DNA of 46,425 nucleotides from Prevotella sp. (GTDB lineage: Bacteria; Bacteroidota; Bacteroidia; Bacteroidales; Bacteroidaceae): contig JAGCNO010000125.1 in assembly GCA_017645905.1 (NCBI GenBank), positions 1 to 46,425 of the forward strand, written 5' to 3'. This document shows, one piece after another, positions 1 to 46,425 of the stretch (its first letter is position 1; every line of letters begins with the position of its first letter). The position numbers and the translations under genes are program-made. The notes below the pieces were generated by a model. The model saw only the letters and a list, made by a program, of their open reading frames with translations, was not told where the DNA came from and searched no databases.

Positions 1-2705
1 GCTACCCGACCAACGACGACTACCACTCACTCTACGAGGTAGACGACTATGCCTGGTATCATGGTGGACGGAACCTTTACGACAGCCGGCTGCTCGATTC
101 GCAGGGGGGAAACAAATATGAACTACCAGCCCATACCGACAGCGGACAACTGACAGTGGTGCTCACGGCTGGAGGGGAAAGTGAAGCCTCAGTGATGCTT
201 AACGACTCGCTGATAGGCACCTTCAAGTTCTATAATCCCAATGAACATTCAAACGCAACTGTAAGCAGCAAGACTTTCAATTTAGAAAACCTGCTGAAAG
301 CCGACAACGAGGTAGTGCTAAAGCGAACGTCTGGCTCGGCAGAGATGCGTCTCGACTATATTTGCCTGACCTTTCCCACACCGGCTCCCATGCCCAGCCT
401 CACCAGCACCTCACTACCAACGCCTAAGTATGTCTACCGTATCACCAACCAGGACCACCACGCTGACCCGCAGGCCGACCTGGTCATTATCATTCCGACA
501 TCGCAGCAAGTGGCAGAACAGGCCCAGAGACTCAAAGAACATCACGAGAGGAAAGACAACATGAGGGTGAACATCGTGCCCGCCGATGAGCTGTACAACG
601 AATTCAGCAGCGGCACGCCTGACGCCAATGCCTACCGCCGCTACCTGAAGATGCTTTACGACCGTGCCGCCACCGAGGCCGACATGCCACGTTACCTGCT
701 GCTCTTCGGAGACGGGGCCTGGGACAACCGGCTGCTCAGCGAGGGATGGCGTACAACATCGGCCGATGATCTCCTGCTCTGCTACGAGAGCGAGAACTCC
801 ATGAGTGCCACAGAATGTTATGTCAGCGATGACTACTTCTGTATGCTCGACGACGGCGAGGGCGACGACATCACCAAGAAGGGCAACATGCCGGACGTAG
901 GTGCCGGACGCCTGACTGCTCGGACTGCAGCACAGGCTAAAATCCTGGTAGACAAAATAATAAGCTACGCCAACAATGATTACGCCGGCGACTGGCAGAA
1001 CCTGCTCTGCTTCATGGGCGATGACGGAAATGCTAACGTTCACATGAGCGAAGCTGACGCCGCTGCCGAAATCGTGGAGAATAGCTATTCAGGATACAAC
1101 GTGAAACGCGTGTTCTGGGATGCCTACACACGCCAGACGACTGCCACAGGTAATTACTACCCCGAAGTGACCGACGTGATAAAAAACCAGATGAAGAACG
1201 GAGCACTCATCATGGACTATTGCGGCCACGGGTCAGCCTACATGATTTCTCATGAGAAAGTGCTGAAGCTCGAAGACTTTTCCACACAAACATCACTCCG
1301 GCTTCCGCTATGGGTGACGGCCTCGTGCGACATTATGCCCTACGACTCCAAGGAGAGTAACATCGGCGAGACAGCCATGCTCAATGAGAACGGAGGATGC
1401 ATAGCCTTCTACGGCACCACACGTACCGTTTATACCGGAGCAAACAAGGACATGAACTGCAAATTCATCAAAAACGTCCTGGCCACCGTCGACGGACGCC
1501 GCAACACACTCGGCGATGCCGTCCGCCTGACAAAAGCCGATGTCTGGGGGTCGGGATATACGGCCTACAACAAACTGCACTACACCCTGCTCGGAGATCC
1601 CGCGCTCACGTTGGCTGCTCCCACGCAGACGATTGTTTTTGACAGTATCAACGGCATAGCTACGACCGACAGCGTGGCACAGCTCTCCGTGGGAAAGACC
1701 GTGACCGTGAAAGGACATGTAGAGGGCAACACGAAGTTCAACGGCGTTGTGCAACTATGCATGAAGGATGTGGAGGAGGTCATCACGTGCCAGCATAACA
1801 TTGGCTGGCAGGAAGCCGAAGTCGAGCCATACGAATACACAGACCGCCCCACCACTCTTTATAATGGACACGACAGCATTAGTGCCGGGCGTTTCTCAAT
1901 GACGTTCTCACTGCCGCTTGACGTGAACTACACTGGCAAAAGCTGTCTGCTGATGGCCTATGCCATAAGCAATGACAAGCAGGAAGAAGCCCACGGCCAA
2001 TGTACACAGCTCTCGGTAAAAGACAGCGGAGACGTCAACAACGATGGTGTGGGACCGTCTATCTATTGCTACCTGAACAGCAGCTCATTCACTAACGGAG
2101 AGAATGTGAACAGCACGCCATACTTCTACGCCGAACTGTCTGACAAGGACGGTATCAACGCCGCTGGAAACGGGCTGGGTCATGACATGCAACTGGTCAT
2201 TGATGGTTCCATAGAGTTTACCTATAGTCTCAACGACTATTTCACCTACGACTTCGGCAACTATTGCAGCGGCAGTCTGGGCTACACCTTGCCCGAACTG
2301 GCAGAGGGCGAGCACACACTGTCGTTCCGGGCATGGGACGTACTGAATAATTCGTCGAAGGCCGATCTGAAGTTCAATGTCGTGAAAGGACTCTCGCCAC
2401 AGTGCTTCAACGTAGAGTGTACCCGTAACCCCGCAACCACTTCCACGACATTTATCGTCAGCCACGACCGTGCCGGAAGTAATCTCGACGTAGTTCTGCA
2501 GGTGTTTGACATGTCGGGACGACAGCTGTGGGAACATTCTGAGAACGGGGTCTCCGCCACGGGCACTTACACCCTCAACTGGGACCTCACCGTAGGTAGT
2601 GGTAGCCGCCTCCACACTGGCGTCTACCTCTACCGCGTACTCGTCGGACAAAACGGAAACATGACCACATCGGAAGCCAAGAAACTCATCGTACTATACA
2701 AATAA
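1..2705 (+). CDS. porU: PorU-like type IX secretion C25 cysteine peptidase, copy 1 (5' truncated)
   Basis: The frame is open from base 3, so the true start lies left of the window; by comparison with the next gene about 150-180 N-terminal residues are missing. The visible part aligns end to end with the downstream paralogue. It contains a gingipain-type C25 peptidase domain with the usual catalytic pair: His in MDYCGHGSA (near 1216-1242) and Cys in VTASCDIMP (near 1315-1340). Immunoglobulin-like beta domains follow, then a C-terminal sorting-type domain (VFDMSGRQLW, GVYLYRVLV) ending KKLIVLYK. PorU is the outer-membrane sortase that removes the C-terminal signal of type IX cargo and attaches A-LPS; that role is family knowledge. 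It lies 24 bp upstream of a second copy and is probably in one operon with it and porV. It could instead be a secreted C25 peptidase that derives from PorU rather than the sortase itself. Confidence 0.85.
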   Translation, partial: YPTNDDYHSLYEVDDYAWYHGGRNLYDSRLLDSQGGNKYELPAHTDSGQLTVVLTAGGESEASVMLNDSLIGTFKFYNPNEHSNATVSSKTFNLENLLKADNEVVLKRTSGSAEMRLDYICLTFPTPAPMPSLTSTSLPTPKYVYRITNQDHHADPQADLVIIIPTSQQVAEQAQRLKEHHERKDNMRVNIVPADELYNEFSSGTPDANAYRRYLKMLYDRAATEADMPRYLLLFGDGAWDNRLLSEGWRTTSADDLLLCYESENSMSATECYVSDDYFCMLDDGEGDDITKKGNMPDVGAGRLTARTAAQAKILVDKIISYANNDYAGDWQNLLCFMGDDGNANVHMSEADAAAEIVENSYSGYNVKRVFWDAYTRQTTATGNYYPEVTDVIKNQMKNGALIMDYCGHGSAYMISHEKVLKLEDFSTQTSLRLPLWVTASCDIMPYDSKESNIGETAMLNENGGCIAFYGTTRTVYTGANKDMNCKFIKNVLATVDGRRNTLGDAVRLTKADVWGSGYTAYNKLHYTLLGDPALTLAAPTQTIVFDSINGIATTDSVAQLSVGKTVTVKGHVEGNTKFNGVVQLCMKDVEEVITCQHNIGWQEAEVEPYEYTDRPTTLYNGHDSISAGRFSMTFSLPLDVNYTGKSCLLMAYAISNDKQEEAHGQCTQLSVKDSGDVNNDGVGPSIYCYLNSSSFTNGENVNSTPYFYAELSDKDGINAAGNGLGHDMQLVIDGSIEFTYSLNDYFTYDFGNYCSGSLGYTLPELAEGEHTLSFRAWDVLNNSSKADLKFNVVKGLSPQCFNVECTRNPATTSTTFIVSHDRAGSNLDVVLQVFDMSGRQLWEHSENGVSATGTYTLNWDLTVGSGSRLHTGVYLYRVLVGQNGNMTTSEAKKLIVLYK

Positions 2706-2729
2706 CGAATAACATAAAACTATCAGAAT

Positions 2730-5700
2730 ATGAGAAAGTCAATACTTATGGCAATCGCAGCCCTTGCCTTTACGGCACTGCCGGGCAATAGTCAGAATCG
2801 TTATGCTGACCACTCAGTGCTTTCATCAGGTCACTGGGTAAAGATTCGGGTCTCCGACTCAGGATTTTACATGCTCACCGATGAGTTTCTGCGCAAAGCC
2901 GGTTTCTCCGATCCCTCCAAGGTTGAGGTATGGGGATATGGCGGAGCTATGCAGCCTGAGCTCCTCACGGGCAGTTACATCACCGAGACTGACGACCTCA
3001 AGCAAATAATCACCTGCCAAGTCGACGGGCGACGTATATTCCGCGCTGTAGGTCCCGTGACGTGGGCCACCAACGACGAGCCCCTCCGCACCAGGAATCC
3101 ATACTCTAACTATGGGTATTATTTCCTCACCGAAGGCAGTGGGCAGCCGCAAATAACGGACAGCGTTTCTTACGTATGGCTCAATTATCCCAAGTCCAAC
3201 GACTATCACTCTCTTTACGAGGTCGATGAGTACAGCTGGTATCACGGCGGACGCAACCTTTTTGAGAAACATCTGCTTAGTTCTGCAGAGGATATCAACT
3301 ACACCCTGCCAGCCTACTCAGAGTCGGGCAAGCTCACCGTAGCAATGACCTACGAGGGCTATTGCAATGCCGACGTCTACGTTAATGGCGCATTAGCAGG
3401 CCATGTGCTGGTAAGCAGCTCAACGGCCAGCAAGACCAACAAGAAACTGAAGTCACTGCCCGACGACTATAGTAAAGCCACGGTCGACTCTTGGGTATTC
3501 AACATCAAGTCGGGACTCAAAGAGAGCAACACCATTACTATCCGCCAGACACAGGGCGGACAGATGCGCGTCGACTACATCGGCCTGACAAGCAAATCGC
3601 CGAAGCCCATACCCTCATTCTCCAAAGACATGCTCCCCGTTCCTGAACTGGTCGGCAAGGTGGTCAATCAGGATCTCCACGCCGACCCGCAGGCCGACAT
3701 GGTCATTATCATTCCTACCAACAGGAACTTCATCTCTCAGGCAGAGCGGCTGAAAGAATTACATCAGACCCACGACGGCCTTCGTGTGAACATTGTTGCT
3801 GCCGACCATCTTTATAACGAGTTCTCCAGCGGAACACCCGATGCCAATGCCTATCGCCGCTATATGAAGATGCTCTACGACCGTGCCGGAGACAACACAG
3901 CACAGCGTCCTCGTTTCCTCCTGCTCTTCGGCGACGGAGCCTGGGACAACCGCATGTGCTCGGAGAAATGGATTTCGACGACACCCGACGACTTCCTGCT
4001 TTGCTATGAGAGCGAGAACTCCTTCAGCGAGACAAAGTGTTACGTCAGCGACGACTATTTCTGCCTTCTCGACGATGGAGAGGGTGCCGACATGGTCAGC
4101 GACAAGATTGATGCCGCCGTCGGACGCATCCCTGCACGTACCGCAGAGGAAGCAAACATCGCCGTAGACAAGACCATCAGCTATGTACTGAACGCGGAAG
4201 CCGGTGCCTGGCAGAACACCATAGTCGTATTAGGCGACGACGGCGACAAGAACCGTCACATGGACGATGCCGAGAGAACGGCAGAGATGGTGAAGCAGAA
4301 CTATCCCGGCTATAACGTGAAGAAAATCCTATGGGATTCCTATCCTCAGCTGAAAACCGCAACAGGCAACCGCTACCCCGAGGTAAGCACCCTCATCAAA
4401 GAGCAGATGCAGATAGGAGCTCTCATCATGGACTACTCCGGACATGGCAATGCCAAGAGTTTATCACATGAGGCAGTGCTGAATTACGATGACTTCACCC
4501 GTTCCACCTCGCTCCGACTTCCTGTCTGGGTGACGGCCTCATGCGACATCATGCCCTTCGATGGTCAGGACACCAACCTCGGCGACGGTGCTTTGTTCAA
4601 CCCTAACGGCGGATGCATCGCATTCTTCGGCACCACCCGCACTGTGTATGCCGCATGGAACAGACCGTTGAACCTCTCATTCGTGAATAACGTCCTGGGC
4701 AGCACCAACGGCGTGCCCAACACCATCGGCCAGGCAGCCATCATGTCCAAAAATGAGTTCACCGTCGGCTCCAGCCGAGACATGATTATCAACAAACAGC
4801 AATACACCCTCCTCGGCGACCCCGCAGTGCGTCTGGTAGCACCCCAGCTAACTGCCGTCGTAGACAAAATAAACGGCATTGAAGTAACCGACGAAACCAA
4901 CATTATGCTCCCCGTGGGAGAAAGGGTTGTCGTCAACGGACACATCGTAGACAAGGAACACTTCCAAGGCGTAGTTAACTTCGTGGTGAAAGACGCCGAG
5001 CGGGCTATCACCTGTCTGCGCAACAACCCCTCGGCAAACACTGACACCGCCATGGTCTACCGTGAACGTTTAGAGACCATCTTTGCGGGCAGCAACAACG
5101 TCAAAGACGGACAGTTCGAGTTCGTTTTCACCGTGCCAAAGGACATCACCTATAGCGAAGCCCCTGGACAAATGCTACTCTTCGCCTACAGTGATGACCG
5201 TACGCAGCTGGCTCACGGCGACTGCAAGCAGTTCACCCTGAGCGGCGGCGACGCTCTGACTACCGACGGCACTGGACCGCGCCTGTACTGCTACTTGGAG
5301 AACGAGTCGTTCACCAATGGCGGCATCGTCGGTACCGAGCCTCGCTTCTATGCCATGATTGCCGACAACGAGGGCATCAACACCTCCGACGCTGCCATAG
5401 GCCATAACATCGAGCTGAGCATCGACGGACAATTCCAATGGACCTTTAACCTCAACCCCTACTTCACCTACAGCTTTGGCGACTACACTTCCGGTACCGT
5501 CGACTTCACCCTGCCGTCCCTCTCCATAGGCCAGCATAGCTTCAAGCTGCGGGCCTGGGACGTGATGAACAACTCGTCCGACGTGCAGTACACCTTCGTC
5601 GTTGCCGACCGCGGCATTGCCGCCATCGACGAAATCGTAAATAGTGAATCGTCAAATAGTGAATGTTATGACCTGCAGGGCCGCCGCATAGACAGCAGCA

Positions 5701-5768
5701 ATGCCGGCAGGCAGATTGTCCTGAAACGCGACAGCCAGGGCAAGATCAGGAAAATGATAAATCGTTAA
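2730..5768 (+). CDS. porU: PorU-like type IX secretion C25 cysteine peptidase, copy 2
   Basis: Complete 1012-residue protein with a signal peptide (MRKSILMAIAALAFTALPGNSQ). The N-terminal domain begins SVLSSGHWVKIRVSDSGFY, a typical PorU opening, and includes the VEVWGYGG motif. The C25 peptidase domain (about residues 305-720) keeps the catalytic His in MDYSGHGNA and Cys in VTASCDIMP. A beta-sandwich region and a short tail with CYDLQGRRIDSS follow. The length is slightly under the roughly 1150 residues of Porphyromonas PorU. The start is the only ATG with a signal peptide, 24 bp after copy 1. The tail differs from that of copy 1: it is shorter, basic, and preceded by a repeat-derived NSESSNSE segment, so the two copies may differ in processing or anchoring. 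porV follows 14 bp later. Tandem position beside porV supports the type IX assignment; which copy is the working sortase cannot be told from sequence. Confidence 0.88.
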   Translation: MRKSILMAIAALAFTALPGNSQNRYADHSVLSSGHWVKIRVSDSGFYMLTDEFLRKAGFSDPSKVEVWGYGGAMQPELLTGSYITETDDLKQIITCQVDGRRIFRAVGPVTWATNDEPLRTRNPYSNYGYYFLTEGSGQPQITDSVSYVWLNYPKSNDYHSLYEVDEYSWYHGGRNLFEKHLLSSAEDINYTLPAYSESGKLTVAMTYEGYCNADVYVNGALAGHVLVSSSTASKTNKKLKSLPDDYSKATVDSWVFNIKSGLKESNTITIRQTQGGQMRVDYIGLTSKSPKPIPSFSKDMLPVPELVGKVVNQDLHADPQADMVIIIPTNRNFISQAERLKELHQTHDGLRVNIVAADHLYNEFSSGTPDANAYRRYMKMLYDRAGDNTAQRPRFLLLFGDGAWDNRMCSEKWISTTPDDFLLCYESENSFSETKCYVSDDYFCLLDDGEGADMVSDKIDAAVGRIPARTAEEANIAVDKTISYVLNAEAGAWQNTIVVLGDDGDKNRHMDDAERTAEMVKQNYPGYNVKKILWDSYPQLKTATGNRYPEVSTLIKEQMQIGALIMDYSGHGNAKSLSHEAVLNYDDFTRSTSLRLPVWVTASCDIMPFDGQDTNLGDGALFNPNGGCIAFFGTTRTVYAAWNRPLNLSFVNNVLGSTNGVPNTIGQAAIMSKNEFTVGSSRDMIINKQQYTLLGDPAVRLVAPQLTAVVDKINGIEVTDETNIMLPVGERVVVNGHIVDKEHFQGVVNFVVKDAERAITCLRNNPSANTDTAMVYRERLETIFAGSNNVKDGQFEFVFTVPKDITYSEAPGQMLLFAYSDDRTQLAHGDCKQFTLSGGDALTTDGTGPRLYCYLENESFTNGGIVGTEPRFYAMIADNEGINTSDAAIGHNIELSIDGQFQWTFNLNPYFTYSFGDYTSGTVDFTLPSLSIGQHSFKLRAWDVMNNSSDVQYTFVVADRGIAAIDEIVNSESSNSECYDLQGRRIDSSNAGRQIVLKRDSQGKIRKMINR

Positions 5769-5786
5769 TTGTCAAATAGTAAATGA
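5632..5786 (+). repeat. AT-rich direct repeats flanking the 3' end of porU copy 2
   Basis: Two related AT-rich strings occur at about 5632-5666 (inside the CDS, containing GTCAAATAGTGAATG) and 5757-5786 (across the stop codon and the porV start, containing GTCAAATAGTAAATG). They bracket the last about 35 codons of the gene. Inside the CDS the string is translated as NSESSNSE. Similar low-complexity strings appear in front of korA (17378-17410) and uxaA (31447-31470). Confidence 0.6.
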
Positions 5787-6940
5787 AAAGAATCCCCCTC
5801 TGTCTCCTATGCTGCGTTATCAGCATAGCGGCCAATGCCGAAGACTACAAAACGACCACGTTTAACCCCGTGGAGCACGCCGTCATCTCTCAGACCATCG
5901 CTCCCGATGCCCGCGCTGCCGGTTTGGGCGACGTGGGTGCCGCTACCGATCCCGACGTCAACTCACAGGCGTGGAACCTCGCCAAGTATCCCTTCTGCAT
6001 CAGCCGGGCTGGCGTAGCACTCAACTACACACCGTGGCTCCGTCAGCTGGTCAATGACATCGACCTCGCCTACGTCGCCGGTTACTACCGCATAGGCGAC
6101 TATGGTGCGTTGTCAGGCTCGCTACGCTATTTCTCGCTCGGAGAAGTGTACACCAGCGACGGCTCCGACATGACGGTCAAACCCTACGAAATGTCGCTCG
6201 ACGTGGCCTATTCGCGTATGCTCAGTGAGAAGTTCTCACTCGGTGTCGGTCTGCGATGGATTTACAGCGACCTGCGCTACGACTACTCCGAAGACTCGAA
6301 GCCTGCATCGGCTTTCGCCGCCGACATCGCCATGTACTACAACAACTACATCATGCTCGGCTCGCGTGAGTGCCAGCTGGGCCTCGGTGCCGTGGTGAGC
6401 AACATCGGCAGCAAGATCTCCTACTATGGCGACGAGGAGAGCCAATTCATCCCGGCCAACCTGCGCCTCGGTGCCTCGCTGATGGTTCCTGTCGACGAGT
6501 ACAACCGCTTCACCATCGCCGCCGATGCCAACAAACTGCTTGTGCCCACCGTACCCCGTCAGGAGATCGACGAGTCGAACAGCGACTACCAGGACCGCGT
6601 GCGCCGCGAGTACAGCGACATGTCGAGCATCAAGGGTATCTTCACCAGCTTCAGCGATGCCCCGGGCGGCTTCAAGGAGGAGCTCGAAGAGATACAGTGG
6701 AGCGTGGGTGCGGAGTATGTCTACCACGACCAGTTCTCCATCCGCGCCGGCTATCATCACGAGAGCGAGTCGAAGGGTAACCGCAAGTACTTCACCGTGG
6801 GCGGCGGATTCCGCATGAGTGTGTTCTCCCTCGACGTGGGCTACGTCATTTCCACCGCGCAGAGCAACCCCCTCGACCAGACACTGCGATTCACCCTCGC
6901 CTTCGACATGGACGGTATTAAAGATTTGTTCAGGAGATGA
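5783..6940 (+). CDS. porV: Type IX secretion outer-membrane protein PorV (LptO)
   Basis: 385 residues with a signal peptide ending SIAANA. The mature start (FNPVEHAVISQTIAPDARAA, then GLGDVGAATDPD) is the hallmark of the PorV/PorQ family, followed by repeated amphipathic strands and an aromatic-rich end of the type found in FadL-like 14-stranded barrels (RFTLAFDMDGIKDLFRR). PorV is the shuttle of the type IX system: it takes folded cargo from the SprA translocon and delivers it to the PorU-PorZ attachment complex. Placement directly after two porU-like genes fits this. The stop codon overlaps the ispF start (ATGA), so the two are probably translationally coupled. Family membership is confident; preference over PorQ rests on the porU neighbourhood and length. 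Confidence 0.9.
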   Translation: MKRIPLCLLCCVISIAANAEDYKTTTFNPVEHAVISQTIAPDARAAGLGDVGAATDPDVNSQAWNLAKYPFCISRAGVALNYTPWLRQLVNDIDLAYVAGYYRIGDYGALSGSLRYFSLGEVYTSDGSDMTVKPYEMSLDVAYSRMLSEKFSLGVGLRWIYSDLRYDYSEDSKPASAFAADIAMYYNNYIMLGSRECQLGLGAVVSNIGSKISYYGDEESQFIPANLRLGASLMVPVDEYNRFTIAADANKLLVPTVPRQEIDESNSDYQDRVRREYSDMSSIKGIFTSFSDAPGGFKEELEEIQWSVGAEYVYHDQFSIRAGYHHESESKGNRKYFTVGGGFRMSVFSLDVGYVISTAQSNPLDQTLRFTLAFDMDGIKDLFRR

Positions 6941-7431
6941 GAAACTGCCCCTTCCGCATCGGCTTCGGCTACGACGTTCACCAACTTGTTGAAGGTCGTG
7001 AGCTCTGGCTTGGCGGCATAAAGATTGACCACAGCCTTGGCCTCCTTGGCCACAGCGATGCCGATGTGCTTATCCACGCCATCTGCGATGCGCTCCTTGG
7101 AGCCGCCTGTATGCGCGACATAGGCTACCACTTCCCCGACACCGCCGAAGAGACCGACGGCATAGACAGCAAGATACTGCTGGCGAAGACCATGCAGCTG
7201 CTGCGCGACGAAGGTTACGAGCTGGGCAACATCGATGCCACCGTGTGTGCCGAGCGTCCCAAGCTCAACCCGCACATTCCTGAGATGCAGCAATGTCTCG
7301 CCGATGTCATCGGCTGCACCCCCGGTCAAGTCTCCATCAAGGCCACCACCACCGAGAAGCTCGGCTTCACCGGCCGACAAGAGGGAATCTCAGCCTACGC
7401 CGTGGTGCTTATAACGGTAGCAACTCCTTGA
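6937..7431 (+). CDS. ispF: 2-C-methyl-D-erythritol 2,4-cyclodiphosphate synthase
   Basis: 164 residues, the normal size for IspF. It converts CDP-ME 2-phosphate to the cyclodiphosphate MEcPP in the non-mevalonate isoprenoid pathway, as a cytoplasmic homotrimer with a zinc site. Visible motifs are GYDVHQL at the start (Asp and His metal ligands), LLGHSDADVLIHAICDALLG (third zinc ligand and substrate loop), DIGYHFPDT, and SIKATTTEKLGFTGR near the C-terminus. The ATG overlaps the porV stop by 4 bp, so it is the last gene of the porU-porU-porV-ispF run. Functional linkage to secretion is not expected. A strong hairpin at 7677-7710 lies downstream, facing the convergent lolA gene. Confidence 0.97.
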   Translation: MRNCPFRIGFGYDVHQLVEGRELWLGGIKIDHSLGLLGHSDADVLIHAICDALLGAACMRDIGYHFPDTAEETDGIDSKILLAKTMQLLRDEGYELGNIDATVCAERPKLNPHIPEMQQCLADVIGCTPGQVSIKATTTEKLGFTGRQEGISAYAVVLITVATP

Positions 7432-7453
7432 AAAAAACAAGCTAGTTATTCAT

Positions 7454-7629
7454 AGTTTAGTATGCCTTTTCCCAAAGCATAGTACGACCTTTCTGTCAGT
7501 TTCTCCTATGGGAACTGTGAGTTTCCTTAGGAGAAACTACCAGTTTCCCCTATGGAAACTATTAAGGAACTACGTCTTTTCTATGACTTTCATCCGTTGA
7601 AACCATGAGAGTCCTTAGCTGTTTCCCTA
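7454..7629. repeat. 22-bp-period array of palindromic units (AGTTTCC...GGAAACT family)
   Basis: Three clear units start at 7498, 7520 and 7542, exactly 22 bp apart. Each is close to a 19-bp dyad, for example AGTTTCCTTAGGAGAAACT, followed by 3 bp. Weaker units keep the same register at 7454 (AGTTTAG...), 7476, 7586 (ACTTTCATCC...) and 7608 (AGAGTCCTTAG...). The sequence is unrelated to the AAAGAACGGCTT arrays elsewhere in the window, but the period is identical. Confidence 0.75.
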
Positions 7630-7676
7630 TTCATCCTCCATTTCGCCTTAAAGACCGATTGGGGTTTGTTAGATAA

Positions 7677-7710
7677 TAAGCCGTTCAAACGGAAGTGTTT
7701 GAACGGCTTA
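7677..7710. terminator. Bidirectional terminator-like hairpin
   Basis: A perfect 14-bp inverted repeat, TAAGCCGTTCAAAC and its complement, with a 6-base loop (GGAAGT). It lies between the convergent ispF and lolA genes. No long U-tract follows on either strand. Its core AAGCCGTTC is the same 9-mer as in the 22-bp arrays, and a near-identical hairpin closes the array at 39300-39330. Confidence 0.75.
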
Positions 7711-7733
7711 AACTATCTTGGCCTGGTGGAGGC

Positions 7734-8336
7734 TTACCGCAGGTCGATGACTTCTGCTGAGGGGAAGTCTTTGGAGTTGAAGCGGAAAGCATCGTCGGCG
7801 AGCTTCGTCACCTTGAGGTTGGAGATGGTGAAGGTGGTCCACTTCTGCTTCTGAAGGATTTTTACTTCCGTGGGGTAGTAGGTGGACTTGTCGACGTTGA
7901 TGAACATCTCCTTCACGCCTCGGTTCTGGTCCTTGGCCGTGAGGTGGACATTGAACGTCTTGTCTGACTTGGTCATGGTGTACTTGAAGCCCTGCTTATA
8001 GAGGTTGATGAAGTTGTAGGGGTTGAGCGTCTGCAGCCTCTCAGGTGTCGGAGTGGTGACGGAGACCTCGTCGTTCTTGGCCATGTAGGTCCAGAGGGTC
8101 TTGCCGTCGAACCACATCGTAGCGGCGCTGGTCTGAGCGCAGAACATCTGTCCCTTGACGGCGATGCTGCCGCTGGCATTACCAAACTGGGCGCTGCTCA
8201 TGGTGAAGTCAGCCTTGACGCCGTCCTTGGCACTAACCGTGGCGGCGCACTTGTCAAGCACTTCCTTGGCGGTTTGCGCTCCTACCGGGCAAAAGAATAA
8301 AGAAAAAATAATAAATAATAAATTGATTCTTTTCAT
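7734..8336 (-). CDS. lolA: LolA-like outer-membrane lipoprotein carrier protein
   Basis: 200 residues with a signal peptide (MKRINLLFIIFSLFFCPVGA). The mature protein has the LolA/LolB half-barrel pattern: AKEVLDKCAATVSAKDGVKA at the N-terminus, GQMFCAQTSAATMWFDGKTL in the middle and the late strands ending DFPSAEVIDLR. LolA carries lipoproteins across the periplasm. In Bacteroidetes, proteins of this DUF4292/LolA-like type are common and the exact cargo is often unproven. It is 44 bp downstream of the yigZ-family gene on the same strand, so probably co-transcribed. The gap contains a GTCGTTTAGTCGTTTT short direct repeat. No lipobox is present, consistent with a soluble periplasmic carrier. 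Confidence 0.8.
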   Translation of the reverse strand: MKRINLLFIIFSLFFCPVGAQTAKEVLDKCAATVSAKDGVKADFTMSSAQFGNASGSIAVKGQMFCAQTSAATMWFDGKTLWTYMAKNDEVSVTTPTPERLQTLNPYNFINLYKQGFKYTMTKSDKTFNVHLTAKDQNRGVKEMFINVDKSTYYPTEVKILQKQKWTTFTISNLKVTKLADDAFRFNSKDFPSAEVIDLR

Positions 8337-8380
8337 GTGTATAGTGGTTTGGTCGTTTAGTCGTTTTGGGGGTTGGGTAA

Positions 8381-8968
8381 TTAATCGAAACTAAGTTTTT
8401 CCAATCTTTGGCGCAGCTGCTGCTCTTCGGAGAGACGTATGGCGAGGCGCAGGCGGCAAGTATTGTCAAAGGTCTGCTCAACGATGCGCGGCTGCATGTC
8501 CTTGACGACGCGCATCACCTGGTTCATCATCACATAGGGGAAGTCATAGTCGATGATGGCTTCCACCTGACGATCCTCTACCGTGGCGTGGGCGAGCGCA
8601 TCGGAGGCGGCTTCGCGATAGGCGACAATAAGGCCGCTGGTGCCGAGGTTAACGCCTCCGTAGTATCGCACCACGACAATGAGCACGTCGGTCAGCTCAT
8701 TGGAGTTGATTTGTCCGAGGATGGGCTTTCCTGCCGTCGACGAAGGTTCGCCGTCGTCGTTGGCACGGAAGTCCTTGCGTTCCGGACCGAGCATATAGGC
8801 ATAGCAGACGTGGCGGGCGTCGTAGAAGCGCTTGCGGTAGCCGTCGACGATGGTCTTTACCTCATCGGCGGTCTCCACGTGGTGGGCGAAGGCATAGAAC
8901 TTGCTCCGCTTCTCGGAGTAAAAACCCTCGGCCACTGTGCCTGCTATGGTCTTATAAGTGTCGGTCAT
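8381..8968 (-). CDS. yigZ: YigZ/IMPACT family protein (UPF0029)
   Basis: 195 residues, typical for the family. The N-terminal IMPACT domain (about 1-125) shows the conserved signature FRANDDGEPSSTAGKPILGQ followed by LTDVLIVVVRYYGGVNLGTS. The C-terminal part (about 130-195) is the ferredoxin-like DUF1949 region. In bacteria the role is not settled; eukaryotic IMPACT regulates the GCN2 kinase, and bacterial members have been proposed to bind RNA or ribosomes. The start ATG at 8968 is followed by TDTYKTIAGTVAEGFY, a normal family N-terminus. It is the first gene of a likely yigZ-lolA pair. A palindromic repeat element separates it from the upstream DUF1015 gene. Confidence 0.88.
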   Translation of the reverse strand: MTDTYKTIAGTVAEGFYSEKRSKFYAFAHHVETADEVKTIVDGYRKRFYDARHVCYAYMLGPERKDFRANDDGEPSSTAGKPILGQINSNELTDVLIVVVRYYGGVNLGTSGLIVAYREAASDALAHATVEDRQVEAIIDYDFPYVMMNQVMRVVKDMQPRIVEQTFDNTCRLRLAIRLSEEQQLRQRLEKLSFD

Positions 8969-8971
8969 AAT

Positions 8972-9101
8972 CCCACCCCTTGCCCCTCCCCAGGGGAGGG
9001 GTGCTTGGTTAGTATAGGGTGTTCCAAGCTATTATGTACTAAAAAAATTACCCCGAAGTCTGTATAGGCTCCCCTCCCCTGGGGAGGGGTTGGGGGTGGT
9101 T
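8972..9101. repeat. MITE-like inverted repeat with GGGGAGGGG palindromic arms (intergenic copy)
   Basis: The left arm at about 8972-9001 and the right arm at about 9070-9101 are near-perfect reverse complements (core CCCCTCCCCAGGGGAGGGG, with CCACCCC at the outer edges). Each arm is also a hairpin by itself. About 70 bp of unrelated sequence lies between. The left arm translates as NPTPCPSPGEG, matching the TPNPSPEGRGE peptide of the copy inside the gene at 13200-17129. Its position after the DUF1015 gene suggests it may also act as a terminator. Confidence 0.8.
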
Positions 9102-9104
9102 TTT

Positions 9105-10352
9105 TTAACTCAGTTTGTGTACGACGAGTCCTGAGCGGAGCTTTGGCTCGAACCAGGTAGCCTTCGGCGGCATGATCTTGCCGCTGTCGGCGATGTCCAT
9201 AATCTGCTGCATGGAGACGGGATAGAGGGCCAGAGCGGTACGCATCTCTCCGCTGTCGACACGGCGCTTCAGCTCTCCCAGTCCGCGCAGTCCGCCCACG
9301 AAGTCAATGCGTTTCGAAGAGCGCAGGTCGCCGATGTTGAGCACCTTGTCGAGGATGAGACGGCTGGAGATGTCCACATCGAGCACGCCGATGGGGTCGC
9401 TGTCGTCGTAGGTGCCGGGACGGGCCGTGAGGCTGTACCAGCGGCCGTCGAGGTAAAGCGAAAACTCATGCAGACGGGCGGGCTTGTAGATGTCGGTGCC
9501 CATGTCCTCGACGGTGAAGTCCTGACTCAGCGCTTTGAGGAACTCCTCCGAGGTGAGGCCGTTGAGATCCTTGAGCACGCGGTTGTAGTCGAGCACGGTG
9601 AGCTGCGAGGCCTGGAAACAGACAGCCATGAAATAGTTGTACTCCTCCTGACCAGTATGGTTGGGGTTCTGGCGCTGCTTCTCGGCTCCCACGAGGGCTG
9701 CTGCTGCCGAGCGGTGGTGGCCGTCGGCAATGTAGAGCGACTCCATACGGGCAAACTCAGCGGTGATGGTCTGCATGTCCTGCTCGTCGTCTATCACCCA
9801 GAACTGGTGACGGAAGCCGTCGATGGGAGCGATGAAGTCGTACTCAGGGCGGGTCTGGGCATAGCGCATGATAAGGGCGTCGAGCACCTTGTTGTCGGGA
9901 TAGGCGAAAAAGACGGGCTCCAGGTTCGCGTTGTTCACGCGGACATGCTTCATGCGGTCTTCTTCCTTGTCGCGGCGAGTCAGCTCGTGCTTCTTGATAC
10001 GGCCCTCCATGTAGTCGTTCACCCAGGCACCGACCACGAGGCCGTACTGTGTCTTGCCATTCATGGTCTGAGCGTAGATGTAGTAATGCTCACGCTCGTC
10101 CTGGACCAGCCAGCCCTTGTCCTGGAACTTCTGGAAGTTGCGGGCGGCCTGCTCGTAAACACGTGGGTCGTACTCCGACGTGCCCACAGGGAAGTCTATC
10201 TCGGGTTTGATGATGTGATAGAGGCTCTTTTCGTTGTCGCCGGCCTCGGCGCGAGCCTCTTCAGAGTCGAGCACGTCGTAAGGACGGCTCTCCACTTGCT
10301 CCACCAGCTCACGGGGAGGGCGGAGTCCACGGAAAGGTTTTACGGTAATCAT
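9105..10352 (-). CDS. DUF1015 family protein
   Basis: 415 residues matching the full-length DUF1015 family by its opening MITVKPFRGLRPP, the RPYDVLDSEEAR segment, IADGHHRSAAAAL near the middle and DFVGGLRGLGEL towards the C-terminus. The ADGHHR motif is the best-conserved feature and looks like a phosphate- or nucleotide-binding site, but no reaction is established for the family. In Bacteroidetes it is often found beside serine biosynthesis genes (serC, serA); those genes are not in this window, so no pathway is claimed. A consensus promoter (10381-10411) gives a leader of roughly 25 nt. The N-terminal start is well supported. Confidence 0.9.
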   Translation of the reverse strand: MITVKPFRGLRPPRELVEQVESRPYDVLDSEEARAEAGDNEKSLYHIIKPEIDFPVGTSEYDPRVYEQAARNFQKFQDKGWLVQDEREHYYIYAQTMNGKTQYGLVVGAWVNDYMEGRIKKHELTRRDKEEDRMKHVRVNNANLEPVFFAYPDNKVLDALIMRYAQTRPEYDFIAPIDGFRHQFWVIDDEQDMQTITAEFARMESLYIADGHHRSAAAALVGAEKQRQNPNHTGQEEYNYFMAVCFQASQLTVLDYNRVLKDLNGLTSEEFLKALSQDFTVEDMGTDIYKPARLHEFSLYLDGRWYSLTARPGTYDDSDPIGVLDVDISSRLILDKVLNIGDLRSSKRIDFVGGLRGLGELKRRVDSGEMRTALALYPVSMQQIMDIADSGKIMPPKATWFEPKLRSGLVVHKLS

Positions 10353-10380
10353 ATTGCGTTGTATTTGTGAGAATTGCGTG

Positions 10381-10411
10381 CAAAAGTACGCATTAACTTT
10401 GACATGACCAA
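10381..10411 (-). promoter_or_regulatory. Bacteroidetes-type promoter for the DUF1015 gene
   Basis: Reading the minus strand, TTG at 10411-10409 is followed after 20 bp by TACTTTTG at 10388-10381, matching the TTG / TAnnTTTG consensus. Confidence 0.8.
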
Positions 10412-10463
10412 TCTTTTTAGCATAAATTAAGCGGGGTTACAGATGGTTATCAGAAAAAATTGC

Positions 10464-10471
10464 TACCTTTG
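10464..10471 (+). promoter_or_regulatory. -7 element, promoter of the glycosidase operon
   Basis: TACCTTTG matches TAnnTTTG, but no clear TTG lies 19-21 bp upstream. The expected start of transcription falls almost on the first ATG at 10476, so the mRNA may be leaderless, or translation may start at the in-frame ATG at 10506. Confidence 0.65.
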
Positions 10472-10475
10472 CACC

Positions 10476-13187
10476 ATGACAGAGATAATAAACAGATGCG
10501 TGGGCATGTTGCTGCTCCTCGTCTTCGCTTCGCCGATGCTGTCGCAGACCGTAGACATCGTGACAGAGCCAGACGCCCGCGAGCAGGAGCTTTATGCCGC
10601 CGAATACCTGGAGAAGAAGCTGGGCGCTCTGGGCTATAAGGCGCAGAAGAACGGCTATCGGATTGTGCTGGAGCTCAATGCCGACTCTACGTCAGCCGGC
10701 AGTGAGGCCTATCAAATCATCCCGATGGGCGAGGCGGGCACGCGCATCACGGCCAGCGGCGCGAAAGGCATCATCTACGGCGCCGTGGAGTATGCCGACC
10801 AGGTGAGGCATCAGCAGCGCCTCGACGTGGGCAGCATCAGCGAAGAACCGCAGATGGTGATGCGCGGCACGTGCATCGGCCTGCAGAAGACGGTATACCT
10901 GCCCGGCCATACCGTCTATGAATATCCTTACACGCCCGAGAACTTCCCGTGGTTCTACGACAAGGAGCAGTGGCTGCGCTACCTCGACATGATGGTGGAG
11001 TGCAAATTCAATTCACTCTACCTCTGGAACGGACATCCCTTTGCCTCGCTCGTCAAGCTCGAAGACTATCCCTTTGCCCTTGAGGTCGACGAAGAGACAT
11101 TCCGCAAGAACGAAGAGATGTTCTCTTTCCTTACCCGAGAGGCTGGCCGGCGCGGCATCTGGGTCATTCAGATGTTCTACAATATTATATTAAGTAAGCC
11201 CTTCGCTGACCACTATGGCCTGAAGACGCAGGACCGTAACCGCCCCATCACGCCACTCATTGCTGACTATACCCGCAAGTCGATAGCCGCCTTCATCGAG
11301 AAATATCCCAATGTCGGCCTCCTCGTCTGTCTCGGCGAAGCCATGGCCACCATCGATGACGACGTGGAGTGGATGACCAAGACCATCATCCCCGGAATCC
11401 GTGACGGCCTCACCGCTTCTGGTCTCGTAAGCCGCGCTAAGTGCGCGGCCCCCACAGCCCTTCCTCCCATCGTCCTCCGTTCCCACGACACCGACGGCCC
11501 CCGCGTGCTCGCCGAGGCCCTAAAGCTCTACCCCAATATCTACACCATGTCAAAGTACACGGGCGAGAGCCTCACCACCTATGAGCCGGGCGGTCCCTGG
11601 GGCGAGACCCACCGTGAACTGGCGGCCGCCGCCCCCGTCCACATCGACAATGTCCACATCCTCGCAAACCTCGAGCCCTGGAGATGGTCGTCGCCCGCTT
11701 TCATTCAGAAAGCCGTCGGAGCCATGCACAGTGTGCACAACTCCCGTGGCCTCCACCTCTATCCCCAGGCCTCCTACTGGGACTGGCCCTACACCGCCGA
11801 TCGCTTGCCCGATGGCCAACGCCTCAAGCAGCTCGACCGCGACTGGATGTGGTACCACGCCTGGGGACGCTACGCCTGGAATGACCAGCGAGGCGACGAT
11901 AAGGAATACTGGATACAAGAACTGGCCCAACACTACGGCATCTCCGAAGAGGCCGCTGTTCACCTCCTCCGTGCCTACGACGAAGTCGGCGAGATTGCCC
12001 CGAAACTCCTCCGCCGGTTTGGAATCACCGAGGGCAACCGCCAGACGCTCCTTCTCGGCATGACGATGGCCCAGCTCGTCAATCCCTTTAAGTTCAATGT
12101 CTATCCCGGCTTCTACGAGAGCTGCGGCCCGAAAGGCGAGAAGCTCATCGACTATGTGGAGTTCGAGCACTTCGACATTCCCCATAGCGGCGAACTGCCT
12201 CTTGACATCGCCCAGCAGTGTGTTGACCACGGCAACCGGGCCGTCAAGGCCTACTCCGCCGTTTTACAGTCTATGCCGACTGAGTCGAAACCTGCCGAAC
12301 TACTACGCATCGGCAACGACATGCGCTGCTACCAGCTCTTTGCTCAGTCGTTCCAGCAGAAAGTTTTAGCCGCTTACCACGTTCTGCGCTACAAGTGGAC
12401 CAAAGACCTCGCCTGTCTCGACACAGCCCTACCCTTCCTGGAAAGAAACCTCGTCCTCTGGCGAGAGCTGGCCGACCTCACTGACTATACCTACCTCTAC
12501 GCCAACTCCATGCAGACCGCCCAGCGCCGCATCCCCGTAGGCGGCGACAACGGCAAATACAAAACCTGGCGCGAGATGCTCCCCGTCTACGAAGCCGAGC
12601 TGGAGGCCCTGAAAGTAAACATCGACAAGCTGAAGCACCCAGTAGCCCAGACTGATATCCTCATCTTACCCGCCAAGCCTGCCACCGTCCGTTTATTGGG
12701 CGTAGGCAGTTCCGACGCGGTTCCCCTCGTCAGGCTACAAAAAGGCGCCCTCCTCTTTGAGAACCGCGCCGACACCCCTGTCGACAGCCTTGCCCCTGAG
12801 CTCGTCGGCCTACAAGCCCTCGTTCTTAACCGCGACACTACCCGTATCGTCGGCACCACTATCACCTTCGAGACTGAGCAACCCGTAAAGCTCCTCGTGG
12901 GCTTCTTCCGCGACGATGACCCGAAGTGGGCACGCCCGCCGAAACTTGAGACCGACGCCACGGGCAACGAATACGGCCAGGCAGAACCTGTGCTGGTCAA
13001 CGCCATCGCCATCGAGCAAATGCCCAAGGTAAACATTCATGCCTACTCTTTCCCCGTCGGTCGCCATACGCTGCGACTCCCCAAGGGTATCCTCCTCGTT
13101 GCCGGTTTCACTTCCTCAGAGATAAAGCCACGTGACTGCGCACTAAACGGCCCGAGCACCGAAGTGGACTGGCTGTTCCAGAAGTAA
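10476..13187 (+). CDS. Alpha-glucuronidase-like glycoside hydrolase
   Basis: 903 residues with a signal peptide (MTEIINRCVGMLLLLVFASP), so periplasmic or surface-exposed. The first about 110 residues look like the small alpha/beta domain that precedes many GH67, GH20 and GH84 barrels (EPDAREQELYAAEYLEKKLG, then ASGAKGIIYGAVEYADQV). A TIM-barrel region follows from about residue 125 (MMVECKFNSLYLWNGHPFAS; VGLLVCLGEAMA, with a candidate catalytic Glu). The C-terminal 250 residues are helical, then beta. The closest recognisable relatives are alpha-glucuronidase-like proteins of Bacteroidetes; the exact GH family is not assigned here. The ATG at 10443 is rejected because it lies upstream of the -7 element. 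The next gene starts 12 bp later. A palindromic repeat sits in frame at 11427-11450. Joint action with the downstream GH2 fusion on a glucuronate-bearing plant glycan is inference. Confidence 0.65.
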   Translation: MTEIINRCVGMLLLLVFASPMLSQTVDIVTEPDAREQELYAAEYLEKKLGALGYKAQKNGYRIVLELNADSTSAGSEAYQIIPMGEAGTRITASGAKGIIYGAVEYADQVRHQQRLDVGSISEEPQMVMRGTCIGLQKTVYLPGHTVYEYPYTPENFPWFYDKEQWLRYLDMMVECKFNSLYLWNGHPFASLVKLEDYPFALEVDEETFRKNEEMFSFLTREAGRRGIWVIQMFYNIILSKPFADHYGLKTQDRNRPITPLIADYTRKSIAAFIEKYPNVGLLVCLGEAMATIDDDVEWMTKTIIPGIRDGLTASGLVSRAKCAAPTALPPIVLRSHDTDGPRVLAEALKLYPNIYTMSKYTGESLTTYEPGGPWGETHRELAAAAPVHIDNVHILANLEPWRWSSPAFIQKAVGAMHSVHNSRGLHLYPQASYWDWPYTADRLPDGQRLKQLDRDWMWYHAWGRYAWNDQRGDDKEYWIQELAQHYGISEEAAVHLLRAYDEVGEIAPKLLRRFGITEGNRQTLLLGMTMAQLVNPFKFNVYPGFYESCGPKGEKLIDYVEFEHFDIPHSGELPLDIAQQCVDHGNRAVKAYSAVLQSMPTESKPAELLRIGNDMRCYQLFAQSFQQKVLAAYHVLRYKWTKDLACLDTALPFLERNLVLWRELADLTDYTYLYANSMQTAQRRIPVGGDNGKYKTWREMLPVYEAELEALKVNIDKLKHPVAQTDILILPAKPATVRLLGVGSSDAVPLVRLQKGALLFENRADTPVDSLAPELVGLQALVLNRDTTRIVGTTITFETEQPVKLLVGFFRDDDPKWARPPKLETDATGNEYGQAEPVLVNAIAIEQMPKVNIHAYSFPVGRHTLRLPKGILLVAGFTSSEIKPRDCALNGPSTEVDWLFQK
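11427..11450 (+). repeat. In-frame palindromic repeat, GTAAGCCGCGC family, copy 1
   Basis: GTAAGCCGCGC, a short AT-containing loop, then GCGCGGCC. It forms a hairpin and is translated as VSRAKCAAP within the alpha-glucuronidase-like protein. An inverted copy is at 15204-15230 in the next gene. Confidence 0.8.
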
Positions 13188-13199
13188 AAGACAAGCGCC

Positions 13200-16100
13200 A
13201 TGAAAAGAACGCTCCTACCCATACTTATCACTTTTCACTTTTCGTTTATCACTTCCTCTGCCCAAGACAGCATCCCCTCCACCACGATGCAGGACATCTA
13301 CCAGGAGGTGCGCACTCCCTATAAATACGGACTCGTCGTTACCCCTTCGGACAATTACCATAAGTACGACTGCCCCACGGTGTTCCGCGAGGGCAACCGC
13401 TGGCTGATGACCTACGTCTGCTACGATGGCAAGGATGGCACCGACGGTCGCGGCTACGAGACCTGGCTTGCCGAGAGCGATGACCTGCTTCACTGGAAGA
13501 CCCTGGGCCGTATATTGAGTCTCCCCACAACCCATTCCCAAGGTGGAGGAGTATGGGACGAGAACCAGCGCGGCGGTTTCCCTGCCCTCATTGACTGGAA
13601 CTGGGACGGCACTCACGAGATGCAGCAGTACAAAGGCCGCCACTGGATGACCTACATTGGCGGCCCTGGCAAAGGCTACGAGGCTGTGAAAGCCCCGCTG
13701 AGTATTGGTCTGGCCAGCACGAAAGGCGATATCGCCATCGCCCACCAGTGGGAAACCCAAAACAATCCGCTCCTTAGCTACGCCGACAAGGACGCGCAAT
13801 GGTGGGAGAAGCTCACGCAGTACAAGAGTACTATCTACGACGACCCGCAAAAAACACTGGGCAAGCGTTTCGTCATGTTCTATAACGCAGGTGGCATCAA
13901 CCCCGTCAACAACCTCAAGGCTGAGCGTATCGGCATCGCCCTATCGAACGACTTGAAGCATTGGACGCGCTACGACGGCAACCCCGTCTATTACCACGAG
14001 GCACCCGGCATCATTACAGGCGACGCGCAGATAGTCCGCATGGATTCTCTGTACGTCATGTTCTATTTCTCGGCCTATAACCCAGCAAGGAAATACAACG
14101 CCTATAACACTTTTGCCGTCAGCCGAGACCTCATTCACTGGCAAGACTGGGACGGCTCAGACCTTATCTGGCCGTCGAAGCCCTACGATGAAATGTTTGC
14201 CCACAAGAGCTACGTAGTGAAGCATGACGGTGTAGTTTACCATTTCTATTGCGCCGTAAATAACGCCCAGCAGCGCGGCATCGCCGTCGCTACGAGCGTG
14301 CCCATGGGCCGCAGCGCCGTCCGCTTCCCCGAGCCGGAGCCAACGGGCAAGCGCAGCCTCGTTTCGTTTAACGACGGCTGGACCGGTCGTCTAAGCTGCG
14401 ACAGTGTCGCAGCAAAGCTAACGCTCCCCCACAACTTCGACGACTACTATGGCTACCGGCAGCTGCGACACGGCAACCTGCATGGGAGTGCTACCTATAA
14501 TAAAAGGTTCATGAGCGAGAAGCACAACGGCAAGCGCTACTTCCTCCAGTTTGAGGGAGTCGGTACCTACGCCACCGTTACACTCAACGGCCACACTTAC
14601 CCCCGCGAACTGGTAGGCCGAACCGTCTGGACGCTCGATGTGACGGATGCCGTTCGCAATGGCGAGAACGACCTGCACGTCCTTGTCGACCACCCTGCCA
14701 TGCAAACCGAGAGTCCCTGGGTGTGTGGTGGCTGTTCCTCTGAGTACGGTTTTTCGGAAGGCAGCCAACCCTTTGGAATCTTCCGTCCCGTCACGCTCAT
14801 TGAGACCGCCGAAGTGCGCATTGAGCCCTTCGGCGTACACATCTGGAACAATACCGCCTGTGACTCCGTCTTCATCGAGACAGAAATCAAGAACTACAGC
14901 AACTACCATCAGGCCGTCGAACTGGTCAGTAAGCTGGCCGAGAAGAGCGGCAAGTCGGTGTTCAGGCTCTCCCAGAACCTGACGATCGCCCCTGGTGAGA
15001 CACTCACCGTCCGCCAGGCCTCACCTGTCACCGATGCCCATCGCTGGAACCTTGAAGACCCTTACCTCTACACCCTCACATCGATGCTGAAGCAACCGGA
15101 GGCCAACGATGGCGACAGCGAACAGCAACGCGAGCCAGCCCTCGTCACCACTGACGATGTCCGCACGCCCTTCGGCATCCGCAGCATCTCGTGGCCACGT
15201 TCAGTAGGCCGCGCAAATAGCGCGGCTTACGCGACCACAGACAACCGCTTCCGCCTCAACGGCGAGCCGCTATTCATCGAGGGGACTTGCGAATACGAGC
15301 ACCTGATCGGCCAGAGCCATGCCTTCAGTCCCGAACAGATTGCGGCCCGTGTAAAGATGGTGCGCAACGGCGGCTTCAACGCCCTGCGTGAGGCTCACCA
15401 GCCCCACAACCTACGTTACCAGCAGCTATGCGACGAGCAGGGATTGCTCTTCTGGAGCCAGTTCTCTGCCCACATCTGGTACGACACGCCGCAGTTCCGC
15501 GACAACTTCAAACGGTTGCTCACTCGCTGGATAAAGGAGCGCCGCAACTCACCCAGCGTAATCCTTTGGGGCCTTCAGAACGAAAGCACCTTGCCCCGTG
15601 ACTTCGCCGAGGAGTGTTGCGAAATCATCCGCAGCCTCGACCCCACGGTGTCTTCCCAGCGGCTCATCACCACCTGCAACGGTGGCGAGGGCACCGACTG
15701 GAACGTCATCCAAAACTGGAGTGGCACCTATGGTGGCTCGCCTGAGAACTATGCCGAGGAACTCTCCCGTCCCGACCAGCTGCTCAACGGTGAATACGGT
15801 GCCTGGCGCACCCTCGACCTTCATGGCAAGGACAAGTACAGCGAGGAGAACTTCACCGCGCTCCTCGCCCTCAAGGACAGCCTCGCCCGCAAGGCCTTCG
15901 CTGACAGCACCGGCGTCTGCGGACACTTCCAATGGCTGCTCACCTCGCACGACAACCCCGGACGTGTACAGCCCGACGGTGCACTGCGCCGCATTGACAA
16001 GATTGGCCCCGTGAACTACAAGGGTCTGCTCACCATCTGGGAAGAACCAACTATGGCATACAGAAACCTTACCGGCCCCACCCCAAACCCCTCCCCCGAA

Positions 16101-17129
16101 GGGAGGGGAGAAGCGATGGAAAGTCTGCTGAGGCTCTCCCCTCCCTTCGGGGGAGGGGTTTGGGGTGGGGCCAGTGGGGCTTACCTCTACCGCATCAACT
16201 GCGGCGGCGATAGCTACACCGATGAGTACGGACAGCAATGGCAGGCCGACGACAGCACCCTGAGCCACTCCTGGGGACAAGACTTCGAGGGCATCCATCC
16301 CTACCAAGCCTCGCAGCGGCACATCACAGACGACATCCGAGGCACCAAGAGCGACGAGCTGTTCAAGCGGTTCCGCTTCGGCCGTCACCGTCTATGGTAC
16401 GACCTTCCCGTTCCAGACGGCGATTACCGCATCGAACTATACTTTGCCGAGCCTTGGCACGGAAAGGGCGACACCCGCGAGGAGGCAGACTACGAGGGTC
16501 TGCGCATCTTCGACGTGGCCGTCAACGACAGCACCGTTATCGACGATCTCGACCTCTGGGCCGAGGCAGGCTACTGCGGAGCCTTGAAGCGCGTGGTCTA
16601 CGTTCCCTCCAAGAACGGACGGTTGCGCATCTCCTTCCCCGAGGTGAAGGCCGGCCAGGCGGTTATTGCAGCCATTGCGATAAGTGAAGAGCGTAAAGTG
16701 AAGAGTGAAGATACCGCATCAAGAAAAGAGATAACAGACGCGGTTGCTAATTCTTCACTCACCTGGCAGTCTCTCGACACCGACACCATCGCCCGACTGC
16801 CTCAGGAGCTACTGCCTCAGGACAGCGACCCACGACCCGCCACCGTCTATGAGCCAAAGGGCACCACTTTCACCATCACCCCGGGCCTCGGTCAGGAGTA
16901 CGCCCTTCGCTTTCGCTACAAGAACACGACGGGAAATGCTGTAAAAGCCCGCCTCACCATTACCGACAGCAAGAACATCGTCCTCGTAGACCGTGAGCTG
17001 ACCATTCCGCCCACGCCCGACAAGTTCAAGATGCTCAGTACCACAACCGGAACACAAATAAACGCCGGCACCTACCAGCTTGTCGTAGATGCCGACGGAG
17101 TGGAGTTCAAAAATCTGGAAATGCAATAA
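13200..17129 (+). CDS. Multidomain glycosidase: five-bladed-propeller domain, GH2 enzyme, malectin-like domain
   Basis: 1309 residues with a signal peptide (MKRTLLPILITFHFSF...). Residues about 30-375 look like a GH43/GH32/GH130-type five-bladed propeller (YDCPTVFREGNRWLMTYV, GDAQIVRMDSLYVMFYF, DEMFAHKSYVVKHDG). Residues about 385-960 are a GH2 enzyme: sugar-binding beta-sandwich, Ig-like domain and TIM barrel with candidate acid/base Glu795 (GLQNESTL) and nucleophile Glu865 (LNGEYGAWR). Residues about 995-1160 are malectin-like (INCGGDSYTDEYGQ, YRIELYFAEPWHG, RIFDVAVND). A final beta domain (1190-1309) may bind carbohydrate. The fusion suggests two activities on one branched glycan, with substrate unknown. 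Three short repeat elements sit in frame exactly at interdomain linkers (residues about 668-677, 959-991 and 1160-1187). It is the second gene of an operon, 12 bp after the glucuronidase-like gene. Confidence 0.82.
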   Translation: MKRTLLPILITFHFSFITSSAQDSIPSTTMQDIYQEVRTPYKYGLVVTPSDNYHKYDCPTVFREGNRWLMTYVCYDGKDGTDGRGYETWLAESDDLLHWKTLGRILSLPTTHSQGGGVWDENQRGGFPALIDWNWDGTHEMQQYKGRHWMTYIGGPGKGYEAVKAPLSIGLASTKGDIAIAHQWETQNNPLLSYADKDAQWWEKLTQYKSTIYDDPQKTLGKRFVMFYNAGGINPVNNLKAERIGIALSNDLKHWTRYDGNPVYYHEAPGIITGDAQIVRMDSLYVMFYFSAYNPARKYNAYNTFAVSRDLIHWQDWDGSDLIWPSKPYDEMFAHKSYVVKHDGVVYHFYCAVNNAQQRGIAVATSVPMGRSAVRFPEPEPTGKRSLVSFNDGWTGRLSCDSVAAKLTLPHNFDDYYGYRQLRHGNLHGSATYNKRFMSEKHNGKRYFLQFEGVGTYATVTLNGHTYPRELVGRTVWTLDVTDAVRNGENDLHVLVDHPAMQTESPWVCGGCSSEYGFSEGSQPFGIFRPVTLIETAEVRIEPFGVHIWNNTACDSVFIETEIKNYSNYHQAVELVSKLAEKSGKSVFRLSQNLTIAPGETLTVRQASPVTDAHRWNLEDPYLYTLTSMLKQPEANDGDSEQQREPALVTTDDVRTPFGIRSISWPRSVGRANSAAYATTDNRFRLNGEPLFIEGTCEYEHLIGQSHAFSPEQIAARVKMVRNGGFNALREAHQPHNLRYQQLCDEQGLLFWSQFSAHIWYDTPQFRDNFKRLLTRWIKERRNSPSVILWGLQNESTLPRDFAEECCEIIRSLDPTVSSQRLITTCNGGEGTDWNVIQNWSGTYGGSPENYAEELSRPDQLLNGEYGAWRTLDLHGKDKYSEENFTALLALKDSLARKAFADSTGVCGHFQWLLTSHDNPGRVQPDGALRRIDKIGPVNYKGLLTIWEEPTMAYRNLTGPTPNPSPEGRGEAMESLLRLSPPFGGGVWGGASGAYLYRINCGGDSYTDEYGQQWQADDSTLSHSWGQDFEGIHPYQASQRHITDDIRGTKSDELFKRFRFGRHRLWYDLPVPDGDYRIELYFAEPWHGKGDTREEADYEGLRIFDVAVNDSTVIDDLDLWAEAGYCGALKRVVYVPSKNGRLRISFPEVKAGQAVIAAIAISEERKVKSEDTASRKEITDAVANSSLTWQSLDTDTIARLPQELLPQDSDPRPATVYEPKGTTFTITPGLGQEYALRFRYKNTTGNAVKARLTITDSKNIVLVDRELTIPPTPDKFKMLSTTTGTQINAGTYQLVVDADGVEFKNLEMQ
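15204..15230 (-). repeat. In-frame palindromic repeat, GTAAGCCGCGC family, copy 2 (inverted)
   Basis: The reverse complement begins GTAAGCCGCGC and ends GCGCGGCCTAC, matching the copy at 11427-11450 in the other orientation, including the flanking GGTC. Here it is translated as VGRANSAAY in the linker before the GH2 barrel. Despite the opposite orientation the peptide resembles the VSRAKCAAP of copy 1. Confidence 0.8.
16073..16172 (+). repeat. In-frame inverted-repeat element encoding TPNPSPEGRGE ... SPPFGGGVWGG
   Basis: The left arm (about 16075-16111) and right arm (about 16136-16172) are near-perfect reverse complements, each built on CCCCTCCC/GGGAGGGG. The insert adds about 32 codons between the GH2 and malectin-like domains (TGPTPNPSPEGRGE, then SPPFGGGVWGGA). 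Reading the opposite strand in the matching frame gives the same two peptides, so the element is open both ways round. Confidence 0.85.
16679..16762 (+). repeat. In-frame MITE-like element with GTGAAGAGTGAAGA ends, copy 1
   Basis: The left end has GTGAAGAGTGAAGA then TACCGCATCA. The right end has GCGGTTGCTAATTCTTCACT, whose reverse complement (AGTGAAGAATTAGCAACCGC) resembles the left end. It is translated as EERKVKSEDTAS ... VANSSLTWQ, in the linker after the malectin-like domain. A relative with matching ends sits inside uxaA at 31912-32022. Confidence 0.7.
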
Positions 17130-17160
17130 TTCAAAAACATTGAGCCGGTCAGCCCCATAG

Positions 17161-17248
17161 AAAGAACGGCTTTTTCCCATCAAAAGAACGGCTTATTCGA
17201 ATGGAAAGAACGGCTTAATCTCATCGAAAGAACGGCTTATTCGCCAAG
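17161..17248 (+). repeat. 22-bp-period array, AAAGAACGGCTT family, locus 1 (4 units)
   Basis: GAACGGCTT starts at 17164, 17186, 17208 and 17230, exactly 22 bp apart. Each unit is AAAGAACGGCTT plus [AT][AT]TC and about 6 variable bases (CCATCA, GAATGG, TCATCG, GCCAAG). The array lies 31 bp after the stop of the multidomain glycosidase and about 85 bp upstream of the korA promoter. Confidence 0.92.
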
Positions 17249-17333
17249 AGGCACTTTTGGGGACGATAATTCGCAAAAATATTCATTTATATTGTTTTTT
17301 AAGGCCAATTTTGTATATTTTCCCAAAAAAGTT

Positions 17334-17363
17334 TTGTAGTCTGTATAAAATTTGCGACCTTTG
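17334..17363 (+). promoter_or_regulatory. Promoter of korAB
   Basis: TTG at 17334-17336, a 19-bp spacer, then GACCTTTG at 17356-17363 (one mismatch to TAnnTTTG). The leader of about 50 nt is AT-rich and contains repeated ACAATAAACA strings. Confidence 0.65.
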
Positions 17364-17415
17364 CACGCTGATTACAATAAACAATATACAATAAACAATA
17401 AACATTACAGAACAA

Positions 17416-19257
17416 ATGGAAGTAAAAGAACTGGAACAAGTAGTTGTCCGGTTTTCCGGAGACTCCGGCGACGGTATGCAGCTCGCCGGAAACATTTTTT
17501 CCACGGTGAGCGCCACCGTGGGTAACGGCATCTCCACATTTCCCGACTATCCCGCCGACATACGTGCCCCGCAAGGGTCGCTGACGGGTGTCTCAGGATT
17601 TCAGGTGCACATCGGTGCGGGTAAGGTCTATACGCCCGGCGACAAGTGCGACGTGCTGGTGGCCATGAACGCTGCCGCACTGAAGACTCAGTATCGCTAC
17701 GCCAAACCCGGCGCCACCATCATCATCGACACCGACTCCTTCGGCCCGAAAGACCTGGAGAAGGCGAAGTTTGCCACACCCGACTACCTCGGCGAGATGG
17801 GCATCGACCCCGACCGCGTCATTCAGTGCCCTCTCACAACGATGGTAAAGGACGCCTTGGCCGACTCAGGCATGGACAACAAGGCCATGCTGAAGTGCCG
17901 CAACATGTTCGCACTGGGACTCGTCTGCTGGCTCTTCGACCGCGACCTGAACCTGGTGGCCAACTTCCTCCGCGAGAAATTCGCCAAGAAGCCAGCCATC
18001 GCCGAGGCCAACATCAAGGTTATTCAGGCCGGATGGAACTATGGACACAACACCCACTCGTCGACGATGAATGTCTATCGCGTCGAGACGAAGGTAAAGG
18101 AGCCGGGCCGATACATGGACATCACAGGCAACAAAGCCACGTCGTATGGTCTCATCGCCGCCGCCGAGCGCGCCGGGCTGAAGCTGTTCCTGGGCTCCTA
18201 CCCCATCACGCCGGCCACCGACATCCTGCACGAGCTGTCGAAACACAAGTCGTGCGGCGTCATGACTGTTCAGTGCGAGGACGAGATATCGGGTGCCGCC
18301 TCGGCCCTCGGTGCTTCGTTCGCCGGAGCCCTGGGCGTGACCAGTACTTCCGGCCCCGGCATCTGCCTGAAGAGCGAGGCCATGAACCTGGCCGTCATCG
18401 ACGAGCTGCCACTGGTCATCGTCGACGTGCAGCGCGGCGGACCCTCGACAGGTCTGCCCACAAAGAGCGAGCAGACCGACCTGCTGCAGGTGCTCTACGG
18501 CCGCAACGGCGAGAGCCCCATGCCGGTCATCGCTGCCCTCCATCCCTCCGACTGTTTCTACGCTGCATACGATGCTGCGAAGATGGCCCTTGAGCACCTC
18601 ACGCCTGTCGTGCTGCTCACCGACGCCTTCGTAGCTAACGGTTCTGGAGCCTTCAAGCTCCCGGCATCGATGGACGAGCTGCCCGCTATCCATCCCCACT
18701 ACGCCACGCCTGAAATGAAGGGTAACTACACACCTTACTTCCGCGACGAGGAGACAAAGGTGCGCTACTGGGCCATCCCCGGACAGGAGGGTTACACCCA
18801 CATCCTCGGCGGCCTGGAGAAGGACGGCAAGACGGGAGCCATCAGCACCGACCCGGAGAACCACGATGAGATGTGCCGTCTGCGTGCCGAGAAGGTGGCC
18901 CGCATACCAGTACCCGACCTCGTCGTAGAGGGTGACAAAGACGATGCTGACCTGCTCATCGTGGGCTTCGGCAGCACTTATGGACACCTCTTCTCCGCCA
19001 TGGAGGAGCTGCGTGCCGCCGGCAAGAAGGTCGCCCTGGCGCAGTTCCGCTTCATCAACCCGCTGCCAAAGAACACCGCCGAGGTGCTCATGAAGTATAA
19101 GAAGGTAGTCGTCGCCGAACAGAACCTCGGACAGCTCGCCGCCTATCTCCGCACGAAGGTCGACGGCTTCGTCCCCGCACAGTTCAACCAGGTGAAGGGA
19201 CAACCGTTTGTGGTAGCAGAGTTAATCAACGCATTCGAGGACATTTTAAAGAAATAA
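17416..19257 (+). CDS. korA: 2-oxoacid (2-oxoglutarate) ferredoxin oxidoreductase, fused gamma-alpha subunit
   Basis: 613 residues. The N-terminal about 190 residues are the gamma domain (VVRFSGDSGDGMQLAGNIFS), normally a separate subunit in four-subunit enzymes. Residues about 210-450 are the alpha pyrimidine-binding domain (GLKLFLGSYPITPATDILHE, STSGPGICLKSEAMNLA, GGPSTGLPTKSEQTDLLQ). The C-terminal part is the transketolase-like domain II. With KorB it catalyses CoA-dependent, TPP-dependent oxidative decarboxylation of a 2-oxoacid with reduction of ferredoxin, reversibly, in the cytoplasm. In Bacteroidetes this pair is usually the 2-oxoglutarate enzyme; substrate is assigned by family, not proven. 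korB starts 6 bp downstream. Confidence 0.93.
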   Translation: MEVKELEQVVVRFSGDSGDGMQLAGNIFSTVSATVGNGISTFPDYPADIRAPQGSLTGVSGFQVHIGAGKVYTPGDKCDVLVAMNAAALKTQYRYAKPGATIIIDTDSFGPKDLEKAKFATPDYLGEMGIDPDRVIQCPLTTMVKDALADSGMDNKAMLKCRNMFALGLVCWLFDRDLNLVANFLREKFAKKPAIAEANIKVIQAGWNYGHNTHSSTMNVYRVETKVKEPGRYMDITGNKATSYGLIAAAERAGLKLFLGSYPITPATDILHELSKHKSCGVMTVQCEDEISGAASALGASFAGALGVTSTSGPGICLKSEAMNLAVIDELPLVIVDVQRGGPSTGLPTKSEQTDLLQVLYGRNGESPMPVIAALHPSDCFYAAYDAAKMALEHLTPVVLLTDAFVANGSGAFKLPASMDELPAIHPHYATPEMKGNYTPYFRDEETKVRYWAIPGQEGYTHILGGLEKDGKTGAISTDPENHDEMCRLRAEKVARIPVPDLVVEGDKDDADLLIVGFGSTYGHLFSAMEELRAAGKKVALAQFRFINPLPKNTAEVLMKYKKVVVAEQNLGQLAAYLRTKVDGFVPAQFNQVKGQPFVVAELINAFEDILKK

Positions 19258-19263
19258 TACAGT

Positions 19264-20268
19264 ATGGAATATACAGCACAAGATTATAAGAAGGGACAGC
19301 CGCGTTGGTGTCCCGGGTGCGGAGACCACTTTTTCCTGGCCTCGCTTCACAAGGCCATGGCCGAGGTCGGCGTAGCCCCTTACGAGATGGCAGTCATCTC
19401 GGGCATCGGCTGTAGCAGCCGTCTGCCTTATTACGTGAACACCTACGCCATGCAGACCATCCACGGTCGTGCGGCTGCCATTGCCACCGGTGCGAAGGTC
19501 GCAAACCCGAAGCTGTGCATCTGGCAGGTATCAGGAGACGGTGACGGTCTCGCCATTGGCGGTAACCACTTCATCCATGCCAACCGCCGCAACATTGACC
19601 TGAACATAATCCTCCTGAATAACCGTATCTACGGTCTGACGAAGGGACAGTACTCGCCCACCTCGCCCCGTGGCTTCGTCTCGAAGTCCTCGCCCTACGG
19701 TACCGTCGAAGACCCGTTCCGCCCTGCCGAGCTCTGCTTCGGAGCCCGAGGAAAGTTCTTCGCCCGCTGCGTGGCTACTGATGCCAAGGGTACTGTCGAC
19801 GTGCTCACCGCTGCCTACAAACACAAGGGTACCGCCGTCACAGAGGTGCTGCAGAACTGCGTCATCTTCAACGACCACTGCCACGATATCGTCTATAACA
19901 ACGAGGGTCGTAGGAAAAACGCCATCTATGTGCGCCACGGTGAGAAGCTTGTCTTCGGTGAGAATAACGAGTTCGGACTGGTGCAGCAGGGCTTCGGCCT
20001 GAAGGTCGTTACCATCGGCCAGGACGGCTATACGCTCGACGACGTGCTCGTGCATGATGCCCACTGCGAGGACAACACCCTACAGCTGAAACTCGCCATG
20101 ATGAGCCCGGAGGACGGATTCCCCATCGCCCTCGGCGTCATCCGCGACGTGGAAGCACCCACCTACAACGACGCAGTACACCAGCAGATTCAGGAAGTTA
20201 GCGCACAGAAAAAGTACCACAACTTCATGGAATTACTGGAGACAAACGACACTTGGGAGGTAAAATAA
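19264..20268 (+). CDS. korB: 2-oxoacid (2-oxoglutarate) ferredoxin oxidoreductase, beta subunit
   Basis: 334 residues carrying the TPP-binding half of the enzyme. Visible are the cluster-ligand motif CPGCGDHF near residue 15, SGIGCSSRLPYYVNTYAMQT, and the TPP/Mg motif WQVSGDGDGLAIGGNHFIHA with LNNRIYGLTKGQ. A Cys in QNCVIFNDHCHD towards the C-terminal third is the expected remaining cluster ligand region. No separate 2[4Fe-4S] ferredoxin-like delta subunit is encoded nearby, matching the two-subunit KorAB type. It is translated from the korA transcript (6-bp gap) and followed by a small hairpin. Confidence 0.94.
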   Translation: MEYTAQDYKKGQPRWCPGCGDHFFLASLHKAMAEVGVAPYEMAVISGIGCSSRLPYYVNTYAMQTIHGRAAAIATGAKVANPKLCIWQVSGDGDGLAIGGNHFIHANRRNIDLNIILLNNRIYGLTKGQYSPTSPRGFVSKSSPYGTVEDPFRPAELCFGARGKFFARCVATDAKGTVDVLTAAYKHKGTAVTEVLQNCVIFNDHCHDIVYNNEGRRKNAIYVRHGEKLVFGENNEFGLVQQGFGLKVVTIGQDGYTLDDVLVHDAHCEDNTLQLKLAMMSPEDGFPIALGVIRDVEAPTYNDAVHQQIQEVSAQKKYHNFMELLETNDTWEVK

Positions 20269-20286
20269 GAATACTTATTCATTTTT
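20264..20286 (+). terminator. Weak terminator after korB
   Basis: AATAAG and CTTATT (20264-20269 and 20274-20279) form a 6-bp stem overlapping the stop codon, followed by CATTTTT. The stem is short, so read-through is plausible. Confidence 0.4.
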
Positions 20287-20309
20287 AACACTACGTTTAA
20301 CAGCAAACT

Positions 20310-20340
20310 TTGGCCGTTTCGTTCTTTTTGCGTACATTTG
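20310..20340 (+). promoter_or_regulatory. Promoter of the small membrane protein gene
   Basis: TTG at 20310-20312, a 20-bp spacer, then TACATTTG at 20333-20340. This is a full consensus match and gives a leader of about 28 nt to the ATG at 20372. It supports the short ORF as a real gene. Confidence 0.85.
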
Positions 20341-20371
20341 CACCCGAATTGCAAACCACACGTAAAACGAT

Positions 20372-20569
20372 ATGACAGAAACGCTCGTAGTAAGCACCCT
20401 CCTACTTGCCATCGGAATGGCCTGCCTGTGCGTGAAACTTATCATCAAACCGGGCAGCCATTTCTCGTCTATGCATATCCATGACTCAGAAGCTATGAAA
20501 CAGAGAGGCATACACTGTGTCATAGACCAGGACAGGGAAGAAAGGGAGAAAAGAGCGCTCCGGGCATAA
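20372..20569 (+). CDS. Small conserved membrane protein
   Basis: 65 residues: one N-terminal transmembrane helix (VVSTLLLAIGMACLCVKLII) followed by a charged cytoplasmic tail with KQRGIHCVIDQDREERE. A short Bacteroidetes membrane protein with a related tail (a GIhC..sQDRE-like motif) is familiar, but its function is not known to me. The gene has its own consensus promoter and is followed 33 bp later by the Skp-like lipoprotein gene on the same strand. Conservation of the Cys and the QDRE motif hints at a specific role such as a metal or partner site; this is inference. Confidence 0.75.
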   Translation: MTETLVVSTLLLAIGMACLCVKLIIKPGSHFSSMHIHDSEAMKQRGIHCVIDQDREEREKRALRA

Positions 20570-20602
20570 CTTAGAATCAAGATTTAATCAATAATAACGA
20601 AA

Positions 20603-21220
20603 ATGAAAAAGAACATCTTACGCGCATTGACGCTTGTGGCCATGGCCACACTGATTACCTCGTGCAACAACCAGGCCCCGAAGATGGACGACCAACCCGT
20701 GGCTGCCGAAGACGGTGAAGTGACCTCGGGCATGAACATCGCCTTCATTGAGATTGACACGCTTACCTCGCAATACGAGTTTGCCAAGCAGACCACGCTG
20801 GAGCTGGAGAAAAAGGGCACCAACGCCCGCAACACCATCCAGGCCAAGACGCAGCAGCTGGAGAAAAACGTCGCCGCCTTCCAGCAGAAGCTGCAGAGCA
20901 ATGGTTTCACCAGCCGCGAACAGGCCGAAAGTGCACAGGCAGCCCTGCAGCGCGAGCAGAACAACCTCGTTGCCTTGCAGCAGCGTCTGGAGGCCGAACT
21001 GGCCAACGAGCAGCAGAAGTTCCTCGAGGCTTTCCAAGATAGTCTCGACCATTTCCTGAACGACTATAACGCCGACAAGAAGTACGACCTCATCTTGAAC
21101 AAGGGTGCCATTCTGCACGCCAGCCACCGCTACGACATTACCGAGGAAGTGGTCAATGGCATGAACCGTCGCTACAAGAAGGATGCTTCCGCAAAGGCAG
21201 ACACTACGAAGACGAAATAA
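20603..21220 (+). CDS. OmpH/Skp-family periplasmic chaperone, probable lipoprotein
   Basis: 205 residues. The N-terminus MKKNILRALTLVAMATLITS then CNN contains a lipobox (LITSC), so the mature protein is probably lipid-anchored, unlike soluble enterobacterial Skp. After a short acidic linker comes NIAFIEIDTLTSQYEFAK, the usual OmpH/Skp start. A long Gln/Glu-rich coiled coil (about residues 65-155, QAKTQQLEKNVAAFQQKLQS) follows, then the C-terminal strand region YDLILNKGAILHASHRYDIT. Skp trimers hold unfolded outer-membrane proteins in their coiled-coil arms. The tail KADTTKTK is low in complexity. It has no strict promoter consensus of its own and may share the transcript of the small membrane protein. 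Confidence 0.88.
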   Translation: MKKNILRALTLVAMATLITSCNNQAPKMDDQPVAAEDGEVTSGMNIAFIEIDTLTSQYEFAKQTTLELEKKGTNARNTIQAKTQQLEKNVAAFQQKLQSNGFTSREQAESAQAALQREQNNLVALQQRLEAELANEQQKFLEAFQDSLDHFLNDYNADKKYDLILNKGAILHASHRYDITEEVVNGMNRRYKKDASAKADTTKTK

Positions 21221-21233
21221 TAGACCCCTCCAA

Positions 21234-21253
21234 CCTCCCCTGTTTAGGGGAGG
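21234..21253 (+). terminator. Terminator-like hairpin after the Skp-like gene
   Basis: CCTCCCC / GGGGAGG stem of 7 bp with loop TGTTTA, 13 bp after the stop codon. Sequence and outline match half of the GGGGAGGGG repeat family seen at 8972-9101, so it may be a remnant of that element. Confidence 0.6.
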
Positions 21254-21291
21254 CTCTCGTAAATAGCAAAAAAGTCAAAGAGTAAATTCCC

Positions 21292-22662
21292 ATGACGCTG
21301 ATCATAGTCCTGATGCTCCTTTTGAGCTATCTGCTCATCGCCACCGGTCACCTGACGGGGGTGAACAAGGCCGCTATTGCCATGTTCCTCGCCGCCATCG
21401 GATGGGTGGTGTACATCTGTTGGGGCCTGGACTTTGTGAACATGCTCCACCCAGGCCAGTATGCTGAGTTTCTGGCTGGGCGGGAGTCCACCACCGAGAC
21501 GGTGAAGGAGTTCATCTACGACAGCGTCTTCCTGAAACACGTGGGCAAGGCGGCCGCCATCGTCATGTACTTGCTGGCCACCATGTCCATTATCGAGATT
21601 CTGAACAACAACGGATGCTTCGACTTTGTCAGCGAGTGGATTCGCACGCGCAATCCTAACCGTCTGCTGTGGACCATCACGCTGGCCACGTTCATCCTCT
21701 CGGCCAATCTCGACAACCTCACCACGACCATCGTCATGCTGGTTATCATGCACCAGATAGTGAGAAGCCGACCACAACGCATGCTCATCGGTTCGGCCAT
21801 CGTGTTGGCTGCCGTCTGCGGCGGATGTTTCACCGTCATCGGCGACCCCACGGGCCTTCTGCTCTGGGCCAACGATGCCGTCACCGCTACGCAGTTCTCG
21901 GCCTATCTGGCCTTGCCCGCACTGGCAGCCTGGGTGGTGCCCACGATGCTTATCAGCCGTCAGCTGCCCTCGCGCATCGACATTGAGTGGCAGATGGCTC
22001 CCTACCGTGGCGACGACACCCGCCTCAACCGCTGGCAGCGCATACTGATGCTTGTCGTGGCCATCGGCGGACTGTGGTTCGTCCCCACGTTCCTCAGCAT
22101 CACCCGTCTGCCCGCCTTCCTTGGCGCACTATGCGTGCTCTCCGTGCTATGGGTGGTCAACGAGGCTTTCAACCGCAAGCTTGACAATGCCGACCAGATG
22201 TCTCAACGCCGTATTCCTCGCGTCATCCAGTATCAGGCCATCCAGCAGATGCTCTTTGTCATGGGCGTGATGCTCGGTATAGGCGTCGTCACAGAGACCG
22301 GTGTGCTGACAGAAGTGGCCGACTGGATTGACAAGACCATTGACTCGCTTTGGGTAGTGGGTATCGTTAGCGGACTGCTCAGCAGCGTCGTCGATTCTTT
22401 CATGATTGCCGTCAGCGACATTTCGCTTTACGACGTGTGGAACGTGGGCGACTATGCCCGCGACGGAGCCTACTGGAAAGTCATCGCCTATTGTACTGCC
22501 GTCGGCGGATGCCTGCTCTCCATCGGTAACATTAGCGGCGTTGCGCTGATGAAGATGGAGCATATTCACCTGGGATGGTACTTGAAGAACATCACGCCCA
22601 AGGTGCTGGCCGGCATCATCATCGGTCTCGCTATTCTCTACGCCGAGACTGTCCTTTTCTAA
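21292..22662 (+). CDS. nhaD: Na+/H+ antiporter, NhaD type
   Basis: 456 residues and about 11-12 hydrophobic segments, fitting the NhaD/ArsB ion-transporter superfamily. Family-typical stretches are GVNKAAIAMFLAAIGWVVY near the N-terminus, SANLDNLTTTIVMLVIMHQI (the conserved acidic, ion-binding helix), CGGCFTVIGDPTGLLLWAND, and SGLLSSVVDSFMIAVSD near the end. NhaD exports Na+ (or Li+) in exchange for protons across the inner membrane, giving salt and alkali tolerance. The length matches the family. The start ATG at 21292 is followed directly by the first helix. It converges with the porin gene, with only 20 bp between the two stops. Confidence 0.93.
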   Translation: MTLIIVLMLLLSYLLIATGHLTGVNKAAIAMFLAAIGWVVYICWGLDFVNMLHPGQYAEFLAGRESTTETVKEFIYDSVFLKHVGKAAAIVMYLLATMSIIEILNNNGCFDFVSEWIRTRNPNRLLWTITLATFILSANLDNLTTTIVMLVIMHQIVRSRPQRMLIGSAIVLAAVCGGCFTVIGDPTGLLLWANDAVTATQFSAYLALPALAAWVVPTMLISRQLPSRIDIEWQMAPYRGDDTRLNRWQRILMLVVAIGGLWFVPTFLSITRLPAFLGALCVLSVLWVVNEAFNRKLDNADQMSQRRIPRVIQYQAIQQMLFVMGVMLGIGVVTETGVLTEVADWIDKTIDSLWVVGIVSGLLSSVVDSFMIAVSDISLYDVWNVGDYARDGAYWKVIAYCTAVGGCLLSIGNISGVALMKMEHIHLGWYLKNITPKVLAGIIIGLAILYAETVLF

Positions 22663-22682
22663 ACAAGTTTTGTTTCCCTTCG

Positions 22683-25055
22683 TCAATTGAAGAAATTCCA
22701 TGAAATGCCGAAGTGCAGCACTTGGTTGTTCATGGGGTAATGGGGCGTGAGGAATGACCGTTTGTCAAACCCTCCGCCAAAGGCATTGGCCATCATCACG
22801 AAGAAGCGGGCATGCTTCAGGTGCAGGTTGGCATAGATATCGATAAAGGGGAAATTACCAAGCTCCACTTTCGACTCCTCGTTCTGCTGAATGGCAAAGG
22901 TGCCCAACGGCGTGCAGTAGTCAGGGGCGTAGTATTTGCTGAACCAAGTGGCACAGCCGCCCAGCTCTATAAGCAGCACCTTGGCATAAGTGAACTTCAG
23001 ATAAAGATTGGAAAAGACGTTCAGCTTGGGCAGCGGCAACACATCCTGATTGCTCGACGACTGGTAGGTCACAATATTATCCCAGTTGAGCACACCCAGC
23101 TTCATGCGCTGCTCCAGTTGTGCAGTGAGCACGTTGAGGTTACTGCCATACTGCTTGATACCGGCAGTGTAGCCCGTCCTTTTCTCCTCGGCATAGTTGT
23201 AGCTCATCCCCAGGTAAGTATAGTTCTGCAACTCCTCTACGGCCACCCTCAGCGTGGTCTTGGTCTTGTCGTAGGTAAAAGCTCCCTCAATGCGGGTACG
23301 TGTCTCCTTGCTCAGCTTGTCGTTATCCCACCACAGATACTTGGAGTGGTAGTGACGCTCCACAAACGAGGGGTTCAGACGGTAGAAATGCGCCCGTGCG
23401 TCAAGGTGGGCGGTGTCGCCGAAGAGCGGAAAGTTAAGGTCAATCTTACCAGTAAGCTTCAACTGTCCGGCATCTTGTCCCACGACCCAAGTCTCGGCCT
23501 GAGCGGTGTAGTGGAGCAGGGTACCCTGCGTGCGCTGCAGCTGTCCGCCGATGCTCACATTGTGCTCATTCCAGCGTCCCAGATAGGCAATACCTGTAGT
23601 GTCGGTCTCAGGCATATCGTAGCGGCGCAGCTCATGGGTGGCAAAGACCTTCAGTCCTGCCGGAACGTACTTGTTAAAGCCTTCGAGCAGTGCAATGGCA
23701 AAAGTATTGCGCAGGTCGAACAGGCGTGTCTGGTCGTAGATAGAGTCACGGGCATAGCCGTCGGTGTAACTGTCAAAATACTGGTCGGCATAATAGTTGT
23801 TCGGCGAATCGTATGCCTGGTAGATATGCCGCTTGTTCATCAGCTCCATAGTGTGGATGAAGCTGGTCACAGGGACGAACTCCTTCTTAAACGTCGCATC
23901 GATGGAGTCCTGACGGGCTTTCTCTGCAAGCAACGAGTCAGCCACAGCCTTCGACTCAACAGTGATTCGGGTAGTGTCAGTAGGCAGACTGTCGGTCTTT
24001 GCCGCCGTAGGAGCATCACCCACAATGACGGCATCGTCTGGGCGTCCGGCAAACACGGCTTCGGCTGCCTTTTCGTTTTTGTTCTTTCGCTTCGCCCGGC
24101 TCGATTTCTTACCGTCGTCGGACTCGCTGTCGGCATTAAACTCCTCATTAGCCTTCTTCGAGGCTTCAGCAAACTTACGGGCGGCTATCTCCTCGTCGGT
24201 CATCTTCACTTTGCGGAAGAAGCCCACGGAGTAGCGATGGGTAAGGAAGAAGTTCTGCTGGTCATTGCGATTCCAGTTGTAGTCCAGGAAAACGGGAAGC
24301 TCGTTGGGCTCGTAATTCTGGCCTGTAGCCTCAGGGTGGAGGATGTATTCATCATCGGTGATGCCGCCGCTCTCTGCATTCTTCTGGTGATAGTTGGTGT
24401 AGAGGGCATGCAGCTGATACTGGTCGCCAAGGTAAGAGGCGTAGAGGGTAGCGTTGAAGTGGCTCGTGCTCTGGTTCTGGTAATAACCTCGTGCATAGAG
24501 ATACTTCAGGTCAAAGCCGAAGCCGAAACGCTTATTGAGGTTAGCGGCGAAACGGGCGTCGAAGAGGTCCTCACCGTTTGTCTTGTCGCCGCAGGTGCCG
24601 TAGCTCAGGTTTGTGATAGGCGACAGCGTGTTGGTGAAATGCCACTGGTCGGGAGTCTGCAGAGCCTGGTCGAAGGCATCGGTAAAAAGGAACTCACGTT
24701 CCACTGGCCTGTCGATGAAGACACGGTTCTGCCGGGCGGTGTAGTTCGACCCCGTAGTGTTGTACTGCATGTATCGGCCCGTGGCGAAGGTCGACTGCGG
24801 GTAGAGATGCGGCAAGGTATCGACCTCGGCTTTGATTATGTCGCCGAACTTGCGGTCTACCGTCCACACATAGAGGCCCGTGGGAATCTCCTTGTCGCCT
24901 TTGATGCTGTCGCGGTTATGAGGGTTGAAGTTCCCGTTCTGCTCGTCGCGCTGGGTGATGTTCCCAAACTCATCCATCTGGTTGTAAGTCTGGGCCAGAC
25001 AGGGAGAAATGAGAAATGAAAAATGAAAAATGAGAAATATGATTACCTTTTTCAT
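22683..25055 (-). CDS. Putative outer-membrane porin (Porin_10 type)
   Basis: 790 residues from the start at 25055, chosen because the next residues form a signal peptide (MKKVIIFLIFHFSFLISPCL...) and the ATG overlaps the stop of the preceding gene by 1 nt (TAATG). The N-terminal region includes GLYVWTVDRKFGDIIKAEVD, then many alternating aromatic strands (NLNKRFGFGFDLKYLYARGY) and a terminal aromatic Phe-Asn pair (HFGISWNFFN), as in outer-membrane barrels. A charged, low-complexity insert (about residues 285-375, rich in Lys, Glu, Ala) probably forms an extracellular or periplasmic loop. Substrate is unknown. The signal-peptide codons are made of a GAAAAATGAAAAATG-type simple repeat, which also occurs at the start of other exported proteins here. 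Confidence 0.82.
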   Translation of the reverse strand: MKKVIIFLIFHFSFLISPCLAQTYNQMDEFGNITQRDEQNGNFNPHNRDSIKGDKEIPTGLYVWTVDRKFGDIIKAEVDTLPHLYPQSTFATGRYMQYNTTGSNYTARQNRVFIDRPVEREFLFTDAFDQALQTPDQWHFTNTLSPITNLSYGTCGDKTNGEDLFDARFAANLNKRFGFGFDLKYLYARGYYQNQSTSHFNATLYASYLGDQYQLHALYTNYHQKNAESGGITDDEYILHPEATGQNYEPNELPVFLDYNWNRNDQQNFFLTHRYSVGFFRKVKMTDEEIAARKFAEASKKANEEFNADSESDDGKKSSRAKRKNKNEKAAEAVFAGRPDDAVIVGDAPTAAKTDSLPTDTTRITVESKAVADSLLAEKARQDSIDATFKKEFVPVTSFIHTMELMNKRHIYQAYDSPNNYYADQYFDSYTDGYARDSIYDQTRLFDLRNTFAIALLEGFNKYVPAGLKVFATHELRRYDMPETDTTGIAYLGRWNEHNVSIGGQLQRTQGTLLHYTAQAETWVVGQDAGQLKLTGKIDLNFPLFGDTAHLDARAHFYRLNPSFVERHYHSKYLWWDNDKLSKETRTRIEGAFTYDKTKTTLRVAVEELQNYTYLGMSYNYAEEKRTGYTAGIKQYGSNLNVLTAQLEQRMKLGVLNWDNIVTYQSSSNQDVLPLPKLNVFSNLYLKFTYAKVLLIELGGCATWFSKYYAPDYCTPLGTFAIQQNEESKVELGNFPFIDIYANLHLKHARFFVMMANAFGGGFDKRSFLTPHYPMNNQVLHFGISWNFFN

Positions 25056-25330
25056 TATATCTTCAGTATCCTCAGTGCCAGCTCCACGAACTTGAAGACG
25101 CAGGAGCCGAGGAGGATCCATTTGGCCATTTCCTTCTCGTCGGTGTAGAAATAGACCACGAGTCCGATGATGGCTCCTACGAGGAAGATGATGTTGAGCC
25201 AGAAGCGGAGCACGCGGGTCTTGCTGGAGTCGCGGAACGGTTCCAGGTTGTGGCGCTTAGGATGCGGAATGTCGTCCTCAGGCACTGGCGGTCCGTAGAC
25301 CTCCTCAATGTCGTCTATCTGCTTGCTCAT
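25055..25330 (-). CDS. Small two-helix membrane protein
   Basis: 91 residues: an acidic, Pro-rich cytoplasmic N-terminus (VYGPPVPEDDIPHPKRHN), then two hydrophobic segments (FWLNIIFLVGAIIGLVVYFY and WILLGSCVFKFVELALRIL). It overlaps its upstream neighbour by 4 bp (ATGA) and its downstream neighbour by 1 bp (TAATG), so it is translationally coupled to both. Function is not recognised. The constant linkage with a DUF4468 protein and a porin suggests an envelope role, but this is inference. Confidence 0.8.
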   Translation of the reverse strand: MSKQIDDIEEVYGPPVPEDDIPHPKRHNLEPFRDSSKTRVLRFWLNIIFLVGAIIGLVVYFYTDEKEMAKWILLGSCVFKFVELALRILKI

Positions 25331-25938
25331 TTCTCCAGGAGTTTAGTGAAACGGTTGAAGAGATAATCCTTACGGTCGATGGTCTTGCGGCGGAACTTTC
25401 CGCTGACACGTGCCAGCTTCGTCTGCTTCTTGTTCAGTCCCCACTTGTCGGTTATCCACTCCTCGGCCTTGTAGGTCAGGGCCAGGCGCTCCTCGTCATA
25501 AAGATAATGTATACGGGTGAGCTGGATGGTGGCCTCTCCGTCGCGGCAGTCAGCGATAAGGGTGTAGAAGAAGCGGGTACGATCCAGGTTGAGCGGCTTG
25601 TTCTTGAACACGAGCCACTCCTGGTAGCTGCCCACCACCTGCATCTTCACGGAGTCGGTGACGGTGACGCGGCTCTGCTCAAACTGGTTGCTCTCCTTGG
25701 TAATACGCTCGAAGTCTGCCTTCAGCAGATCATAAATCTGCTTGGCGCTCTTCCCCGGAGCCTTGATGGTGGTAGTGAAAGCCACACGTCCGTCAACCTC
25801 AGGCACGGCACCAGCCAGGTATTTTGCATCGGGGTTAGTAGCCGTAGCCGTCTTCTCGGGCTGTTCCCAAGTATTGTCCTGCGCAGCGACTGCCAGCGGC
25901 AGAAGCATCAGCGCAGCTATTACAAACAGTTGTTTCAT
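25327..25938 (-). CDS. DUF4468 domain protein, exported
   Basis: 203 residues from the start at 25938 (MKQLFVIAALMLLPLAVAAQ), which gives a clean signal peptide ending AVAAQ; the ATG two codons upstream is possible. The middle (residues about 45-140) matches the DUF4468 pattern common in Bacteroidetes: VDGRVAFTTTIKAPGKSAKQ, RVTVTDSVKMQVVGSYQEWL, FYTLIADCRDGEATIQLTRI. The fold is TBP-like and the role unknown; the protein is expected in the periplasm. It is the first gene of a three-gene run with overlapping ends (DUF4468, small membrane protein, porin) behind a good promoter at 25996-26026. Confidence 0.85.
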   Translation of the reverse strand: MKQLFVIAALMLLPLAVAAQDNTWEQPEKTATATNPDAKYLAGAVPEVDGRVAFTTTIKAPGKSAKQIYDLLKADFERITKESNQFEQSRVTVTDSVKMQVVGSYQEWLVFKNKPLNLDRTRFFYTLIADCRDGEATIQLTRIHYLYDEERLALTYKAEEWITDKWGLNKKQTKLARVSGKFRRKTIDRKDYLFNRFTKLLEK

Positions 25939-25995
25939 ACACATATTATTATTAATTAATTTTCAATCCTCAATCTTCAATCTATAAGACGGCGA

Positions 25996-26026
25996 CAAAG
26001 GTACGAAGAAAAATCCTACTATGCAA
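25996..26026 (-). promoter_or_regulatory. Promoter of the DUF4468 - membrane protein - porin operon
   Basis: On the minus strand, TTG at 26026-26024, a 20-bp spacer, then TACCTTTG at 26003-25996. The leader of about 55 nt contains a GATTGAAGATTGAGGATTG simple repeat. Confidence 0.85.
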
Positions 26027-26048
26027 TAATCTTCACACTTTTTACACA

Positions 26049-27893
26049 TCACCTCCCTTTTGCGTCCTTTTTCTTAAGTTTTTTCATCCTGCGCTTGGCG
26101 TCGGCGGCATCGGGGTATAGCTCCAGCGCCTTCTCATAGTTTCGGATGGCGGCGTCGTTCATGCCCTCACGCTCGCACTCACGTCCCATGAGCACATATT
26201 CGGCAGCCAGGCGCTTCAGCGTCTCGGTCTGCTTGTCGATGTCGGCCTTCAGCGCGGCAATCTCCTCTCGCTGCCGGTTGATGATGCCCAGCTTGCGACG
26301 TATATAGCGTTGTGCCACAGGCTTTTCTATATCATAGCGGCTATGGATGGCCTTGATGAAATTGTCGAGGAACGTCTGGAAGTCGCCCTGGTCGAAGGCC
26401 ACGATAGCATCATGATACTCGCGGTCGGCCCTGCCCTCCTGCATCACTTGGTTGATGAGCAGCTGGTCGTTGTACCGACTGGCGAACTGCACCACCTCGG
26501 CACGCACGAAGATGTCCTGCTGGCGAATGGGTTCTACAAGCGTGATGCCCTGCAGCGAGGTGCAGCGCGACAGTGCCACGTAGGTCTGCCCGCCGGCAAA
26601 GGCCCCGCCGGTGAAGTCGATGCACACCTGCTGGAAGGTCAGCCCCTGACTCTTGTGAACGGTGATAGCCCAGGCCAGGCGCAAGGGAAACTGCGTGTAG
26701 GTGCCCAACAACTCCTCCTCAATCTTCTGTTCCTTCTCGTTGAAGGTGTAGCGTACGTTTTCCCACACCTCGCGCTCAACGGTGAAGTCGCGTCCGTCCT
26801 CGGTCTGGACGTCAATCATTCCGCCCTCTTCGTCAATATCGGTGATAGTTCCCAGCGTGCCGTTCACCCAACGCTTGTCCTTATCGTTCTTCACGAAGAT
26901 GACCTGAGCGCCGGGCTTCACCTGCAGCTCCATAGGTGTGGGCATGGCCGACTCGGGGTAATCGCCCTTGATGACTCCATTGAAGATGCTGGGGTTGCCG
27001 GGCAGCTCGGCCAGCCGCTGCTCGTTGATGTAGTCCACGGTGTCGCGGCGGGTGGCAAGGGTGATGCAAAGAGACCCTCCCCCAGCCCCTCCCTGTGAGG
27101 GAACAGACCCTCCCCCTGCCCCTCCCTGTGAGGGAGGGGAGTAGTTACTATTGGCCGTTGAGTTTTCGGGGATAGAAGTATCTACTCCCCTCCCTACAGG
27201 GAGGGGCCGGGGGAGGGTCTGGTTGTTAATTTCCTGTAGGTCTCCCTGCGTCGCCCTATTCTGCCTGATGCGGTCGAGCATGGCGATGAAGTGGTCGTCC
27301 TTCTGTCGGTAGACCTTGCGCAGCTCAATGCTGACGAGCCGCATCTCCTGCCACACCTTCGCGTTGAAGAAATAGGCGCTCTGATAGAAGGGTCTGAGCA
27401 GTTGGCGGTCTTCCTCCTTCAGCACAGGCTCCAGCTGGTAGATATCGCCCACAAGGAGCAGCTGCTTGCCGCCGAAAGGCTCGCTGTTGCGGGTATAGAT
27501 ACGCAGCACCTTGTCAATAAAATCGATGATATCGGCACGCACCATCGAAATCTCGTCGATGATAATCAGCTCCACCTCACGTAGCAGCTTGCGCTGTGCG
27601 CTAGTGTACTTCTGGGTATCCTTGATGTGGCGGCGGTCATAGCGCGTGTCGTTGGGCAGCAAGGGGTAGAAAGGCAGCTTGAAGAAGCTGTGGAGCGTTG
27701 CTCCGCCGGCATTGATGGCCGCGATACCCGTCGGAGCGAGTATGACATGTTTCTTCTTCGTATGCTCGGCCACGTAGCGCAGGAACGTCGACTTACCCGT
27801 GCCCGCCTTTCCTGTAAGAAAAAGCGAGCGCCGCGTGTAGTTCACTATCTGGAGGGCATCCTGCCACTCCTTGTTCTGCAAGTCGAGATCCAT
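26049..27893 (-). CDS. PIF1-like superfamily 1 DNA helicase with C-terminal TPR
   Basis: 614 residues from ATG 27893; the upstream in-frame TTG at 27902 is less likely. SF1B helicase motifs in order: Walker A TGKAGTGKST (about 27-36), motif Ia APTGIAAINAGGATLHSFF, Walker B IIIDEISMVRADIIDF, motif III LVGDIYQLEPV, then a late UvrD_C_2 region AWAITVHKSQGLTFQQV and YVALSRCTSLQG. A C-terminal coiled-coil and TPR-like tail (RNYEKALELYPDAADAKRRM) ends the protein. Such helicases act in replication, recombination or G-quadruplex unwinding in the cytoplasm; the precise role is unknown. About 50 residues (about 224-276) are an in-frame repeat element inserted between the two motor domains, at 27065-27225. 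The next gene downstream is the convergent-free DUF4468 promoter region. Confidence 0.9.
   Translation of the reverse strand: MDLDLQNKEWQDALQIVNYTRRSLFLTGKAGTGKSTFLRYVAEHTKKKHVILAPTGIAAINAGGATLHSFFKLPFYPLLPNDTRYDRRHIKDTQKYTSAQRKLLREVELIIIDEISMVRADIIDFIDKVLRIYTRNSEPFGGKQLLLVGDIYQLEPVLKEEDRQLLRPFYQSAYFFNAKVWQEMRLVSIELRKVYRQKDDHFIAMLDRIRQNRATQGDLQEINNQTLPRPLPVGRGVDTSIPENSTANSNYSPPSQGGAGGGSVPSQGGAGGGSLCITLATRRDTVDYINEQRLAELPGNPSIFNGVIKGDYPESAMPTPMELQVKPGAQVIFVKNDKDKRWVNGTLGTITDIDEEGGMIDVQTEDGRDFTVEREVWENVRYTFNEKEQKIEEELLGTYTQFPLRLAWAITVHKSQGLTFQQVCIDFTGGAFAGGQTYVALSRCTSLQGITLVEPIRQQDIFVRAEVVQFASRYNDQLLINQVMQEGRADREYHDAIVAFDQGDFQTFLDNFIKAIHSRYDIEKPVAQRYIRRKLGIINRQREEIAALKADIDKQTETLKRLAAEYVLMGRECEREGMNDAAIRNYEKALELYPDAADAKRRMKKLKKKDAKGR
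27065..27225 (-). repeat. In-frame GGGAGGGG inverted-repeat element in the helicase gene
   Basis: The arms are AGACCCTCCCCC-type sequences at 27072-27104 and 27105-27140 (two partial left copies) and a complementary right arm at about 27182-27222. The middle is about 40 bp of unrelated sequence. The coding strand reads LPRPLPVGRGV, then SPPSQGGAGGGS and again VPSQGGAGGGS. The left arm is duplicated, which suggests later expansion. Confidence 0.85.
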
Positions 27894-27926
27894 TGCTTGC
27901 AATAAAGCGCCTTCTTCTCAGCAAAA

Positions 27927-28358
27927 TCAGGAATTAGTCCTTTTGCCCTCTAACCAATTCTCCATTCTGATGTCCTTAATATTCTCAAAATCCTTCACAT
28001 TCTCCGTCACCAAAACCATTTTCTTAGCCACGGCAGTACAGCCTATCAGCAGGTCGAACTCACCCGTGGGTTTACCTGCCAATGTCAATCGTGCCCTCTC
28101 CTCGGCATAGAGGTCAAAAATGGGGGCAATGGGCACAACGGTAATGGCATTGAAGAATTCCTTCATAGGCTGTTCTTTATATTTCGGACCACCTTTCAAT
28201 TGTCCCAACACCTTACCATACTTCAGCTCAGCAACAGTCATTTCAGAAATACAGCAGTTGTCAAAGCCAACTGCATTGATACACTCCCTCACATCAAACT
28301 TGTCGCGAAGCCAGCATATGCATATACATGTGTCAAGAAGGTATTTTTGTCGTGTCAT
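27927..28358 (-). CDS. vapC: PIN-domain toxin (VapC family)
   Basis: 143 residues. PIN-domain ribonuclease pattern: first acidic residue in KYLLDTCICICWL, the second in ISEMTVAELKYGK (Glu), and a late Asp/Glu cluster in GEFDLLIGCTAVAKK, followed by LVTENVKDFENI. VapC toxins cleave tRNA or rRNA and are held inactive by the antitoxin. The ATG overlaps the stop of the upstream gene by 4 bp (ATGA), as expected for a co-translated toxin-antitoxin pair. The first conserved Asp is present, so the enzyme is probably active. Confidence 0.9.
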   Translation of the reverse strand: MTRQKYLLDTCICICWLRDKFDVRECINAVGFDNCCISEMTVAELKYGKVLGQLKGGPKYKEQPMKEFFNAITVVPIAPIFDLYAEERARLTLAGKPTGEFDLLIGCTAVAKKMVLVTENVKDFENIKDIRMENWLEGKRTNS

Positions 28359-28630
28359 AGTTCGTCCCAGATTTTGTCCCTATTACTCTTTACATGGCGT
28401 CCGTCCCTGATTAGTTTGTTCAGCTCATCGACATCCATGAAATACTCGTCACTCCACATACCAGCAAAGTCATCGGCAGTGTACTTTTTCTTCCGGGGCT
28501 TCTTCCCAACCACGGCGGGCTTCAGCGCATCACTCAGTTTCTTGATGAGCGCCAGCTTTACTTCATTGCCCGAGTCCTTGATTAGTTCCCAATAACTCTC
28601 GGTCTCTCGTTTTAGTGCAATAGTAGTCAT
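28355..28630 (-). CDS. Antitoxin of the PIN-domain toxin
   Basis: 91 residues from the ATG at 28630, which lies 30 nt after the promoter -7 element; the ATG at 28690 overlaps the promoter and is rejected. The N-terminal half is helical (ESYWELIKDSGNEVKLALIK), the middle basic (KKPRKKKYTADDFAGMW), and the C-terminus acidic-to-basic (DELNKLIRDGRHVKSNRDKI). The sequence does not match a familiar DNA-binding antitoxin family by eye; the assignment rests on the small size, the promoter and the 4-bp overlap with the toxin gene. Autoregulation at 28661-28690 is typical for such pairs but not shown. Confidence 0.82.
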   Translation of the reverse strand: MTTIALKRETESYWELIKDSGNEVKLALIKKLSDALKPAVVGKKPRKKKYTADDFAGMWSDEYFMDVDELNKLIRDGRHVKSNRDKIWDEL

Positions 28631-28660
28631 AATCTGTGTGTTAATTTGGTTCTTAGGCTG

Positions 28661-28690
28661 CAAAGATACAACATTTTTGCGAGACAGCAA
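28661..28690 (-). promoter_or_regulatory. Promoter of the toxin-antitoxin operon 1
   Basis: On the minus strand, TTG at 28690-28688, a 19-bp spacer, then TATCTTTG at 28668-28661. Confidence 0.8.
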
Positions 28691-28747
28691 AAGATTCCGA
28701 TAGTTTTTTCAGAATGGCCATACATACAAGATTTGTATACATAGTTT

Positions 28748-28854
28748 AAGCCGTTCGAACCCTGAGAAAGAACGGCTTATTCGATTGGAAAGAACGGCTT
28801 ATTCGAGTGGAAAGAACGGCTTTTTCAAACGGAAAGAACGGCTCTTTCTCCGGA
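28748..28854 (+). repeat. 22-bp-period array, AAAGAACGGCTT family, locus 2 (4 units plus one inverted)
   Basis: GAACGGCT starts at 28770, 28792, 28814 and 28836, exactly 22 bp apart. An inverted core, AAGCCGTTC, at 28748 keeps the same register (22 bp before 28770) and can pair with the first direct unit as a hairpin. Variable hexamers are GATTGG, GAGTGG, AAACGG and TCCGGA. The array lies between the end of the PBP1A gene and the toxin-antitoxin promoter. Confidence 0.92.
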
Positions 28855-28874
28855 GGCTGTCGGCCCTTTAGTTT

Positions 28875-31319
28875 TCACTCGGCTGTTTCTTCCTGAATAT
28901 CAGCGGGTTCCGGCTGCGGCTCGGGTGCTTCTTCGGGCGTCTCTTCTGGCAGCTCGTCGTAGTCGTCGAAGAAGGTGCCCAGTGAGAGGCTGTCGAGCAG
29001 GTCGATGTCGGGTGCTGCGTAGCCCGCGCACTCGTAGATGTCGGGAGTGATGGAAGGGTCGTGAGGCGGGGCGAACTTCGCACGGTAATGGTGGAAGGTG
29101 GGGTCGGAAAGCACTTGTTCAAAGAAGCGCCCGCAGATGGGCAGTGCCGTACGGCTGCCCTGGCCCAGCTGTCCGGTGCGGAAGTGTATGGCACGATATT
29201 CGCCGCCTACCCATGCTCCGCAGACCAGACGCGGTGAGACACCCATGTACCAGGCGTCGCTGTGGTTGTTTGACGTGCCAGTCTTTCCGCCGAAGTCGGT
29301 GTCTTCAAACTGGCGGACGTACTGCCACAAGCGGTGGCTGGTGCCGCCTGGCTCGTGGAGTCCGGCCATGAGCATCTGCTGCATGAGGAAGGCCGTGCGG
29401 TAGGTCAGGGCCGAGTGTTGCTCGTTGGGCGCACGGTAAATCTCGTGGCCGTCGCGGTCGAGAATGGCGGTTACAAACTGTGGTTCATGAGCCATGCCGT
29501 CGTTGACCACCGTGGAGTAGGCGTTGAGCAGCTCCAGCAGGTTCACGTCGCTGGCACCGAGCACCATAGCGGGCGTCTGCTCGAGCTTGCTGTGTATGCC
29601 CATGTCGCGGGCCGTGGCGGCAATGTTGCTGATGCCCATCTCCTGGCCCAGACGGGCAGCGATGCTGTTCACGCTGCGGGCGAAGGCGGCCTTCAGCGTC
29701 ATGTTCGCCCCGGTGTAGTAACCGTTGGCGTTCGTCGGAATCCAGTATTTCGGATGTTTGCTGTTCCCGTCTAACCGGAGGGCGAAGTAGCTGTCGCGGC
29801 GGTGCTCACAGGGCGTGCAGCCGCGCTTCATGGCCTCGGTGTAGACGAAGAGCTTAAACGTAGAACCAGGCTGGCGCTGCGCCGTCACCTTGTCGTATTT
29901 CCACGTTCTGAAGTCGAGGTCGCCCACCCAGGCCTTCACCTGACCCGTGTTGGGCTCCAAGGCCACGAAGCCGCAATGCAGGAAGCGCACCATGTAGCGG
30001 ATGCTGTCGAGGGTGCTCATCTGGCGCTCGATAGGTCCGTCGTAACTGAAGAGCTTCACCGTGTGAGGCTTGTTCAGATAGTAGTTGACGGAGTCAGGAC
30101 TGTCGGGGAAACGGTTCTGCAGATGCTTATAGATGGGCAGACGCTGGGCGATGTTTTCTATGAAGCGGGGAATCTCCTGATAGTGCTCGTCCTGCCAAGG
30201 GTTCATGCCGCGCCAGTGCTCGTCGAAGCTCTTCTGCAGGCTGCGCATCTGCTCCAAAGCAGCTTCCTCGGCATAGTGCTGCATGCGGGTGTCGAGGGTG
30301 GTGTAGATCTTTAGGCCGTCGGTGTAGATGTCGTAGCCGTAGTCGTGGCACCACTGGCGGATGTTGTTCTTCAGCGCCTCGCGGAAGTAGTCGGCGTCGC
30401 CGTCGTAGGCGTTCTCCACGCTGTAGTCGAGCTTGATGGGCTGCTGCTTAAGCGAGTCGGCCTCCACGCTGCTGAGGTGTCCGTGGGCCACCATGTTGTC
30501 GAGCACCACGTTGCGCCGCAACATGCTGTTGTCGGGGTTCAGACGGGGATTATAGTAGGTGGTGGCCTTGAGCATGCCTACAAGGATGGCCGACTGCGAG
30601 GGTGTGAGCTCTGAGGGGCGTATGCCGAAATAGGTCTTGCAGGCCGTCTTGATGCCGTAAGCGTTGGAGCCGAAGTCCACCGTGTTGGCATACTTCGTGA
30701 GTATCTCCTCCTTCGAGAAATGCCATTCCAGCTTCAACGCCAGAATCCATTCCTTTGTCTTCATGATGAGCATCTTCAGGCCCGGTACCTGGCCCAGCCG
30801 TCCTGTGCTGTACTCCGTACGCATACGGAAGAGGTTCTTGGCCAACTGCTGCGTGATAGTCGATGCACCACGGGCCTCGTCGTGCAAGATATAGTCTTTC
30901 AGAGCTGCGGCGAAGGCTGGGAAATCGATACCGAAATGCCGGTAGTAACGCTCGTCCTCGGTGTCGATAAGGGCTTGCCAGAACGAAGGGTTCACCTCGT
31001 CGAATGTCACGGGCGTACGGTTCTCGCTGAAGAACTTGCCTATCATCACCGAGTCGGCACTATAGATCTCGGAAGCCTGAGCAGGACGGGTGTTGAGAAT
31101 GGTAGCCATGCTCGGTGAACGGCCGAAGAGTCCGAAGAGGTTGAAGTCTACGGAACCCAGGTAGAGGATAAACAGGACAATGAGCGATAAAAGGGCCGAC
31201 AAGCATTTCACATACCAGGGACGGCCTCGGAAAAGACTGCCATACCAGCGGGCAACGCGCTTTAAGCCACGCCACAAAAAGGACAGCGCCTTTAGGAGTA
31301 TTCTACCAATTTCTTTCAT
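28875..31319 (-). CDS. mrcA: Penicillin-binding protein 1A, bifunctional
   Basis: 814 residues from the ATG at 31319; the longer frame to 31373 is rejected because it runs through the -7 element. A short basic cytoplasmic N-terminus precedes one transmembrane helix (about 40-55, SALLSLIVLFILYL). The GT51 transglycosylase domain (about 85-250) shows DTEDERYYRHFGIDFPA and GASTITQQLAKNLFRM. The transpeptidase domain carries SxxK in PGSTFKLFVYTEA (about 485), SxN in RSVNSIAARLGQ, and KTGT in GGKTGTSNNHSDAW (about 679). It polymerises and cross-links peptidoglycan in the periplasm. The last 35 residues are a Glu/Pro-rich tail (EEAPEPQPEPADIQEE), probably disordered. All catalytic motifs are intact. 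Confidence 0.95.
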   Translation of the reverse strand: MKEIGRILLKALSFLWRGLKRVARWYGSLFRGRPWYVKCLSALLSLIVLFILYLGSVDFNLFGLFGRSPSMATILNTRPAQASEIYSADSVMIGKFFSENRTPVTFDEVNPSFWQALIDTEDERYYRHFGIDFPAFAAALKDYILHDEARGASTITQQLAKNLFRMRTEYSTGRLGQVPGLKMLIMKTKEWILALKLEWHFSKEEILTKYANTVDFGSNAYGIKTACKTYFGIRPSELTPSQSAILVGMLKATTYYNPRLNPDNSMLRRNVVLDNMVAHGHLSSVEADSLKQQPIKLDYSVENAYDGDADYFREALKNNIRQWCHDYGYDIYTDGLKIYTTLDTRMQHYAEEAALEQMRSLQKSFDEHWRGMNPWQDEHYQEIPRFIENIAQRLPIYKHLQNRFPDSPDSVNYYLNKPHTVKLFSYDGPIERQMSTLDSIRYMVRFLHCGFVALEPNTGQVKAWVGDLDFRTWKYDKVTAQRQPGSTFKLFVYTEAMKRGCTPCEHRRDSYFALRLDGNSKHPKYWIPTNANGYYTGANMTLKAAFARSVNSIAARLGQEMGISNIAATARDMGIHSKLEQTPAMVLGASDVNLLELLNAYSTVVNDGMAHEPQFVTAILDRDGHEIYRAPNEQHSALTYRTAFLMQQMLMAGLHEPGGTSHRLWQYVRQFEDTDFGGKTGTSNNHSDAWYMGVSPRLVCGAWVGGEYRAIHFRTGQLGQGSRTALPICGRFFEQVLSDPTFHHYRAKFAPPHDPSITPDIYECAGYAAPDIDLLDSLSLGTFFDDYDELPEETPEEAPEPQPEPADIQEETAE

Positions 31320-31330
31320 ATTAGAGACTG

Positions 31331-31338
31331 CAAATTTA
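31331..31338 (-). promoter_or_regulatory. -7 element for PBP1A
   Basis: TAAATTTG on the minus strand, with no TTG at the standard distance. It implies a leader of only about 8-10 nt before the ATG at 31319. Confidence 0.5.
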
Positions 31339-31432
31339 CGAACTATTTCGCAAACGAACGAAACAAAAGGCAAAAAGATTTCCCGAATGGGTTAAAAAGT
31401 GTATTATTCGCACTCAATCGGCCAAAAATGCG

Positions 31433-31440
31433 TATCTTTG
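31433..31440 (+). promoter_or_regulatory. -7 element for uxaA
   Basis: TATCTTTG, with a weak TTC-type element about 20 bp upstream. The leader (31447-31473) is AT-rich with an ATTCACTATACACTATT simple repeat. It places the true uxaA start at 31474, not at the in-frame ATG at 31399. Confidence 0.65.
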
Positions 31441-31473
31441 CAGCCTAACTATTCACTATACACTATTATAAAT

Positions 31474-33048
31474 ATGGAACAGGCTACATTCTTAAAAATC
31501 AACCCGGCAGACTCCGTCGTCGTGTGTCTGCAGCCTAAGAAGAAGGGCGACATCATAGAAGTGGACGGCAACGCCATCATCCTCAGCGAGGACACTCCCG
31601 CAGGGCATAAGGTGCTCATCCGCGACGTGCGCCAGGGAGAGAACATCATCAAATACGGATACCCCATCGGCCATGCCCGTCAGGACCTGAAAGCCGGCGA
31701 CTGGGTGAACGAGAACAACCTCAAGACGAACCTCAGCGGAACACTGGAATACACCTACGAGCCAGTAGACGAGCCACTCAGCATAGCCCATGAGAACAGG
31801 ACGTTCAAAGGATATGTCCGCAAGAACGGCGATGTAGGTGTGCGAAACGAGATATGGATTGTTCCCACCGTCGGCTGCGTCAACGGCATCGCCGAACGGC
31901 TGGCCAAGCAATTAAGTGAAGAGTTAAGAGTGAAGAGTGAAGAATTTGCTACCGCATCAGGCAATGAGAAAACTGGTACGGCAGCCAACTCTTCACTTCT
32001 AACTCCTAACTCCTCACTCGATAGCTTCTACGCCTGGCACCATAACTACGGCTGCTCACAGCTCTCCGAGGACCACGAGAACACCCGCAAGGTGCTCCGC
32101 GACATCTGCCTGCATCCCAATGCCGGCGGCGTGCTGGTGCTCAGCCTGGGCTGCGAGAACAACCAGCCCGAGGACTTCATGGCAATGCTCGGCGACTACG
32201 ACAAGGACCGCATACGCCTGCTGGTCACCCAGCGCGTCGATGGCGACGAGGTGGAAGAGGGCATGAAAATCCTGCGCGAACTGGCAGCAATTGCTTCTCA
32301 GGACAAACGTGAGGATGTGCCCGTCAGCAAGCTGCGCGTCGGTCTGAAGTGCGGCGGCAGCGACGGCTTCAGCGGCATCACCGCCAACCCCCTCGTTGGA
32401 GAGTTCAGCGACTGGCTCGTGGCTCAGGGCGGAACGAGCGTGCTCACCGAGGTGCCCGAGATGTTCGGCGCAGAGACTATTCTGATGAACCGTTGCGAGA
32501 CGCGTGAGCTCTTCGACCAGACCGTCTCGATGATTAACAACTTCAAGAACTACTTCCTCTCTCACGGCGAGCCAGTAGGCGAGAATCCCTCGCCGGGCAA
32601 CAAGGCCGGCGGCATCTCTACCCTCGAGGACAAGGCCCTGGGCTGTACGCAGAAGTGCGGACGTGCACCGGTGAGCGGCGTTATGGAGTATGGCGACCGT
32701 CTGCAGCACAACGGTCTGAACCTGCTCTCAGCCCCCGGCAACGACCTCGTAGCCGCCACGGCCCTGGCCTCCTGCGGATGCCACATCGTGCTCTTCACCA
32801 CCGGCCGCGGCACGCCCTTCGGCACCTTCGTCCCCACGATGAAGATTGCCACTAACCCCACGCTCGCTGCCCGCAAACCGTCATGGGTGGACTTCAACGC
32901 CGGACAACTCATCGAGGGACGTACCATGAAGGAGCTCCTCCCCGAGTTCATCGATAAGGTCCTCGCCGTAGCCAGTGGCGAACCTGCCCGCAACGAGGAA
33001 AACAACTACCGCGAAATCTCCATCTTCAAGAACGGAGTAACACTATGA
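31474..33048 (+). CDS. uxaA: Altronate dehydratase, UxaA family
   Basis: 524 residues from the ATG at 31474. The N-terminal SAF domain (about 1-95) includes LIRDVRQGENIIKYGYPIGH. The C-terminal dehydratase part (about 110-524) shows GDVGVRNEIWIVPTVGCVN, HHNYGCSQLSEDHENT, NAGGVLVLSLGCENN, KCGGSDGFSGITANPLVG and TTGRGTPFGTFVPTMKI. It dehydrates altronate to 2-keto-3-deoxygluconate in galacturonate breakdown; fused SAF-UxaA proteins can also act on related sugar acids. Cysteines expected for the metal site are present. About 35 residues (147-183, LRVKSEEFATAS ... SSLLTPNSSLDS) derive from an inserted repeat. Other hexuronate genes (uxaC, uxaB, kdgK) are not adjacent. The stop overlaps the mlaE start (ATGA). 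Confidence 0.9.
   Translation: MEQATFLKINPADSVVVCLQPKKKGDIIEVDGNAIILSEDTPAGHKVLIRDVRQGENIIKYGYPIGHARQDLKAGDWVNENNLKTNLSGTLEYTYEPVDEPLSIAHENRTFKGYVRKNGDVGVRNEIWIVPTVGCVNGIAERLAKQLSEELRVKSEEFATASGNEKTGTAANSSLLTPNSSLDSFYAWHHNYGCSQLSEDHENTRKVLRDICLHPNAGGVLVLSLGCENNQPEDFMAMLGDYDKDRIRLLVTQRVDGDEVEEGMKILRELAAIASQDKREDVPVSKLRVGLKCGGSDGFSGITANPLVGEFSDWLVAQGGTSVLTEVPEMFGAETILMNRCETRELFDQTVSMINNFKNYFLSHGEPVGENPSPGNKAGGISTLEDKALGCTQKCGRAPVSGVMEYGDRLQHNGLNLLSAPGNDLVAATALASCGCHIVLFTTGRGTPFGTFVPTMKIATNPTLAARKPSWVDFNAGQLIEGRTMKELLPEFIDKVLAVASGEPARNEENNYREISIFKNGVTL
31912..32022 (+). repeat. In-frame MITE-like element with GTGAAGAGTGAAGA ends, copy 2
   Basis: The left end contains GTGAAGAGTGAAGAATTTGC then TACCGCATCA, as in the copy at 16679-16762. 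The right end GGCAGCCAACTCTTCACTTC is an imperfect inverse of it, followed by CTAACTCCTAACTCCTCACT. It adds about 35 codons to uxaA between its N-terminal part and the YGCSQL region without breaking the frame. Confidence 0.75.
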
Positions 33049-33797
33049 TAATCAACTGGCTGTCGGCTTTTGGGCGCTACCTGGTATTGATGGGCCGCAC
33101 CCTCTCGGTGCCCGAGCGCTTCCGCATGTTCTGGAAGCAGTACGTCAAGGAGATGGCCCAGCTGGGCATCAACTCCATCGGCATCGTACTGCTCATCTCG
33201 TTCTTTATCGGTGCCGTCATCTGCATCCAGATGAAGATGAACATCGAGAGCCCGTGGATGCCGCGCTGGGTGGCTGGCTATACCACCCGCGAAATCATGC
33301 TCCTGGAGTTCTCCAGCAGCATCATGTGCCTTATACTCGCCGGAAAGGTGGGCTCGAACATTGCATCGGAGATAGGCACCATGCGCGTCACCCAGCAGAT
33401 CGACGCCTTGGAGATTATGGGCGTAAACTCCGCCTGTTACCTCATCCTGCCGAAGATTCTGGGACTGCTCACCATCATGCCCATCCTTGTCATCTTCTCG
33501 TCGGCAATGGGCATTCTCGGTGCCTACGGCACGGCATACATCGGTCACATCATGCCGCCCGACGACCTCACGCTTGGCCTCCAGCACGACTTCGTGCCCT
33601 GGTTCCTTTGGATGTCGATTATCAAGAGTCAGTTCTTTGCCTTCATCATCAGTAGCGTCCCCGCCTACTTTGGCTACACCGTGGAGGGCGGCTCGGTAGA
33701 CGTAGGAAAGGCCTCCACCGACGCCGTCGTGACGAGCAGCGTGCTCATCCTCTTCAGCGACGTATTCCTCACCCAGCTACTATCAATGCCCAAATAA
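33045..33797 (+). CDS. mlaE: MlaE-family ABC transporter permease
   Basis: 250 residues with five or six hydrophobic segments. The family signature is clear: LAGKVGSNIASEIGTMRVTQ followed by QIDALEIMGVN (residues about 100-130). MlaE is the inner-membrane part of the Mla lipid-transport complex, working with the ATPase MlaF and the MCE protein MlaD. In most Bacteroidetes mlaE is followed directly by mlaF; here the next gene is on the other strand, so the partners must be elsewhere. The start overlaps the uxaA stop by 4 bp, which couples a lipid transporter to a sugar-acid enzyme, an unexpected pairing. Confidence 0.92.
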   Translation: MIINWLSAFGRYLVLMGRTLSVPERFRMFWKQYVKEMAQLGINSIGIVLLISFFIGAVICIQMKMNIESPWMPRWVAGYTTREIMLLEFSSSIMCLILAGKVGSNIASEIGTMRVTQQIDALEIMGVNSACYLILPKILGLLTIMPILVIFSSAMGILGAYGTAYIGHIMPPDDLTLGLQHDFVPWFLWMSIIKSQFFAFIISSVPAYFGYTVEGGSVDVGKASTDAVVTSSVLILFSDVFLTQLLSMPK

Positions 33798-33831
33798 ACG
33801 TAAAAAATACTCTTATATAACAGAATAAACA

Positions 33832-33910
33832 GAAAATAACGGAATAACGGAAAACTTAGCCTTGAGACATAGTTGTCTTTGACTATAGTTTCCGTTATTC
33901 CGTTATTTTC
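33832..33910. terminator. Long nested inverted repeat between convergent genes
   Basis: Arms at 33832-33856 and 33887-33910 are reverse complements apart from one bulged base (24-bp stem, core AACGGAATAACGGAAA). The 30-nt loop contains a smaller hairpin (AGACA / TGTCT). It is placed between mlaE (+) and the small peptide gene (-), so it probably terminates both. Confidence 0.75.
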
Positions 33911-33928
33911 CGATTCTTCCGTTAGCTA

Positions 33929-34135
33929 TTAGAAGTCCTCTTCCTCCTCGTCGTCCCAGACAGAGCGGCGCGAGAGGTTACCGCTGGTAGCGTCGGTCTC
34001 ATTCATAGCCTGAGTAGGGTCAAAGCCTTTTGGTGTCTCACCGTTGCCAAGCTTACCGTTGGAAATATCCATAAGATGAGTGCCGGTAGAGAGCACAACG
34101 ATTTCCGTTGCCGGTTTCTGATATGTTGCTTTCAT
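33929..34135 (-). CDS. Short peptide with acidic C-terminus, unknown function
   Basis: 68 residues from the ATG at 34135 (or 70 from 34141; an AAAGGA lies upstream of both, better spaced for 34135). The N-terminus KATYQKPATEIVVLSTG is followed by HLMDISNGK, a Gly/Asn-rich middle and a strongly acidic tail (RRSVWDDEEEEDF). Short peptides of this layout (a K..Y.KP...VV start and a WDDEEE-type end) are frequent in Prevotella near surface-protein genes, but I know no function. No signal peptide or membrane segment is evident. The pattern could suit a modified or secreted peptide; that is speculation. Confidence 0.65.
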   Translation of the reverse strand: MKATYQKPATEIVVLSTGTHLMDISNGKLGNGETPKGFDPTQAMNETDATSGNLSRRSVWDDEEEEDF

Positions 34136-34336
34136 ATTCATTATTCCTTTATTTGTTAAGTAATCGCTCAGAATTTAATTATTTATGATAAATTCGTGGT
34201 CATTACATAGAAATTCATGTTATAAACAAACACCATCGTAGTTTTATCTTTTACATATAATGTCCGAGAATGTCCACGAATCTATCATTAATATTCTATA
34301 TAAACTATTTTTGTTTACCTATTTAATCACCATTTT

Positions 34337-34383
34337 GAGCTTCGCTCGAGCTCGTTCACGTTCGGACGAACTCGAGCAAGCTC
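34337..34383. terminator. Inverted repeat after the surface-protein gene
   Basis: GAGCTTCGCTCGAGCTCGT and GACGAACTCGAGCAAGCTC pair with one bulge and one mismatch, loop about 9 nt. It begins 10 bp beyond the stop of the surface-protein gene on the minus strand and is GC-rich in an AT-rich setting. Confidence 0.7.
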
Positions 34384-34393
34384 GGTTTGTCGC

Positions 34394-37300
34394 TCACTTA
34401 ATCACGACCTTCTTGCCGTTGATGATGTAGAGTCCCTTCTGAGCCTTCACCACGCGCTGGCCCTGCAAGTTGTATACCTCGCCATTGGTCATTGTCTCAG
34501 CAGCAATATCCTCGATAGCCGTTGCCTCGTCGATGGCGATGAAGCTGCGGGCACCTGCCACGTCTGCAGGCAGATAAGCGGTGTGAGCACCAACGGTGAA
34601 AGCGTACTTAGTCTTATAGAAGCCCACGCCAGCGTCGCCGTTCAACAGCACGTAGATGCCAGTCTCATTAACATCGGTCTCCTCGGTAACGCCAATAAAG
34701 GCATTGCCCGTCACATCATCCTTGCTCGATGCAGAAGGAACTGTAAAGTCGCCAGCTGCATTTGCCTTCAGTAGAACGCCTGTATAAGCAGGAACCTTTG
34801 TAACAGTTTCGAAAGTCACCTTATTATCATCGTCCACTTTAGCTATGTAAGCGGTCAATCCACTATCACTGAAGTCAAGAGCATTCTCAGAGCAATAGGT
34901 AGCATACTTAGCAGCGGTGACTTTAACAGTTTCGGTGGGAGTAGGCTCGTCTTCCTTCTCATAGAGGTAAATATCCTTCTGACCAGATGCATAGCAGGAG
35001 AACATATCATTGCCATTATTATAATTATAGCGCATCTCATTACGCGTATTATCACCTTGAGCAATAACAGTTGCTTTTCCAGAATCACCGAAAACGATTG
35101 ACCACTTTCCGTTATCATCTAATTTTTCCTTCGTTTTCAAATAGTTAGCATTACTACTTGCTGCATACAGGTAACCAGCTCCATTGGGAGTCTCATCGTA
35201 AATGGTATAGAATCCATGGGCATCAGGACCGCTGATGACAAACTCATAGACACCAGCATCAGGGGCTAAAGAAATAACACCTTCATTGATTGTTACATCT
35301 ACTGCATCGCGATTATTGCCCTTATCATAACCCATAGCAGCATCAGTACCATTGGTGATAATGTAATGCTTACCAGACGTGATACTGGTGGTAAGAGAGT
35401 ATGTAGTGATAGTACTAGGATCTACGTATGCTGCCTGAGTGACAGTAACGAGATTGGAGTAAACTTTGTTTACCTCGTCATCAAGAGCATAGACCTTAAA
35501 GTATGCATTACGGACCTCACTATCATTAGCATCGATAACATACGACACCACATAGCCTTCACCAATACTTGGGTCTTGCTCGGCTATCAAAACCTTAATC
35601 CAATCAGGCTTATCAGTCTCTTCGCCTTCTGCATCATAGAACAGGATGTCGAAGTCACCCATGTCAGTGATTGTCAGATTCTCGTATGTAAGTTTAATAG
35701 TGCCGTCATGCTCATCAGCATCAACTTCGACAGTTGCAGGGGCAACAGTGATGCTCGGATTTGTATTGGCAGGACGCTCCCAACTTACCAGCTGGTTGTT
35801 GTAATTGAACTCTGGCGTAGAATTATATTTCTTGACATAGCCCTTCACAGTTACGATATCGCCAACAGCCAAGTCTGTTACAGCCGAGAAGCCTTCGCCA
35901 TTCAGGTCCAAACCACTATAAACCTCCATTTGGTCTGTAGTTGTGCCATCATCGGAAATCCAATAGGTAATTGAAGAATAATTGCTATTGTAGCTATCGA
36001 CCTGAGAAATAATACCGCTTACATATACTTCCTCAGCAGAAGTTGAAGATCCCAAGGTATTAATGAAAGCGATGGCTTCAGCGACAGTGTAAGGATTATC
36101 AGCCGTACCCTTCTTTTCTACCACAGTTATTTGATAGGTTGCGGTCATGCTTTCGTAAGTAACGGTCACCGTCTGCTCACCAAGAGTGTTCATATCATAG
36201 CCAGAGAAGGTGGCTTCGCTTGTAACATCCGATGTGGTATTATCACTCCAGTTGGCAGTTATCACGATACCCTCTGAACTGAATGTATCACCCTGCTCGA
36301 ACTTGGTGGGATAAGTACCAGAAAGAGTAATAGAAGTCAGCGTTGCAGGATCTTTGACGGTGATGTCGTAGGTAGTGGTCTTTGTCACCTCATTCTCGGT
36401 GTAAGAAACGGTAACGGTTTTGTTACCAGCAGTAGTCATGTCGGGAGTGCTGAATGTAGCATTCACAGTAACATCCTTTGTCGATTCATCCTCGTATGTA
36501 GCTGTTACAACTACGTCTGCATGTGTGAAGGCATCACCCACATGGAATACAGTTGTTGCGCCAGAAGCATCTACAGCAATAGAAGAAAGGACTTTGGGAG
36601 CAGCCATTGTAAGTGTAATGTCGTCAATGGCACGGATGGCTGTGCTACCAGAATATGAGATAGCTACATACACATTTTTATAATTTGAGAGGTCGGCAGT
36701 GAACTCCTCCCATGTGCCAGCCGACATCGTTGTAGCATCCTTAGTTTCAACGGTCGTCCATGTGCTGCCGTCATAGGAAACATCAATGGACCATGTTGAA
36801 GTTTTTGTGTTTGTTGATGTCTTACTTACATAGCAAGTCAGAGTTCCAGGATTGGCAATCTTTTCATTTGTCGTTATGGATGCTGTTGCCACTCCATTTC
36901 CTGAGTCATTGATGTTAGCTCCGTACTTGCTGCCGCCACGAGCGGTGATTGTCGTATTGGCAGTTCCAATGTTGAAAAATGTCCATTCCTTATAGGTAGA
37001 GAGAGCATTTTCAAAATCGATGGTAAGCACTGAAGGCATCACATACTCATTCACATTAATAGTATATTCAGCTGTCTTGTCGCCATAGCTTACGGTTACA
37101 GTTTGCTCACCAACTGTTGACATGTCATAGCCTTCGAATGTGGCATCTGCTGTTACATCCGAAGTAGTTGCATCACTCCAGTTTGCGGTAACCACTATAC
37201 CCTCTGAACTAAACTCATCCCCCTGAGTGAACACTGTGGGATAAGTGCCAGAGAGTGTAATTGAAGTCAGCGTTGCAGCAGCATTGACTGTGATGTCGTA

Positions 37301-38020
37301 TGATGTAGTCTTTTCAACTGAATTTTCGGTATAAGATACGGTAACAGTCTTAACACCAGCAGTAGTCATGTCGGGAGTGCTGAATGTGGCATCATCAGTT
37401 ACATCCTTTGTCGATTGATCCTCGTATGTGGCGGTTACAACTACGCCTACATGTGTGAAGGCATCATTGACATGGAATAAAGTTGTTGCCCCAGAAGCAT
37501 CTACAGCGATAGAAGCAAGGGGAGAAGCTTCTGCCGCCTCTTCCAGCCAAATGTCTGTTTGGGTATTACCATAAGAACCGAACTGTGTACCCGAATTATT
37601 CTTCTGGATAGAATAATTACCTTTTGTCAGTCTCAGTAATGATTTATTAGTGATATTAGATGCTGTAAAAGTAGCTGCATCTTCAACGACCTGAACCTTT
37701 CCATTATCTTTACTACTATTCAAAGACAAATAATATCCAGATTCAAACTGAATAGTCCAATTGGTACCACTTCCTTCAAATGTAAAAACTGCAGCATCGT
37801 CTTGATTGGTAACAGCTGTTCCAGCAATAGACGTAGTTGTCGAAGAACCATTAACAGAAAGATAATAATCAGTACCTCCAGTTGTCGCTCCGATGTAGTA
37901 CTTCTTACCACTGACTATATTATTATAGTCTGTGATTTTGTCTGCCCACGCAGTTCCCCCCCCCATGAGCATTACTGCTAACAGGAGCAATGTTTTTGTA
38001 AGTAATTGTTTTTGTTTCAT
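34394..38020 (-). CDS. Large secreted or surface protein with duplicated Ig-like modules and C-terminal sorting tail
   Basis: 1208 residues. Signal peptide (MKQKQLLTKTLLLLAVMLMG...) whose codons include a run of nine G. Order of domains: ricin-like/lipocalin-type beta domain (about 30-160, SGKKYYIGATTGGTDYYLS); two Ig-like modules (168-247 LASIAVDASGATTLFHV; 248-326 TLTSITLSGTYPTVF); jelly-roll-like region (327-475); the same two Ig-like modules again (477-558, 560-636); OB-fold-like domain (637-747, AVGDIVTVKGYVKKYNS); beta region; a second N-terminal-type beta domain (about 870-1030); and a tail IEDIAAETMTNGEVYNLQGQ then RVVKAQKGLYIINGKKVVIK, the Prevotella C-terminal sorting type. Likely exported by the type IX system or as a surface protein, in keeping with the PorU/PorV genes here. 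Base composition is AT-richer than neighbours. It lies 49 nt after a toxin gene. Confidence 0.85.
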   Translation of the reverse strand: MKQKQLLTKTLLLLAVMLMGGGTAWADKITDYNNIVSGKKYYIGATTGGTDYYLSVNGSSTTTSIAGTAVTNQDDAAVFTFEGSGTNWTIQFESGYYLSLNSSKDNGKVQVVEDAATFTASNITNKSLLRLTKGNYSIQKNNSGTQFGSYGNTQTDIWLEEAAEASPLASIAVDASGATTLFHVNDAFTHVGVVVTATYEDQSTKDVTDDATFSTPDMTTAGVKTVTVSYTENSVEKTTSYDITVNAAATLTSITLSGTYPTVFTQGDEFSSEGIVVTANWSDATTSDVTADATFEGYDMSTVGEQTVTVSYGDKTAEYTINVNEYVMPSVLTIDFENALSTYKEWTFFNIGTANTTITARGGSKYGANINDSGNGVATASITTNEKIANPGTLTCYVSKTSTNTKTSTWSIDVSYDGSTWTTVETKDATTMSAGTWEEFTADLSNYKNVYVAISYSGSTAIRAIDDITLTMAAPKVLSSIAVDASGATTVFHVGDAFTHADVVVTATYEDESTKDVTVNATFSTPDMTTAGNKTVTVSYTENEVTKTTTYDITVKDPATLTSITLSGTYPTKFEQGDTFSSEGIVITANWSDNTTSDVTSEATFSGYDMNTLGEQTVTVTYESMTATYQITVVEKKGTADNPYTVAEAIAFINTLGSSTSAEEVYVSGIISQVDSYNSNYSSITYWISDDGTTTDQMEVYSGLDLNGEGFSAVTDLAVGDIVTVKGYVKKYNSTPEFNYNNQLVSWERPANTNPSITVAPATVEVDADEHDGTIKLTYENLTITDMGDFDILFYDAEGEETDKPDWIKVLIAEQDPSIGEGYVVSYVIDANDSEVRNAYFKVYALDDEVNKVYSNLVTVTQAAYVDPSTITTYSLTTSITSGKHYIITNGTDAAMGYDKGNNRDAVDVTINEGVISLAPDAGVYEFVISGPDAHGFYTIYDETPNGAGYLYAASSNANYLKTKEKLDDNGKWSIVFGDSGKATVIAQGDNTRNEMRYNYNNGNDMFSCYASGQKDIYLYEKEDEPTPTETVKVTAAKYATYCSENALDFSDSGLTAYIAKVDDDNKVTFETVTKVPAYTGVLLKANAAGDFTVPSASSKDDVTGNAFIGVTEETDVNETGIYVLLNGDAGVGFYKTKYAFTVGAHTAYLPADVAGARSFIAIDEATAIEDIAAETMTNGEVYNLQGQRVVKAQKGLYIINGKKVVIK
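37956..37964 (-). repeat. Homopolymeric tract of nine G in the signal-peptide codons
   Basis: Nine consecutive C on the plus strand (nine G on the coding strand), covering codons about 19-22 (MGGG). A one-base change would shift the frame within the first 25 codons, so this is a candidate phase-variation switch. Confidence 0.8.
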
Positions 38021-38069
38021 GATTTTAATAGTTTATAGAGTTAATAATGTGAATTGTTCTGTGCTTTTG

Positions 38070-38492
38070 TTAATACTGTCGGAAATAGAATAGCAGAAAC
38101 TCTTTAGATGTATAGAGCGGGAGGCTTGAGAACTCCTCGAAATCATCTTTGTTGTTTGTTATGATGGCATCACATCCTCCCTGAAGGGCGCACTGGAACT
38201 GAAGCAGGTCTTCATAATCTGTAACAGGCTCATGGGCCAAAGCAATGTCCAGTTGTCTGCTGTTTGTGTCCAAGACGGTTATTCCCTCTCGCATGTCACT
38301 TATCAGTGACCATATTTCTTCCTTTGGGTGTTTTCTTAGGATGTAGCCCATGTTAGCGTATGAGAGATATGAGGCATACAACTCTATTTCACCACGCTCG
38401 CCCAGTTCCATTATTGCCTTAGCGTAAATGAAATCATCACGTTCCTGACCATAGTCAAGGAGAATGTTTGTGTCAAGGAATACCCTTTTCAT
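38070..38492 (-). CDS. PIN-domain toxin, second locus
   Basis: 140 residues. PIN pattern: MKRVFLDTNILLDYGQERDD (first Asp), a middle Glu in RGEIELYASYLSYANMGYIL, and DYEDLLQFQCALQGGCDAII followed by TNNKDDFEEFSSLPLYTS. This arrangement is close to the PIN_3/VapC-like toxins of Bacteroidetes. It overlaps the upstream small gene by 4 bp, the usual toxin-antitoxin arrangement. The surface-protein gene follows 49 nt downstream without a clear promoter of its own, so read-through from this operon is possible. Confidence 0.88.
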   Translation of the reverse strand: MKRVFLDTNILLDYGQERDDFIYAKAIMELGERGEIELYASYLSYANMGYILRKHPKEEIWSLISDMREGITVLDTNSRQLDIALAHEPVTDYEDLLQFQCALQGGCDAIITNNKDDFEEFSSLPLYTSKEFLLFYFRQY

Positions 38493-38791
38493 AGTCCTAA
38501 AATATGGCGTGTACGTTCATCGTCAAGCTCAACAGAGGGGGCTATCTCCTTTCGTTTTTGGAAAAGTCGTTCTATACGCGGTGAAAAAGACATGCCTGCA
38601 AGTTTTTCTGCAAGGAAATCTTCGTCTTCCTGCGTCATTGTCGGTTGTTTCTTAGCCTGAACAATCTTAACGTTGGGTATAGAACTGACGAGAAAAAGGG
38701 CCACTGCCATCTTCTCTCTGTTATCCATGCTGTTAAGGATGCCTACGTAGGGAGCCATCGGTGTTTTGGAAATGTTCAGTTCAGGAGTCAT
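38489..38791 (-). CDS. Probable antitoxin, second locus
   Basis: 100 residues, mainly helical and charged (NSMDNREKMAVALFLVSSIP, QEDEDFLAEKLAGMSFSPRI), ending DDERTRHILGL. No known antitoxin fold is recognised; the call rests on size, the 4-bp overlap with the PIN gene and the shared promoter at 38909-38939. It does not resemble the antitoxin at 28355-28630 closely, so the two loci are independent. Confidence 0.78.
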   Translation of the reverse strand: MTPELNISKTPMAPYVGILNSMDNREKMAVALFLVSSIPNVKIVQAKKQPTMTQEDEDFLAEKLAGMSFSPRIERLFQKRKEIAPSVELDDERTRHILGL

Positions 38792-38908
38792 TATTGGTTC
38801 GCTTTATGGTGGGTTTTTGATGTCTTTCTGGAATACAAGCCGACACTTCATAGCTTCGGGGTAGTGTATTCCCGACGAGGGGAAGCGTCGATTCCTACTT
38901 CGACGCTG

Positions 38909-38939
38909 CAAATTTACAGACTTTTTTTGAAACTGCCAA
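38909..38939 (-). promoter_or_regulatory. Promoter of toxin-antitoxin locus 2
   Basis: On the minus strand, TTG at 38939-38937, a 20-bp spacer, then TAAATTTG at 38916-38909. The leader is long (about 110 nt) and carries a small hairpin at 38884-38907. Confidence 0.82.
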
Positions 38940-39028
38940 AAGATATGGTAATTATTTTTCTGTGTGCGGCAACGGATGGTTTTAGAAGGTTTCAATTTGT
39001 GTACATAGTTGTGCTGCCCCTGTAGGGA

Positions 39029-39084
39029 AGTTTGCTTGTCCAATTCCGTACGATACAGATACGGTGAGGAATTAGACAAGCAAG
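39029..39084. repeat. Inverted repeat beside the 22-bp array
   Basis: TTGCTTGTCCAATTCC and its near-complement (one mismatch) flank a loop of about 20 nt that contains CCGTA...TACGG. It could be a terminator or RNA hairpin, placed about 15 bp before the array begins. Confidence 0.7.
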
Positions 39085-39099
39085 ATTACTTACTTGGAG

Positions 39100-39332
39100 A
39101 AAGAACGGATTATTCCCATGGAGAAAGCCGTTCTTTCTATAAGAAAAAGCCGTTCTTTCTCGACAATTCTCTAGAGAATTGCTGGGAATAAGCCGTTCTT
39201 TCTCATGGAATAAGCCGTTCCTTCTCATGGAATAAGCCGTTCCTTCTAAAAGAGAAAGCCGTTCTTACTATGAGAATAAGCCGTTCTTACTAAAAGAGAA
39301 AGCCGTTCAAAGCGTGGGTTTGAACGGCTTAA
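39100..39332 (-). repeat. 22-bp-period array, AAAGAACGGCTT family, locus 3 (8 units plus inverted ends)
   Basis: AAGCCGTTC starts at 39125, 39147, 39190, 39212, 39234, 39256, 39278 and 39300. All intervals are 22 bp except 39147 to 39190 (43 bp), where one unit is replaced by a palindrome, AATTCTCTAGAGAATT, with one base missing. At both ends the core is inverted yet in register: GAACGGAT at 39103 and GAACGGCTT at 39322. The right end therefore forms a hairpin (39300-39330) almost identical to the terminator at 7677-7710. It lies just after the sigma factor gene. Confidence 0.93.
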
Positions 39333-39359
39333 AGTCTGAGGGGAATATGAATGACGGTT

Positions 39360-39878
39360 TTAGACGGCTCGCCTCATGTAGCTGCGCAACTGGCGGCGGC
39401 CGGCCTGGAGGCGGTTCTCCACGGTCTTGTACTTCATCTGCAGCTCGTCGCTGATTTCCGAGACGGGCTTTTCTTCCACAATATTCATACGTAGCACGCG
39501 GGCCACAGTGCTGTCCATGCGAGCCAGGCGCTGCTCCAACAGCTCGGTGATCTGCCGGGCGGAGCAGACGGAGAACACATCGTCGGCCTGATGCATCCAA
39601 GGCGGGGCGGTGGCCAGCTGGTGCTCGTAGTCCTGCTCACGGCGGCGGCGGCGCCAGAGGTCGCGAAGCAGGTTGAGCATCGTGACGTGTACGATGGCGA
39701 AGGGAGGAGTCGAGAGTTGAGAGTTGAGGGTGGGGATCGAGAGCAACTTCAGGAACGTGGTCTGCACCACGTCCTCAGCAGTCATACGGTCACCGTGGAG
39801 CAGTCGCGTGGCCTCTTCGACCAGCGACTGCCGCTCGGCGGCGTAGTATTCTGTCAATATGGCTCTGCTCTCGTCCAC
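39360..39878 (-). CDS. ECF-like RNA polymerase sigma factor
   Basis: 172 residues. Region 2 covers about 1-85 (TAEDVVQTTFLKLLSIP, then AIVHVTMLNLLRDLWRRRRR, the promoter -10 and core-binding helix). Region 4 is at the C-terminus (KPVSEISDELQMKYKTVENR then LQAGRRQLRSYMRRAV, a helix-turn-helix). No anti-sigma or SusC/SusD pair lies beside it, so its regulon is unknown. Eleven residues (TLNSQLSTPP, codons about 50-59) come from a GAGAGTTGAGAGTTGAGGG-type simple repeat inserted between helices of region 2. It is 44 bp downstream of the sugar transporter gene on the same strand and may be co-transcribed with it. Confidence 0.85.
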   Translation of the reverse strand: MDESRAILTEYYAAERQSLVEEATRLLHGDRMTAEDVVQTTFLKLLSIPTLNSQLSTPPFAIVHVTMLNLLRDLWRRRRREQDYEHQLATAPPWMHQADDVFSVCSARQITELLEQRLARMDSTVARVLRMNIVEEKPVSEISDELQMKYKTVENRLQAGRRQLRSYMRRAV

Positions 39879-39922
39879 CTCTGTGATTTTCGATTTACGG
39901 ATTTTCTATTTACGGATGGCCG

Positions 39923-41395
39923 TCAAGCCTTCCTGTTCTTCCACATGCGAGTCATATCCTCCAGGGTCGTACCCTTGGTCTCAGGCACAAGCTTCCAGAC
40001 GAAGAGGGCGGCAAGCAGACAGATGATGCCGTAGAGTCCGTAGGTGAACCAGTGGCCGAAGTCGTCGCCCTCGGTGAGGTGCATGTTGAACATGGGCACG
40101 AAGCTCGACGATACGATGAAGTTGAAGATCCACTGGAAGGCCACGGCTATAGCCACGGCAGCGCCACGGATGGTGTTGGGGAAGATCTCGGCAATGAGCA
40201 CCCACGTGATGGGTCCCCAAGAGAACATGAACGAGGCGGAGTAGACAAGCAGGCTGAGCGAGGTGCCAAACTCCAGGCCCTCATGGCCGAAGGTAAGCGC
40301 CACACCGATGGCACCGATGGCCATGCCTATCGAACCCCAGATGAGCAGCGGCTTGCGTCCCCACTTCTCGACGGTGAAGATGGCCACAAGGGTGAAGAGG
40401 ATATTGACGATGCCCATGATAACGGTAATCACCATCGGGCTCTGCATGCCGATGTCGCCGAAGATACGCGGTGCGTAGTAGAGCACGGCGTTGATGCCCA
40501 CTGCCTGCTGGAACACGCTGAGCATGATGCCGACGAAGATACAGAGGGCGCCGTAGGTCATCAGCGGCTCGGTCTTGACGGCCAGCGTCGACTTGATGTC
40601 CTCCAGAATCTTCACTGCACGACGCTCACCGTTAATCTTTGACAGGACGCCCAGGGCCTTCTGGTCCTGACCGATGCTGACGAGATAGCGCGGTGTCTCA
40701 GGGACAAAGCAGATGAGCAGGGCGAAGAGTCCTGCCGGAACGGCCTCAGAACCAAACATATAGCGCCAGCCCGTGGTGACTGTCCACTGAGCGGCGGGGT
40801 TGATGGCGGCGAGACCCTTACCCATCTCCTCCACCAGCGGCTGCAGATGTTCGCCGAGGATAAAGAAGTTGACGAAGTAGACCACCAGCTGTCCGAAGAT
40901 GATGGCGAACTGGTTCCAGGAGACGAGCATGCCACGGATCTGCTTCGGCGCCACCTCACCGATGTAGACGGGACAGATGGCGGAGGCAAGACCCACACCG
41001 ATACCGCCGATGATGCGGTAGACATTGAACATGACGAGCAGGGAGGGAGTGGGTTCTCCATACTTGAAGAACAGGAACTCGGGCTGCATGCTTCCGAGGG
41101 CTGAAACGAAGAACAACAGTCCTGCGATAATAAGCGACTTCTTACGTCCCAGGTTGGTGGACAGTAAGCCTGAGAACGCCGAACCGATGATACAGCCTAT
41201 AAGGGCGGAGGCCGAAGTGAAGCCATGCCACAGGTCGGTGTACTCAAAATCGGGAGCATTCGAGAAGAAAGCCTGCAGTCCCTTCTCAGCACCTGAGATG
41301 ACTGCCGTGTCGTAGCCGAAGAGGAGTCCTCCCAGGACGGCTACCATAACGATTGAAATGAGGTAGCTGCGGCTACCGTTGTCTTGTTGGGTCAT
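39923..41395 (-). CDS. xylE: Sugar:proton symporter, XylE-like major facilitator
   Basis: 490 residues with twelve hydrophobic segments. Sugar-porter motifs: GGLLFGYDTAVISGAE in helix 1, GRKKSLIIAGLLFFVSALGS between helices 2 and 3, YRIIGGIGVGLASAICPVYI, EVAPKQIRGMLVSWNQFAII, a late WGRKPLLIWGSIGMAIGA and PETKGTTLEDM at the end. The GQLVVYFVNFFI segment resembles E. coli XylE, so D-xylose is the likely substrate, though glucose or other pentoses cannot be excluded. It acts in the inner membrane. It has a perfect consensus promoter (41446-41476). The upstream neighbour on the same strand is a GH3 beta-glycosidase, supporting uptake of the sugar that enzyme releases. Confidence 0.9.
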   Translation of the reverse strand: MTQQDNGSRSYLISIVMVAVLGGLLFGYDTAVISGAEKGLQAFFSNAPDFEYTDLWHGFTSASALIGCIIGSAFSGLLSTNLGRKKSLIIAGLLFFVSALGSMQPEFLFFKYGEPTPSLLVMFNVYRIIGGIGVGLASAICPVYIGEVAPKQIRGMLVSWNQFAIIFGQLVVYFVNFFILGEHLQPLVEEMGKGLAAINPAAQWTVTTGWRYMFGSEAVPAGLFALLICFVPETPRYLVSIGQDQKALGVLSKINGERRAVKILEDIKSTLAVKTEPLMTYGALCIFVGIMLSVFQQAVGINAVLYYAPRIFGDIGMQSPMVITVIMGIVNILFTLVAIFTVEKWGRKPLLIWGSIGMAIGAIGVALTFGHEGLEFGTSLSLLVYSASFMFSWGPITWVLIAEIFPNTIRGAAVAIAVAFQWIFNFIVSSSFVPMFNMHLTEGDDFGHWFTYGLYGIICLLAALFVWKLVPETKGTTLEDMTRMWKNRKA

Positions 41396-41445
41396 ATTGA
41401 TTTGTGTTTTTATAGACTGTCGATTCTATTCTAAGATGTAACGTG

Positions 41446-41476
41446 CAAAAGTAGCATTTATTCAGCTTTTAACCAA
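41446..41476 (-). promoter_or_regulatory. Promoter of the xylE-like gene
   Basis: On the minus strand, TTG at 41476-41474, a 20-bp spacer, then TACTTTTG at 41453-41446; leader about 48 nt. Confidence 0.85.
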
Positions 41477-41551
41477 ATAAAATAGTTTAATGAGGGGTAA
41501 ATGAGACAAAAAGAGGCATATTTTGCAACATTTGGACGCCCTTCTCACTTC

Positions 41552-44260
41552 TTATAGCGTTACTCTGACGGTCTGCAGGTCCTTGTCGGCACTACTGGTG
41601 CCAATCATCAGTTCGTAGTCTCCGCCTATGACGCGCATCGTTCCCGCCGTCTCGTCCCAGGTCTCGAAGTCATCGCGTGCCATAGCTATAGTGACGGTCT
41701 TCGTCTGTCCAGGCTTCAGACTAACACGCTGGTATCCTCGCAGGGTCTTCAGCGGGCCGGCAGTGTCGGCAGGACGGCGCAGGTAGACCTGCACCACCTC
41801 GGCACCTTCCCTATCGCCAGTATTGGTGACGGGGACAGAAATGTTGAAGGACTGATAGTTGGCAGAGTCGGGACGGGCAGCATTCGTGTCCTCATCGACA
41901 TACTCCATCCGATTGACTTTCACATCGCCGAGTTCGAAGGTGGTGTAAGAGAGTCCGTAGCCGAAGGGGAAGAGCGGTTCGCCCCGGAAGTAGCGGTAGG
42001 TGCGGCCTTCACTCTTCGCCCCTGAGGTAGAGGAGTGGGGTGCCATGCAGTAGTCATCGAAAGGAGGCAGCTGTGCGTCGTTTTTATAGAAGGTGACGGC
42101 GAGCTTTCCCGAGGGGTTATAGTCGCCGAAGAGCACATGGGCAATGGCATGGCCGCCCTGCTCGCCGGGATACCAAGCCTGAAGAATGGCATCGCAGGTC
42201 TCAAGCTCGGGAGTAAGGGCCACAGCCGAACCACTACAGTTCACAAATACCACCTTCTTGCCAGCCTCATGCAGGGCACGCAGGATTTCACGCTGGCAAC
42301 GGGGCAGCTCAATGCTGGAGCGGTCACCACCATCAAATCCCGGCAGGTTGACGCTGGCCTCCTCGCGTTCCAGCAAGGGAGATATGCCTCCCACAAAGAT
42401 GACAGTCTCGGCATCACGGGCACGCTCCACAACCTGGCTGACGGTGGTCTCCTGGTGGCGCTGGATATCGAAGCCGAGCGTGGCACCGTCCTCTAACTGC
42501 ATGTAGTCCAGCTGGATAGTGTACTGCTGTCCTGCCCTCACCTTCAGCTTTCGCGTGCCGTGGGCGAGGCGGTTCGTGTTCCAACGGTTCTGCACGGTGT
42601 CGCCATTGACGATGATGCGCAGGCCGTCGTCGTTGGCCAGCACCATCTGCAGTTCCTCGGTCTTCTCAGCGGTGAATGATCCCTTATAGGAAGCGGTGAA
42701 GTTGGTCAGGTTCACGCCTGGAGCAAAGGCTGTATTGCCGCCGTTGTCGAAGTTCAGCGGGCTGGTATAGGTAGCGGTGGCCACAGGACTGCCCTCCATG
42801 CGGGTGTTGTTCCAGTAACGGGCGCTCATGCCGGGCTGGCCGTCAGCACCACGTAGCAGGTCGAAGATGCTCTGGTTCTCGGTCAAGGCGGTGATGTCGC
42901 AGGCCTGCTGGTAGGGCAGCTTTCGGCCCAGGCGGGTCTCAATGCCCTCGAGGGCTGTCACGGTGTGGGCGGGCTGACCGTAGTAGATGCCCCACATGAC
43001 GAGCGAGTCGGCAGCATTGGGACCCATCACCATGAGTTTTGAGTTAGGAGTTAGGAGTTGAGAGTTGTCACCTGGCTCCGTCCGCAGTTGTCCGATGGGC
43101 TTCAGGGGCAGCACGCCGTTGTTCTTCAGAAGTACCATTTGTTCGCGGGCCATGAGCAGGGCCAGCTCGCGGTGGTCCTTACTGCTGATGACCGAGGTGG
43201 GAATGTCTGTCCAGCTCACGAGGCTGTCGGGGTCGAGGTTGCCCAGGAGGAAACGACCGCGCAGCAGTCTCCGAACACTGGTATTGATTTGCTCCTCGCT
43301 GATGTCGCCACGTCGCACGGCATCGGGCAGGTTCCTGTAGACCGAACCGCACTCCACGTCGGTGCCGCTGATGACGCCACGGGCGGCAGCAGCCTTCGAG
43401 TCCTTCGACACCTCGTGACGGCCCTCGCGATAGAAGTCGCCGATGGCGCCGCAGTCGCTCACCACCAGTCCCTGGAAGCCCCAGTCCTTGCGCAATATCT
43501 GCTGCAGCAGCCGGTTGGAGCCGCAGCACGGGTCGCCCTCGAAGCGCTGGTAGGCGCACATCACTTCCTCCACGCCGGCCTTCTGAACGAGGTCGCGGAA
43601 GGCAGGCAGGTAGGTCTCCCAGAGGTCGCGGGCCGGCAGGTCCTCTATATTAAAGTGGTGGCGGGTCTTCTCCGGCCCACTATGTACGGCAAAGTGCTTG
43701 GCACAGGCCAGCAGCTTGTAGTATTTCTCGCCCGGCCCCTGCAGTCCGCGCACCACGGCGCTGCCCATACGGCCGTTCATGTAGGGATCCTCGCCATACG
43801 ACTCCTGTCCCCTACCCCATCGCGGGTCGCGGAAGAGGTTGACGGTGGGCGTCCAGAACGACAGGCCCTGGTACTTGCCCACGGCCTTTCCCTGACGGCG
43901 CAGCTCGTTGTTCTTGGCGCGGGCCTCGTCGCTCACGGCGGTATAAATCATTTCTATCAGGGCATCGTCGAAGGAGCAGGCCATGCCGATACACTGTGGA
44001 AAGACGGTGCTCAGCCCGTTTCGGCCCACGCCGTGGAGGGCCTCGCTCCACCAGTCGAACTGCGGCAGTCCTAACCTGGGGATGGCCGGCGAACCGTTCA
44101 TCATCAACTGGGCCTTCTCTTCCAGTGTCAGGCGGGAGAGAAGGTCTTCTACTCGCTGCTCAACGGGCAGCTCGGGGTTCTGATAAGGCAAAAGCTCTTG
44201 GGCGCTGACTGCCAACGAAGCCAGCAGCGACAATACAAAAAGGGAAAATCTAGTCTTCAT
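41552..44260 (-). CDS. GH3 beta-glycosidase (beta-xylosidase/beta-glucosidase) with PA14 insert
   Basis: 902 residues from ATG 44260, followed by a signal peptide (MKTRFSLFVLSLLASLAVSA). The ATG at 44281 overlaps the promoter -7 element and is rejected. The N-terminal (alpha/beta)8 domain (about 30-330) has PRLGLPQFDWWSEALHGVGR, ACAKHFAVHSGPEKTRH and the nucleophile Asp near residue 270 in GLVVSDCGAIGDFY. The second domain (350-475 and 605-770) is interrupted by a PA14 domain (about 476-605, MSARYWNNTRMEGSP, LANDDGLRIIVNGD). A C-terminal fibronectin-III-like domain (from about 780, GDREGAEVVQVYLRRP) ends it. With periplasmic location it would release xylose or glucose from oligosaccharides. 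A short repeat-derived insert (SQLLTPNSK) lies near residue 405. Confidence 0.93.
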   Translation of the reverse strand: MKTRFSLFVLSLLASLAVSAQELLPYQNPELPVEQRVEDLLSRLTLEEKAQLMMNGSPAIPRLGLPQFDWWSEALHGVGRNGLSTVFPQCIGMACSFDDALIEMIYTAVSDEARAKNNELRRQGKAVGKYQGLSFWTPTVNLFRDPRWGRGQESYGEDPYMNGRMGSAVVRGLQGPGEKYYKLLACAKHFAVHSGPEKTRHHFNIEDLPARDLWETYLPAFRDLVQKAGVEEVMCAYQRFEGDPCCGSNRLLQQILRKDWGFQGLVVSDCGAIGDFYREGRHEVSKDSKAAAARGVISGTDVECGSVYRNLPDAVRRGDISEEQINTSVRRLLRGRFLLGNLDPDSLVSWTDIPTSVISSKDHRELALLMAREQMVLLKNNGVLPLKPIGQLRTEPGDNSQLLTPNSKLMVMGPNAADSLVMWGIYYGQPAHTVTALEGIETRLGRKLPYQQACDITALTENQSIFDLLRGADGQPGMSARYWNNTRMEGSPVATATYTSPLNFDNGGNTAFAPGVNLTNFTASYKGSFTAEKTEELQMVLANDDGLRIIVNGDTVQNRWNTNRLAHGTRKLKVRAGQQYTIQLDYMQLEDGATLGFDIQRHQETTVSQVVERARDAETVIFVGGISPLLEREEASVNLPGFDGGDRSSIELPRCQREILRALHEAGKKVVFVNCSGSAVALTPELETCDAILQAWYPGEQGGHAIAHVLFGDYNPSGKLAVTFYKNDAQLPPFDDYCMAPHSSTSGAKSEGRTYRYFRGEPLFPFGYGLSYTTFELGDVKVNRMEYVDEDTNAARPDSANYQSFNISVPVTNTGDREGAEVVQVYLRRPADTAGPLKTLRGYQRVSLKPGQTKTVTIAMARDDFETWDETAGTMRVIGGDYELMIGTSSADKDLQTVRVTL
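43034..43064 (-). repeat. In-frame GAGTTAGGAGTTAGGAGTTG simple repeat in the GH3 gene
   Basis: Three near-copies of GAGTTAGGAGTT on the plus strand, read as SQLLTPNSK on the coding strand. The same string closes the repeat element in uxaA (31995-32020) and resembles the one in the sigma factor gene (39709-39735). Confidence 0.7.
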
Positions 44261-44278
44261 AGTTTCAGGTTTAAAGTG

Positions 44279-44306
44279 CAAAGATAGTCAATTATCCACA
44301 TACCAA
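44279..44306 (-). promoter_or_regulatory. Promoter of the GH3 gene
   Basis: TATCTTTG at 44286-44279 on the minus strand, with TTG at 44306-44304. The spacer of 17 bp is shorter than the usual 19-21 bp, which may mean it needs an activator. Confidence 0.6.
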
Positions 44307-44357
44307 CGAATAATTTCACTTTATTTATAAAATAATGCACTGGCATCACCCTTCGGA

Positions 44358-44440
44358 GAATAAGCCGTTCTTTCTAACAGAAAAAGCCGTTCTTTCCATT
44401 CGAATAAGCCGTTCTTTCTAACAGAAAAAGCCGTTCTTTC
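44358..44440 (-). repeat. 22-bp-period array, AAAGAACGGCTT family, locus 4 (4 units)
   Basis: AAGCCGTTC starts at 44362, 44384, 44406 and 44428, exactly 22 bp apart, each followed by TTTC and preceded by AATA or AAAA alternately. The array lies between two divergent promoters, about 50 bp upstream of the GH3 -33 element and about 90 bp from that of yitT. Confidence 0.92.
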
Positions 44441-44528
44441 TCCGACGTTGCCTAAAGAGCCTTTCAAAGGGACATGACATTCAGTGAAATCTGAGGACGA
44501 TTTTTCTTTTTTTTCTTTTGTGTTTTAT

Positions 44529-44559
44529 TTGGCCATATCACAAAAAAGCTGTAACTTTG
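44529..44559 (+). promoter_or_regulatory. Promoter of yitT
   Basis: TTG at 44529-44531, a 20-bp spacer, then TAACTTTG at 44552-44559. It rules out the in-frame ATG at 44484 and supports the start at 44598. Confidence 0.85.
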
Positions 44560-44597
44560 CAAGCGTAATTACTACTCCTACATCTTTATATATATTA

Positions 44598-45500
44598 ATG
44601 TATAGACCTTCGAAGAAATCCGTCACACGCGAACTGCGCGACTACGCGATGATAACCATCTCGATGCTGTCCTACTGCATTGGGTGGATCATCTTCCTGC
44701 TTCCCAACAACATCTCGACGGGCGGTATCGCCGGTGTCTCGTCCATCCTCTACTGGGGAACGGGCATCCCTGCCCAGCTGTCCTATTTCGCCATCAACCT
44801 TGTATTGCTGGCCATCGCCCTCGTAGTACTGGGGTGGCGGTTCTGTGTCAAGACCATCTACGCCGTCATCATGCTCACCGTGTCGTCGAGCATCGTGGGC
44901 AGCCTCTACCATGAGCATTGGCTGAGCGACCAGCCGTTCATGGCGGCCATCATCGGCTCGGTGTTCTGCGGCTGCGGAGTGGGGCTATGCCTGGCCAACA
45001 ACGGCTCTACGGGCGGCACGGACATTATCGCCGCCATCATTCACAAGTACCGTGACGTGTCGCTCGGGCATGTCATCATGTTCTGCGACATCTTCATCAT
45101 CTCGTCAAGCTACCTGGTGCTGCGCGACTTCGAGCGTGTCATCTACGGCTACGTCGTGCTCTATGTCACCGCCTTCTGTATCGACTGGGTGGTGAACACC
45201 ATGCGGTCGTCGGTGCAGTTCTTTATCATCAGCGAGAAATACGAGGAGATAGGCCACCGCATCAACCACGAACCCCACCGAGGCTGCACCGTCATCAATG
45301 CCCAGGGCTTCTACTCCGGCCGCGACGTGAAAATGCTCTTCGTGCTGGCCAACCGCCGGCAGAGCGACATGATCTTCCGCCTCATCAACGAGGTGGATCC
45401 CTCTGCATTCGTCTCGCAGAGCGCTGTCATTGGCGTCTACGGCGAGGGTTTCGACCGCTTCAAAGTGCGAAGAACCCGAGCACCCAAGGAAAACCCCTAA
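44598..45500 (+). CDS. yitT: YitT family membrane protein (DUF161/DUF2179)
   Basis: 300 residues from the ATG at 44598. Five or six hydrophobic helices occupy residues about 15-200, with the repeated family motif PNNISTGGIAGVSSILYWGT and later LANNGSTGGTDIIAAIIHKY. The C-terminal about 80 residues form the soluble DUF2179 domain (HRGCTVINAQGFYSGRDVKM then LFVLANRRQSDMIFRLINE). The family is widespread in Firmicutes and Bacteroidetes; the transported compound is not established. The sirtuin gene follows 13 bp later and is probably in the same operon. Confidence 0.92.
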   Translation: MYRPSKKSVTRELRDYAMITISMLSYCIGWIIFLLPNNISTGGIAGVSSILYWGTGIPAQLSYFAINLVLLAIALVVLGWRFCVKTIYAVIMLTVSSSIVGSLYHEHWLSDQPFMAAIIGSVFCGCGVGLCLANNGSTGGTDIIAAIIHKYRDVSLGHVIMFCDIFIISSSYLVLRDFERVIYGYVVLYVTAFCIDWVVNTMRSSVQFFIISEKYEEIGHRINHEPHRGCTVINAQGFYSGRDVKMLFVLANRRQSDMIFRLINEVDPSAFVSQSAVIGVYGEGFDRFKVRRTRAPKENP

Positions 45501-45513
45501 AATCACTATAGCT

Positions 45514-46206
45514 ATGAAAAAGAAAATCGTTGTACTGACAGGTGCCGGAATGTCCGTGGAGAGCGGTCTAAGGACTTTCCGCGACTCCGACGGACTGTGG
45601 GAAGAGTACCCCGTCGCACAGGTGGCCACTCACGAAGGCTGGGAGGCCGACCCCACACTGGTGACAAACTTCTACAACATGCTCCGCAAGAAGTGCTGGG
45701 GCGTGAAACCCAACGAGGGACACCGCCTCGTAGCCAAGCTGGAAGAGAAATACGAGGTCGTGGTGGTGACGCAGAACGTGGACAACCTTCATGAGATGGC
45801 AGGCTCCACGAAAGTCATCCACCTGCACGGCGAGCTGATGAAGGTCTGCTCCAGCCGTGACGTTGACGACCCGCGCTACCAGCAGACGCTCACTCCCGAG
45901 AACTGCGAAATAAAGCCTGGCACAAAGGCCGGCGACGGCTCGCTGCTCAGACCCTTCATCGTGTTCTTCGGCGAGGCAGTGCCCAACATCACCGTAGCCG
46001 CCGAGGAGGCACAATCGGCCGACATCTTTATCGTCATCGGCACCAGCCTCAACGTCTACCCCGCCGCAGGACTCATCCACTACGTCACGCCGAGCACGCC
46101 CATCTACCTCATCGACCCGAACCCCATCTCAGCCGGAAGCGGGGTGAAGCAGATACAGAAGGGAGCCTCGGAGGGCATGCGTGAGCTCTGCGAGAAACTA
46201 ATGTAG
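45514..46206 (+). CDS. cobB: Sirtuin, NAD-dependent protein deacylase
   Basis: 230 residues from the ATG at 45514, chosen because MKKKIVVLTGAGMSVESGLR is the normal sirtuin start; the longer frame runs into yitT. Motifs: GAGMSVESGLRTFRDSDGLW (NAD binding), TQNVDNLHEMAG, catalytic His in VIHLHGEL, RPFIVFFGEAVP, VIGTSLNVYPAAGL and YLIDPNP. The four zinc-binding cysteines of most sirtuins are not present as CxxC pairs; only isolated Cys appear (KVCSSRD, PENCEIK). Zinc-less sirtuins of this type are seen in Bacteroidetes, so it may still be active. It removes acyl groups from lysines using NAD+. Its stop lies 10 bp from the rlmH stop on the other strand. Confidence 0.92.
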   Translation: MKKKIVVLTGAGMSVESGLRTFRDSDGLWEEYPVAQVATHEGWEADPTLVTNFYNMLRKKCWGVKPNEGHRLVAKLEEKYEVVVVTQNVDNLHEMAGSTKVIHLHGELMKVCSSRDVDDPRYQQTLTPENCEIKPGTKAGDGSLLRPFIVFFGEAVPNITVAAEEAQSADIFIVIGTSLNVYPAAGLIHYVTPSTPIYLIDPNPISAGSGVKQIQKGASEGMRELCEKLM

Positions 46207-46216
46207 TCTTGGAGCT

Positions 46217-46425
46217 CTATTCGTGGTGATAGGGCTCGCCCTTGATGATGGTACAGGCGCGATAAAGCTGCTCGACAAACACCAGCCGCACCATTTGATG
46301 GGAGAACGTTAGGCGCGACAACGACAGCTGCTCAGTGGCTCGGGCATAGACAGCGGGCGAGAAACCGTAAGGGCCGCCGATGACAAACACCAGTCGGCGT
46401 GCTGTCTGCCGTTTCTGCTCCACCC
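46217..46425 (-). CDS. rlmH: 23S rRNA (pseudouridine1915-N3)-methyltransferase RlmH, C-terminal part
   Basis: The frame is open to the right edge; only the last about 69 residues are present, out of the roughly 155 usual for RlmH. The SPOUT-class knot is visible: FVIGGPYGFSPAVYARA, LSLSRLTFSHQMVRLVFVEQ and the invariant end LYRACTIIKGEPYHHE. RlmH uses S-adenosylmethionine to methylate pseudouridine 1915 in helix 69 of 23S rRNA on assembled 70S ribosomes. The GTG near the edge is an internal codon, not a start. Convergent with the sirtuin gene, with only 10 bp between. Confidence 0.95.
   Translation of the reverse strand, partial: VEQKRQTARRLVFVIGGPYGFSPAVYARATEQLSLSRLTFSHQMVRLVFVEQLYRACTIIKGEPYHHE

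Follow-up and report, generated by a model that had tools for sequence, protein, structure and literature searches.

The rumen Prevotella genome from which this DNA comes (G000, hereafter the source genome; 3.40 Mb in 181 contigs, completeness 87.5, contamination 5.58) contains tandem arrays with a 22-bp period that lie mostly between transcription units and recur about every 9 kb, whatever the sequence of their units. The array that drew attention to them is located in the window, by which we mean the whole 46,425-nucleotide stretch analysed (contig C174 of the source genome). It proved to be real, to belong to a genome-wide set, and to be part of something larger than first reported. The evenness of the spacing is firm in the source genome only, and it is weaker in relatives.

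Arrays of the window

The main array (39099..39330, minus strand) contains eight exact minus-strand cores and two inverted ones, and it has the highest number of exact cores among the 72 arrays counted. Copies of AAGCCGTTC start at 39125, 39147, 39190, 39212, 39234, 39256, 39278, and 39300, with intervals of 22 bp, 43 bp, and then five times 22 bp, confirming the eight copies and the single longer interval that an earlier note on this DNA had given. The inverted core at 39103 (GAACGGATT, one mismatch) lies 22 bp ahead of the core at 39125, and the one at 39322, which is exact, 22 bp past that at 39300. The 22-bp register of inverted ends described in the same note thus holds at both ends of this array. 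It did not stand as a general rule, since only 10 of the 18 exact minus/plus core pairs found at most 100 bp apart in 425 kb are separated by multiples of 22 bp (seven of the other eight are one base short, at 43, 65, and 87 bp, and one is at 23 bp), and pairs inside one array are not independent observations. The unit of this family (family A) was determined to be GAAAGAACGGCTTWTTC-NNNNN, with 17 conserved and 5 variable bases instead of the 16 and 6 proposed before. One unit is replaced by the AATTCTCTAGAGAATT palindrome module (39165..39180), making the local interval 43 bp and not 44. This perfect palindrome had been correctly recognised, but it is not unique: allowing up to one mismatch, it occurs at five places in the sampled DNA of the source genome, the window copy included. 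A chance origin of the cores in the window was excluded, as 39 matches with at most one mismatch were found against 10.8 ± 3.0 in 100 shuffles, the largest shuffle value being 20. The array ends in an inverted pair, AAGCCGTTC...GAACGGCTT (39300..39330; spacing 22 bp), located 30 bp from the 3' end of a sigma-70-like gene (39360-39878, minus strand; ECF-type by eye). It is also adjoined by a small ORF pair (38070-38791) resembling the PIN-gene pair near the 28.7-kb array; the ORF at 38489-38791 had no match in Pfam.

Three further family-A arrays, a solitary inverted pair, and an array of a different 22-bp family were found in the window. An array of four units (17154..17243, plus strand) lies 25 bp past the stop of a GH2/malectin gene and upstream of a pyruvate:ferredoxin oxidoreductase-like (PFOR) gene (17416-19257), with a promoter-like motif, recognised by eye, between array and PFOR gene. 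Another family-A array (28744..28845, plus strand), whose first core (28748) is inverted, is located 30 bp past the 3' end of a penicillin-binding-protein gene (28875-31373, minus strand). The third (44357..44441, minus strand, four units) is situated between divergent GH3 and YitT-like genes and is flanked on both sides by promoter-like motifs, also by eye. The solitary inverted core pair (7674..7709) is hairpin-like and lies 25 bp past the 3' end of an ORF (7734-8336, minus strand), and the array of a different family (7497..7561) consists of three units of GGAAACTNNNAGTTTCC-type palindromes. Two other features of the window were recorded. A PIN-domain gene (27927-28358) adjoins the 28.7-kb array within a stretch (27927-28690) that is a possible toxin-antitoxin module, and the relative G337 lacks both this stretch and the array. 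A separate dispersed palindromic repeat of about 117 bp, AGACCCTCCCCCAGCCCCTCCC..., is located at 27072-27221 and has many matches, in both orientations, in the relatives G096 and G083; its CCCCTCCCC proxy gave a spacing CV of 0.71 in the source genome, from five intervals only.

Abundance, placement, and spacing

A search of the source genome with the pattern GAACGGCTT-N(11-15)-GAACGGCTT, which allows 20 to 24 bp, yielded 532 exact core pairs, and the same pattern with N13 fixed (22 bp) also yielded 532, so that all such exact pairs are 22 bp apart; a backward-pattern control yielded 0. The peak at 22 bp, noticed before in a single array, therefore extends beyond the window (532 of 532 pairs), and the non-coding nature and one-face geometry that had been deduced from the 22-bp register were likewise supported. 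In 711 kb of this genome 68 arrays were counted, which extrapolates to about 325 genome-wide. Exact-pattern matches were present in four of 398 genus genomes, themselves a subset of a larger group: the source genome, G337 (6), G338 (2), and G135 (1), those of G338 and G135 carrying other spacers. Named species genomes gave at least eight matching stretches, in three MAGs among the matches listed; these MAGs are labelled Prevotella or Bacteroidaceae and come from rumen, sheep abomasum, and yak reticulum. Congener DNA that had not been selected for arrays (399 kb in 49 loci, comprising 20 stretches and 29 PFOR loci) contained six arrays of period 22, in five loci, and at most three at any other period from 17 to 29, so that most congeners have few arrays compared with the dense set of the source genome. 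Six genomes from other families of the order, 100 kb in total, had no array at period 22 and two at 23, both in one genome; these two, of ACCTCACAATCTTGTCAATTTTT type, are located at 8223 and 9625 of locus L200, 1.4 kb apart. The 228-bp array had no match in the phages and plasmids collections and the exact pattern had none in viral_contigs, and a phage or plasmid origin was rejected on these results.

Gene context was obtained with a codon-usage gene caller. The mean overlap of arrays with predicted genes was 5%, and 65 of the 68 arrays were mainly intergenic, more than half of the array lying inside a gene in the other three. Among the 64 arrays with both neighbours, gene orientations (++ 19, -+ 19, -- 16, +- 10) are close to the intergenic baseline (++ 59, -+ 50, -- 68, +- 24): arrays ignore gene orientation. 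The -7 promoter consensus of Bacteroidales is TAnnTTTG. For genes that begin beside an array and read away from it (73 starts), this motif separated the array from the start codon in 51 cases, one of which had a further copy on the far side; in nine it was on the far side only and in 13 it was absent, its background in convergent gaps being 0.0004 per bp per strand. Arrays are thus mostly located between transcription units. Neighbouring 3' ends lay at a median distance of 52 bp (n = 55) and neighbouring 5' ends at 166 bp (n = 73). Array size is bounded: length was 5.0 ± 1.3 units with a maximum of 9.7 (72 arrays), and no run of seven consecutive exact cores occurs anywhere in the source genome.

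Spacing was determined for 22-bp arrays of any sequence in the 711 kb, using within-contig intervals only and merging arrays less than 500 bp apart. The 68 arrays provided 46 intervals with a mean of 8.89 kb and an SD of 2.41 kb (CV 0.27; minimum 4.1 kb, maximum 13.8 kb). When sites were drawn at random from the predicted intergenic regions (223 regions, each 120 bp or longer; 5,000 simulations), the CV was 0.79 and never fell below 0.49; 13.1 intervals shorter than 4 kb and 7.4 longer than 14 kb were expected from this null, and none of either was observed. Across detection thresholds of 0.60-0.74 the CV was 0.27-0.40, against 0.90-0.93 for a uniform null, with four and one intervals shorter than 4 kb at the two laxest thresholds against 21.5 and 19.4 expected. 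Intervals between two family-A arrays (28; CV 0.27) and those involving a non-A array (18; CV 0.29) were similarly regular, and even spacing in the source genome is independent of the sequence family. Eighteen contigs taken blind to content, two of which (C50 and C80) were extended later, gave a CV of 0.29 from 15 intervals. Contig ends do not enter these intervals, and two long stretches there, of 20.5 kb (C2) and 19.4 kb (C6), contain no array; two more, in C17 and in the window, contain weak sub-threshold arrays (at 7.5-7.7 kb in the window). After palindrome filtering the CV of the source genome was 0.70 (p 0.012), because the filter drops many family-A arrays. Other repeats used as spacing controls provided five, one, and three intervals, too few to compare.

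In the relatives, G337 showed a mean of 11.4 kb and a CV of 0.57 (14 intervals, p 0.035; with less sequence, eight intervals and p 0.14), and a CV of 0.21 after palindrome filtering (six intervals, p 0.002). In G096 the mean was 18.9 kb and the CV 0.28 at the main threshold (six intervals, p 0.0013), with CVs of 0.47 and 0.65 at laxer thresholds (p 0.02 and 0.09) and two unequal intervals left after palindrome filtering. The corresponding p values were 0.11 in G016 and 0.66 in G024.

Unit sequence, turnover, and interpretation

Some relatives carry 22-bp arrays built from other unit sequences; the period is kept, and so is a base-centred dyad in all but one species. Under a strict filter, the 711 kb of the source genome contained 66 arrays at period 22, none at 19, 20, 23, 25, or 26, two at 24, and 13 at 21; a laxer filter gave 72 at 22, one at 19, two at 20, two at 23, eight at 24, none at 25, one at 26, and 27 at 21. 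Part of the period-21 class consists of low-complexity 7-mer repeats. A separate 21-bp-period repeat with GACGTAGTTT-like words was also seen, at L049 578-663, L044 4589-4667, and L050 11149-11223. Units in G096 are AGTTCGCGCCGTGCGAACTGTC and TTCCCCCGGTGGGAATAATTTG; G337 has TTCCCACGGTGGGAACAAATCA, CTTAGCACATCTAACTAGCATA, and others, and G275 has GGCAGCGGCCGCTGCCAATGAT, which the unit of G083 resembles. The sequence family can even switch within one array with the register kept (C11 of G096; C23 and C50 of the source genome). What they have in common is one base-centred palindrome per 22-bp unit, in many cases accompanied by an apparent, weaker dyad at a distance of 11 bp. In a selection-corrected test on pooled arrays, using column shuffles, base-centred complementarity in the source genome was 0.74 versus 0.54 in the null (n = 64; z 17.5), and base-centred dyads were also detected in its non-A arrays (11 arrays; z 8.3), in G337 (15; z 10.0), in G096 (9; z 8.1), and in seven other arrays (z 3.3). 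Even-centred dyads were far weaker (source genome 0.58 versus 0.53, z 3.9; its non-A arrays z 2.6; z 0.2 to 0.6 in the remaining groups other than G024). The exception is G024, whose six arrays have even-centred dyads (z 4.4) and no excess of base-centred ones (z -1.1). Taken singly, 25 of 67 arrays of the source genome and 6 of 12 of G337 were significantly palindromic; the outer spacer positions of family A gave no convincing covariation.

Array positions were not conserved at the loci tested. G337 is the nearest of the 398 genomes by PFOR protein (96% identical), and in it the segment holding the 44357 array (44332..44514) is absent and the flanks join directly. This is the one empty site in a relative, and by eye there was no target-site duplication at its junction, the sole one examined. 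In the same region G337 carries a different 22-bp array of its own, at about 61.9 kb of its contig C110, on the opposite side of the sigma-factor gene. Upstream of PFOR an array was present in one of 29 relatives, G356, and its sequence is different; two of the 29 stretches examined were short (256 and 318 bp). In the upstream sequences inspected by eye the neighbouring gene seems different, and a conserved array position upstream of PFOR was rejected accordingly.

Copying of the arrays was evident at two scales. A GC-rich module of 44 bp, GCGCTCGGCGACGAAGGAGACGCTTGCG..., ends at the core start (GAAC...) and in most copies is inserted exactly between GAAA and GAACGG of the unit; as 44 is twice 22, it keeps the register. 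It was located in C23, C2, C16, C20, C27, C50, and C100 of the source genome. An array-plus-module cassette from another MAG (L116) gave at least 22 matches in the source genome that span both parts over at least 120 bases, and those listed have identities of 69-94% (20 of them at least 80%), variable spacers included. This recurrence indicated that whole arrays are copied. L116 and L113, both from other MAGs, share mainly arrays with the source genome and not neighbour genes, with short partial matches outside the arrays. Since all five variable bases are identical in 23% of 75 adjacent unit pairs versus 3% between contigs, local duplication also occurs. The end motifs CTCAGACTTT/AAAGTCTGAG and CGGAGAAA recur, by eye, in part of the arrays, and no common leader, tail, or terminal repeat spanned 57 aligned arrays containing at least one exact core.

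We tentatively favour, at somewhat less than an even chance, the reading that the arrays serve as architectural or topological nodes, placed at even distances and bound by a putative dimeric protein. Each array would offer about five two-fold-symmetric protein sites on a 22-bp lattice, and with a repeat of about two helical turns these sites all face roughly the same side of the helix. The nodes, which recur between transcription units at distances of about 9 kb, would be occupied by a dimeric DNA-binding protein, or by a few such proteins, assembling cooperatively and serving to bridge, anchor, or limit the spread of supercoils at regular intervals; selection, and not copying, would presumably set the spacing. 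The 22-bp period, the dyads, the intergenic placement, the bounded size, and the even spacing, all of them computed features, are consistent with this reading, and evenness across unrelated sequences suggests a role per chromosome length. A search for an array-binding protein found none, and several arm sequences coexist within one genome (G337, G096), which is awkward for a single sequence-specific protein. Possible, though doubtful, is that the arrays act as a sequence-independent chromosome ruler, in which 22-bp dyad lattices stand at near-constant distances (about 9 kb in the source genome, perhaps 11-19 kb in two relatives) and their sequence is freely renewed. Such a ruler would delimit topological domains of regular size, and it would evolve together with the protein that binds it.

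The main rival to the architectural reading, somewhat less likely in our judgement, is a selfish, non-autonomous minisatellite or MITE-like cassette that copies itself between intergenic sites, with evenness arising because copies saturate the genome and exclude one another (through target immunity or a supercoiling-domain limit) and not because of a host function. It accounts for the recurring cassettes and the clean empty site in G337 at least as well as the architectural reading does, and it agrees with the end motifs of some arrays, with the spacers shared by neighbouring units, and with many copies in one species and hardly any in the other genomes that were searched. Because whole cassettes are copied, the arrays might even be decay products of one transposon, the outcome that the earlier note had named as refuting its reading. 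However, the aligned arrays have no common ends, no target-site duplication was seen at the junction inspected, array size is bounded, and spacing is equally even between different sequence families. That the evenness is a by-product of assembly or operon length, and the arrays neutral tandem repeats, seems improbable: the genome is in many contigs and repeats can break contigs, but the intervals were taken within contigs, the blindly taken contigs agree, and predicted intergenic regions fail to reproduce the spacing.

Equally little credence is given to bidirectional terminators or RNA hairpins at gene ends, acting as RNA. The shorter distance to 3' ends is in line with them, and the inverted end pairs at 28748, 39300-39330, and 7678 resemble terminator stems. 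One array each of G337 (z -8.7), G096 (z -3.2), and G024 (z -2.1) also folded better than shuffles. Against this, shuffled sequences folded as well as the eight family-A arrays tested (z -1.05 to +1.86), which led us to disfavour a single-strand or RNA structure for this family; the window had no Rfam match at the gathering score; arrays lie between divergent genes (19 of 64) about as often as intergenic regions generally do (50 of 201); and the promoter motif separates most arrays from the start codon. Folding, orientation, and promoter data together favour double-stranded DNA and a symmetric protein in the source genome. Between the two options that the earlier note had offered, an array of protein-binding sites is thus a plausible candidate, and a structured RNA is opposed by family-A folding and promoter position. 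Very improbable, finally, is the spread of REP/BIME-type elements by a RAYT (TnpA-REP) transposase. The alternate-orientation clusters of intergenic palindromes resemble BIMEs, and Y1_Tnp (PF01797) scored above the cut-off in seven of nine other genomes, the relatives G337 and G096 having Y1-transposase matches. In the source genome, the array-richest sampled and 87.5% complete, the best score was 20.7 bits, below the cut-off of 23, and RAYT was disfavoured as driver for this reason; the constant period and the lack of stable hairpins in the tested family-A arrays also argue against it.

To our knowledge, it is an open question what determines how large bacterial chromosomal domains are. If the arrays mark domain borders or anchors, this question would become testable in one organism at known, regular sites. 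If they are selfish, they would represent an unusual saturation with exclusion acting between unrelated sequences. In both cases, bacterial arrays that change their sequence but not their period offer a parallel to satellite DNA; in eukaryotic centromere satellites the letters change and the function is kept.

Comparison with known systems

The closest described element is BrickBuilt of Porphyromonas gingivalis, a species that belongs to the order Bacteroidales. BrickBuilt is a minisatellite-containing MITE with a 23-nt repeat (PMC4596501). As far as the accessible part of that source describes it, it is similar to the arrays of the source genome in consisting of tandem direct repeats dispersed between genes, with units that are about two helical turns long and made up of conserved sites plus a more variable half. 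The two differ in period (23 nt versus 22), in copy number (19 in ATCC 33277 versus an estimated few hundred), in length (1 to 22.8 repeats, with 0-6% indels, versus about five units), and in their ends, BrickBuilt having a leader and tail with TIRs and promoter activity (PMC4596501) and the arrays only short end motifs. Even spacing and dyads were not found for BrickBuilt in the text available from this source, where 'palindrom' occurs 0 times and 'evenly' once (PMC4596501). The arrays agree with BrickBuilt in being intergenic (only 3 of 68 lie more than half in a gene) and, as with a MITE, an empty site exists in a relative, at one place (44332-44514); its 23-nt period is not theirs, as the source genome has no period-23 array under the strict filter and two under the laxer one. 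The arrays seen at L200 do have the BrickBuilt period. The earlier note knew of no described element with the structure it reported; among the papers listed this still applies to evenly spaced 22-bp arrays, and BrickBuilt turned out to be related in design.

BIME/REP clusters are also dispersed, intergenic palindromic units in alternating orientations and are protein-bound, according to the portion available of PMC2817692; gyrase has been linked to BIME/REP binding (PMC12306157, in part) and REPs to TnpA-REP (RAYT) transposases (PMC8266576, in part). In contrast to them, the unit sequence here varies between species and within genomes, and the 22-bp period is constant. The iterons of R6K and pPS10 are tandem 22-bp sites, seven of them in R6K, and in iterons generally cooperative binding depends on helical phase, half-turn separation of sites having abolished cooperativity (PMC4980987, in part). 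The arrays share with them a constant spacing of about whole turns, at 22 bp. Iterons belong to a plasmid origin, where Rep proteins bind them, whereas here there are many chromosomal arrays. No Rep3 initiator (PF01051) was found in the source genome, G337, or G096, and two of ten genomes matched, in assemblies that may miss plasmids; Rep3 was disfavoured as driver given the lack of a match in the source genome. In a CRISPR array, nearly identical repeats of about 23-50 bp alternate with unique spacers that are similar to them in length. The 17 conserved and 5 variable bases of the family-A unit, with spacer words that recur, do not correspond to this pattern.

A literature search that excluded preprints and covered few subscription papers gave no evenly spaced 22-bp arrays among the matches listed, and we could not match the combination of a sequence-independent dyad lattice with the even spacing of the source genome to any described element. 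We group the arrays with dispersed intergenic repeat arrays, BrickBuilt being the nearest of these, and consider that they possibly represent a new chromosome-organising system.
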